Below, piece after piece: positions 1-40,723 of a stretch of 40,723 nucleotides of DNA. The stretch covers positions 1 through 40,723 of the forward strand of contig JAMCPG010000049.1 in the NCBI GenBank assembly GCA_023379845.1. The letters run 5' to 3'. This DNA comes from Thermoplasmatota archaeon. GTDB taxonomy: Archaea > Thermoplasmatota > Thermoplasmata > Thermoplasmatales > Thermoplasmataceae. The number at the start of each line of letters is the position of its first letter. Within the stretch, counting starts at the first letter, position 1. A program made the translations under genes and the position numbers. The notes under the pieces are model-generated. The model saw nothing but the letters and a program-made list of their open reading frames with translations, did no database searches and was not told the DNA's origin.

Positions 1-1
1 A

Positions 2-136
2 GGTAGAATTGGCCTCTATGGTATTGTGGTTGTAGTCCTTGGGATCCTGACTATAATTGCACTCAAAATTATACTGGATAAAATTGTTCTGGTAACAGAG
101 GAGGAGATCGAAAAAAAGCATAAATTCGCCGGATAG
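2..136 (+). CDS. C-terminal end of a membrane protein (partial)
   Basis: The frame is open from the window edge to a TAG stop. It encodes about 44 residues: a strongly hydrophobic stretch rich in Val, Ile and Leu (one membrane segment), then a charged tail with several Glu and Lys. This is how the last helix and cytoplasmic tail of many secondary transporters look. The next gene is acetyl-CoA synthetase in the opposite orientation, so an organic-acid or amino-acid carrier is conceivable. That is only a guess; too little is present to name a family. Confidence 0.55.
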   Translation, partial: GRIGLYGIVVVVLGILTIIALKIILDKIVLVTEEEIEKKHKFAG

Positions 137-269
137 CTTTGGAATGTCTGGCTCCTTCGCCCGTGCAGTGAAGAAGCGAAACTGAAATCCCATGAGCCTG
201 AATCATAAGGTTATGAAAAGGCCCTTTGGGTGAAAAAAAATTATGTACCCTCTTCCGGGTAGGGTGAAC

Positions 270-297
270 CCATCTATTAAAAAAAAGTAAAAAATAG
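270..297 (-). terminator. T-rich terminator after the acetyl-CoA synthetase gene
   Basis: Just past the acs stop codon, the minus strand carries two runs of six to nine T residues separated by a few bases. Archaeal transcription commonly ends at such T tracts. The facing plus-strand gene ends at 136, so the tract lies between convergent genes. The rest of 137-323 holds a weak 5-bp hairpin (accct/agggt near 244-263) and nothing else I can support. Confidence 0.45.
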
Positions 298-323
298 GGG
301 TGAGTCAGCACAAATGCACTGGA

Positions 324-2276
324 TTAAAGCAAATCCTTATTCTGCTTCCTGAACAGTTCCATGGCCTCCCTTATCTCGTCGACAGTTGCACCGCTCTCAA
401 GTGTGCTGACATCTCCAGGAACTTGGTTCAGGTATATCGCTTTAAGGACGCGCCTCATTATCTTGCCACTTCTTGTCTTCGGCAGGTTATTCACTACGTG
501 AATCTCGTCCGGCACAGTTATAGGGCCAAGCGACTCCCTTATGACCTTCTTCGTCTGTGTAACAAAATCAGGATTTCTATGGTGCCCCTCCCTTAAGACC
601 ACGAAAGCAACAATTGCATCCCCCTTGACTGCATCAGGCTTCCCAAATACCGCTGCCTCAGCTATCCCATCCACAGAAACGAGGGCGTCCTCTATTTCGA
701 TGGTGCCAAGCCTGTGACCTGAGACCTTGAGGACTTCATCTGCCCTACCAAGCAGCCAGAAATAGCCCTCTTCATCCTGTATAGCGTAGTCACCTGAATA
801 GTAATATCCAGGGAACTTGGAGAAATAGACCTCCTTGTATCTCGCAGGATCGTTGTTTATTGTAAGCATCATCCCGGGCCATGTACCTTTTACGCACAGA
901 AAACCTTTTTCTCCGTCTCTTGTTCGCGACCCCTCCTCGCTCAAAACATGCGGTTCCACGGAGGGCATAGGAAAAGTCGCAGAGCCAGGCTTCAGGTTCG
1001 GAAGACCAAGGTTGACGCTGGGCGAAATTATGAAACCTCCAGTTTCGGTCTGCCAGTATGTGTCTATTATTGGGCACTTTCCTTTACCTATGACCTTGTA
1101 GAACCACTCCCAAGCTGCAGGATTGATTGGTTCTCCGACAGTGCCCAGCACCTTCAGGGAGGAAAGGTCATATGCATCAGGATAATGGTTGCCATGCCTC
1201 ATCAGCGACCGGATAGCGGTCGGTGACGTGTACAGCTGATTTACTCCGTATCGCTCAACTATCTGCCACATTCTTGAAGGATCCGGGTACAGGATTGATC
1301 CCTCGTAGAGAATCGACGTCAATCCAAGCAGCAATGGTGCAAAAACAATGTAACTATGCCCAGTGACCCACCCAATGTCAGCTGCACACCACCATCTGTC
1401 GTCCTCTCCAGGGTCAAACGCCCACTTCAGGGTATTTGCAACCCAGACGGAATACCCCCCGCTCCCGTGAACTATCCCTTTCGGCTTTCCTGTTGTTCCT
1501 GATGTATACAGTATGTAGAGAGGATCAGCGGAATCCATAACTTCGGGCGCCACAACGACATAATCGTCCTTGACAATCTTGTCCCACCAGAAATCCCTGC
1601 CTTCCTTCATGTCTATGTCATGACCAGTGCGTTTGTAAACGATCACTGTTTCCACATCAGGAGCCTTGTCAAGAGCTTCGTCAGCAATTTTCTTGAGGTC
1701 TACTACCTTTCCATTCCTGAAGCCGCCGTCTGCGGTTATCAGCAACTTTGAGCCAGAATCCCTTATCCTCTCCGCCAGGGAATCAGATCCAAAGCCTGAA
1801 AAGACGAGAGTGAAGACCACGCCGATGCGTGCTGCGGCAAGCATGGCTACCACAGTCTCTATAATCATTGGCATATAGATGGTGATACAATCACCCTTTC
1901 CAAGCCCAGAATCAAGCAGGGTTCTCGCAAATGCGTTCACTCTCCTGTAAAGGCCCTGGTAAGTGACTATCCTCTCTTCACCGTTTTCCCCAATCCATAT
2001 ATAAGCCGCCTTGTTTCGCCTGTGATTCTTCAGGTGCCTGTCGACGCAATTGTATGAAACGTTAAGCTTGCCGTCCTTGAACCATTTATAAAATGGTTTC
2101 TCCCCATCGTCAAGTACTTTTGTCCAGGTTGAATACCAGTCAATAACTTTGGCGTGTTCTGACCAGAATCCATCCCGATCCTTCACTGAGTTTTCCTGTA
2201 TTGAAAGATACTTTCCGACATTATGGTTAAAAATACCAGACGATATTATCGAATTTCCATTACCGGACTGATCCAT
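324..2276 (-). CDS. acs: acetyl-CoA synthetase (AMP-forming)
   Basis: The enzyme activates acetate with ATP and CoA to acetyl-CoA, AMP and pyrophosphate in the cytoplasm. At 650 residues it has the normal family length. The N-terminal third matches the ACAS cap domain. The phosphate-binding loop YTSGTTGKPKG follows, then the YYSGDYA and GRADEVLKVSGHRLG adenylate-binding and hinge region, and near residue 610 the KTRSGKIMRR motif holding the catalytic, acetylatable lysine. The ATG start lies 34 bases after the end of the phosphate transporter gene on the same strand. Propionate or another short acid could also be a substrate; sequence alone cannot exclude this. Confidence 0.95.
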   Translation of the reverse strand: MDQSGNGNSIISSGIFNHNVGKYLSIQENSVKDRDGFWSEHAKVIDWYSTWTKVLDDGEKPFYKWFKDGKLNVSYNCVDRHLKNHRRNKAAYIWIGENGEERIVTYQGLYRRVNAFARTLLDSGLGKGDCITIYMPMIIETVVAMLAAARIGVVFTLVFSGFGSDSLAERIRDSGSKLLITADGGFRNGKVVDLKKIADEALDKAPDVETVIVYKRTGHDIDMKEGRDFWWDKIVKDDYVVVAPEVMDSADPLYILYTSGTTGKPKGIVHGSGGYSVWVANTLKWAFDPGEDDRWWCAADIGWVTGHSYIVFAPLLLGLTSILYEGSILYPDPSRMWQIVERYGVNQLYTSPTAIRSLMRHGNHYPDAYDLSSLKVLGTVGEPINPAAWEWFYKVIGKGKCPIIDTYWQTETGGFIISPSVNLGLPNLKPGSATFPMPSVEPHVLSEEGSRTRDGEKGFLCVKGTWPGMMLTINNDPARYKEVYFSKFPGYYYSGDYAIQDEEGYFWLLGRADEVLKVSGHRLGTIEIEDALVSVDGIAEAAVFGKPDAVKGDAIVAFVVLREGHHRNPDFVTQTKKVIRESLGPITVPDEIHVVNNLPKTRSGKIMRRVLKAIYLNQVPGDVSTLESGATVDEIREAMELFRKQNKDLL

Positions 2277-2310
2277 TATTCAGGATTGGATGATACATAT
2301 ATTAATGTGA

Positions 2311-3213
2311 CTACACCAAAAAGCCAAGGAACATGCCAATAAGTGGCGATACAATCCACGTTATTACCACAATGATGAAAGGTCTGACAAAGAGTGCCTT
2401 GTATTTGTAGGAAAGTCCCGCGCCAAAAACACCGGAAGTCAAGGTTTGCGTGTTAGACAACGGGAAAGAGAACAGGGTAGCTCCTTCAACCATGAAAGAT
2501 GATACAATTAGCGATATGAGTGCATTAAAATATCTCATCGAATACATCTCCTCGCCAACCCTCTTGAGAACACCGGCGCTCAGGAATGTTGAACCTACTA
2601 ATATACCTGCTAATACAGACAGGATCGAGGCAGCAGTGAAGCCGGCGAATCCGCCCAGAAGCCCAATCGTGTTTGCTCCCAGCGTATATGCGGTAAATGC
2701 AGAAGTTAATAGAAGAAGAATCTTCAGCGCGCTGGCCATATTCCAGGTCTTGTTCATCTGGACCTTTCCGAAATACTTATTTCCCAGGTAAGAGAGAGCA
2801 ATAGCCGCAACCGGCGATAATATCCATATTCCAAGAAGAAGCCCCAGATATCCTGTGTTCACGCCGTATCCTATTCGAAGCGATATGCCTACCGCAGTGC
2901 CAACAAGAGCCATGGACAGAGAAAGCGGCGACTTAAGGAGCTGAGCCACAATAAAAATCACAATCACTATTGAAAAAAGAATAGTTATAAGATAGGTCGA
3001 GTGAGGAAGAAGTGTAAGTGCAACTGAATTCATGTATCTACCCTGGATCAGGAATCCAGCAGCAAAACCCGCGGCCCCTATCATTACGCCTCCGGCCCTG
3101 CTAATAATCTTTGATCCAACAAGGGTACCAACCGCAGCAGACAGGTTGTTACCTGAAACGAACATGGCAAGGAGGAATTCCAGCCCGATTGAAAGATAGA
3201 AGTAAATGTCCAT
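2311..3213 (-). CDS. Pit/PHO4-family inorganic phosphate transporter
   Basis: This 300-residue polytopic membrane protein carries both half-repeat signatures of the PHO4 family: GNNLSAAVGTLVGS near residue 21, and SNTQTLTSGVFGAG near residue 252 in the C-terminal copy. About nine to ten hydrophobic helices are visible. Family members move phosphate (often metal-phosphate) with H+ or Na+ across the cytoplasmic membrane. Its ATG begins directly after the stop codon of the upstream DUF47 gene, so the two are translationally linked. It is shorter than bacterial PitA (about 500 residues) but close to archaeal versions. Sulfate transport by a relative of this family cannot be excluded. Confidence 0.88.
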   Translation of the reverse strand: MDIYFYLSIGLEFLLAMFVSGNNLSAAVGTLVGSKIISRAGGVMIGAAGFAAGFLIQGRYMNSVALTLLPHSTYLITILFSIVIVIFIVAQLLKSPLSLSMALVGTAVGISLRIGYGVNTGYLGLLLGIWILSPVAAIALSYLGNKYFGKVQMNKTWNMASALKILLLLTSAFTAYTLGANTIGLLGGFAGFTAASILSVLAGILVGSTFLSAGVLKRVGEEMYSMRYFNALISLIVSSFMVEGATLFSFPLSNTQTLTSGVFGAGLSYKYKALFVRPFIIVVITWIVSPLIGMFLGFLV

Positions 3214-3927
3214 TCAGCGATTCACTGAGTTAGATATTGTCATAACGAGGTCGGATGCATCCTCGCAGTCATCAAGCAGATCATCTATCCTGTGCACCGT
3301 GTTCATAACGTGCGTGAAAACCAGGTAATGCAAACCCTTTGCATTAACATAAACCTGGTCTATAAGATCATCCTTGATGTCATCCACGACCTCCTCGAGG
3401 GATTCAATCGACTTTCTCTCAGACTTCAGATGCTCCAGATCATTGGCATTGAGCATGTTCTGAAGGTTCGTGAGCGCTTTCTTGTTGTATTCAAGCATCG
3501 TTGAAAACTTCGTGTATGCCTCATCCTTGACATAACCTGCAAGCTCCGGGTTCAAACGAAGGAAATGGGACATCCTGTATATCTCCCTGGATAGGTATAG
3601 TGTCTTGTCCAGGATGTCATCACATGTCTCTACAAGGTTAAGCAGATGACCCAGCAATGTTGAATTTATCGCGCCCTGTGTTATGTCCGACTTAAGCGAC
3701 ATGGTGAGGTCATCGCCCTGTTTTTCTATTGTCCTTATCTTGTCCACAGAATATTCCTGTTCGGTGGAAGGTTGCAATAACTGGCTGGAAAGTATGTCAG
3801 TTGCCTTCTGGGCCAGATCGGTATAGACCTTAAGGTCCTGAAGTGCCTGTCTTTCGCCCAAAACAAGTAGGCGCCTCAGAAATCCTCTGCTGGGCATGCC
3901 GCAGGATTGTAAATCACTATTTATCAT
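3214..3927 (-). CDS. DUF47 / PhoU-like Pit accessory protein
   Basis: The protein has 237 residues, is almost wholly alpha-helical with heptad-like spacing, and resembles the DUF47 (TIGR00153) family, distant relatives of PhoU. These proteins are typically encoded next to Pit transporters and are thought to control them. Acidic pairs such as DDILD near residue 120 and RIDDLLDDCEDASD near residue 215 fit the metal-binding D/E motifs of the PhoU fold. The stop codon abuts the start of the transporter gene. The first methionine is chosen because a TATA-like cataaaa box lies about 25 bases upstream; Met11 is an alternative. The role in regulating phosphate uptake is inferred from family and context. 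Confidence 0.85.
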   Translation of the reverse strand: MINSDLQSCGMPSRGFLRRLLVLGERQALQDLKVYTDLAQKATDILSSQLLQPSTEQEYSVDKIRTIEKQGDDLTMSLKSDITQGAINSTLLGHLLNLVETCDDILDKTLYLSREIYRMSHFLRLNPELAGYVKDEAYTKFSTMLEYNKKALTNLQNMLNANDLEHLKSERKSIESLEEVVDDIKDDLIDQVYVNAKGLHYLVFTHVMNTVHRIDDLLDDCEDASDLVMTISNSVNR

Positions 3928-4033
3928 TTATTCAATCTTTTATGAAGTTGTAAAAGATAGTCGCTACCCTATTTTCACCTTCCTGGAAAAGAAAGGTGGA
4001 AAATAGATATCACCGGAACACCTTCCTCGTATC

Positions 4034-4852
4034 ATGAAGGTTCTGATCTCGGTTGATGCAGAAGGCTTGCAGGGAATAACGTTCGGTACACAGGTGCTGC
4101 CTGAACTTGCCCTTTATAATGAGGGACGTGACGCAATGGTTGATTCAATCAATGCAGTGGCTGAAGGAGCAATTAAGGGCGGCGCAGCTTCCGTTACCGT
4201 GGTCGATTCACATGACGGCAACCGGAACATACCGGCTACAAGAATAATACGAAAAGTAAGGCTAATCTCAGGGTGGCCAAAGGAACTTAGCATGGTTGAG
4301 GGCGCACGAGATGCCGATATGCTATTCATGATAGGATATCACAGTCATGCAGGGACGCTCAATGGAGTCCTGGATCACACCTATTCCCCAATCGTTCACA
4401 GGTTATGGGTAAACGGGAAAGAAACCGGGGAAATAGGCTTGAGTGCTGCCGTCGCCGGGAAACTAGGAGTAAGGACTGGGTTGGTTGCAGGCGATATGGC
4501 AGCCGTTAACGAGGCCCGGGAGATCCTGACTGATTGCGAATTTGCAGTGCTGAAAAACGGTCTTTCAAGATATTCAGCCAACTCGCTCTCGTCCGAGGAC
4601 GCGCTGGATCTTCTCAGATCCTCAGCCGAAAGTGCTGTAAAACGCCATGGATCCATGTACACGGTCAGAGAACCTGTAAAGATATCGGTGGAATTCCAGA
4701 ATTCAGGAATGGCTGACAACTGCATGCTTCTTCCAGGTATTTTGCGGAAAGATGCATATACTGTCGACATAGAGGGCAGCGACATGATCAATGCATACAA
4801 ACTTTTCAGGGTCATGGTGTCGCTTTCTTCTTTCTATCATGGAGAATATTGA
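4034..4852 (+). CDS. M55 family D-aminopeptidase (DppA-like)
   Basis: The product is a 272-residue cytoplasmic metallopeptidase of the DppA (M55) family, which cleaves D-amino-acid-containing or other small peptides with two zinc ions in a decameric ring. The metal ligands seen in the family are present: Asp8 and Glu10 in the SVDAEG start, His60 in VDSHDGNRN, His103 in GYHSHAG, and Glu133 in the TGEIGLSA segment. The length agrees with the family. It is a single gene, divergent from the phosphate-transport pair and followed after 63 bases by marC. The physiological substrate in an archaeon lacking murein is unknown; peptide salvage is likely. Confidence 0.9.
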   Translation: MKVLISVDAEGLQGITFGTQVLPELALYNEGRDAMVDSINAVAEGAIKGGAASVTVVDSHDGNRNIPATRIIRKVRLISGWPKELSMVEGARDADMLFMIGYHSHAGTLNGVLDHTYSPIVHRLWVNGKETGEIGLSAAVAGKLGVRTGLVAGDMAAVNEAREILTDCEFAVLKNGLSRYSANSLSSEDALDLLRSSAESAVKRHGSMYTVREPVKISVEFQNSGMADNCMLLPGILRKDAYTVDIEGSDMINAYKLFRVMVSLSSFYHGEY

Positions 4853-4915
4853 TCCCTTTCTGCAAAGAAGAAAGAGGAAAAATGAAATAACCATTCAATA
4901 TATGCAAGAGTAAAA

Positions 4916-5551
4916 TTGCTGTCAATACTATTCTTCGTTACTGTGTTCATCGCCGTGTTTTCTGTGTTGAACCCGATTGGTGCCATACCTACACTAATGG
5001 CGCTGACGGAAAATTATACCCAGAAGGAGAGAAACAGGGTTGTTGAAAGGAGCATTACGATCGCAGGTGGTGTTGTGGTGGCCTTTATGTTCATCGGTAT
5101 TTACATTTTCAGCGTTCTGGGTATCAACCTTTCAGATTTTGAGGTAGCCGGTGGCATACTGCTATTCAAGGTCGCATTCGATATGCTTCAGGGAAAGACA
5201 TCCAATACCAAGATGACCTCGGCAGAGGAGGAAGACAGCATTTCCCGGGAAGCAGTGGGGGTCGTGCCACTCGGTATGCCTCTTCTCGCGGGTCCGGGAA
5301 CTATTACAACGACAATGATCTACTTCAACCTGACATCGAATGGCCTAGGAGACAAGATCCTGGTACTCTTAGCTGTTTTGCTTACACTATTTACAGCATT
5401 CGTTATACTTAGATTTTCCACAATTCTTTTCAAGCGACTTGGAAAAACCGGATCGCTCGTTATATCCAGAATCATGGGGCTTCTGCTAGCTGCTATAGGT
5501 ATTGGATTCATAAGCCATGGAATATTCGGTATCTACCAGCAGCTAATATAG
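4916..5551 (+). CDS. MarC family integral membrane protein
   Basis: This 211-residue protein has six predicted membrane segments and the MarC (UPF0056) pattern: FSVLNPIGAIP in helix 1 and GVVPLGMPLLAGPGTITT at the start of the second half. The family is widespread, but its transport activity is unproven; the old link to multiple antibiotic resistance was not confirmed. The only workable start is TTG at 4916, since an ATG at 4902 runs into a stop after three codons. An aatata box lies about 20 bases upstream. The 3' end overlaps the end of the convergent aroD gene by 9 bases. Confidence 0.88.
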   Translation: MLSILFFVTVFIAVFSVLNPIGAIPTLMALTENYTQKERNRVVERSITIAGGVVVAFMFIGIYIFSVLGINLSDFEVAGGILLFKVAFDMLQGKTSNTKMTSAEEEDSISREAVGVVPLGMPLLAGPGTITTTMIYFNLTSNGLGDKILVLLAVLLTLFTAFVILRFSTILFKRLGKTGSLVISRIMGLLLAAIGIGFISHGIFGIYQQLI

Positions 5552-6220
5552 GCGGAAAATTGACCTGTATTGCTCGGCGGTAGGCTGTCCTGGAGCGGTT
5601 TTTCCGGAACCGGCAGCGTAGACGAAGTCTGAAACAAAATATGCTGCTACAGCACGCATGAAACTGCCATTTCCCATGGGGGAAAAGCAAAGCGGGCGAT
5701 CGATGCCATTGTACTCTTCCTCTATGATATTAATGTCAGAAAGCAGATCCTCCCTGCTGTTATAAGAGATGCCCAGTTTTATAACATCTGGTCTCGCAGA
5801 TAGCAGTCGTCTCAATAGATCTATGGATACAGAAGAATGTTCCCCATGATATGAGGAGAACCTCAGGCTTTTTCCTGACGAAACATCAGGAAGACGAATA
5901 TCCACGTCTATTGCCGGGGCGCCACTGTCTGTCGCGATTCCATAATACGTTTGCGCCTCTTCCGCAATATCTGTCCTGTATGTGAATATATAGGACTGCT
6001 GCATTAGAGACAGTCCTGAAAGCAAGCTTTGAAGATCCTTTTCGGACCTTTCCAAAAATAGATCATACCTTATCTCTATGATGTCACTCTTTCTTCCTTT
6101 TGTTCGGAGGGCTTTCAGCAAAGATGCCGAGGTGCTGGCTCGATACGACGTTATAATGGCAGGTGTTCCCTGTTTCACCAATACCTTACCGATCCTGATC
6201 GACGACCAGTTCTTCTTCAT
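5543..6220 (-). CDS. aroD: type I 3-dehydroquinate dehydratase
   Basis: The enzyme converts 3-dehydroquinate to 3-dehydroshikimate, the third step of the shikimate pathway, through a Schiff base. Counting from the chosen ATG, the family residues are all present: EIRYD (49-53), the TYR substrate arginine (82), His125 in SSYHGEH, Lys148 in DVIKLG as the Schiff-base lysine, FSPMG, and the C-terminal TAPGQPTAEQ loop. The frame is open 15 codons further upstream, but that extension would run through a TATA-like box (about 6248-6256). I therefore start at 6220, giving 225 residues, the normal archaeal length. It diverges from a winged-helix gene across a short shared promoter. Confidence 0.93.
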   Translation of the reverse strand: MKKNWSSIRIGKVLVKQGTPAIITSYRASTSASLLKALRTKGRKSDIIEIRYDLFLERSEKDLQSLLSGLSLMQQSYIFTYRTDIAEEAQTYYGIATDSGAPAIDVDIRLPDVSSGKSLRFSSYHGEHSSVSIDLLRRLLSARPDVIKLGISYNSREDLLSDINIIEEEYNGIDRPLCFSPMGNGSFMRAVAAYFVSDFVYAAGSGKTAPGQPTAEQYRSIFRLY

Positions 6221-6245
6221 GGAAGAATATGCCCAAACTGGATAA

Positions 6246-6256
6246 TAATTTATATT
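6246..6256. promoter_or_regulatory. shared near-symmetric TATA region between aroD and a winged-helix gene
   Basis: The AT-rich run centred near 6252 reads as a TATA-like box on both strands (tttatatt one way, aatataaat the other). The chosen aroD ATG (6220) and regulator ATG (6284) both lie 32 bases from its centre, so each transcript would have a leader of only a few bases. The two genes therefore probably compete for one divergent promoter. This is inference from spacing. Confidence 0.5.
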
Positions 6257-6283
6257 CATTTCCAACCTTACGATGAAGTGACA

Positions 6284-6718
6284 ATGTTTAAGATGACAAT
6301 GGTTTCTTCGCCAACCAGGGTTCTCGATGCGGATCTTGACAGGACAATCGCGTATTTTCTTTCAGACATAGGGTACATACCGCGGCTGAGGCCCGATACA
6401 GATTATAGCCAGATCTCTCAATCCATATATTTCAGGCTGTTCAAGGAGTGCTTTCTCATGAATTCCGACAGGTTCTGGACAGGCGACGAGTTGATGTCAT
6501 ATCTGAAAACAAGCCGAACCACGCTATACAGGCACCTGAACAAGCTGAAGGCAATGGATCTCCTGGAAGAGTCACAGGATGGGAAGACAAAGAGATACCG
6601 GCTCAGATCAGGGGACCTGATCAGGGCATGGAGCTGGGTGGAAGTCAACATGAAGATGGCCATGGATAACTACAGGAAGACTGTCGAGCACATTTCCAGG
6701 CTGATACAGAAGAGTTGA
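6284..6718 (+). CDS. winged-helix DNA-binding protein
   Basis: The product has 144 residues. Residues about 63-108 form a helix-turn-helix with a wing: FWTGDELMSYLKTSRTTLYR as the two helices, then LDLLEES..GKTKRYRL as the basic beta wing. The preceding 60 residues are unrecognised and the last 30 form an amphipathic helix suited to dimerisation. It is probably a transcription regulator of the ArsR/MarR fold class. No ligand site is visible. An alternative GTG start two codons upstream (6278) is possible. The divergent neighbour is aroD, which it might control. Confidence 0.65.
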   Translation: MFKMTMVSSPTRVLDADLDRTIAYFLSDIGYIPRLRPDTDYSQISQSIYFRLFKECFLMNSDRFWTGDELMSYLKTSRTTLYRHLNKLKAMDLLEESQDGKTKRYRLRSGDLIRAWSWVEVNMKMAMDNYRKTVEHISRLIQKS

Positions 6719-6798
6719 TTGTCACTTCGCACATTAATCGATCTAAGGATAAATTGCAAAATATTTTTAGATAGTAGAGCATCATTCGGCGTTACAGG

Positions 6799-7110
6799 TT
6801 GACTGAAATTTCAAAGATTCTGAAAGGGTTGGGAATACGAATGGACATGATTGAGATCAAGAAAGGTGGAAAATACAGGGTATTATCGGCAAGTGGAGAT
6901 GACAATCCGATTACAACGGAAGGTGAATTCGTTGGATATACGGTTCTAGGGGAAGAAGGGGCGATAGTCTTCAGGGTTAAGGAGAAGGAAAAGTCTTTCC
7001 TCCGTATGATTCCTGTTGGCGGAGTTTTTTCAATAGAATTTGATAACGAAGATCTCCTTAAAGTCAAGGAAAAACTGGACGAGCACGATAAAACCAACTA
7101 CATCAACTAG
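6799..7110 (+). CDS. small protein of unknown function
   Basis: I do not recognise this 103-residue protein. It is rich in Lys, Glu and Gly with alternating hydrophobic residues that suggest a compact beta-barrel (residues 20-85), then a charged amphipathic helix. The start is TTG at 6799, about 35 bases after an AT-rich aaatattttt box; an ATG at 6841 (residue 15) is also plausible and would still leave the barrel intact. The codon pattern matches its neighbours. It converges on thpR with an 8-base overlap. Confidence 0.6.
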   Translation: MTEISKILKGLGIRMDMIEIKKGGKYRVLSASGDDNPITTEGEFVGYTVLGEEGAIVFRVKEKEKSFLRMIPVGGVFSIEFDNEDLLKVKEKLDEHDKTNYIN

Positions 7111-7606
7111 ATTGGCAGATCTTTTCGTGAACTGGTCCAAGCTGCGTAAGGGTACTTTTGTAAAGCGCAGGTTTTTCCAGCTGGATTGTCTGTACAGGAT
7201 CGCCTGTTGATCTTATCCACTCTTCAATATTTACCGGGTATTTCGCCCTGGCTATTGTAATGTGTGGAATGAACTCTCTATCCTCATGAAGGTTAAGCGA
7301 TGAACAGATCCTGTCATGGTATTCCGTCAGTTTCATGTTATCTATAACCAGGGCGACTATTCTAGCATGTTTTGCTGATGGAAGACCGATGATTCTCGAG
7401 GGTTTCACAACAAGATCTTCGAACACGTTTCCTTTCAAAAAAGCACAGATCTCTCCGGCGCGTTCTTCATCGATCTCCCCGAGGAAAAATAGCGTGAGGT
7501 GGATATTCTTCATGTCTGTTGCACGAAACTTTCTGGAATCAATACCGGCTAGCAGATTCAAAATTTCCACAGGTTCTGGCACGTGCATCCCAATAAAGCA
7601 TCTCAT
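7103..7606 (-). CDS. thpR: RNA 2',3'-cyclic phosphodiesterase (LigT/ThpR)
   Basis: The 167-residue protein belongs to the 2H phosphoesterase superfamily. Both catalytic HxTx motifs are visible: HLTL at residues 36-39 and HITI at 115-118, about 80 residues apart as in the family. ThpR opens RNA 2',3'-cyclic phosphates to 2'-phosphates, and some homologues ligate tRNA halves in vitro. The RCFIG start and the length are typical. The gene is divergent from gcvH, with only about 48 bases between starts. The role in tRNA processing is inferred from the family. Confidence 0.93.
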   Translation of the reverse strand: MRCFIGMHVPEPVEILNLLAGIDSRKFRATDMKNIHLTLFFLGEIDEERAGEICAFLKGNVFEDLVVKPSRIIGLPSAKHARIVALVIDNMKLTEYHDRICSSLNLHEDREFIPHITIARAKYPVNIEEWIRSTGDPVQTIQLEKPALYKSTLTQLGPVHEKICQSS

Positions 7607-7626
7607 GTCTGGCTTAATATGCTCAA

Positions 7627-7637
7627 TTTATATAACC
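7627..7637 (+). promoter_or_regulatory. TATA box of gcvH
   Basis: A tttatataac box is centred about 24 bases before the gcvH ATG at 7655, the spacing expected for an archaeal leaderless transcript. It decides the start: the 24 codons upstream of that ATG lie before or inside the promoter. Confidence 0.55.
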
Positions 7638-7654
7638 AGAATCAATTTCAGTCT

Positions 7655-8029
7655 ATGTCCAACGTCCCTGAAAACCTCAAGTATACAAAAACACATGAAT
7701 GGGTATCTATTAACGGCAACGTGGCCACCGTAGGTATCACCGACTATGCGCAGCACCAATTGACCGATATTGTATTCGTGGATTTCCCGAAGGTCGGGGA
7801 GACTAAGAAGAAAGGTTCCGTTCTACTAACCGTGGAGTCTGTGAAGTCTGCCGAGGATGTATTTTCTCCGGTTGACGGCGAGGTAACTGAGACGAACAAG
7901 AAGCTCGTGGATGCACCGGAACTATTGAACAAGGATTCATACACAAACTGGATGGTAAAGATGAAGGTCAACACGCCCCCTTCTGACCTGCTGAGTCCAG
8001 CGGACTACAGAAAGCATATTGGGGAGTAG
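7655..8029 (+). CDS. gcvH: glycine cleavage system H protein
   Basis: The 124-residue lipoyl carrier protein shuttles the aminomethyl group between the P, T and L proteins of glycine cleavage. Family features: KYTKTHEWV at the N terminus, VGITDYAQ, GDIVFVD-like LTDIVFVDFP, and the ESVKSAEDVFSP loop with Lys64 as the lipoylation site, then PVDGEVTE. The frame is open 24 codons further upstream, but the TATA box and family length both support ATG 7655. The P, T and L genes are not in this window. Since some archaea carry stand-alone GcvH for lipoate metabolism, its exact partner is uncertain. The stop overlaps the rlmE frame. Confidence 0.95.
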   Translation: MSNVPENLKYTKTHEWVSINGNVATVGITDYAQHQLTDIVFVDFPKVGETKKKGSVLLTVESVKSAEDVFSPVDGEVTETNKKLVDAPELLNKDSYTNWMVKMKVNTPPSDLLSPADYRKHIGE

Positions 8030-8031
8030 AT

Positions 8032-8628
8032 ACGGACAGAAGGGACTCCTACTACTTCAGGGCAAAACAGAAGAATTTTAGGAGCAGGGCCGCCTTCAAG
8101 CTGGAACAGATCCAGAAGGATTACGGCATAATCAAGAGTGACGACGCTGTCCTTGAGATAGGATCCTCGCCGGGCGGCTGGTCTGAAGTTGTTGTGGGCA
8201 TAACGAGAGGGCCAATTCTTGCAATCGACATGGCGAGAATGGAAGAGATCCAGGGCGTTCATTTTATCAGAGCAAACATCACGCGCCCTGAGGTCGAGAA
8301 TGAAATCAGTGCATTTCTTGCAGACTCTGGCAGAAAATTTTTTCAGGCTGTTATTTCAGACGCGATGTCCAGGACGACCGGGCATCACGATCTAGACCAC
8401 TCAGCCTCTTACATGATCTGTGAGAGGGTGATGCAGCTCTGCCAGTCTTTCCTTTCTGAGAATGGCAATGCCCTGGTAAAGCAGTTTCAGGGAGACATGA
8501 CCCAGGGATTCAAGAGAAAATGGGAGAGATTCTTTGAATCCTCTAAAATTATGAAGCCGAAAGCTTCGAGAGGAACAAGCTCGGAAGTATATATCCTATT
8601 CAAGGGCTTCCGGCGGTTGATCGGCTGA
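8032..8628 (+). CDS. rlmE: RlmE/FtsJ-type rRNA 2'-O-methyltransferase (no canonical start codon)
   Basis: The frame encodes a full FtsJ-family SAM-dependent methyltransferase of about 198 residues, the usual length, which modifies a uridine in the large-subunit rRNA A loop. Visible features are RSRAAFKL near residue 25, the SAM motif LEIGSSPGGWSE, the catalytic Asp in ISDAMS, and the Lys of ALVKQFQG. Oddity: between the upstream stop at 7984 and the domain there is no ATG, GTG or TTG. The best candidate is ACG at 8032, five bases after a GGGGAG ribosome-binding sequence that overlaps the gcvH stop. An ATG-first reading would begin at 8221 and lose the SAM-binding loop. Translational coupling to gcvH is likely. 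Confidence 0.82.
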   Translation, partial: TDRRDSYYFRAKQKNFRSRAAFKLEQIQKDYGIIKSDDAVLEIGSSPGGWSEVVVGITRGPILAIDMARMEEIQGVHFIRANITRPEVENEISAFLADSGRKFFQAVISDAMSRTTGHHDLDHSASYMICERVMQLCQSFLSENGNALVKQFQGDMTQGFKRKWERFFESSKIMKPKASRGTSSEVYILFKGFRRLIG

Positions 8629-9261
8629 AAAGTGTTCCTTCATGTATGCAACGAAGCTCTTGTAGAACTCATAGTCAAGAACGATGGCAATCCGCTTTTT
8701 TTCGTTATTTTCTGATATGTATGCAACAGCGTTCTTCTCAATTGACACTAATCGCTCCTCATCAACCCTGGAGAGACCCTTAACCTTGTTTATCAGGAGG
8801 TTCCACTCCTCTACAAAATCCTCGGGTGTCTCTGACTTGAATGAATGCCTCATTATCAGTCTCTTCCTGACGGAGTGGCGGACAAGATCAAAGGCATGCA
8901 CATTTTCCGTGTAAACTTGGGAATATTCCTCCTCTTCCATATCTATGCCATGTATGCCAACAGTGAAATGCCTGGCATATTTTATTGGCTCCATGTAAAT
9001 TGGCGGGGGAACCATGACCTCTCCATATTCGGATAGCACCGTCCCGTAGATCAGTTCATAATCAGAAAGCGTGATCTCATACGGTTCTTCCATGAATTTC
9101 TCAAGCGCTTCTATTGACTCCTCAGGTATCGAGACAAGTATCAGTTCGGGCCGGAAGGCCTGAAGTTCCTTTTCTAGTTTCTCTCCTTCACTTATGAGTC
9201 CTTTCACTCCACCAAAAACAAGTATTTCGGAGCCGTTTGGCAAGTGGATTTCATCAATCAT
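8596..9261 (-). CDS. conserved protein of unknown function
   Basis: I do not recognise this 221-residue, soluble, acidic protein with certainty. The N terminus alternates beta strands and helices (EILVFGGVKG; then RPELILVSIPEESIEALEKF). This loosely resembles the TraB/PrgY fold, in which such a strand-helix pair carries acidic residues, but the family hallmarks are not clear. A methionine- and glutamate-rich stretch (GIDMEEEEY) lies in the middle. Its ATG overlaps the stop of the upstream regulator gene by ATGA, so the two form an operon. Its 3' end overlaps rlmE by 33 bases in convergent orientation. Confidence 0.72.
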   Translation of the reverse strand: MIDEIHLPNGSEILVFGGVKGLISEGEKLEKELQAFRPELILVSIPEESIEALEKFMEEPYEITLSDYELIYGTVLSEYGEVMVPPPIYMEPIKYARHFTVGIHGIDMEEEEYSQVYTENVHAFDLVRHSVRKRLIMRHSFKSETPEDFVEEWNLLINKVKGLSRVDEERLVSIEKNAVAYISENNEKKRIAIVLDYEFYKSFVAYMKEHFSADQPPEALE

Positions 9262-10208
9262 CGGTTATCCGCTTTTTTTCGTAATAGATCAACAAGGGTA
9301 TCCTTGTCGCCTGCATTGACTATGTCATTCTTGTTAACGACCGGTACGCCTGCAATGCTTTTCTTCTCCGTGCTTGACCTAGTCACTACCATTGCATAAT
9401 TCTCGAAAAGCTCGGATAAGCTCGCAATCGCCCTGGCTTTCCTGTAATTATTAAGCTCGTCTGCCAGCCCCATAATTATTTGATCCGCAGCAACGTCGGT
9501 TGCCATGGCATCAAACGGCGTCTTACGGAACGGGTACATACTGAACCCAATTGATTTCATAAGCTTTAGAACTGCGCTATAGAACTCATTGACGAAAAGA
9601 TCCTGATTCTCGTCAACGGGAGTCTCTTCGAGGTGCTTCATCAGGTTGATCCTCTTCTTAAGATCAACAGCGAAAATATGCTGCAGCCTGTTGAATACAT
9701 CAAGTGTCGCAGCCGAACCAGACTCGTAAAGGGAAATGCTTCTTCTTGAAACACCGATTGTGCTGGAAACGTAACCTATGGAATATCGGTGCTCCTCCCT
9801 TATCTTTCTCAGGGATTCACCGTTTATAGAAACATAATATCCTCCGTGCGCAGAAAATATGTAAGGGCTTTCGCCGTCAAGGTATGCAATGTATGTTTCA
9901 TACGTCATTATGGGTACTTCATGCCTGAAGTAGATGATCCCATCCTCAAGCGTTCCATTGCTTGCCCTGTTTCCTATAACTATTGCGATGCATCCAAGGA
10001 TCCTTGAAACGCTCATCAGGTCCCGAGCGCCTTCTTCTCGCATTGTATCTATATTATAAAGGATCTTGATGAGGTATTTCTCATCGCCTCTCCTGGCAGC
10101 GATGTCAAACGTGGAAACTCCATCCAGATCAGGTTCTGCGAATTCAAGACCCCTGTTCCGCAACTGAACCATCAATTCCTTTAAAAGGAACCTTCTAAAA
10201 TCTTCCAC
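9258..10208 (-). CDS. archaeal Cro/C1-type HTH regulator with nuclease-like N-terminal domain
   Basis: This 316-residue protein matches the archaeal 'putative HTH-type transcriptional regulatory protein' family. Residues 1-125 have the restriction-endonuclease-like pattern (GVSTFDIAARRGDEKYLIKILYN, the D...E.K arrangement). Residues about 130-190 are a Cro/C1 helix-turn-helix (LRKIREEHRYSIGYVSSTIGVSRRSISLYE), followed by a C-terminal domain of about 120 residues. The start is GTG at 10208, which sits about 27 bases after a tttatata box, so the transcript is probably leaderless. It is the first gene of a two-gene operon. Target genes are unknown. Confidence 0.85.
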   Translation of the reverse strand: MEDFRRFLLKELMVQLRNRGLEFAEPDLDGVSTFDIAARRGDEKYLIKILYNIDTMREEGARDLMSVSRILGCIAIVIGNRASNGTLEDGIIYFRHEVPIMTYETYIAYLDGESPYIFSAHGGYYVSINGESLRKIREEHRYSIGYVSSTIGVSRRSISLYESGSAATLDVFNRLQHIFAVDLKKRINLMKHLEETPVDENQDLFVNEFYSAVLKLMKSIGFSMYPFRKTPFDAMATDVAADQIIMGLADELNNYRKARAIASLSELFENYAMVVTRSSTEKKSIAGVPVVNKNDIVNAGDKDTLVDLLRKKADNR

Positions 10209-10242
10209 GACTCTATGTATTAATCGCAGTATATAAACATTA

Positions 10243-10851
10243 TCAGATTCTTACTGTTTCCGGCGACACCTGTTGCAGTGGACTTGAAACCTTGTTCGGG
10301 CAGACTATGACCTCACAGACCTTGCAAAGATAGCTGGGAGAGTCGAGATCGGGCCTCGTAACACGTATCTTAAGCACTCCCTTGATGTTCGCAAGTTCTT
10401 CTATTTCCTGGTCCTGCAATGGGTTGCGGACTATGATCCTGATGAAACTCTTCCTCTTTCCGTCAGTCTTCGAAAGCATTTCTGTTACACTGATGGATTT
10501 ACTGCAGATGAAATTGCTGAATTCTGTAAAAACCTTCTGGAATAGGCCAGTGGCGACGTCTATCTCAATGACCTCGTTACCTATCAGAGGAGCAATCTGG
10601 GTGCAATCCACCTCTGAGAAAACACTTGCCATAATTTTGGCCATGACATGATTTGACTCTATCTGCCTGATTGTTTCGTACACTGTTCTCCTGTTTACAT
10701 TGAAAGCCTTGGCAATCTCTGTGGTAGGAATCTCTATAGAACCTATCCAAAACCTGCCTGCGCGTACCGAGATCCCCATGTTGAAAAGACCCTCCACGAT
10801 CTTCCTCCGGGACGGACTGTCCCTGAACACGTTTTCAATCAGGATCAGCAT
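10243..10851 (-). CDS. HTH-ACT predicted regulator of amino acid metabolism (COG2150-like)
   Basis: This 202-residue protein has an N-terminal helix-turn-helix (residues about 42-68, IPTTEIAKAFNVNRRTVYETIRQI) and a central to C-terminal ACT-like region with the strand GNEVIEIDVATGLFQKV and IRIIVRNP. ACT domains bind amino acids, so the protein probably senses one and binds DNA accordingly. A CKVCEVIVCP cysteine cluster near residue 175 could hold metal. It is a single gene facing the XPD gene across about 160 bases. The AT-rich stretch near 10880-10895 is its likely promoter. Confidence 0.75.
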   Translation of the reverse strand: MLILIENVFRDSPSRRKIVEGLFNMGISVRAGRFWIGSIEIPTTEIAKAFNVNRRTVYETIRQIESNHVMAKIMASVFSEVDCTQIAPLIGNEVIEIDVATGLFQKVFTEFSNFICSKSISVTEMLSKTDGKRKSFIRIIVRNPLQDQEIEELANIKGVLKIRVTRPDLDSPSYLCKVCEVIVCPNKVSSPLQQVSPETVRI

Positions 10852-11014
10852 TTCTAAACTTCATTTGGCTCATTTTATTTTAATATAAAAAGATGAGTGG
10901 TGATATACAACTCATTGCGCTTCTATTTTATCCGGCTTCCATGCAAACCTCATTTGATATAAGGCAGGGATAGCGAAAATATAACTATCTGTTAAAAATG
11001 ATCGAGCGGGAATA

Positions 11015-12898
11015 TTGGAAAACAATTTTGAGCTGAGGAGCTACCAGGGTGAAATAATCTCTTTTATCACTGAATCCCTGAAGAATAACATTGGGGTTGC
11101 AATTGAATCCCCAACAGGATCCGGGAAAACACTAATGGGTCTCCATGGCGCCCTGAAATATGCTACTGAAAACGGAAAAAAGATATTGTATCTTACCCGC
11201 ACAAACTCCCAGCAGGAACAGGTAATAAGGGAGTTAAGGCGGATAGCGACCGGCCTGAAAATACATGCCATGCCGATGCAGGGCCGTCACAATCTCTGCC
11301 TGCTGTACCGTGAGGTCGAAGGCCACCAGGAATTCAGCTCGGAATCCCTTTCAAGATTCTGCAGATTGCGGAAAAAGAAGGTGCTCGAGGGTGATACCGA
11401 TGCATGCAAGTATTATAACTACGATGTCTGGTCCGAGGAGACAAAGAACTACATATTTTCCACGATTCCATTTGCTGAAGAGTTCCTTGAATACGGATCC
11501 GACAACGTAATCTGTCCATACGAATCACTGAAGAGGGCACTTCCAGAAGCGGACGTGGTCCTTGCTCCATATGCGAGTTTCCTCAACCCAGCTATTGGTG
11601 AAAGATTCCTGCAACACTGGGGGGTTTCACGTGATGATCTCGTCCTGATACTGGATGAGGCGCATAATTTACCCGACCTTGCCAGGGATATGTCCTCTTT
11701 TGACATATCGATCAGGCAGATCAACTATGCAGAGAAAGAGGCACGTGACCAGGGTGACTTCCTGCTCTACCAGAAATACAAGTCGTCAGATGTTCTCGAA
11801 ATGACAAGATCAGCCATCATTTCCCTGGTTAACGAAAAGATTGGGGAAAGCGACGAGGTGAGGATAAGCTTTCATGACCTTTTGGAGACGATCATGGTGC
11901 AGAACAGGATTTCCTCCCAGCTATTCCACGATCTTGTCAACTACATGGAACTTTTTGGCGAATCCATTGCAGAAAAGAGGGAAAGAGAGGGGAAAGTACC
12001 CAGATCCAGTGTAATGAGTGTTGCGATTGCACTGATGAAGTGGGAAATGATAAACGAGAGCACATATGTGGCCATTCTTTCCAGGGATGGAGAAGGCTCT
12101 GTGTCCGCATTCTGCCTTGATCCATCGCAGCTTCTGGCACCGCTGCTGCAATCTAAGACCATTCACATGTCCGGAACGCTCTCTCCGATTAGCGTCTACC
12201 TGGATCTTATAGGATTCAGCGGAATTCCGTACAAGAGGATAAGCGAAATATTTCCAGCAGAGCGAAGAAAGGTGATCTACTTCAACGGAGTTACGACAAA
12301 ATTTGATGCTTTCAACGAGGACGAAGCATCGAAAATGCATGATCTTATAGAAGGTATTATCTCCAGAACAAACAGGGGAACGATTGTCTTTTTTCCATCT
12401 TACAGTGCAATGAAGAAGGTATTCGGCGGTGGCTTTTCATTTCCGGTCCTGATGGAAGAAAGAGAGCTTTCCCAGGCTGACGTTTTTGCCCTTGTGGGAA
12501 AATTCCGAAAGACCAGGAGGCCTCTGTTGGCCGTTTCCGGAGGCAGGCTATCCGAGGGACTTAATTTTCCCGGAAATCAGCTGGAGGTAGTAATAGTGGC
12601 AGGCATCCCCTACCCTCGGCCTGATGCAAAAAACCGGGCACTGCATGACTATTATGAAGCTAGGAACGGCAAAGGATGGGAATATTCTGTGAAGTACCCA
12701 ACATCTGTAAAGATCAGGCAGGAAATAGGCAGGCTGATCAGGAGCTCTTCGGATATAGGTATAGCGATTATACTGGACAAGCGCGCCTCCTATTTCAGGA
12801 AGGAAATACCTGGAATGAAGCTTGCAGAAGATCCTGTAACTGAGAGCGAAAATTTCTTTCTTGGTTTTTCTGATACCGGTGAACATTTTTCGACTTGA
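11015..12898 (+). CDS. xpd: XPD/Rad3-type DNA helicase with iron-sulfur cluster
   Basis: This 627-residue superfamily 2 helicase unwinds DNA 5' to 3' and serves repair in archaea. Walker A SPTGSGKT is at residues 32-39 and the DEAH box at 214-217. Four cysteines between them (95, 116, 131 and 167) match the 4Fe-4S domain of XPD. Further motifs are HMSGTLSP (motif IV region), GGRLSEGLNF (motif V) and QEIGRLIRS (motif VI, arginine finger). The start is TTG at 11015 behind a gagcggg-like ribosome site; the nearby ATG at 10998 is in another frame and stops quickly. It is followed by the ClC gene after 36 bases. Confidence 0.94.
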   Translation: MENNFELRSYQGEIISFITESLKNNIGVAIESPTGSGKTLMGLHGALKYATENGKKILYLTRTNSQQEQVIRELRRIATGLKIHAMPMQGRHNLCLLYREVEGHQEFSSESLSRFCRLRKKKVLEGDTDACKYYNYDVWSEETKNYIFSTIPFAEEFLEYGSDNVICPYESLKRALPEADVVLAPYASFLNPAIGERFLQHWGVSRDDLVLILDEAHNLPDLARDMSSFDISIRQINYAEKEARDQGDFLLYQKYKSSDVLEMTRSAIISLVNEKIGESDEVRISFHDLLETIMVQNRISSQLFHDLVNYMELFGESIAEKREREGKVPRSSVMSVAIALMKWEMINESTYVAILSRDGEGSVSAFCLDPSQLLAPLLQSKTIHMSGTLSPISVYLDLIGFSGIPYKRISEIFPAERRKVIYFNGVTTKFDAFNEDEASKMHDLIEGIISRTNRGTIVFFPSYSAMKKVFGGGFSFPVLMEERELSQADVFALVGKFRKTRRPLLAVSGGRLSEGLNFPGNQLEVVIVAGIPYPRPDAKNRALHDYYEARNGKGWEYSVKYPTSVKIRQEIGRLIRSSSDIGIAIILDKRASYFRKEIPGMKLAEDPVTESENFFLGFSDTGEHFST

Positions 12899-12934
12899 CT
12901 CAAGTGTTATTATTAAGTTTGATATACTCACAAA

Positions 12935-14734
12935 ATGGAATCCCACGTAGGTTCTGCCATTACTTCACTAAAGGCAAAAATCAATGCAGCCTACGTGGGC
13001 AAGTGGGTTTTCATAGGCAGTCTCATTGGAGTCATAGCCGGTATAGGTGCCATCATCCTGTACACGCTGATCAATGTCTTCAACGGCCTGATGCTCATAG
13101 GGATCTCAGGTTTTGCGGTTCCCAAAACATATGGCCCGACAACCTATGTGTTAAGCCTTACATTAATGCAAAGGCTTCTGATCCCGGTTTCTACAGTACT
13201 TGGAGGACTCCTGGCCGGCTTTATAGTGTACAGGTTCGCCCCTGAAGCTGAAGGACATGGAACAGATGCGGCGATTGATGCCTTCCACAATAAGGAAGGC
13301 AGGATCAGAAGGCGTATTCCCGTCGTCAAGACAGTTGCTTCGGCAATAACAATAGGCTCTGGAGGGAGTGCAGGCAGGGAGGGACCCACGGCACAGATTG
13401 CCGCCGGCTTCGGATCTTTCATCGCCGATGTATTCGGCATGGACGATCATGATCGAAGGATTGCAATGGCGGCAGGCATTGGGGCGGGAATAGGTAGCAT
13501 ATTTCTTGCGCCTCTCGGAGGCGCAATTCTCTCCACTGAGATCCTTTACAGGAAGGACTTTGAAGTTGAGGCATTGATTCCCTCTATTATAGCTTCATTC
13601 GTGGGTTACCTGATATTCGGAGCAACACTTGGCTACAGGAACAGTCTATTCCTGATTCCAACCGGTGGAATAACCGGTTTTCATTCACCTGAGTCCCTTC
13701 TTTTATATTTGGTCCTGGGAATTGTTGCGGGACTTGTAGGAAAGTTCTACGTAGTCTTTTTTTACGGCATGCAGAAGCTATTTGCGAAAATGAAGCGGAT
13801 TTCCAGGTATTTCAGGCCGGCCATAGGCGGCCTAATTGTTGGAATAATAGCTATCTTTATTCCCGAGGTTCTTGGTCTTGGATACGGGTGGATCCAGCTT
13901 ATCTTCTACGGAGAACTTGCTTTACCATTCTGGATGCTTCTGGTTATTGTGGTTTCCAAGATAGTTGCAACATCCTTTACGATAGGATCAGGCGGGTCTG
14001 GAGGAGTATTTGCGCCGGGAATGGTTATTGGGGGATTCCTGGGCGCTGCCATTTATGGTGTATTCGCCCCTTTCTTTCCCACGGTGAATGTCATTGACCT
14101 CACCGTAGTGGGGATGATCTCATTTTTTGGCAGTGTTTCCAAGGCTCCGATCTCAATAATCATAATGGGAACGGAAATGACAGGCGGGTATTCCCTCTTT
14201 TTCCCTCTCATGCTCACTACGCTTGTTGCCTACTTCATATGCGGAGACAAGTATTCAATTTACAGCAAGCAGGTTGATAACAGGGCCGCATCCCCCGCTC
14301 ACGCAACAGAATACGAAAAGCCAGTTCTTGACGCAGTCAGCGTTCTTTCTGCTGTCAACACTGACTATCCATACGTCTCTCCAGAAACAAATGTGCTGGA
14401 GGCGGTATCCAAGATACGGGAAACAAAGACAAAGGGCGTTGTGGTTCAGAAAGACGGAAAGCTGGTCGGCTTGCTTTCGATCGAGGATATTGACATGAAC
14501 AAAGACCTTTCCAAGATCAAGGTATGGGAAGTGCTTAATCCAAATCCACCTAAAGTAACAACCTCGGCAAATGCACACCAGGTCTTTGACCTGTTAAGCA
14601 GGAGCCCTCTAGGAAAAGTCGTTGTGACAGATGACAAAGGTAGGGTCGTGGGCACCTGCGGACTTTATGAAATTGCTGACGCCTATAACAGGGAGATAAG
14701 AAAGATAAAACATGAAAAGAGCGACGTCAAATAA
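12935..14734 (+). CDS. ClC-family chloride channel/antiporter with C-terminal CBS pair
   Basis: This 599-residue membrane protein has a transport domain of about 450 residues followed by two CBS domains (about 470-590). Selectivity-filter motifs are visible: GSGGSAGREGP at 141-151, whose Glu149 is the position of the gating glutamate, and GSGGSGGVFAPGM near 350. In the first motif the usual serine-containing GSGIP is altered to GSGGS, so anion preference may differ from chloride. CBS domains commonly bind adenine nucleotides and could regulate gating. In an acidophile such an H+/anion exchanger may serve acid resistance or charge balance. A TATA-like tattattaag lies about 28 bases before the ATG. 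Confidence 0.92.
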   Translation: MESHVGSAITSLKAKINAAYVGKWVFIGSLIGVIAGIGAIILYTLINVFNGLMLIGISGFAVPKTYGPTTYVLSLTLMQRLLIPVSTVLGGLLAGFIVYRFAPEAEGHGTDAAIDAFHNKEGRIRRRIPVVKTVASAITIGSGGSAGREGPTAQIAAGFGSFIADVFGMDDHDRRIAMAAGIGAGIGSIFLAPLGGAILSTEILYRKDFEVEALIPSIIASFVGYLIFGATLGYRNSLFLIPTGGITGFHSPESLLLYLVLGIVAGLVGKFYVVFFYGMQKLFAKMKRISRYFRPAIGGLIVGIIAIFIPEVLGLGYGWIQLIFYGELALPFWMLLVIVVSKIVATSFTIGSGGSGGVFAPGMVIGGFLGAAIYGVFAPFFPTVNVIDLTVVGMISFFGSVSKAPISIIIMGTEMTGGYSLFFPLMLTTLVAYFICGDKYSIYSKQVDNRAASPAHATEYEKPVLDAVSVLSAVNTDYPYVSPETNVLEAVSKIRETKTKGVVVQKDGKLVGLLSIEDIDMNKDLSKIKVWEVLNPNPPKVTTSANAHQVFDLLSRSPLGKVVVTDDKGRVVGTCGLYEIADAYNREIRKIKHEKSDVK

Positions 14735-14754
14735 TTTCCTTCAAGACTTGGATA

Positions 14755-14970
14755 TCAATCAAATTTATTCGCGTCTTCCGGATCCGATGAAGATTTTTTG
14801 AGCTCTTTCCTGAACTTCTCAAGGTCTCTGGCCTTCACTTCAAGTATGAATGGCCCAACATAATTGCAGTCATCACACTTATAGACGGCGCCAATTAGTC
14901 CTCCTGCTATCCAGTTGATATAAACGGAACCGCATTTTGGGCAAATCTTTACCTGCTGGGCACCATCCAT
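14755..14970 (-). CDS. small zinc-ribbon protein
   Basis: The 71-residue protein has a CPKCGSVY knuckle near residue 10 and a CDDCNYVG knuckle near residue 33, the two halves of a zinc ribbon, then a charged helical tail ending in a Ser/Asp-rich stretch. A short hydrophobic turn (WIAGGLIGAVY) separates the knuckles. An upstream in-frame start at 15009 would add a 13-residue hydrophobic leader. I prefer the ATG at 14970 because an AT-rich box lies about 25 bases before it. It converges on the ClC gene with a 20-base gap. Function unknown. Confidence 0.7.
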   Translation of the reverse strand: MDGAQQVKICPKCGSVYINWIAGGLIGAVYKCDDCNYVGPFILEVKARDLEKFRKELKKSSSDPEDANKFD

Positions 14971-15168
14971 GATTACACATATTACAATACTAAGAATAAA
15001 CATCACCATATAATCGGCTTTTCAACTATTGTGCTTTAGTCTGTCATTCTGTTTGAAAGGGAAAAATTAAGAAGGATTATCTCTGGAAGCCGTATCTTGA
15101 GCCATTTGCTCATTTTTAAATTGAAGGGAAAAATATATTCCGCCTGCAATATTTGTCTGATTGAAACC

Positions 15169-15264
15169 ATGAGCACTGGAGGACTGTTGATGAATCGGAA
15201 TTGCATTCAAAGCGTTCTGACATCAATAGATCCTTACTTGCTTTGTGGGTTGTGGTTTGAATGA
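15169..15264 (+). CDS. possible micro-ORF (31 aa)
   Basis: An ATG lies about 30 bases after an aaatatatt box and opens a 31-codon frame ending in TGA. That TGA overlaps the ATG of the next micro-ORF (ATGA junction), the usual mark of translational coupling. The sequence has no recognisable domain. It could be a leader peptide or nothing. Together with the next entry it is the only coding candidate in the 414-base stretch 15010-15423. Confidence 0.25.
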   Translation: MSTGGLLMNRNCIQSVLTSIDPYLLCGLWFE

Positions 15265-15398
15265 GTGAACTTGTATCAGATCAGGGAAAATGGGCTCAGA
15301 AGATTGAGCAAAAAGAGTTTGAAGGCGGAGTTCAGGAAGTGCTAATTGAGAGAATCCTGGATAGCTTTGAAGTGCACATGATTCAAAACAAAGTCTGA
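15261..15398 (+). CDS. possible micro-ORF (45 aa)
   Basis: A 45-codon frame starting at ATG encodes an acidic, mostly helical peptide (QKIEQKEFEGG, VLIERILDSFEV). It overlaps the preceding 31-codon frame by ATGA and ends 26 bases before the stop of the convergent unknown gene. No similarity is recognised. Its codon pattern resembles the neighbours, which is weak support. Confidence 0.35.
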   Translation: MSELVSDQGKWAQKIEQKEFEGGVQEVLIERILDSFEVHMIQNKV

Positions 15399-15423
15399 GT
15401 TATCTCTGAATTGTCTGCAATTA

Positions 15424-15948
15424 TCATTTCGAAGGCTTTGACACCGGAATATTAAATGTTATTTCAATAGTGAATGGGAATCCGATTGTAACGTCTGTAT
15501 CATTGATGCCAAGATTCACTGCCAATTTGTGAAGCAGTTCTTTGATATCTGAAAAGTACCTAAGAAGGGGGGCGGCTACGAATGGCCTCACCCTTGCGAC
15601 AACAACTGCAAAGGAAAGCAATGTTGTAAGTCGCTCATGCGCATCTTCTGCTGCACTGTCTAGAAGACTGTCAATCTCCGTGATTTCTTCCTTAAAATAG
15701 TCCCTCCAGGTGTTTAGGTTAAGCCCAGTGAGTTTACGTAACTCGAGCTCACCGGAAACCTTCCATCTTTCGAGTACCTCTTTTATGGCACTGAAATCTT
15801 CCATCACATTGAAAGGCGACTGACCTGATAAATTTATTGTGCAACAGGTATTGAACCTGCAACCGCCGTCTTCTATTATGGAATTTTTGATTTTGGTAAA
15901 CGCTGGTGAAAATTCTTTAAACCAAATACCGTGGGACCTCGATGACAA
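15424..15948 (-). CDS. protein of unknown function
   Basis: I do not recognise this 174-residue protein. From residue 49 on it is mostly helical with a regular hydrophobic pattern. The last 30 residues form two beta strands (VTIGFPFTIEITFNIPV). The first 48 residues contain GGCRFNTCCTINLSG, three cysteines close together. The longest frame starts at TTG 15948, with an AT-rich tattataat-like box just upstream; an internal ATG at 15804 (MEDFSAIKEV) is a good alternative and would drop the cysteines. The next unknown gene upstream on the same strand starts at 16426, about 90 bases away from this start. Confidence 0.55.
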   Translation of the reverse strand: MSSRSHGIWFKEFSPAFTKIKNSIIEDGGCRFNTCCTINLSGQSPFNVMEDFSAIKEVLERWKVSGELELRKLTGLNLNTWRDYFKEEITEIDSLLDSAAEDAHERLTTLLSFAVVVARVRPFVAAPLLRYFSDIKELLHKLAVNLGINDTDVTIGFPFTIEITFNIPVSKPSK

Positions 15949-16039
15949 TTATAATGATAAAAGAGGAGACAAAAAAATCCATGTATCAACTCAAATGCCG
16001 GGATTGTGACAATTTTCTAAAAGTGCAAATTAGGTTAAG

Positions 16040-16426
16040 TTACAGTGCTAAAGACCTTAGTTGACCGAGAAGCTCTGTCTCAACATGCTTCGTCCAAAGC
16101 ATTTCGGGCACGTCGACGGCAATGAATATATCTGAAAGAAGCAGGAATTCAATAGCAGTAATGGCCAGGTTTTCTCCAAGCCTTCCAACACCCACATGCA
16201 CTTCTATGTTGCCTGCATTTTCTTTAAGCAAAAAGGTGAGGGCCCTATCCGCCGCAATGATGTCTCTTAAGAAGCCTGCCTTGGTTGCCTGCAAAACTGC
16301 CTGGTCACTTTCGACCCTGCTCTGCGTCTTCCATCCCGAATCTCTAAGGTATTGCTCAAAAGCCGAAGTTAAGCTGTTAACGTCTTTGGAGGTTTGTAAA
16401 ACCATGTTCTTTTTGAATATCTCCAT
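16040..16426 (-). CDS. protein of unknown function
   Basis: This 128-residue soluble protein is unrecognised. It shows an alternating helix-strand pattern: a helical N terminus with DVNSLTSAFEQYLRDSGW, then strands (IEVHVGVGRLG, IFIAVDVPE) and an amphipathic C-terminal helix. This could be a small alpha/beta domain with a role in binding rather than catalysis. It starts at an ATG behind an AT-rich upstream region and lies on the same strand as the neighbouring unknown gene. No signs of transfer are visible. Confidence 0.55.
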   Translation of the reverse strand: MEIFKKNMVLQTSKDVNSLTSAFEQYLRDSGWKTQSRVESDQAVLQATKAGFLRDIIAADRALTFLLKENAGNIEVHVGVGRLGENLAITAIEFLLLSDIFIAVDVPEMLWTKHVETELLGQLRSLAL

Positions 16427-16540
16427 AAGACGACAGCGTAATCATTTTATTTAACAATTTACTTGATTTTTGATAAAACCCGCTGTTGAATGATATTAAA
16501 AAACTGCTTTCATTATTTCCTTTAAAGGGGCATTGCCTTC

Positions 16541-16560
16541 AAGGCATCTCGTCATGCCTT
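16541..16560. other. perfect hairpin in a 386-base gene-free stretch
   Basis: The stretch 16427-16812 contains no gene I can support. It holds one perfect inverted repeat, aaggcat / atgcctt, with a six-base loop, not followed by a T run on either strand within the hairpin flank. It may be part of a structured RNA, a regulator site or chance. A tataatata-type box near 16787-16797 at the right end serves the next gene. Confidence 0.3.
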
Positions 16561-16812
16561 ATTGTAGATAGCACAGGAAACTCGTTGTGAAAATGAAATA
16601 TTGGAATTATAAAGCTCACCTCTTTCGTTGAGAAATCCACACAGGCCTTTTAGCGGTATATGCTCATGTTTTTGGATCCAAATTTGCCTTAAAAAGATCC
16701 AAGAGGAAGAGGTTTTAACACAGGCAGGCAAAGCCCGGAAAGAGCTGTCCTAGAACGGCTTATCTACTCTGTGAATGGCTGTGTCACTAATATATACTAA
16801 TACATAATTCAT

Positions 16813-17853
16813 ATGCTGATGCCTGATCCTGACCCAGTACCAGATGAATTCGACGCCGAATCGAAAGCCTACTTCGGAAATCAGGAAAGCAGGGCTACAA
16901 GAAACACTAAGGGCGTAGTGAAACAGGATGCGGTTGTTGCGGACATCCGTTCCCTGATGTCCCGTGGAAATCGGGGTTACTACCTGGTAAAGTCCTATGC
17001 GCTTGATGAGATTAATGCAATACTTTTTGAGTCCTGCAAGCAACTAAATTCTCTGGGTTTGAGGCCGGAACTTGCTCCAAATCTTGAAAAAGCACTGCAA
17101 AGGAATGATTCAGGAGAGCCAAAAATACGTATCATAACAGAAGATTACATAGATTTCTCCAACGTGAGAAATAAAGAGACAGTTGCCCAGATCATAAATG
17201 GAAACGCTGGATTGCATTTGGATGGTGTCTATCTTGTTATTGGTATTGCAGAACAGACTTACAGAAAACTTGCAAAACCATCTCGTGAACTCATAGGATC
17301 TCGAGGAAATGCCCCGAAGTTTTATGAACTCATAAGCGCAAATTCTATCGTTCACCGCTACTATATTACTGCTATTTTAGTGACCCTAATTTTCGGCTTA
17401 ACTTATACTTTCTACTCAGCTAAGCTCTTTTCTGCAGGCTTTGATAACTTAGCAGTTATGTACATAGTGCTGTGGTTCCTCGTTCCGTTTATTTTTTTCA
17501 TTGTATTTAGAAAGGAACACGGGCATCGCCAATTGTACGTGATACCTCTAATTGCGGCATTTTTGTCCACTTTGATGTCTGGTGGAATCCAGGGATCCTC
17601 TGTAAGTTCGAGTGGCCCGTTTATTTATTATGGTTATCCATTCCTCTACTATGACTATTATCGGGCACAAGTCCCCAGAGGTGCTCTATTTACATCTCAT
17701 TATTTGGTGTTCGGGTTCAGCTGGCTAGGCTTATTCCTTGACCTGATAGCATGGTTTTGTATTTCGATTATCGCCGCTGTCATTGCAGCCACTGTATGGT
17801 CGAAATACGGCCGCAAGATATTATCAAAGATAACCCCTGTACCAGAAAGTTAA
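16813..17853 (+). CDS. membrane protein of unknown function
   Basis: The 346-residue protein has a soluble N-terminal half and a membrane C-terminal half. Residues 1-175 are hydrophilic with no known motif. From about residue 185 there are four to five hydrophobic segments, with a Tyr-rich loop (YYGYPFLYYDYY) around residue 280 that probably lies outside the membrane. The C terminus is basic and cytoplasmic. The ATG lies 20-25 bases after ctaatatatac, so a leaderless transcript is likely. Family unknown; no transport or enzyme signature seen. Confidence 0.6.
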   Translation: MLMPDPDPVPDEFDAESKAYFGNQESRATRNTKGVVKQDAVVADIRSLMSRGNRGYYLVKSYALDEINAILFESCKQLNSLGLRPELAPNLEKALQRNDSGEPKIRIITEDYIDFSNVRNKETVAQIINGNAGLHLDGVYLVIGIAEQTYRKLAKPSRELIGSRGNAPKFYELISANSIVHRYYITAILVTLIFGLTYTFYSAKLFSAGFDNLAVMYIVLWFLVPFIFFIVFRKEHGHRQLYVIPLIAAFLSTLMSGGIQGSSVSSSGPFIYYGYPFLYYDYYRAQVPRGALFTSHYLVFGFSWLGLFLDLIAWFCISIIAAVIAATVWSKYGRKILSKITPVPES

Positions 17854-18062
17854 TAGTGGCAAGAGGGTTAAATCTGTAACTTCAACTTATTCACATCTTG
17901 TGCAATGAAGAAGAACATAACCAAATTTAAGCTTCATTGTCAGGACGAGTAAGTGAGGCTGATAAAAGTCGCCTGCGAGTCGCAATAGAGCATAAATCAC
18001 TGGACTTAGTTTATTGCTAAACCCGGTAGGCAAATATATAGAATAGATTGTATTCCTTCGTC

Positions 18063-18431
18063 ATGGCATCGCCCAGAAAGGTCACTGGAATTATGGCTGC
18101 CCTAATCGTAGTCATAATCTCGATACTCCTGTTCTATCTTTCCTATATTGACATCGGGAACAAAGAAGAAGCATTTGTTGTTATAGGATTGATTTCGGTT
18201 CTTTTTGCCTTGATTTCGTATCTGATGCATGCCTTCATCTCGCAGGTAAAGGTAGTAACGGCTTTTGTATGGGTATATTACGCATTTGGGGTTGCCAGCA
18301 TGGTTTATGGTACAGCTATAATCAAGTTTGACGTTCTATACCTCATATTGGTACTGCTCTTCGTTCTGGTATCTATTGCGTTTATTTATTGGCGGCTCTC
18401 AACCATGATCTCGGATCCAACTTCAAAATGA
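18063..18431 (+). CDS. small four-helix membrane protein
   Basis: The 122-residue protein consists almost entirely of four hydrophobic segments (residues about 8-28, 36-60, 64-84 and 88-110) with short polar loops and a polar C terminus. I do not recognise the family. The ATG at 18063 is chosen because an aatatataga box lies about 26 bases upstream; a TTG five codons earlier is less likely. It lies alone between two gene-poor gaps of about 200 bases in which I see nothing further. Confidence 0.55.
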   Translation: MASPRKVTGIMAALIVVIISILLFYLSYIDIGNKEEAFVVIGLISVLFALISYLMHAFISQVKVVTAFVWVYYAFGVASMVYGTAIIKFDVLYLILVLLFVLVSIAFIYWRLSTMISDPTSK

Positions 18432-18649
18432 AACAGTCATTTTGAACTTTTAAGTATTCATTTCAAATGGAAGTCCGAACATCTCATAGCTGTGAATTGT
18501 AGGACTTAAGGAATAAGTTCTGCTGTAAAAGCTGGGTCTTGTAATCTGGCAAGATGGTGGATCAGAATAACAAAGTCACTTTGACCACCTGATGTCAGTT
18601 ACTGCAATCAGGTCCAAGCATTGTTATCACAAACATATAGGAATGTGTC

Positions 18650-19210
18650 TTATTTGCCGAGAGTATTCTTTTTATCCGCAATTGAATCAAACAACTTCGT
18701 TATCTCATCAACAGATTTACCCTTTGTCACCGGCATTATTTTATAAAATATTACCACGGCCGTGACTGAAAGCACTGCAAATACGACAAGGGACCCGGCG
18801 ATATGAATAGAACTGTCCATATAAGGGAAGATCTCTATTATCGCAAAATTAGAAATCCAGTCAATGAATGCTATAAGGGATGCAAGTGTCCCTCTGTATT
18901 CTGTTGGAAAATATTCGCCCTGTATAATCCATCCAGTACCGCCAACTCCAAATGCAAAGAATACTATGAATATAGAAATAGCCACTAGCATTCCCACGTC
19001 CTGTCCTGCGAACTTGAGTATCGCGCCAATGAATCCAAATAAAGCCATTCCACCGTAACCGATCAGTGCTAGTTTTCTTCTTCCAACCTTATCTATATAT
19101 TTAAAACCTATATATGTCGCAACGACGTTTACAACAGCGAAGATTGATGCAGCCTCAATAACAAAAATTTCTGACGTAACCGGGCTGGTAGTAGAGGAAA
19201 AAATGTGCAG
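18650..19210 (-). pseudogene. 3' part of an MFS sugar-porter-like gene split by the casposon
   Basis: This fragment encodes the last 180 or so residues of a major facilitator superfamily carrier. It shows the loop motif YIDKVGRRKLA between helices 8 and 9, then FGVGGTGWIIQGEYFPTEYRGT, typical of the sugar-porter C-terminal half (E-x-F-P-T-x-x-R). The frame is open right up to the casposon and reads through the target duplication as LHIFS. Joining it to the 5' part at 24374-25269, with one duplication copy removed, gives an unbroken junction and 481 codons in total, a normal length. The fragment alone lacks a promoter and start. Confidence 0.9.
19197..19210. repeat. left copy of the casposon target-site duplication
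   Basis: The 14 bases gaaaaaatgtgcag directly precede the left inverted repeat and recur exactly at 24374-24387 after the right one. A 14-bp duplication fits the 14-15 bp reported for casposons. Because the next base is g on both sides, a 15-bp reading is possible on one side. Confidence 0.93.
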
Positions 19211-19413
19211 GTGTGTAGTATTTATCCCACGTTTTGGGCGATTTATTCACTCATTAAAATAAAAGTCAGTCAATAATAATCATTAAAATAAAAGTCAGTC
19301 AATACTAATCCCAGTTCAAAGACAGAATCGTGCCTATTAAACCGCAAACAGTAAGCCGTTAGAGATGCAAATAATAGAGTCGGATTCAATATTTATTGGC
19401 TTATAGTTAAAAT
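19211..19413 (+). repeat. left terminal inverted repeat of the casposon (203 bp)
   Basis: Read inward from gtgtgtagtattt, this segment is the exact reverse complement of 24171-24373; I compared it segment by segment and found no mismatch. It contains two direct copies of a 25-bp word beginning tcattaaaataaaagtcagt (19251-19275 and 19280-19304, 29-base period). The last 21 bases also encode the final six codons and stop of the casposase. The ends are the likely casposase substrate. Confidence 0.95.
19251..19304 (+). repeat. paired 25-bp direct repeats in the left inverted repeat
   Basis: Two identical 25-bp units (19251-19275, 19280-19304) are separated by four bases. The same pair occurs mirrored in the right repeat (24280-24304 and 24309-24333). 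About 40 bases lie between the element tip and the first unit. The arrangement suits a pair of binding sites for the casposase or a replication protein. Confidence 0.7.
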
Positions 19414-20250
19414 GTCTGTAAATTCATTTAAAACTTCCTTTGTCTCATTCTCTATGGGTGCTATTGGCTTCAAGTATTTATTTATTTTATCTTCCCGAAT
19501 CAAATAATAGCCGTTTTTTGTTAGCTCAAAATCTGTTTGTTTTATTCTTTTCTCTTTAGCCATTTCTATAACTATATTGTCTATATTTCCACGTAGAAAC
19601 TCAATTAAATCGTAAGTGAGTGAAAGCTTGTTATAATTAGGTTCGTGCAAAAAAGAAGCTTGGTAATCATAGCCGTAATATTGAATTTGAGTAAGAAGGC
19701 GATGTTCGATTAAGCCATAATAGAAATTTAGAACGGCGTTGATAATATTAGTCGCTTTTTGATTAGATGCGAGATAAAAGCCTTTCCTACCAGAATAAGC
19801 ATAGCCATAGCTCGTTATCAAGTCTTGGAATCTCGCAAAATATTCGTTTGAAAAAACCGATTCTATATCGCTTGTAAGTAATGGTAGCTTATGTTTTCTA
19901 AGTATTTCTTGATATTTTTGCTTCTTAGCTTTTATTATTTCATCTGCAACCTTTTTTCTATTGTTAAGGTATAAGTCATATTGCAACACTCTATTACCGA
20001 AGTTAGCGTTATTGTTTTCTGGTATGACGTGATAAAGTATCTCTCCATTTAAGTTATGTAAGGTCATTGATATGCGTTTCAAGGCAAACAGCCGTAAGGC
20101 ATAGATTGAGATATAACCGCTTTTTGCGACTATCATTATGTTTGATATTTTATCCATTTCTTGAATTACATAGTCTTGCTCATTTATTTTGATATTCACT
20201 CCAGAAGCCGTTATTTTCACGGTTGGTTTAGACACAAACAATGTATTCAT
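19393..20250 (-). CDS. Cas1-family integrase of a casposon (casposase)
   Basis: The 285-residue protein follows the Cas1 plan. An N-terminal beta domain begins MNTLFVSKPTVKITASGVNIKI, aligning with the usual Cas1 start. A helical domain has Glu136 in NEYFARF, NAVLNFYYGLIEHRLL, His202 in SFLHEPN, and Asp214/Glu217 in YDLIEFLRGN. These are the E-H-D/E residues that bind metal and catalyse end integration. I chose ATG 20250 over one 12 codons upstream for this alignment and because ttatatttt lies about 22 bases before it. The last six codons lie in the left inverted repeat. It probably inserts the element at 14-bp-spaced staggered cuts. No cas2 or CRISPR is nearby. Confidence 0.92.
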   Translation of the reverse strand: MNTLFVSKPTVKITASGVNIKINEQDYVIQEMDKISNIMIVAKSGYISIYALRLFALKRISMTLHNLNGEILYHVIPENNNANFGNRVLQYDLYLNNRKKVADEIIKAKKQKYQEILRKHKLPLLTSDIESVFSNEYFARFQDLITSYGYAYSGRKGFYLASNQKATNIINAVLNFYYGLIEHRLLTQIQYYGYDYQASFLHEPNYNKLSLTYDLIEFLRGNIDNIVIEMAKEKRIKQTDFELTKNGYYLIREDKINKYLKPIAPIENETKEVLNEFTDILTISQ

Positions 20251-20303
20251 AATACCATAACAAAAACTAAAATATAAGGCTTTCAAGTCGTAAAGATGAG
20301 ATT

Positions 20304-20346
20304 AAACATATACATATTGAGAGACCAACTGGTCTTAAATGGTGAG
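20304..20346 (+). promoter_or_regulatory. casposon operon promoter with perfect palindromic operator
   Basis: Between the divergent casposase and ribbon-helix-helix genes lies catatacatatt (a TATA box, about 20306-20318). A perfect inverted repeat AGACCA-ac-TGGTCT follows at 20322-20335, then the ribosome site ggtgag at 20341-20346, before ATG 20350. A protein bound to the palindrome would sit between TATA box and start site and block transcription. The ribbon-helix-helix protein encoded next is the obvious candidate; this is inference. Confidence 0.6.
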
Positions 20347-20349
20347 AAA

Positions 20350-20505
20350 ATGAAAGTAGATAAAAGTGGAAGAATCGAAGTAAAGGTATGGGTGAACAAA
20401 GAGGTTGCCAATTTGTTTAAGGAATTGGCAAGAGACCACGGTATGACAAGGTCAGAAATGTTTGGTGATTTGCTGACTCAATATATCGCAGAAAGGGTGA
20501 GTTAA
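20350..20505 (+). CDS. ribbon-helix-helix DNA-binding protein of the casposon
   Basis: The 51-residue protein has a single ribbon-helix-helix fold: strand RIEVKVWV, helix NKEVANLFKELARDHG, turn, helix MTRSEMFGDLLTQYIAERV. This matches CopG/Arc-type repressors, which bind palindromes as dimers. The frame is open 18 codons upstream, but ATG 20350 is preceded by ggtgag and the upstream part covers the TATA box and palindrome. It is the first gene of the casposon operon, two bases before the next gene. It probably represses its own operon and perhaps the casposase. Confidence 0.8.
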   Translation: MKVDKSGRIEVKVWVNKEVANLFKELARDHGMTRSEMFGDLLTQYIAERVS

Positions 20506-20507
20506 AA

Positions 20508-20897
20508 ATGATTTGTAATATTTGTAAGAAGTACAGTAGCGATGCATCACAAGTTGGTATACGGCAATTTTACATTCACGGAAAACTAAGAAGCTTTGTT
20601 GTATGTTTAAAGCCTGAGCATCCAAACGCACTAGAAATATTGACGCAAAAGGTAGATACCGAAGAAAAAGCAATGATAGAGAGACAGAAAAAGATAGAAG
20701 AAGATGCCAAGAAGGTATTAGCTGAAGAAGAAAAAAGAAAAAGAGAATATGAAGAACAGATAGCAAGGGAAAAAGAAGAAGCTACTTATAAAAGGTCTAT
20801 GCATAACTTTGAACAGCTAACAAATTTGAATCCAAGAGCAATGGCTGAGATATTTAAAAGGCTAAAAGAAGCATACGAATCACAAAATAAAGAGTGA
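20508..20897 (+). CDS. casposon protein with N-terminal cysteine motif and long coiled coil
   Basis: The 129-residue protein begins MICNICKKY, with a further Cys and His (CLKPEH) 28 residues later, which could complete one zinc site. Residues 47-90 are a strongly charged Glu/Lys/Arg helix (EEKAMIERQKKIEEDAKK and onward) predicted as a coiled coil. A polar tail follows. No family recognised. It lies two bases after the ribbon-helix-helix gene and six before the next. Coiled-coil and zinc parts suggest a structural or protein-binding role, possibly in complexes with DNA. Confidence 0.75.
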   Translation: MICNICKKYSSDASQVGIRQFYIHGKLRSFVVCLKPEHPNALEILTQKVDTEEKAMIERQKKIEEDAKKVLAEEEKRKREYEEQIAREKEEATYKRSMHNFEQLTNLNPRAMAEIFKRLKEAYESQNKE

Positions 20898-20903
20898 GGC
20901 AAG

Positions 20904-21491
20904 ATGACAGTGTATCGATGTGATACTTGCTCATATCAAACGAGTCGATTATATAACCTAAACAGGCACAAAAAACGACATCTTAAGAATACTGAATTAA
21001 GAAGTGAGCAACTCAATGAGCAAGTGAGTGGTAGCTCAAAAGTTCTTAAAAATGAGCAAAAAGTTCTTAAAAATGAGCAAAAAGTTCTGAATCGAGTAGC
21101 TCCGAGTAGCTCGGAGATACTCAGTGAGCAACCGAGCAATGAGCAAATGAGTAAAAAACGAGCAGGTACAATCATCTTTGATTCAGATGAGCTTTTAAAG
21201 TTAACAAATAACGAAGAATATACAGCTGAGCAAGAACGATTGATAAGGGAAAAAGAACTTCCAAACCAAATCATAGATGTAAGTGAAAGATTGGCAAAAA
21301 CAACCAAACCATTTATAAAGAAAAACACTGAGAGAATAGAACCTAAGAATTCAAAAATTGGTCTTGGTTTACTTGCGTTAATATTGTCTTTGCTTTTCCT
21401 TCTTTTATTCTGGAACGATATTAAAAACTTCATTTCTGGATTTAAAAAAGGTTCGTTGGTTGGAAGCGATTTTACGATTGTAAGAGAGTGA
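20904..21491 (+). CDS. casposon protein with C2H2 zinc finger and one membrane segment
   Basis: The 195-residue protein opens with one C2H2 zinc finger (YRCDTCSYQTSRLYNLNRHKKRH, residues 4-26). A low-complexity middle follows, with VLKNEQK repeated twice, coming from a 21-bp tandem DNA repeat at 21038-21079. Near residue 150 comes one hydrophobic helix (IGLGLLALILSLLFLLLFW), with a short basic tail. It may tether DNA to the membrane, a role known for membrane proteins of protein-primed replicons; this is inference. It is part of the tight operon. It has no recognised family outside the finger. Confidence 0.75.
   Translation: MTVYRCDTCSYQTSRLYNLNRHKKRHLKNTELRSEQLNEQVSGSSKVLKNEQKVLKNEQKVLNRVAPSSSEILSEQPSNEQMSKKRAGTIIFDSDELLKLTNNEEYTAEQERLIREKELPNQIIDVSERLAKTTKPFIKKNTERIEPKNSKIGLGLLALILSLLFLLLFWNDIKNFISGFKKGSLVGSDFTIVRE
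21005..21170 (+). repeat. cluster of GAGCA words with tandem and palindromic repeats
   Basis: Within the coding sequence of the zinc-finger/membrane protein, the word GAGCA occurs eight times in about 165 bases, mostly as TGAGCA. The cluster includes a 21-bp tandem repeat (21038-21058 and 21059-21079) and the palindrome CCGAG-tag-CTCGG (21102-21114). The density is far above that of the rest of the element. It may reflect Ser-Glu-Gln coding bias or an iteron-like protein-binding region. Confidence 0.5.
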
Positions 21492-21496
21492 TTTAG

Positions 21497-21658
21497 ATGT
21501 CTGTTAGTGTGCTGGTATGTTATAGATGCGGTAGCGAAGATATAGAACTAATGAGAGAGAATAGCCATACTTACGTTTACCGATGCAGAGAATGCGGCTA
21601 TCGATTTGTAAAAAAGAAGGTTGGTAGTAAAATATGGCAAGACTACAAAAGAAACTAA
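21497..21658 (+). CDS. small casposon zinc-ribbon protein
   Basis: A 53-codon frame starts at ATG 21497, five bases after the previous gene, and overlaps the next gene by 25 bases. It has two CxxC knuckles, CYRCGSED and CRECGYRF, 26 residues apart, the pattern of a zinc ribbon such as those in transcription factors or primases. The tail is basic. Spacing and the zinc ribbon make it credible despite its size. A DNA- or polymerase-binding role is likely but not shown. Confidence 0.7.
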   Translation: MSVSVLVCYRCGSEDIELMRENSHTYVYRCRECGYRFVKKKVGSKIWQDYKRN

Positions 21659-22140
21659 AGCAATTATTAAATGACGGCTATTCTGCAAACAAGATAGCCA
21701 AGCTATTACATAAGCGGAAGCAAGATGTTTTAGCTGAAATTCGCAAGATACAAAACAAGCCTATAAATCCTAAAAAGATAACAAATCCTAAAGGCAGAAT
21801 TGGAAGCATTGAATTGGACTTACCTTCTAAGGCGTTTACTGAAGCTTTATATAAGCAAGGCTATCCTATTGAGTACATCGTTAAACTGGTAAACAAGAAG
21901 CATAGCGAGACTTCTAAAGCAAAGATAAGAAGGTATCTGAAAGAATACAAGAAAAACAATCCCGAAGCATTAGATAGCCATAACGCAAATATGCGATTAT
22001 ATAAGGCAATGGGAAAATACAAGCAACATATCGATGCAAAATTTTTCAGAGAAACAAAAGAGCACTATTTCCAAGAGTTTGATAGCCAATTTAAAGAAGG
22101 AAGCCCTACAATAGAGATAGATTTAGCAGAGGAAGGTTAG
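21634..22140 (+). CDS. casposon helix-turn-helix-like protein; candidate terminal protein
   Basis: The 168-residue basic protein has two helix-turn-helix-like segments: residues 8-35 (LKQLLNDGYSANKIAKLLHKRKQDVLAEI) and 68-102 (EALYKQGYPIEYIVKLVN, then a basic helix). An acidic C terminus follows. Each segment pairs a G-Y-S/P turn with a recognition-like helix, as in resolvase or sigma-type HTHs. It lies four bases upstream of the polymerase gene. In protein-primed replicons the terminal protein gene often sits beside the polymerase, so this is a candidate primer protein. Nothing in the sequence proves it, and it may simply bind the inverted repeats. Confidence 0.7.
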   Translation: MARLQKKLKQLLNDGYSANKIAKLLHKRKQDVLAEIRKIQNKPINPKKITNPKGRIGSIELDLPSKAFTEALYKQGYPIEYIVKLVNKKHSETSKAKIRRYLKEYKKNNPEALDSHNANMRLYKAMGKYKQHIDAKFFRETKEHYFQEFDSQFKEGSPTIEIDLAEEG

Positions 22141-22144
22141 AAGA

Positions 22145-24247
22145 ATGAAATTTTTTAATTCTATGTCGTCAATCAATGCCTTCGATACCGAAGCCCATTC
22201 TAATACTCTTAAGGTAATATGCGATGCATACGGTAATTACTATGAAAATGATAACAATCCAGATAATCTGTTAGATTGGTTGTTTACTTATGCTTGTGAT
22301 TTAAACTTCTTATACAACATTGATTATGACGCTTCTATAATTTTCCGTGCTATAATGCCTGAGATAGACAAAGAAGATAATGGCATATATCACTATAAAA
22401 GCTATGACATCTATTACATCAGCAACAAATCGCTTATGATTAAAAAACACGAATCTAAAACAAAAATAAGGACAGTAAGGATTTATGATATTGCTCAATT
22501 TTATAAGAACGAGAAAGGCTATCAGCCGTTAGATACAGTAGCAAAAGAAGTATTAGGGATTGGTAAGAATAATGAAGAATTAGAGATTAATAGGCAACAA
22601 ATAGGAGAGATTGAAGGCTATTATGAACAAAACCGTGAAAATATAATAAAATACTGCAAAAATGACGCATATATTACTATGTTATTAGCCAAGAAAAAGA
22701 TACAATCAATCATACCAGTATTGAAAGGTCAGATACCTAAAACATACAATAGCAGTGCTTCTATTTCTAAAGCCTATCTGTCAATTTTCCACGTAGATTT
22801 ACGCTATCAATATTACCGCTTGTTATCACAATTACCAGAATATAAGAAAGCGGTTAGGATAATTGAAAATTCTTATTTTGGCGGTATTTTCTATTTACAT
22901 AGTTTAGGCAAGGTATCTAATGTCTATGAATATGACATAAATTCAGCATATCCTTACGCAATAACACAATTATATAACCTAACAGACGCAGAAATTAGAT
23001 ATACTAACAAATATGAGAATGCTGACTATGGCTTTTATCACGTAAAAATTAGAAATTTAAGTGATTTGCCAATACATTACAGAACTGGTGCTACTGATAT
23101 AACATATATCAAGTCTAACGACTATGTAGAAAATTATTTTACTGGTGCTGAGCTTGATTATTTCAGAAAATACCATTCAAAAGACATACAGTTTGAGATA
23201 ATAGAAGGTATTGTAATCAATACAAAGAAGAAATTAGAATTTCCAGACTACAAAAAGCTATATCAAAAAAGAAATGAAATCAAGCAAGAAATGAAAGAAA
23301 AGAAAGAAATTGAAAAAATTTCAGGCATAAAATTAGGCTCGTTAGAAGACGATATGTCTCAGTGGTCTTACAAAACTGTATTAAACGCATCTTACGGTTG
23401 CTTCGCAGAACGTAAAAACGGTTATACAACGTTCACGAATCTGATATATGCTTCTTATATCACGGCTATAACACGAATTAAGATATATGAAATAATCGAT
23501 AAAGTTGGTTGGAAGCACATAAAAGCCGTAATGACCGATGCGGTATTAACAGACACTAAAATTGACGATGTAAATTTCAATAACAATGAGTTAGGTTGCT
23601 TTAAATTAGAAGGTTATTTTGACACAGTATGGTTGTATATGAATGGTATATACATTTCAAAAATTGGTAATAGAATTACATTACATAATCGAGGCTTCCC
23701 TTCTTTGACTAATTCCGACGACTTATTCAATGCAAAAGGCACAAAATTACGAATAACAAGAAAAATGAAGGTAATTAAGATAAAAGAAGGCATAATACAA
23801 CATAGAAAACAAGACATAGGAAAATTTACAACACAACAAAAAGAATTAGATTTAGAGGCTAATCGCTGGAAATACACGTTAGATGTTGATAAGTTGAAAT
23901 TCGAATACCTAAAAGACAATGAACTAATAACAGATTTTTCATATAACATTGAACTACAATTCAAATATACAGAAAAGCCTTTTGAAAAGCCGATAGATTA
24001 CAAGGCAATAAAAGATATGCTATGGAGATTGAAGAATTGGAGAATACCAGAAATTAAGCAATACAACATACAGAAAATTAATTATGAAGCAGAATTAAAC
24101 AAAATTGCAATTGGAGAACATAGATTAAGAGATTTTAAGCGATTCTACAAGCGTTATAGCAAGAACTTAGATTTTAACTATAAGCCAATAAATATTGAAT
24201 CCGACTCTATTATTTGCATCTCTAACGGCTTACTGTTTGCGGTTTAA
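22145..24247 (+). CDS. casposon family B DNA polymerase, probably protein-primed
   Basis: The 700-residue enzyme has a 3'-5' exonuclease (Exo I FDTEAH with Asp14/Glu16; Exo II N58-x3-D62; Exo III Y170CKND174). Polymerase motif A is YDINSAYP with Asp264, motif B is KTVLNASYG at 410-418, and a short motif C VMTDAV has Asp465. The first Asp of the usual DTD is replaced by Met463. About 140 residues separate motifs A and B, space for the TPR1 insertion of protein-primed polymerases. The size is also typical for that class (570-800). It should copy the linear casposon from its ends. The last 25 codons lie inside the right inverted repeat. Confidence 0.92.
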   Translation: MKFFNSMSSINAFDTEAHSNTLKVICDAYGNYYENDNNPDNLLDWLFTYACDLNFLYNIDYDASIIFRAIMPEIDKEDNGIYHYKSYDIYYISNKSLMIKKHESKTKIRTVRIYDIAQFYKNEKGYQPLDTVAKEVLGIGKNNEELEINRQQIGEIEGYYEQNRENIIKYCKNDAYITMLLAKKKIQSIIPVLKGQIPKTYNSSASISKAYLSIFHVDLRYQYYRLLSQLPEYKKAVRIIENSYFGGIFYLHSLGKVSNVYEYDINSAYPYAITQLYNLTDAEIRYTNKYENADYGFYHVKIRNLSDLPIHYRTGATDITYIKSNDYVENYFTGAELDYFRKYHSKDIQFEIIEGIVINTKKKLEFPDYKKLYQKRNEIKQEMKEKKEIEKISGIKLGSLEDDMSQWSYKTVLNASYGCFAERKNGYTTFTNLIYASYITAITRIKIYEIIDKVGWKHIKAVMTDAVLTDTKIDDVNFNNNELGCFKLEGYFDTVWLYMNGIYISKIGNRITLHNRGFPSLTNSDDLFNAKGTKLRITRKMKVIKIKEGIIQHRKQDIGKFTTQQKELDLEANRWKYTLDVDKLKFEYLKDNELITDFSYNIELQFKYTEKPFEKPIDYKAIKDMLWRLKNWRIPEIKQYNIQKINYEAELNKIAIGEHRLRDFKRFYKRYSKNLDFNYKPINIESDSIICISNGLLFAV

Positions 24248-24373
24248 TAGGCACGATTCTGTCTTTGAACTGGGATTAGTATTGACTGACTTTTATTTTA
24301 ATGATTATTATTGACTGACTTTTATTTTAATGAGTGAATAAATCGCCCAAAACGTGGGATAAATACTACACAC
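24171..24373 (-). repeat. right terminal inverted repeat of the casposon (203 bp)
   Basis: Exact reverse complement of 19211-19413. It contains the mirrored pair of 25-bp repeats (24280-24304, 24309-24333). Its inner 77 bases encode the final codons and stop of the DNA polymerase, in a different frame from that used by the casposase end in the left copy. Confidence 0.95.
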
Positions 24374-24387
24374 GAAAAAATGTGCAG
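24374..24387. repeat. right copy of the casposon target-site duplication
   Basis: The bases gaaaaaatgtgcag are identical to 19197-19210. On the minus strand both copies encode the residues LHIFS of the split transporter. Confidence 0.93.
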
Positions 24388-25269
24388 GCTTTGTATTATA
24401 ATTGGACCATAATAAAATGGAATATTTATGCCAGTGATTTGCTGAAACATCATGAAAAGCCCTACAATAATAAAAGCTCTCTTGACACCTGGTGTCATCA
24501 CTCTTTTCTTAGTAGTGCTTATGGGATATTCCTTTAGCAGTTCCTGCTCATCTGTTTCAATGCCTAGGGTCTTGAACGACTTTACGGCCGCTTCGTATTT
24601 GCCTTTACTTACAAGCCATCTGGGGGATTCTGGCATAACGAACCTAAATGCTAGACCTATTATCGCGGGTATTGCTGCAAAACCCAGAAGCAGCCTCCAA
24701 TCCAGTGTGAAAGCGCTTGAAGGAATGCCATAAAGAACCGCGAGTCATATTATGTACGCGCCAAGTATTCCGACGGTTATCATCCATTGCTGGAGTATCC
24801 CGAGACTTCCTCTCTTATTCTTTGGAGCCCATTCAGAAATATAAGAAGTTGCGATGGCCGAATCCGCGCCCACAGCTATTCCTATAATTGTGCGAGAGAC
24901 AAGGAGCATCAAAAGGTTGACACTTATAGCAGAAAGTATTGCCCCGAGCGTATAGAGAAATGCATCAAAAATGAGCATATACTTCCTTCCATACCTGTCA
25001 ATCAGAGATGCAGATACAAGAGCACCAGCTGCGGCTCCTAACGATACTCCAGAAAAAAGGTATCCTGTTATGAAAGGGCTTGTAGCTGATGAAATAAAGG
25101 ATTTAGGAAGAAATCCTTCGACTATGGCAATGTTTGTGGTATCATAACCAAACAAGAAACCTCCAACAGTAGCAAGCAAGGTTAAAAATCAATAGAACCT
25201 GCTTGCTTTGCTGTTATCAAGTCTGTCCAGGATTTTAGATTCGGCGATAGATTCCATCAGATCTGGCAT
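24374..25269 (-). pseudogene. 5' part of the MFS sugar-porter-like gene, with two in-frame TGA codons
   Basis: The fragment encodes the first 298 or so residues of an MFS sugar porter: LATVGGFLFGYDTTN in helix 1, DRYGRKYML in the loop 2-3 motif, PESPRWLVSKGKYE in the central loop and MFQQITGINIPFYYGP in helix 7. The ATG at 25269 follows a tataaatata box. Two TGA codons interrupt the frame, at codon 27 (25189-25191, where a Trp codon would fit) and codon 175 (24745-24747). TGA ends many other genes here, so recoding is unlikely. The casposon cuts the frame at codon 298-299. The gene is therefore dead both by insertion and by nonsense mutation. Confidence 0.88.
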
Positions 25270-25279
25270 AGCTATCAGC

Positions 25280-25296
25280 GCACTATATTTATAGAT
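25280..25296 (-). promoter_or_regulatory. TATA box of the split transporter gene
   Basis: On the minus strand a tataaatata box lies about 20-25 bases before ATG 25269. It supports that ATG as the original start and shows that the promoter is still intact although the gene is broken. The rest of 25297-25500 shows nothing else I can support. Confidence 0.5.
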
Positions 25297-25520
25297 GGTG
25301 AATCCGAGAGTTGATAGGCTAAATGTGAATATGGTTTAGAAGAATGTATTGTGCTTCCACTAATGCATGAGCCAGATCATATGCGAATCAGCCAAAAATA
25401 ATGGCGGCATTGAACAATTATGGATATAGCAGGACCCACGAAAAATAGACTAAATTAAGCACAAGACGAATTGTTTTCCTTGGCGTGGATATTTAAAAAT
25501 TATGGTCTTTAAATTTTAAG

Positions 25521-25601
25521 CGCCGCGGGAGAGATTCGAACTCCCGATCCACAAGGGAACCAGATCTCAAGTCTGGCGCCGTACCACTGGGCCACCGCGG
25601 C
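25521..25601 (-). tRNA. tRNA-Ser (anticodon UGA)
   Basis: The reverse strand folds into a cloverleaf of 81 bases. It has a 7-bp acceptor GCCGCGG/CCGCGGC, a D arm, an anticodon stem CCAGA/UCUGG around the loop CUUGAGA (anticodon UGA), a 14-base variable arm as in class II tRNAs, a T arm GGGAG-UUCGAAU-CUCUC, and discriminator G, as expected for serine. CCA is not encoded and no intron is seen. An AT-rich stretch follows the 3' end and probably ends transcription. Confidence 0.93.
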
Positions 25602-25671
25602 TTTCCTGCATTGAAGATACAGGCTAATCTCCGCAAAGCAATAAACCCTAATTTATCTTTGCTGTCTTGTC

Positions 25672-26238
25672 TCACAATGAATGTCCTTCGTTGAACTTCT
25701 CAAACAGGACTTCATCAACAAAGCCATGCCCCCGCACAAAGGAATGCTTGTGGTATCGTCCGCATTCCTTGAAACCGTTTTTGACAAGCACCCTCATAGA
25801 GGCGGTATTAGGCTCGAACACCGCTGAGACAAGTTTTCTCAAATTAAGGGTCCCAAAGCAAAACTCTACTGCAAGTGAAACCGCCTCTGTAGAATACCCC
25901 CTTCCCCAGGATCCCTTTGCAAGAAAGTAACCTAAGACTCCGGATCCATTTGAAAAGTTAATTTCTCTTACGCCAACAACTCCAACGATTTCGGCACTGC
26001 TGTTCTCCACAATTGCAAAGTGTCTGCTGTCCTGCTCCTTTTGGCCAAGTGTCCTGACCCACTCCAACTCTTCATGTTCATACATCATACGACCAGGGTT
26101 CGAGAGATACCTGTGGACATCTGGATCGTTGATAACACTGAATAAAAAAGGAACATCGGTTTCAAGAAGAATGCCCAACGAGACTTTTTTTCCAGTCTGA
26201 AGCAAAGGTCTGACGCTTTCCATTAGCCTCTCATGCAT
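25672..26238 (-). CDS. GNAT family N-acetyltransferase (RimJ/RimL-like)
   Basis: The 188-residue protein has the GNAT fold and is close to the RimJ/RimL branch that acetylates N-terminal or other primary amines using acetyl-CoA. Seen in order: VSLGILLETDVPFLFSVINDPDVHRYL at the N terminus, FAIVENSSAEIVGVVGVREI (beta strands 2-4), LGYFLAKGSWGRGYSTEA with the acetyl-CoA loop (R/Q-x-x-G-x-G/A) and NTASMRVLVKNGFKECGRY at the C-terminal helix, typical of the branch. It follows the L15e gene on the same strand after 15 bases, so it may be co-transcribed. Acceptor unknown; ribosomal protein or small amine both fit. Confidence 0.88.
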   Translation of the reverse strand: MHERLMESVRPLLQTGKKVSLGILLETDVPFLFSVINDPDVHRYLSNPGRMMYEHEELEWVRTLGQKEQDSRHFAIVENSSAEIVGVVGVREINFSNGSGVLGYFLAKGSWGRGYSTEAVSLAVEFCFGTLNLRKLVSAVFEPNTASMRVLVKNGFKECGRYHKHSFVRGHGFVDEVLFEKFNEGHSL

Positions 26239-26253
26239 GAAATGAAGATTAGA

Positions 26254-26847
26254 TTATCTCCTTAATCTTCCATTGGATCTTATAGAGGGTCTGCTCTTAT
26301 TGCTTCCAGTCCTGCCTGTCCTCAGTCCCCTGCCCTTGAATCCGGCTGAAGTCAATCCCCTGTAAACCCTTCCGGTATTCTGGGGCTCAGATATCCACGA
26401 AATCTGCTTTTTCCCGTGTATCTCTGGAGCAGCCTTGTCGACCATTATGATTTCATAATATTTGTAAAGACCGTCTTCGCCCACGTAGTAAGAGTTGAGC
26501 ACTTCCATGTTTGGATACTTATCAGCTGCTCTTTCCTCAGCCATCCACTGAATGCTTTTCTTAACGGTGAGTTTACTGTAGGCCATCCTTCTGGGCCTCC
26601 TTCCTCCCATGATTTTCGGCCTGTTTCTTCCGCCTCTCCTGACCCTCGACCTCACGACTATATATCCTTCCTTGGCCTTGTATCCGAGGGCCCTTGCCCT
26701 GTCGAGCCTGGTTGGGTATTCTACCCTGTGAGTAGACGGACCACGTCTCCAAGAAATCATCCTCTCCTTCTGCAAGGGGTAAATTTCTGATTCTTTGAGC
26801 GACTTCCATCCATTTCGCATAAGTGAATATGTAGTTAATGTTGGCAT
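26254..26847 (-). CDS. rpl15e: 50S ribosomal protein L15e
   Basis: This very basic 197-residue protein belongs to the archaeal/eukaryal L15e family of the large subunit, which binds 23S rRNA. Typical segments are [46 protein letters not shown] and [12 protein letters not shown] at the C terminus. Length and composition are normal. A TATA-like atatttatag box lies 50-60 bases before the ATG. The protein is absent from bacteria, which supports the archaeal origin of the window. The GNAT gene lies directly downstream. Confidence 0.96.
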
Positions 26848-26967
26848 TGATTATCTTCCTTCAGACTATTCCCGTAACTGTAGGTCGGCAATTCAAGAAG
26901 CTATAAATATCTTGGCAAACCTCTAAATTTTTTCCAGAAATCATTGAGGAATGGCACTGCAGGCTAA

Positions 26968-27480
26968 TCAATTCTCTACAATCTTGATGTGATCCTGGAG
27001 CTTCTCAATAAACGCATTCAAGCTTGAAGACTCAAGTTTCTTGACGGAGCTGTTCTTTATAAGAACTCCATTTACGAGTCCTACGAGCAGTATTGCACGA
27101 AGTCCACTGTCAGAGGAATTAACATCTTTCATGAAGGTCTTAATGTAACGATCAGTTTTCGTTCTTCCAAGATCCTCCATCATCTTGTTGATTGCTCTCC
27201 TCATCCCAGGGAGCTGATCCTTGGAAACGATAAGGTTTAGGTTGGTTTCTGGGTTTATTTTCGAAGGATCATCGGAATCATCAATCCATTTCGATATGTC
27301 AAGTTTCCACAATGTTTCGCATAACGTTCTAGAGGCGATTCTTTTACTTGAAAATCTGAGGCTTCTCAGGTCATAGGTCACGTTCTTCCCACTTTCAGAG
27401 ACCTTCCTGTTATTTATGACTTCCAATGTTGTCGCAACCACTTCCGATAGTGTCAATCTTTTCCCTTGTATATAATTCAT
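26968..27480 (-). CDS. protein of unknown function
   Basis: I do not recognise this 170-residue soluble protein. It looks alpha-helical, with a basic N-terminal half, an acidic middle (DISKWIDDSDD) and a C-terminal helix with heptad-like leucines. The codon pattern resembles its neighbours. The ATG at 27480 is preceded by an AT-rich stretch. It stands alone between the L15e gene and the exporter gene. Confidence 0.55.
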   Translation of the reverse strand: MNYIQGKRLTLSEVVATTLEVINNRKVSESGKNVTYDLRSLRFSSKRIASRTLCETLWKLDISKWIDDSDDPSKINPETNLNLIVSKDQLPGMRRAINKMMEDLGRTKTDRYIKTFMKDVNSSDSGLRAILLVGLVNGVLIKNSSVKKLESSSLNAFIEKLQDHIKIVEN

Positions 27481-27552
27481 TGATAATTATTAAAATTGAT
27501 GGTACATCAAAGCTGTACTCTAAATGAAAGTTGCAAACAGTACTTTTCTGCA

Positions 27553-29052
27553 TTATGCAGCATCTGTCTGCTTTTCAGGGAGTTCTGACTTCTTGTCAGC
27601 TACTTTGTTTCCCTTGAAATATATAACTTCATGAGCAAAGGCAACAATGACGGCCGACACTAGAAATGCAGCAAAGGCAAGCAGGAAAGAGAATTCGTAT
27701 CCGAAATGCGTTGGTATAGGTATATCGTACGGCGATCCATGAATGGCGGCAATCGAGTATGTGGCAAGAATAGCACCTGCCAGTGAGGCTCCCACACTGC
27801 TCCCAAGGTTCCTGAAAGTACCGTTCATTGATGTCGCCAATCCCATGTCTCTTGGTTCAACTGAGAGTACAAGTATGTTTATGATAGACGCATTCATTAT
27901 TGATAACCCGGCACCTATCACGAAACCGTAAACAAGCGTCATGATGAACGAAGGCTGCGTCGCTTCGAGCAAGAATCCTGCTGCAGCAACCAGCGGACCT
28001 ACTACGGACATCTGCTTGACTCCTATTCTTGTGATTATTGAACCGGTGATAGGGCCAAAAATCAGGGTCCCAATGGCAAACGGGACCAGTGAAAGGCCAG
28101 TGTCTAATATGCTAAAGCTGAAGCCATAAGGGATAGGTGACTCAAATCTGTACGTTAGAGCCTGCATTGCCAGGAACATCCCAAGTCCGGATATGGCCAG
28201 GACCACGTTTGGTATCCAGACATTTCTTTTTGAAAGCAACCTTGAATCCAGTATAGCCTCAAGGCCGCGCTTGGAGTATGATCTTTCGTACAGGAATGTG
28301 GGTACGAAGAGGATCACGCCTGCCATGATCATGCCGACAACAGTTATTGAAGTCCAGCCTATGAGCGCACCCTCAGACAGGCCGAAAACCACGAGACCGA
28401 GTGCAATGGCAAAAATACCTGCACCGAAATAGTCTACGCGGGTTCCAGGTCTCCTGTATGCCGATTCCTTTATGTAAATATAGGCAACAGCCACCAGGGC
28501 GAACACGAATGGAAAAGCGGTATGATACGTGTACCTCCACCCAAGATCGTTGGATACCAGCGACCCGAGGGGAAGACTCACTGCAAACCCTGCACCGAAC
28601 ATGGCACTCAGCAGGGCCTGCGCTTTAGGCACTAGCCTGCGTGGGAACTCCTCCCTTACGAGACTCATTCCGAGCGGCATGACAGTCAATCCGATTCCCT
28701 GTACCCCACGAGAAATGAGCATGTAGGTGAAATTCGGTGAGAATCCCGTAGATACGACAGCCACGGCATAAATAAGCAGAACAATGACCAGCAACCTCTT
28801 CTTGCCGTAAATATCGCCGAGTTTTCCAACTATCGGGCTGACGGAAACTCCAGTCACCAGATAGACTGAAAGAAGCAGGCTCACCTGTGATATAGATACC
28901 TTGAATTCTGATGCTATAGAGAGAAGGGACGGCGTGAGCATCCCCTCGACGTACATTACTATCATTATAAGCATTGCAAGGATCAGCATAACCCTGGTCG
29001 TGTATGCTTTGTCATAGTCTTCCTTAATATCGTCTGTTTTCATTGTTTTCAT
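27553..29052 (-). CDS. MFS multidrug exporter, DHA2-like (14 segments)
   Basis: The 499-residue membrane protein has about 14 hydrophobic segments, as in the DHA2 drug:H+ antiporter group. Motif A appears as GKLGDIYGKKRLL in the loop 2-3, motif C-like glycine/proline pattern AMFGAGFAVSLPLGSL in helix 5, and the second-half copy near residue 320. Such carriers expel drugs, toxins or metabolites in exchange for protons. Its first codons overlap the stop of the upstream MarR gene by four bases, so the pair is an operon and the MarR protein probably controls it in response to a substrate of the pump. Confidence 0.9.
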   Translation of the reverse strand: MKTMKTDDIKEDYDKAYTTRVMLILAMLIMIVMYVEGMLTPSLLSIASEFKVSISQVSLLLSVYLVTGVSVSPIVGKLGDIYGKKRLLVIVLLIYAVAVVSTGFSPNFTYMLISRGVQGIGLTVMPLGMSLVREEFPRRLVPKAQALLSAMFGAGFAVSLPLGSLVSNDLGWRYTYHTAFPFVFALVAVAYIYIKESAYRRPGTRVDYFGAGIFAIALGLVVFGLSEGALIGWTSITVVGMIMAGVILFVPTFLYERSYSKRGLEAILDSRLLSKRNVWIPNVVLAISGLGMFLAMQALTYRFESPIPYGFSFSILDTGLSLVPFAIGTLIFGPITGSIITRIGVKQMSVVGPLVAAAGFLLEATQPSFIMTLVYGFVIGAGLSIMNASIINILVLSVEPRDMGLATSMNGTFRNLGSSVGASLAGAILATYSIAAIHGSPYDIPIPTHFGYEFSFLLAFAAFLVSAVIVAFAHEVIYFKGNKVADKKSELPEKQTDAA

Positions 29053-29510
29053 TCTTCCATTGTTTTCAAAGTCATGGATTCCATTAATTGCAGCAGAATG
29101 TTAAGCGATTTCTTGAGGGACACAAGGTCCTCTTCGGAGGATTCTTTTATAAACTCCTTGAAGATGCCATCATATATCGAAGAGAGCTTGCTCAGTTTCT
29201 CCTCCCCTTGCGATGTTAAATGCAGAGTATAGCTTCTCCTGTCCATTTCACTATGGACCCTGTGAACCAGGTTCATGCTTTCCAGATTATCGATAAGGCT
29301 GGTTATTGTTGGCTTAGAGACTTCAATTATCTCTGACAGCGTTGTGAGCTGTTGCGGACCATGCATAAACAGGTAATGCATTATCAGGTACGCAGGTCTG
29401 GATATATGCTCTTTCCTGAGGAAATATGACTGGAAAGCCATCATTTCCTTGACGACATCCTTCCAGCATTTCACTAGTTCCCCCGCACCCATCTTATCAT
29501 TCTGAGCCAT
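29049..29510 (-). CDS. MarR family transcription regulator
   Basis: The 153-residue protein has a MarR fold: helices at residues 8-55, a helix-turn-helix at about 64-92 (LTTLSEIIEVSKPTITSLIDNLESMNLVHR), and the wing with the Asp-Arg-Arg signature (SEMDRRSYTLHLT). A C-terminal dimer helix follows. A TTG 13 codons upstream is open but the ATG at 29510 fits family length and lies beyond the promoter. It overlaps the exporter gene by four bases. It probably represses its own operon at the palindrome just upstream and releases it on binding a phenolic or hydrophobic ligand. Confidence 0.9.
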   Translation of the reverse strand: MAQNDKMGAGELVKCWKDVVKEMMAFQSYFLRKEHISRPAYLIMHYLFMHGPQQLTTLSEIIEVSKPTITSLIDNLESMNLVHRVHSEMDRRSYTLHLTSQGEEKLSKLSSIYDGIFKEFIKESSEEDLVSLKKSLNILLQLMESMTLKTMEE

Positions 29511-29539
29511 AACTTTCTGTCCGGTAAATTGCTTATATG

Positions 29540-29586
29540 TATATAACAATTAGTACAGACTAACTATTAGTTTTATATAACAATTA
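29540..29586 (-). promoter_or_regulatory. MarR operon promoter with palindrome and flanking direct repeats
   Basis: A perfect 11-base palindrome, aacta-t-tagtt (29562-29572), is framed by two copies of tatataacaatta (29540-29552 and 29574-29586). The proximal copy holds a TATA-like tatata in a suitable place before ATG 29510. MarR proteins bind such inverted repeats over promoters. Binding by this MarR is inferred. Confidence 0.45.
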
Positions 29587-29893
29587 AGAAATTACGAAAT
29601 TGGCTCAAAAGATGGGCTTTCTGGCTAATACTTTGTCATAAGCTCTTGCACGTACTTCGAAGAAATGTTACATCAACTAGAGGCTTTGAATATAGAAAAT
29701 ATTCCGAAAATAGTCGAGTCACGTTACATTAATTAACCAAAATTAGGCAGATGACTTGCCTCCTATTACTCGAAAGAAAGTGCACATTAAATCAGAGAAG
29801 GCGAGAAAACTTTTCTGCTAGCACTCAATTCACGAATGGCAAATCTATTTTTAAATATCAGTATAAAGATAGTATATTTATGTTCGAACTTTT
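29587..29893. other. 307-base stretch without a supported gene
   Basis: No convincing frame, tRNA or hairpin is seen. It is AT-rich and contains a run atttttaaatat near 29848 that may end transcription of the oxidoreductase gene on the minus strand. A 63-codon plus-strand frame from 29751 has no recognisable features and runs into the oxidoreductase gene, so I do not call it. Confidence 0.4.
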
Positions 29894-30865
29894 CTATTTC
29901 GCGTTTTCGTATATCATTAACACTGTCTCCAGGTCTCTATAAGCAAGCTCAGGCGAGTAAGGAACCTCTTCGTTTTTTTCAACCGCTTTCAGGAATCCGG
30001 ATATTTCGGCGTCGAAAACATCCACTTCCTCTATTTCCTGAATCCTGCCATTCAGTACCGGAACACCGAACGCCGTATTAGGGCGGTGTGAACTTATATT
30101 ATCTCTCTCTCCTCTGTATTCGTATATGCTACCTTTGGTCCCTATGACCTCATAAGCTGGTACATCGGGGGGAGACATATAGTTCCATGAATAGTAGAAA
30201 ATACCGGTTGCACCGGATTTGAATCGGATCAGCGATACGGTATTATCTTCACCTTCTATCGATGCTTTGCCCTTATATACCCTTGACTCTAGGTCTCTGT
30301 ATTCTCCTCCAAGATCAAGCAGTGCTTCGATAAAGTGTATTCCCCCATCAATCAGGGCACCTCCTCCCATTAGTTTTTCGCTTGTCCTCCAGCCATCCAA
30401 TTCTTGAAAGTTCCACTGGCTCCTTACTATTATGGTGTGTACTTTGCCTATCAGTCCTTCTTTAAGATATTGAATTGCATGTCGCAGGGATGAATCAAAA
30501 TAATACTGTTCGGCAACCATGAATTTTACTTTATTATTCCTCGATTCGGTAATCATGTCCCTTGCTTCTTCCAATGTAGTCGCTATGGGTTTTTCTATCA
30601 TAACATGCTTCTTGTTCCTCATGGCTCTTGTGGCCAGGTCCCTGTGCATGTAGTGAGGCATGACCATATCCATAATATCATGGGAAGAATTCATGGCCTC
30701 GTTAAGATCGCTATAAGTTTTCCTGACATGATATTCCTCCCTGTATCTTCTCAAAACATCTTCATTTCTTGAAAACACCGAAAAGTCATATCCTAGCCTT
30801 TCGTAACTATTTGCGTGCGTAAAACCGAACCGATTTCCTCCAAGTAATAGTATATCCGTGATTAT
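29894..30865 (-). CDS. Gfo/Idh/MocA family oxidoreductase (no canonical start codon)
   Basis: The family reduces or oxidises sugars and related compounds with NAD(P). Present are KHVMIEKPIATTLEEARDM with the EKP motif, the catalytic-helix region GGGALIDGGIHFIEAL and the sheet domain that follows. Oddity: only GTG at 30778 is a usual start, and it would remove the first strand and glycine loop of the nucleotide-binding fold. The frame is open 29 more codons, reading ILLLGGNRFGFTHA, to a TGA at 30866-30868. The first codon after it is ATA (30863-30865). The full length of about 323 residues fits the family, so an ATA (or ATC/ACG) start or a mutated start is likely. Confidence 0.82.
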   Translation of the reverse strand: MITDILLLGGNRFGFTHANSYERLGYDFSVFSRNEDVLRRYREEYHVRKTYSDLNEAMNSSHDIMDMVMPHYMHRDLATRAMRNKKHVMIEKPIATTLEEARDMITESRNNKVKFMVAEQYYFDSSLRHAIQYLKEGLIGKVHTIIVRSQWNFQELDGWRTSEKLMGGGALIDGGIHFIEALLDLGGEYRDLESRVYKGKASIEGEDNTVSLIRFKSGATGIFYYSWNYMSPPDVPAYEVIGTKGSIYEYRGERDNISSHRPNTAFGVPVLNGRIQEIEEVDVFDAEISGFLKAVEKNEEVPYSPELAYRDLETVLMIYENAK

Positions 30866-31070
30866 TCAATATCTACGCAGTACTTAGTATTTTCACTTCT
30901 CTTTTCATTAATAGTGCATGAATTAGAGACTTGTCCTGTTTAAAATAAAAAGCAAGCCCTATCCTTAAATGCCTTATAGAAAGGCATATATGTTGGCGGA
31001 TTGAAAATAACTTTGACGTAAGAAAGACCTAAATAGTGTAATTTATCTATTCTGCTCCACTGATCCGGTG

Positions 31071-31775
31071 ATGAGTAAAGATAGCTTCCTATTCAAGAAA
31101 GGGGAATTGCAGTTGCGAAAATTATTCCTTCTCATGTTTTTGTTGGAAATATCCATATTCATAGTTATTTCGTCAATCCCCTTAAAGGATGCAGCTCTTT
31201 ACAATGAGTTCAAGCAGCAGCAATCATCTATCATTACGCTGCCTCTTCTCCCAATGATATTCTCCATATTCCCTCATAACCTTGAGGTAGCAAGCCTTGA
31301 GTTAATCCCTATCCTTGGGCAGTTCTTCTACATTCTTTCAGCGGTTACAACTTCGCTGATTCTAGCGGTTGAGGGGACAGCGAATGGCACTCTTGGACTA
31401 GTTTATTTCCTCAGTTTAGCACTGCTGCCGGATACATGGATAGAGTTGCCATCTTACGCAGTCACGACAAGCACTGGGATCTACTTTCTATACCTTCTTG
31501 TAAAGAAGAGGTCGCTGCTTAGATCAAAGTCCAAAAAGATATTGCTAAACTACGTGTTCGCTGCTGCAGAACTTTTGATAGCCGCAACGTTCGAATCGGA
31601 AGCAATAATAATGGAAACAACGTATGCAAGTCCGTACAACTTCTTTGGACCGCTTCTTCTATGGTTGCCAGCAATTGCAGTTATCATTTTCCTAGTTTTC
31701 ATATACAGAAAAATCAATAAAGATGAATATAGCCATTACGGTATTGAAGCAGAACCTGCGATGATGGTCCAATAA
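31071..31775 (+). CDS. SpoIIM/DUF95-like integral membrane protein
   Basis: The 234-residue protein has five hydrophobic segments. The pattern IFPHNLEVASLELIPILGQFFYILSA, then a loop, then LLPDTWIELPSYAVTTSTGIYFL resembles the SpoIIM (DUF95) family, in which a P-H-x-x-x-E-L-P segment follows an N-x(n)-G helix; here the His is replaced by Asp. The C terminus is polar and acidic. In bacteria SpoIIM acts in membrane remodelling; archaeal roles are unknown. A GTG codon precedes the chosen ATG. A taatttatc box lies about 27 bases upstream. The match is weak to moderate. Confidence 0.6.
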   Translation: MSKDSFLFKKGELQLRKLFLLMFLLEISIFIVISSIPLKDAALYNEFKQQQSSIITLPLLPMIFSIFPHNLEVASLELIPILGQFFYILSAVTTSLILAVEGTANGTLGLVYFLSLALLPDTWIELPSYAVTTSTGIYFLYLLVKKRSLLRSKSKKILLNYVFAAAELLIAATFESEAIIMETTYASPYNFFGPLLLWLPAIAVIIFLVFIYRKINKDEYSHYGIEAEPAMMVQ

Positions 31776-31784
31776 TGACAATAA

Positions 31785-32939
31785 TTACACCTTATTTTCC
31801 CTGAACTTTGCAAAGAATGCAATATCGTAAGATATCTTTGTCAGAGCAGCTACCATAAAGACCGCCGGGGGAAAGAACTCTAGCAATGAGCCAGCTATTC
31901 CAGGCCCGGGCACCTGTCCAACATTTCTGACTGCCAGAAATGTTGAATTTCCCTTAACGCGTGACTCTTCAGGTATAACAGTGTTGACAAAACTGTCTCT
32001 TGCCGGTACATCCATCTGGCTTGTTGTCTGCCGAATGAAAAGCAGGATTTCACTCCAGGCCAGTACATGAAAAATGGGAATAAGAAAAAGGAAAACATTG
32101 CTGATTATGTGCGTATAAACCATTGTTCGAACCAGGCCGATCGACGACGATATGTATCCGGAGATTATTATCGACACAGCCGTGATCAGGTTAACACCTA
32201 TGAATATGAGGCCAGCCTGTGATAGTGTTATGTGAAATACAACCTCAAACCACAACGCTATTATGGATGTATTGACAAGCCCACCGCCCAATGAATCCAC
32301 AAAAAATAGAGATCCGAGAGTCTTGATCCTCTTGCTTGTTTCTGGCAGCACTTCGGCAGAAACTTGGCTCTCTTTTTGTAAAGGGAACTTTATTGCCATG
32401 TAGATCACAACCTGTAAGGCAGCAAGTATCAGTAGTACCAGGAAAATGTCAGGGAAACTCTTGGCGCCGACGAGGAACAGGAAGGCAGAAGCAGCTGTTC
32501 CGGAACCATAGGAAAAAAAGTTGTAGAGTGAGAACGCAAGGTTCTTCTGCCTCTGATCCCTGGATACCCTGCCTATTGTATACTGTTCAAGGGACTGGTT
32601 AGTGGCCATGTCCTTCCCGGATAGCGAGATTGCACCTATCACGATAGCAATCAAGAGCCCTGGAAGTGTAGGATATGCATATAGCAGGGCGATGGCACCT
32701 GTAAGCAGAAGCGCCATCATAAGAAGCTTTTCCTTGATTCGCATATGAAGAACTGTATATAAGAAGATGAAGAACGTCGAAATTCCAATAGCAAACAGGA
32801 GCACCACAGAAACCTGAATTGCGTTGAGGCCGAATGATAGCAAAAAGAACGGTACCGAGATCGAGAGAGACATGAAGATAAAGGATCGGATCGATTTTGT
32901 CACAGAGAGAAGCAGATCTTCGGTTTTAATCAACAACAT
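31785..32939 (-). CDS. MFS transporter
   Basis: This 384-residue membrane protein with 11-12 hydrophobic segments has the MFS arrangement of two six-helix halves, with a basic central loop (KFPLQKESQVSAEVLPETSKRIK, residues about 178-200). Motif A is degenerate. RQTTSQMDVPARDSFVNTVIPEESR in the second half resembles the loop between helices 10 and 11 in some carriers. Substrate unknown. It is divergent from the flavoprotein gene with 80 bases between starts, so the pair may share control. Normal length. Confidence 0.82.
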   Translation of the reverse strand: MLLIKTEDLLLSVTKSIRSFIFMSLSISVPFFLLSFGLNAIQVSVVLLFAIGISTFFIFLYTVLHMRIKEKLLMMALLLTGAIALLYAYPTLPGLLIAIVIGAISLSGKDMATNQSLEQYTIGRVSRDQRQKNLAFSLYNFFSYGSGTAASAFLFLVGAKSFPDIFLVLLILAALQVVIYMAIKFPLQKESQVSAEVLPETSKRIKTLGSLFFVDSLGGGLVNTSIIALWFEVVFHITLSQAGLIFIGVNLITAVSIIISGYISSSIGLVRTMVYTHIISNVFLFLIPIFHVLAWSEILLFIRQTTSQMDVPARDSFVNTVIPEESRVKGNSTFLAVRNVGQVPGPGIAGSLLEFFPPAVFMVAALTKISYDIAFFAKFRENKV

Positions 32940-33019
32940 GGATAGTTTTCATATGCATAGCTTTTCCTTCAACTCATGAAGCGCATAAATACGGGGTAGT
33001 GATTAAGAGATAGAATCTC

Positions 33020-34327
33020 ATGGATCTGGTTGTAATTGGAGGCGGTGCAGCGGGCATGGCAGCTGCATCCAAGGCAAAGCGTGTTGACCCTTCTCTATCC
33101 GTTACTGTAATTGAGGCAGGGCGTTATGTTTCTTATGCTGAATGCGGAATTCCATATTTTCTGGAAGGAATAGTTACCTCACCGGATCAACTGCTACATT
33201 ACCCTTTGGAGGAATTCACGACCAGGAGAGGTATCAACGTTATCACGGGAACATCAGTAAACGTGATTGACAGGAAGAACCGGGTACTGGTCCTTTCGAA
33301 TAGTTCTAAAGTAAAATATGACCGCCTGATTATAGCCACTGGGGCTTCGCCTAAAGTTCCAGATTCACTTTCGGCGCTGGGCATACGTGGGATACGGTCT
33401 CTGGAATCAGGCGAAATAACTCACAATGATATAGCAAAAGCGGAGACAGTAGCAATAATCGGCGACGGAATTCTTGGTATAGAGCTTGCTTCATCGCTTG
33501 TTCTGGGCGGAAAGAAAGTATTCGTTGTTTCAAGGCACAAAGATATACTCAAGGCATTTGACTCGAAGATTGGTGCAGCCTTCAGGGAAGAGTTCAAGCA
33601 ACGCGTTAGCGTCTTGACCGAAGCATCAGATCTTGAGGTAACAAGAAGAAATGGATCATTTGTGCTTGCAACCAGCGGAAGAGAGTATGCAGTAGACGCA
33701 GTCATATCGGCGACAGGAATAGTACCAAATACAAAAATTGCAGTCGATGCCGGCATTGCTACTGATTCGCGTGGAATAATAATCACTGATGGACGTATGC
33801 TTACAAGCGATCCCAGCATTTACTCTGCAGGCGACTGTGCTTCTACAACAAACCTTGTAACGGGAAAACAAGACTGGCATCCGCTTGCACAGATCTCTAA
33901 CAAGATGGGCAGGGTTGCCGGAGCCAATGCAGCAGGCGGCAGGATGGTTTTTCCCGGATCTGTAGGTACCACCCTGGTAAAAGTATTCGACTATGAAATC
34001 GGATTCACGGGGCTGACTGAAGAACAGGCAAAGAAGGATGGACTGGACGCAAAGACCATCTTTGTAAAGGGCATGAGCAAGGCTGGTTACTACCCTGGAA
34101 AACACCCGGTGTTCGTAACCATGGTCACAGAGAATGTGACTGGCAGGATGCTTGGAGCCCAGGTTGTCTCGAAGGATGGAGCAGCCTGGAGGGTCAACGC
34201 AGTGGCTGCTGCAATACAGGCTAGACTCACAGCCGAGGCTTTCTTCTACACAGATCTGGGATATAGCCCGCCGTTTGGGCCTGTCTGGGACCCTCTTATT
34301 GTTGCTGCTGATCTATCAATGAAATAG
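33020..34327 (+). CDS. FAD-dependent disulfide oxidoreductase (CoA-disulfide reductase / NADH oxidase type)
   Basis: The 435-residue flavoprotein has FAD-binding GGGAAGMAAASKAKR at residues 7-21, a single redox cysteine Cys42 in SYAECGIPYFLEG, the NAD(P)H-binding GDGILGIELASSLVLGG near 150, and YSAGDCAS near 270 holding the second FAD contact. The lone Cys42 and the SYAxCG context mark the CoADR/NADH oxidase/Npsr group, which reduces CoA disulfide, persulfides or polysulfide, or O2, with NAD(P)H. The C-terminal dimer domain is complete. With sulfur genes in the same window, a persulfide or CoA-S-S role is attractive but unproven. A cataaatac box lies about 30 bases before ATG. Confidence 0.9.
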   Translation: MDLVVIGGGAAGMAAASKAKRVDPSLSVTVIEAGRYVSYAECGIPYFLEGIVTSPDQLLHYPLEEFTTRRGINVITGTSVNVIDRKNRVLVLSNSSKVKYDRLIIATGASPKVPDSLSALGIRGIRSLESGEITHNDIAKAETVAIIGDGILGIELASSLVLGGKKVFVVSRHKDILKAFDSKIGAAFREEFKQRVSVLTEASDLEVTRRNGSFVLATSGREYAVDAVISATGIVPNTKIAVDAGIATDSRGIIITDGRMLTSDPSIYSAGDCASTTNLVTGKQDWHPLAQISNKMGRVAGANAAGGRMVFPGSVGTTLVKVFDYEIGFTGLTEEQAKKDGLDAKTIFVKGMSKAGYYPGKHPVFVTMVTENVTGRMLGAQVVSKDGAAWRVNAVAAAIQARLTAEAFFYTDLGYSPPFGPVWDPLIVAADLSMK

Positions 34328-34393
34328 GATCGATCTAATGAGAAAACACATTTTTGCTAACTTTAATCACTTTTTAACCTATCCGTAACTTAT

Positions 34394-34806
34394 GTGATCA
34401 ATTCGAGCATGATCCTGACATTTTCCCTTCCGATTCAGATGACCCTTTTTCTCACTTCAGCTACCACTTGGGGTCTTATTCCACGGGGGTATGTTTCACT
34501 TGATGTTTTACCCACTATGCTTATTGTACCTATAGTGCTTATCGTTGCCGCGAGAACCGGGCAGACAGGATGGAAGCTTTATCCTGGAGCGACAGAAAAA
34601 AAGGATACGGCAACTGCACGAAATGATGACATAAACTGGAAAGCTGGCGTGTTCTATATGAACAGGGATGACAGGTCTTTACTCGTTCCCAAAAGATTCG
34701 GTTATGGCTATACGCTCAACTTGGGCATTTTGTGACATGGATGGTTCTAGTACTTCCCATCATTGTCCTCGTGATCGTACTACTTTTCACACTTCACATT
34801 ATCTGA
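34394..34806 (+). pseudogene. DUF5808 membrane protein with probable frameshift
   Basis: The first 113 codons encode two weak hydrophobic segments and a clear DUF5808 motif (DDINWKAGVFYMNRDDRSLLVPKRFGYGYTLNLG). In intact members this motif is followed by a membrane helix. Here the frame stops with TGA at 34733-34735, but the shifted frame from about 34723 reads GHFVTWMVLVLPIIVLVIVLLFTLHII and ends at 34806. A one-base loss near the ttggg run (34721-34725) would explain this. The protein is also shorter than usual family members at the N terminus. The start is GTG 34394 (or ATG 34409). A degraded gene or a sequence error. Confidence 0.65.
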
Positions 34807-34938
34807 ATCTGGGAGCAATGATATGCCGTTGATATGCCCTTTAGATACAAACAATGCTGCTTCTGCTCCATGTGGTATTTCTGAAATATGATAAGAGTCG
34901 TAACGTAAGAGATATATGTTTTACTATAATTCTTCGGA

Positions 34939-35202
34939 ATGGAAAAGAAGGTACACATAGTAAGGGTAAAATGTAAATATTGTGGTGTTGAATTTGACCA
35001 TATATTCAGGGCGGGAGACATTCTCAGACCACATGTTTTCAATCAAATTCAATACACGTGTATTAAATGCGGCAAAACTGGCTTTGACTATGTCAGGAGG
35101 GTTGGCAAGATGAGTCTCGATGAATGGCAAACACAGCATCCGGAGCTGAATATAGAGGATCTTCCGGACTATTCATACATCGAGGAAAACGATGTCAACT
35201 GA
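34939..35202 (+). CDS. small zinc-ribbon protein of unknown function
   Basis: The 87-residue protein has two CxxC knuckles, VKCKYCGVEF at residues 10-19 and YTCIKCGKTGF at 39-49, spaced as in a zinc ribbon, followed by an amphipathic helix (MSLDEWQTQHPEL) and an acidic tail. It has no recognised family. Such proteins often act as nucleic-acid or protein adaptors. The ATG follows an AT-rich stretch. The 3' end overlaps the methyltransferase gene by eight bases in convergent orientation. Confidence 0.7.
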   Translation: MEKKVHIVRVKCKYCGVEFDHIFRAGDILRPHVFNQIQYTCIKCGKTGFDYVRRVGKMSLDEWQTQHPELNIEDLPDYSYIEENDVN

Positions 35203-36538
35203 GGTCGTCCAGCCTGAAACTCGAGATAATTGCTGATACCTGCTTCAGCCCGAGATATTTCCTGATATAACGCGGGTTGCTGCTGTATCTGTATGTGGTC
35301 ATGAATGAACTGTCGCTATCAGATCTCATTTTCTCAAGCTTACTATTGAAAAGATGCATCAGTCTCATGCTCTTCTCCCTTGTAAGATCAGGCTGTATAA
35401 ACAGTTGAATCGGGTTGGTGCGATATGTGTTTCCCGAAACAACTATGCCGTCTGCATCAAGTTCCTCACCGATATCATGCAGACCAGCTCTGCCATTTGG
35501 CGAGCCAGTATCGACGGTCCTCACGAAAAGCGGGTTAGAGAGAAGTTTTCTATGAAGGCTGTCATCAACAAAAAAAGTCGATCTTGAATATCTTCCCTTG
35601 CTGAAATTCTTTGAATCCACCAATATTACCTCCCTATCCCCGCCTGAACTCATGACCTCGTCAATGGTCAGATAAAACTTCGCCTTAATCCTGCCGACTT
35701 TGCCAGATGAGGGCATTTCATCGATGTTCATCTTTTGCCTGAAGCCGCTAGAAGAATCCAGCGTAAATCTCTTAACCTTTTGATTCTGATTTTCCTGCAC
35801 TGCGTCAAACTCAATACTGCTGTGTTTCCCCTTAGGATCAAGAATAAACTCAAAAATGCCCACGTTAACTCCCGTATTCTGGAAAATTCTGGATTCAAAT
35901 AACTTGCATTTACTGATATAATACCTGGTGAGGAAATCAAGTCTTATCTTTCTGGAAGCTGAATCCGCAAACAGGAAGTTTGTAGGAATAATGTAAATCA
36001 ACTTATGAATGCTATGCCTCAGATCGTTTATCAATGCAAGCTGGTAAAGATCCTGGTAACCTTCATTTTCACCAACAAAATATGAAGCCTGTGAAGATGC
36101 ATCTGCATGCTTCATTATATGTCCCACATAGAGGTAAGGTGGGTTAGTAATGTGAACAGTTTTAGCCGGATTTTTCACCTCTGGATATGATAAAATTGAG
36201 TCCCTCACTTTTATGCATGCTTCAAGTACTTGATGGGCAACTCCATATTCTGCAGCTTTCTCAATTGACTTACTAACCATTTCTGGGTCAGCGTCATACA
36301 TCTGGATATGTTTTCTAAAGTAGTCGGTTCTTTCTGATCTGGGCAAAAGGTCCAGTATGGGAAGAATAAGGTTTCCTTCTCCGCAAAACATGTCTATGAA
36401 GTTATGATCGTGGATTAGCGGACTTATATCGGGCAGAATGTAATTCTGGAAAACGCTAACGGGTGTCAGATGCGAGCCAAGTAATCTTCTTTTGTCTAGA
36501 GTTTCGGGCCGTTTCTTAATACGCATCCTGTCGATCAT
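35195..36538 (-). CDS. N6-adenine DNA methyltransferase-like protein (orphan)
   Basis: The 447-residue protein carries the AdoMet motif I FIDMFCGEGNLILPIL (residues 47-62) and the catalytic motif IV NPPY at 132-135, the pattern of gamma-class N6-adenine methylases such as M.TaqI. A conserved N-terminal motif X-like segment (LGSHLTPVSVFQNYILPDI) precedes it. A C-terminal region with YRTNPIQLF and SNPRYIRKYLGLKQV probably recognises DNA. The rest matches no endonuclease domain and no restriction gene is adjacent, so it may be an orphan methylase or part of a defence system elsewhere. A ggtgat ribosome site precedes the ATG. The target sequence cannot be read from the protein. Confidence 0.8.
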   Translation of the reverse strand: MIDRMRIKKRPETLDKRRLLGSHLTPVSVFQNYILPDISPLIHDHNFIDMFCGEGNLILPILDLLPRSERTDYFRKHIQMYDADPEMVSKSIEKAAEYGVAHQVLEACIKVRDSILSYPEVKNPAKTVHITNPPYLYVGHIMKHADASSQASYFVGENEGYQDLYQLALINDLRHSIHKLIYIIPTNFLFADSASRKIRLDFLTRYYISKCKLFESRIFQNTGVNVGIFEFILDPKGKHSSIEFDAVQENQNQKVKRFTLDSSSGFRQKMNIDEMPSSGKVGRIKAKFYLTIDEVMSSGGDREVILVDSKNFSKGRYSRSTFFVDDSLHRKLLSNPLFVRTVDTGSPNGRAGLHDIGEELDADGIVVSGNTYRTNPIQLFIQPDLTREKSMRLMHLFNSKLEKMRSDSDSSFMTTYRYSSNPRYIRKYLGLKQVSAIISSFRLDDLS

Positions 36539-36602
36539 ATCACCTGCAAATTGAAAAATTTTTATGCATTTCTTAGACTCTTAAGGAAAAAGAGGAATAA
36601 GG

Positions 36603-37811
36603 TTAAGAAGTGCCTTCGCTGAAGTAATCCTTCTTGAAGTGGTATTTGAATAGCCATTCATAATGACCATGAAGGGAAGCCCAGTAAATCTCTTCCATGA
36701 CCTTCTTTTCGGTATAGTTCATTATGGAAGGCTTGATCTTCTCTACAGGCCGATCGTAGGTACCAACAACGAACGTCGCGTGATGGAATCCCGTTTCCAT
36801 AGAACACTGGGTCCTGCCGGTGAAAAAGTGCTTTGATCCTGAACCTGATATATTCGTTGCAATGTTATTTGCGACAACTATACCCTCCAGGTGGGCTTCC
36901 ACGCCGGCTTTAGATGTCGGGATGTTATTCGTGTCTCCTATTGCAAAAGCATAGTCATGATCGGTGATGTGTAGATCCTTCTTATCCACCTTAACCCACC
37001 CCTCATCATCAGAAAAGTCTGTTCCCTTGAGGAACTCGGCAGGTTTATGTGGTGGGGTGAGGAAAAGATAGTCATACTTCAGCGTTTCACCTTCGAGAGA
37101 GGTTATCTCTTTCTTCGCAGGGTCGACTGAATCAGTGTTGAACACGGTCCTCGACTCTATGTTTCTTTCGCTATACAGAGGTTCTATTACCTCATTTATC
37201 GGTTCAGCAGTGTAGATTCTTGTGTATGGTGTTATGAATGTTATGTCAACGTTTTTCCTGCGTTCATGCCTCCTGAGATACTCGTCTGCCATGAAGGCTG
37301 CCTCATTGGGTGATGGAGGACACTTGTAGGGAAGGCCGGCAATTCCGACAACTATCCGGCCTGACTTTACTGTTTCCAGCGTTGAAAATATCCTCGATGA
37401 AACATCTGCATCGGTATAAAAGTCAAGATTCGCCTCCTTGAGTCCAGGTATCTGTGAATAGTCTGGAGAGCATCCGGTCGAAACCACTACATAATCAAAG
37501 TCATACTTTTCCTGGTTCTTTTCAGTGATGATCTGATGGTTATCAATATCCAGCGAGGCACAGTTTGCATGCACTACATTCACTCCCCTTGGAACCAGGT
37601 TTTCAGCCGGTCTCTTTAACTTGGCCGGCCTGGTACCACGGAAAGCAACCTCAAGATATCCCGGCTGGAACTCCTGCGTCTCCTTTTTGTCAAAAATAGT
37701 TATGGAGACTTTCTCCTGCTTTATCTCCTCTGAAAGCTGAGCGACCAGCTTGCTTGAAGTAATAAGCCCTCCTGCTCCACTCCCAATCATGGCTATTTTT
37801 ATCACAGACAT
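36603..37811 (-). CDS. sqr: sulfide:quinone oxidoreductase (SQR)-type flavoprotein
   Basis: The 402-residue membrane-associated flavoenzyme oxidises sulfide to polysulfide and passes electrons to quinones. FAD-binding GSGAGGLITSSKL occupies residues 10-22. Cys114 (STGCSPDY), Cys164 (LPYKCPPSPNEAAF) and Cys336 (RTQCSMETG) match the three active-site cysteines of SQRs. The C-terminal AIGDTNNIPTSKAG binds FAD. The C terminus is amphipathic for membrane attachment. It is the last of three genes, after dsrE-like and tusA genes, 51 bases after tusA. The set makes sulfane-sulfur transfer to and from SQR likely. A flavocytochrome-like or polysulfide-reducing relative is less likely. Confidence 0.9.
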   Translation of the reverse strand: MSVIKIAMIGSGAGGLITSSKLVAQLSEEIKQEKVSITIFDKKETQEFQPGYLEVAFRGTRPAKLKRPAENLVPRGVNVVHANCASLDIDNHQIITEKNQEKYDFDYVVVSTGCSPDYSQIPGLKEANLDFYTDADVSSRIFSTLETVKSGRIVVGIAGLPYKCPPSPNEAAFMADEYLRRHERRKNVDITFITPYTRIYTAEPINEVIEPLYSERNIESRTVFNTDSVDPAKKEITSLEGETLKYDYLFLTPPHKPAEFLKGTDFSDDEGWVKVDKKDLHITDHDYAFAIGDTNNIPTSKAGVEAHLEGIVVANNIATNISGSGSKHFFTGRTQCSMETGFHHATFVVGTYDRPVEKIKPSIMNYTEKKVMEEIYWASLHGHYEWLFKYHFKKDYFSEGTS

Positions 37812-37862
37812 TCACCCACTTTTTACCCTATCTCAAATCATGCAATTTCTGCTCAGCCCTGC

Positions 37863-38096
37863 TCATTTCTTGGCGGTCACCTTGATCGTTACCTCGTATT
37901 CTGTACCATTCTCCTTTGTGTTAACAAGCTCATTTTTTGTCATCCCGCACCAGGCTTTAGCATCCGGTACTACGCCAGGATCTGTAGCCTGCAGTATTAT
38001 GATGTCACCATTTGACGCTTTCCTGTATGCCCTTATCAGGTCTGTGATTGGGCCAGGACAGGCAGTCCCCTTACTGTCTATGTTATACGTTGTCAT
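37863..38096 (-). CDS. tusA: TusA-family sulfur carrier protein
   Basis: The 77-residue protein has the TusA fold with the ACPGP motif, whose Cys13 takes sulfane sulfur as a persulfide, and a second Cys in AWCGMTKNEL. TusA proteins carry sulfur between enzymes in sulfur oxidation and in tRNA or cofactor thiolation. Its start is nine bases after the stop of the DsrE-like gene, and the SQR gene follows, so all three are co-transcribed. In archaeal sulfur oxidisers TusA and DsrE proteins exchange persulfide or thiosulfonate groups; that role is inferred here. Confidence 0.94.
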   Translation of the reverse strand: MTTYNIDSKGTACPGPITDLIRAYRKASNGDIIILQATDPGVVPDAKAWCGMTKNELVNTKENGTEYEVTIKVTAKK

Positions 38097-38105
38097 ATTG
38101 ATCCC

Positions 38106-38525
38106 TCAGAGGATTATGGTCTGGCCTCCGCCAGATTGTATCATGAAATCCGTTGCTCCAACTATACTGTCTATCATCGGATCCAGGTCATCCTTCTTCC
38201 ATCCCAGAGCTGAGGACATAAGTGAGCAGCCAAAGACCTTAACGTCCCCCATCTGCATAGCTGTTTCAATCATTTTATGCCAGTTGTCTGTCTTCAATCT
38301 ATCAAGGCCTGCATTTATATCTCTCATTACTTCCTCAAATCCTGCAGGCAAAACAGGCTTCTCTTTGAACCCGCCCTTTTTGAAAGACTTAAGAGCAGTT
38401 CCCGTGACAAATATTCTTACGGGCATTCCGAGATTGGCACCGGTCTGGGTGAGCACTCCCAGCATGAGGAGTTTATCGGCAGTCCCCGTCGCGATGACGA
38501 TATTGAAACTTGGCACATCCGACAT
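38106..38525 (-). CDS. DsrE-family sulfur-transfer protein (DsrE/DrsE-like)
   Basis: The 139-residue protein has the DsrE/F/H fold: IVIATGTADKLLMLGVLTQTGANLGMPVRIFVTGTAL at the N terminus and MGDVKVFGCSLMSSALGWKKDDLDPMIDSIVGATDF at the C-terminal half. Cys near residue 100 (VFGCSLMSS) is the position of the sulfur-accepting cysteine. Such proteins accept and pass on persulfide or thiosulfonate groups with TusA. The ATG at 38525 is preferred over an upstream TTG because an attataca box lies 16-25 bases before it. It is the first gene of the operon and lies 41 bases downstream of a perfect palindrome. Confidence 0.9.
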   Translation of the reverse strand: MSDVPSFNIVIATGTADKLLMLGVLTQTGANLGMPVRIFVTGTALKSFKKGGFKEKPVLPAGFEEVMRDINAGLDRLKTDNWHKMIETAMQMGDVKVFGCSLMSSALGWKKDDLDPMIDSIVGATDFMIQSGGGQTIIL

Positions 38526-38566
38526 ATTATCAATCCTCAATTTGTATAATCAATACTATGTTCTAT

Positions 38567-38587
38567 ATACATACACCTTGTATGTAT
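38567..38587. promoter_or_regulatory. perfect palindromic operator upstream of the sulfur operon
   Basis: Nine-base arms ATACATACA and TGTATGTAT are exactly complementary around CCT. The site is 42 bases upstream of the dsrE-like ATG and about 88 bases before the divergent MFS gene start, so a repressor or activator bound there could act on both. Arms of this length without mismatch are unlikely by chance in so short an intergenic stretch. Confidence 0.6.
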
Positions 38588-38674
38588 GGTATAGTGATTC
38601 TGTTCTTTTATCATAATTAACTGCATAATTTAAGGATCCACAAGAATTATTCAAAACCATTTTAATTGAAAAAA

Positions 38675-39898
38675 ATGTTCGAATTGTTTGGCATTCCTTT
38701 TTTACCTCTTACATGCTCACGAAAAAAATTGAGAAATGTTGGAGTAGCCTCTGCTGTTTCCGGGATGAGAGGATTAGCGTTCTCATCGCTTTGGATTTTC
38801 AGTGCACTTTACTTGAGGTCATACCTCGGTCTTAGTGTGGTTACGGACGCAGTAATAATTACATCCGGTACGGCAATCGGGGCGATTGTTCAAAAATTCG
38901 CGGGATCCCTGGGGGACCATTTTGGCCACAAGAGAACTGTTATTTTGGCAGTGTTCGTATCCACACTCCTATACCTCCTGCTTTTTATTTCTTCTCCCGT
39001 ACGTCAATACTCCCCCTATTTTATCGTTACATTTATGGCTTTGACTATTTCCAATTCCTCACAGATGCCATCAATTTATGCGCTTGTTTCAGAATCCAGT
39101 GAAATCAAGACCAAAGGTTTTTCGATATTAAGAGTAGGGAACAACATTGGGTGGGGAATTGGCCCTGCAATTGGGGGCTTTGCCATATACTACTCTGGTT
39201 TCTTCTACCTCTTTGTCTTCGGGTTCATATCCAGTGCAGTCAGCCTCGTAATAGCCCTCTTTTTAAAAGAGGTAAAGTTCAGCCGTGCAATACATAAAGG
39301 ATTCAGGACAGATAACCGACTCCTGATTGCGCTTTCTGTATCTGCTCTTCTGCTATTCATGGTACAGTCGCAGGAAACGGTAACTTTAACAAATTATGCA
39401 AACATACTTCGCGGGCTGAACTATTTTGAGCTAGGCTTGATATATCTGGTTAACGGAATAGGGGTGGTTGTGACCCAGGGCCCGATCTATAAAGTAGTGA
39501 AGCGCATAGGTAACTATGCATCCTTCTCGGTTGGAACCCTCATCTATACGGCCGGCTTCTTCTCATATGCATTTGATAACAGCCTGACCGGCATGCTGAT
39601 ATCAACTCTGATCCTGACTATAGGCGAAGACCTTGCTTTTCCTTCCGGGTCCGCTATGGTATCGCTTGTTTCAAAGCCGGAAAACATAGGCCGGAATATG
39701 GGAATATTCAATGGTTTTATATCCATCGGGAGAGCTCTGGGCCCACTTTTAGGAGGGGTGGCTCTCTTCATAACTACTGTACCAGTTCTCATCTGGGGCA
39801 TAACGACCTCAACCGGTTTTGCCAGTATGATATTCTTCATATTTGTATTCAGGAACGTCTCTAGAATTCAGGAAAACATGAAACGAGAAGGATCATAA
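38675..39898 (+). CDS. MFS transporter
   Basis: The 407-residue, 12-segment membrane protein is of the major facilitator superfamily. The first half has the loop 2-3 motif AGSLGDHFGHKRTV, the usual GxLaDrxGrkxxl. The second half has VVKRIGNYASFSV. The region LRVGNNIGWGIGPAIGGF resembles helix 5 motif C of drug or sugar exporters. The ATG at 38675 is chosen after a cataattta box; a TTG three codons earlier is possible. It is divergent from the DsrE-TusA-SQR operon with the palindrome between them. Substrate unknown. Confidence 0.87.
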   Translation: MFELFGIPFLPLTCSRKKLRNVGVASAVSGMRGLAFSSLWIFSALYLRSYLGLSVVTDAVIITSGTAIGAIVQKFAGSLGDHFGHKRTVILAVFVSTLLYLLLFISSPVRQYSPYFIVTFMALTISNSSQMPSIYALVSESSEIKTKGFSILRVGNNIGWGIGPAIGGFAIYYSGFFYLFVFGFISSAVSLVIALFLKEVKFSRAIHKGFRTDNRLLIALSVSALLLFMVQSQETVTLTNYANILRGLNYFELGLIYLVNGIGVVVTQGPIYKVVKRIGNYASFSVGTLIYTAGFFSYAFDNSLTGMLISTLILTIGEDLAFPSGSAMVSLVSKPENIGRNMGIFNGFISIGRALGPLLGGVALFITTVPVLIWGITTSTGFASMIFFIFVFRNVSRIQENMKREGS

Positions 39899-39950
39899 TA
39901 TGTAATCATGTTCAGAAAATATTATCTATTTGATGATGATCTTATTCCTG

Positions 39951-40232
39951 ATGTCAATTTTCAGAAGAGAATATGACCAGGAGAAGAAAATAGCTACCTA
40001 TCACTGCGATGAGCACGGTTTTAAGTCTTCTGACGCCGCACATGTAGAGGAACATATGAAGTTACACGGCAAAACTGCAGGCAATTTCTGGAGACGGGAG
40101 CACCATCCCGATCGTCATGTAACCATGTATCATTGTGATCATCACGACTTCCAGTCTTACGACCCAATGGAGATAGAGGAACATGAGAGGTCCCATGCAC
40201 TGCTGATGGGTGGTGGATGGGGCGTTCTTTGA
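39951..40232 (+). CDS. protein with two C2H2-like zinc fingers
   Basis: The 93-residue protein has two similar fingers: YHCDEHGFKSSDAAHVEEHMKLH and YHCDHHDFQSYDPMEIEEHERSH. Each keeps one Cys at the knuckle and two His at the end. The second Cys is replaced by His (CxxH), so each zinc would be held by Cys-His-His-His; the two fingers look like an internal duplication. The end is glycine-rich. C2H2 fingers are uncommon in archaea. The ATG at 39951 is 20-26 bases after aatattatct, giving a leaderless transcript; the frame extends upstream only by a hydrophobic stretch. A DNA- or protein-binding role is likely but unproven. Confidence 0.75.
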   Translation: MSIFRREYDQEKKIATYHCDEHGFKSSDAAHVEEHMKLHGKTAGNFWRREHHPDRHVTMYHCDHHDFQSYDPMEIEEHERSHALLMGGGWGVL

Positions 40233-40329
40233 TCCTCGATTAACTGGTTTCAAGCGAATCCTCTGGTCAATGAATGGGAATATATTCTTTCAATCACAAA
40301 ATTGTGGCATAGAATGCTGACTTCAGCCA

Positions 40330-40353
40330 AGCCTGATCGGAGGCTCCCTTTTT
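40330..40353 (+). terminator. possible hairpin terminator
   Basis: AGCCT-gatcgg-AGGCT forms a five-base-pair hairpin followed by ccc and five T residues, about 98 bases after the zinc-finger gene. It resembles a simple intrinsic terminator. The rest of the 262-base stretch 40233-40494 shows nothing else I can support. Confidence 0.35.
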
Positions 40354-40494
40354 GGTAGTCATATAGTTCTTTGTAGACACTCTGACATCCTCTCCTTCTT
40401 GAAGGTCGGAGTTTTCTTCTTCAAAAGGTAGCAAGAGTAAATGCATTTAAAATGGCCCTCATGTACTTGCTAAATAAACTTTTTCTCCAACAAA

Positions 40495-40567
40495 AGCCAC
40501 TGGAGGGATTTGAACCCCCGACCTGCTGATTACGAATCAGCTGCTCTCCCTGCTGAGCTACGGTGGC
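40495..40567 (-). tRNA. tRNA-Thr (anticodon CGU)
   Basis: The reverse strand forms a 73-base cloverleaf. Acceptor GCCACCG pairs with CAGUGGC, with one C-A mismatch at the sixth pair. The anticodon stem GCUGA/UCAGC surrounds loop UUCGUAA with anticodon CGU. The T arm is GGGGG-UUCAAAU-CCCUC and the discriminator is U, as expected for archaeal threonine tRNAs. No CCA end is encoded. It lies just downstream of the DUF1015 gene end and on the same strand. Confidence 0.9.
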
Positions 40568-40572
40568 ATGTT

Positions 40573-40723
40573 TCACGGTTTGTAGATGGCGACACCTGAT
40601 GGTGGCTTGGGGTAAAAGTATGTTGATTTCTGGCTCAGAAGATGTCCAGCTGAGACAACTTCTGTAAATGTCTTCTTGTCCCAATCAGGCATCAGTATAA
40701 CCATTCCTGCTCTCCTGTCATTG
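40573..40723 (-). CDS. C-terminal end of a DUF1015-family protein (partial)
   Basis: The frame enters from the window edge and ends at TGA (40573-40575). It gives 49 residues, with GHLLSQKSTYFYPKPPSGVAIYKP at the end. The KSTYFYPKxxSG motif is characteristic of the C terminus of DUF1015 proteins, cytoplasmic proteins of about 400 residues. Members have been linked to serine or phosphoserine metabolism but their activity is largely unknown. The tRNA-Thr lies five bases after the stop. Confidence 0.75.
   Translation of the reverse strand, partial: NDRRAGMVILMPDWDKKTFTEVVSAGHLLSQKSTYFYPKPPSGVAIYKP

Follow-up and report, generated by a model that had tools for sequence, protein, structure and literature searches.

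Casposons are the presumed source of Cas1, the adaptation enzyme of CRISPR systems. Protein-primed polymerases define casposon family 1, whose members are found in Nitrosopumilus, Nitrosotalea and Nitrososphaera (PMC4046053, PMC6563490). The casposons known from the Thermoplasmata were of another type, in that A. boonei, which has a Thermoplasmatales affiliation, carries a family 2 casposon. For 'E-plasma', a single casposon-associated gene has been reported (PMC10354927). Within the open-access literature, which was the scope of our reading, no protein-primed casposon was found outside of the Thaumarchaeota.

The window analysed here comprises 40,723 nucleotides (contig JAMCPG010000049.1) from a Thermoplasmatota archaeon. 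This host shares its GTDB family with a genome that is presumably that of Thermoplasma acidophilum, which agrees with the Thermoplasmatales-like host that had been proposed from the letters of the DNA alone. We interpret the region from 19211 to 24373 as a complete casposon whose replication is protein-primed and starts at its ends, and we estimate the probability that this reading is correct at about 90%.

The element spans 5,163 bp and has seven genes, one of which encodes a Cas1 and another a family B polymerase. Its left terminal inverted repeat (TIR; 19211..19413, outer end GTGTGTAGTATTTA) is 203 bp long and 100% complementary to the right TIR (24171..24373), which overlaps the 3′ end of polB. 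The left TIR contains two 29-bp tandem repeats (19251-19308) as well as the last codons of cas1. Immediately outside of the TIRs is a 14-bp target-site duplication (TSD), GAAAAAATGTGCAG, whose left copy (19197..19210) and right copy (24374..24387) match exactly. A TIR length of 203 nt falls within the published casposon span of 25-602 nt, and the 14-bp TSD compares with a published median of 15. Identical boundaries were returned by an independent TIR and TSD finder, for which the positive control was the A. boonei casposon, recovered with a 15-bp TSD from a genome (L120) that we take to be that of A. boonei. The size, repeats and duplication given in the sequence-only reading are therefore all exact.

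Our scans of the open reading frames (ORFs) also agree with the gene inventory of that reading, which listed seven genes including Cas1 and a family B polymerase, without cas2, cas4 or a CRISPR array. There is no match to Cas2, Cas4 or an HNH endonuclease among the seven ORFs in Pfam and NCBIfam scans, and there is no CRISPR array in the element. The same scans reveal no other integrase or transposase above cut-off; weak helix-turn-helix (HTH) resemblance to resolvase and transposase models always lies below it. The G+C content of the element is 32%, compared with 41-47% in flanking windows of the same size (44% overall). In the host metagenome-assembled genome (MAG; 1.51 Mb, 84% complete), the element occurs once, and no Cas1 was found besides its own.

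The casposon interrupts a minus-strand gene for an MFS sugar transporter, and translation of the joined flanks places the 3′ part of this gene at 18650..19210 and the 5′ part at 24374..25257. When the element and one TSD copy are removed, the MFS frame is continuous apart from two in-frame TGA codons, which are located in the 5′ part. An uninterrupted ortholog with a single 485-aa open frame is present in another genus of the same family (G054), and the joined flanks share 75% nucleotide identity with it straight across the junction. This is the empty site that the sequence-only reading had suggested seeking in related genomes. The insertion lies inside a protein gene and not in a tRNA or ef-2 gene, and the nearest tRNA gene (tRNA-Ser) is 1.1 kb away. 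No target motif common to the TSDs is visible by eye. The host MAG consists of 61 contigs, and perfect repeats, when long, can mislead an assembler, which might lead one to consider an artefact of assembly or binning. However, the flanks join into one MFS gene once a single TSD copy has been removed, and a second complete element of like design occurs in a MAG of a different family (L040, described below). We consider the chance of such an artefact to be negligible.

The insertion had also been described as recent. Perfect TSDs and intact genes within the element fit a fairly recent insertion, and to this extent the description stands. However, the identity of the TIRs says little about age, because the element may be copied from its ends, and protein-primed replication could by itself hold the two repeats identical. 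A further qualification is that the target gene holds two additional in-frame stops.

The cas1 gene (19393..20250, minus strand) likely starts with the ATG at 20250, which yields a protein of 285 amino acids, rather than with an upstream TTG (the 297-aa reading). The protein matches PF01867 (E=1.4e-33) and scores over the cut-off of TIGR00287. Alignment identifies E130, H202, D214 and E217 as the counterparts of E. coli E141, H208, D218 and D221, and thus all four active-site positions are kept. The catalytic Glu, His and Asp/Glu proposed earlier can now be specified as a Glu/His/Glu triad, and the Asp three positions ahead of its final Glu is conserved too. The Glu of a 'LIEH' sequence was rejected as the catalytic residue, since the column of E. 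coli E141 aligns with DIESV. There is no C-terminal HTH extension, and in the 297-aa reading the Cas1 match extends as far as residue 272. The closest solved structure is the M. mazei casposase 6OPM (E=8.8e-15 with the single sequence, 2e-93 with a casposase profile). We take this chain, which carries the PDB label Cas1, to be the casposase structure of PMC6977970.

In a 39-row tree, the CRISPR Cas1s, most of which were classed as such by tree position and length, form one clade (99/95), and the window Cas1 is located outside of it on a long branch. Nesting the window protein in either of the CRISPR subclades, for which sampling was limited, is rejected (AU p=0.022 and 0.014). A first tree had grouped it with E. 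coli Cas1, which we attribute to long-branch attraction, and the tree was rebuilt without the E. coli protein. A stray CRISPR Cas1 that was captured by a transposon could explain the divergent sequence and the match to a generic cas1 equivalog model. This origin is extremely improbable given the position outside of the CRISPR clade, the casposase as best solved match, an element that lacks cas2, cas4 and an array, and a MAG with no other Cas1. The proposed Cas1 phylogeny thus separates the window protein from CRISPR Cas1, and its position among the casposases is not fixed by the tree. Taken together with the TIRs, the TSD and the empty site in a relative, this result upholds the identification of the element as a casposon.

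The polB gene (22145..24247, plus strand) encodes the family B polymerase. No Pfam model matches the protein, and PHROG 11768 matches it over 580 residues (E=4e-40). Its exonuclease motifs (FDTE, NFLYNIDYD and YCKND) and polymerase motifs A (DINSAYP), B (KTVLNASYG) and C (TDA) are all intact. Matches by tblastn include the protein-primed polymerases of His1, His2 and an ampullavirus. An AlphaFold model built from 16 sequences has a pLDDT of 77 and is good for residues 1-577, whereas an earlier model from three rows (pLDDT 38) was unusable. The top nine PDB matches to the newer model are all phi29 polymerase (E=7.7e-18), and His1 ranks first among viral models. Confidence is low for the last ~115 residues of the model, for which no clear counterpart is seen in two relatives (L040 and L041, described below). 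The modelled fold and the profile match indicate that the window polymerase is of the protein-primed type. The sequence-only reading had correctly noted a family B polymerase without assigning this type, which is the main reason that the element matters.

A four-sequence polymerase alignment was used to search 84,980 species genomes. From the Thermoplasmata there is one matching MAG (L131, whose contig is that of L040), and the other matches are nine thaumarchaeal loci, among which is Nitrosotalea devanaterra, documented as a host of family 1 (PMC6563490). Cas1 is also present in eight of these nine loci, and clear TIR/TSD pairs bound three of them at 6.4-8.5 kb; a fourth pair is weaker. L040 carries a complete 4.53-kb element with inverted repeats and a 14-bp TSD, GTTATGTACTTTAC, and its gene order is the same as that of the window element: Cas1 on the minus strand, zinc finger, zinc ribbon, a gene with FFEEGSP, and PolB. 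L041 has a Cas1 and a PolB of the window group. No TIRs were seen on its Cas1/PolB contig, and therefore there are only two complete elements in the lineage. At 4.5-5.2 kb, these two are the smallest complete elements among those compared. There is no other polymerase of the window type in 117 genomes of the host's order.

Scans of IMG/VR with Cas1 and PolB, both as single sequences and as alignments, returned no casposon relative. The sole Cas1 match (L039) was rejected as a chance match on a phage contig. The sole PolB match (L130), likewise rejected as a casposon relative, is on a 23,814-bp contig that is presumably Acidianus bottle-shaped virus. A search of plasmids found only type I-C CRISPR Cas1.

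The similarity of the polymerase and of the gene sizes to linear archaeal viruses such as His1 raises the question of whether a linear plasmid or virus that replicates by protein priming has integrated here, with Cas1 as an incidental gene. We find this highly improbable, since we recognised no gene for a capsid, an ATPase or another integrase, and the 14-bp TSD abuts the TIRs exactly. Moreover, Cas1 is the sole integrase, and it recurs together with PolB between TIRs and TSDs in L040, in family 1, and in two members (L110 and L117) of a second group of elements from Thermoplasmata.

This second group (L110, L117, L122, L124 and others) also combines Cas1 with a protein-primed PolB, flanked by TIRs in elements of about 4.7-5.8 kb, with 14-15-bp TSDs in L110 and L117. 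It differs from the window element in the convergent order of Cas1 and PolB, in its TIR ends (GGGGGCACCCCCC), and in a PolB that is placed with those of the tectiviruses Toil and Bee17 (100/99). A single polymerase clade of the window group and the second group is rejected (p=3e-13). In the Cas1 tree, by comparison, L040 and L041 are beside the second group (93/86) and not beside family 1. Together these placements suggest, from few sequences, that polymerases have been exchanged between casposons and other replicons. A broader proposal follows, to which we assign roughly even odds. Casposons may have gained protein-primed polymerases more than once, with the polymerase acting as an exchangeable module on a Thermoplasmata-type casposase. 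The polymerases of the window lineage and of the second group would then be distinct branches of the protein-primed type, and the window element would be the founder of a fifth casposon family, one of minimal elements (4.5-5.2 kb) that travel as linear DNA capped with protein at the 5′ ends.

The five remaining genes are all on the plus strand and are located between cas1 and polB. The first (20296..20505) encodes a small ribbon-helix-helix (CopG-like) protein of 69 aa or shorter, whose match to PF01402 (E=4.9e-4) is 0.1 bit below the cut-off. It is followed by an ORF (20508..20897) for a 129-aa protein with an N-terminal CxxC and a charged coil, which has no family match of weight. Next is a 195-aa C2H2 zinc-finger protein (20904..21491; zf-C2H2_6, E=4.5e-4) with a C-terminal hydrophobic stretch. 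The 53-aa zinc-ribbon protein (21497..21658; Zn_ribbon_8, E=7e-5) has a counterpart in the equivalent position of L040 (phmmer E=0.0018). The gene that adjoins polB on its upstream side (21634..22140) encodes a 168-aa HTH-containing protein (HTH_7, E=8.4e-5) with the motif FKEGSP. Twelve positions, including EGSP, are common to this protein and its counterparts in L040 and L041, and in all three EGSP is at or near the C-terminus. The family 1 gene in the equivalent position ends in NPS or NPSP. Profile comparison reveals no homology between the candidate proteins of the window group and those of family 1, and there is a weak single-sequence match (E=0.0027). Its position makes the 21634-22140 product a candidate terminal protein.

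Judged from its sequence, the locus demonstrates integration at a 14-bp staggered site, a Cas1 with an active site, and a polymerase of the protein-primed type. For the life cycle of the casposon, we propose that the element is copied as linear double-stranded DNA, wherein PolB would start on a hydroxyl of the terminal protein, most likely the 21634-22140 product, at the repeated GTGT ends. Both TIRs start with GTGT in the window element and in L040, and this would be compatible with initiation by a sliding-back mechanism, which is known from other replicons that use protein priming. After such priming, the 5′ ends would carry the terminal protein and the 3′-OH ends would be free. Cas1 would then bind the TIR ends and attach both 3′-OH ends to the target at positions staggered by 14 nt, and fill-in would create the TSD. 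The M. mazei casposase is known to use 3′-OH ends (PMC6977970). The ribbon-helix-helix, zinc-finger and zinc-ribbon proteins would probably regulate expression or end recognition. With an integrase, a polymerase and a single candidate for the terminal protein, so small an element allows direct tests of the life cycle proposed for casposons, above all of whether the substrate for integration is a linear DNA whose 5′ ends bear protein and whose 3′ ends are free.

Among described systems, His1, His2 and the ampullavirus have a homologous protein-primed PolB in viral genomes that lack Cas1 or casposon integration. Family 2 (A. boonei AciBoo-C1 and M. mazei; PMC4046053, PMC6977970) resembles the window element in its Cas1 integrase, TIRs, 14-15-bp TSD and occurrence in Thermoplasmata. 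However, family 2 has an RNA-primed PolB3-like polymerase, a C-terminal HTH on Cas1 and an HNH nuclease, and the window element lacks all three. Its Cas1 is 285 aa long, versus 396-434 aa in presumed family 2 relatives.

Family 1 is the closer match. Both have a protein-primed PolB, a compact Cas1 without HTH or other fused domains, TIRs, a TSD of 13-15 bp, and several small genes immediately preceding polB. One might therefore regard the window element as a typical member of family 1 that was transferred from Thaumarchaeota to Thermoplasmatota, and not as a separate lineage. Joining the window Cas1 and family 1 in one clade costs nothing (p=0.508), and the union of the window-group and family 1 polymerases is tolerated as well (p=0.124). 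However, the polymerases share 24-28% identity and form separate clades (100/99 for the window element, L040 and L041; 93/99 for family 1). In addition, the family 1 Cas1s have a 99/99 clade of their own, and a clade that also takes in the window element, L040 and L041 is rejected by a narrow margin (p=0.035). The TIR ends also differ (GTGTGTAG versus AAAAATGGTTTACCCCC), and the three or four conserved small genes upstream of the family 1 polB are similarly placed in the window element without demonstrable homology. We consider the transfer of an ordinary family 1 casposon to be unlikely.

The polymerase tree, gene order and TIR sequence instead support a new, compact, family-1-like lineage in Thermoplasmatota, whose polymerase appears distinct from that of thaumarchaeal family 1. 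These results favour the possibly new lineage that had been suggested earlier, although the Cas1 tree cannot place the element. We describe it as a lineage and not as a formal family, since a protein as divergent as this Cas1 finds no firm position among the casposases. The discovery extends protein-primed casposons from Thaumarchaeota, as known in the open-access literature, to Thermoplasmatota. Compared by gene content, the 5.16-kb window element does not correspond to family 2, and it shares the polymerase and Cas1 architecture of the larger (6.4-8.5 kb) bounded family 1 elements but resides in a host from the Thermoplasmata rather than the Thaumarchaeota.

Each terminal inverted repeat (TIR) of the casposon contains two 29-bp tandem repeats (19251-19308 and 24274-24331), which may be where a TIR-binding protein attaches. 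The 3' ends of polB and cas1 both fall inside the TIR (24171-24247 and 19393-19413, respectively). The length of the repeat reaches over the polB 3' end, and thus the repeat encodes the C-terminus of PolB.

The MFS gene interrupted by the casposon (18650-25257) carries two additional in-frame TGA codons, which fall at one Trp and one Gly position of the ortholog in G054, a genome from another genus of the same family. Therefore, the gene is a pseudogene beyond the casposon insertion.

There is a second group of Thermoplasmata loci with Cas1 and a protein-primed PolB (L110:5331-10065, L117:8531-14281, L122, L124, L119 and L114), wherein the two genes are convergent and the polymerases are tectivirus-like. 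The TIRs of L110 and L117 start with GGGGGCACCCCCC, and their target-site duplications are 14-15 bp long. This group apparently gained its protein-primed polymerase independently.

Two other Thermoplasmata loci, L042 (genome G180) and L043 (genome G325), have a protein-primed PolB without Cas1. The L042 polymerase is of the His1/His2 type and is accompanied by a predicted ATPase-like gene; this locus is probably a provirus. On a thaumarchaeal contig (L140), a single Cas1 gene occurs together with two genes for protein-primed PolB, possibly representing tandem casposons.

Putative family 2-like casposases are present in the Thermoplasmataceae, the family of the host. The Cas1 proteins of L044, L045 and L049 (genomes G057, G034 and G039) are long (408-434 aa) and group with the A. 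boonei casposase.
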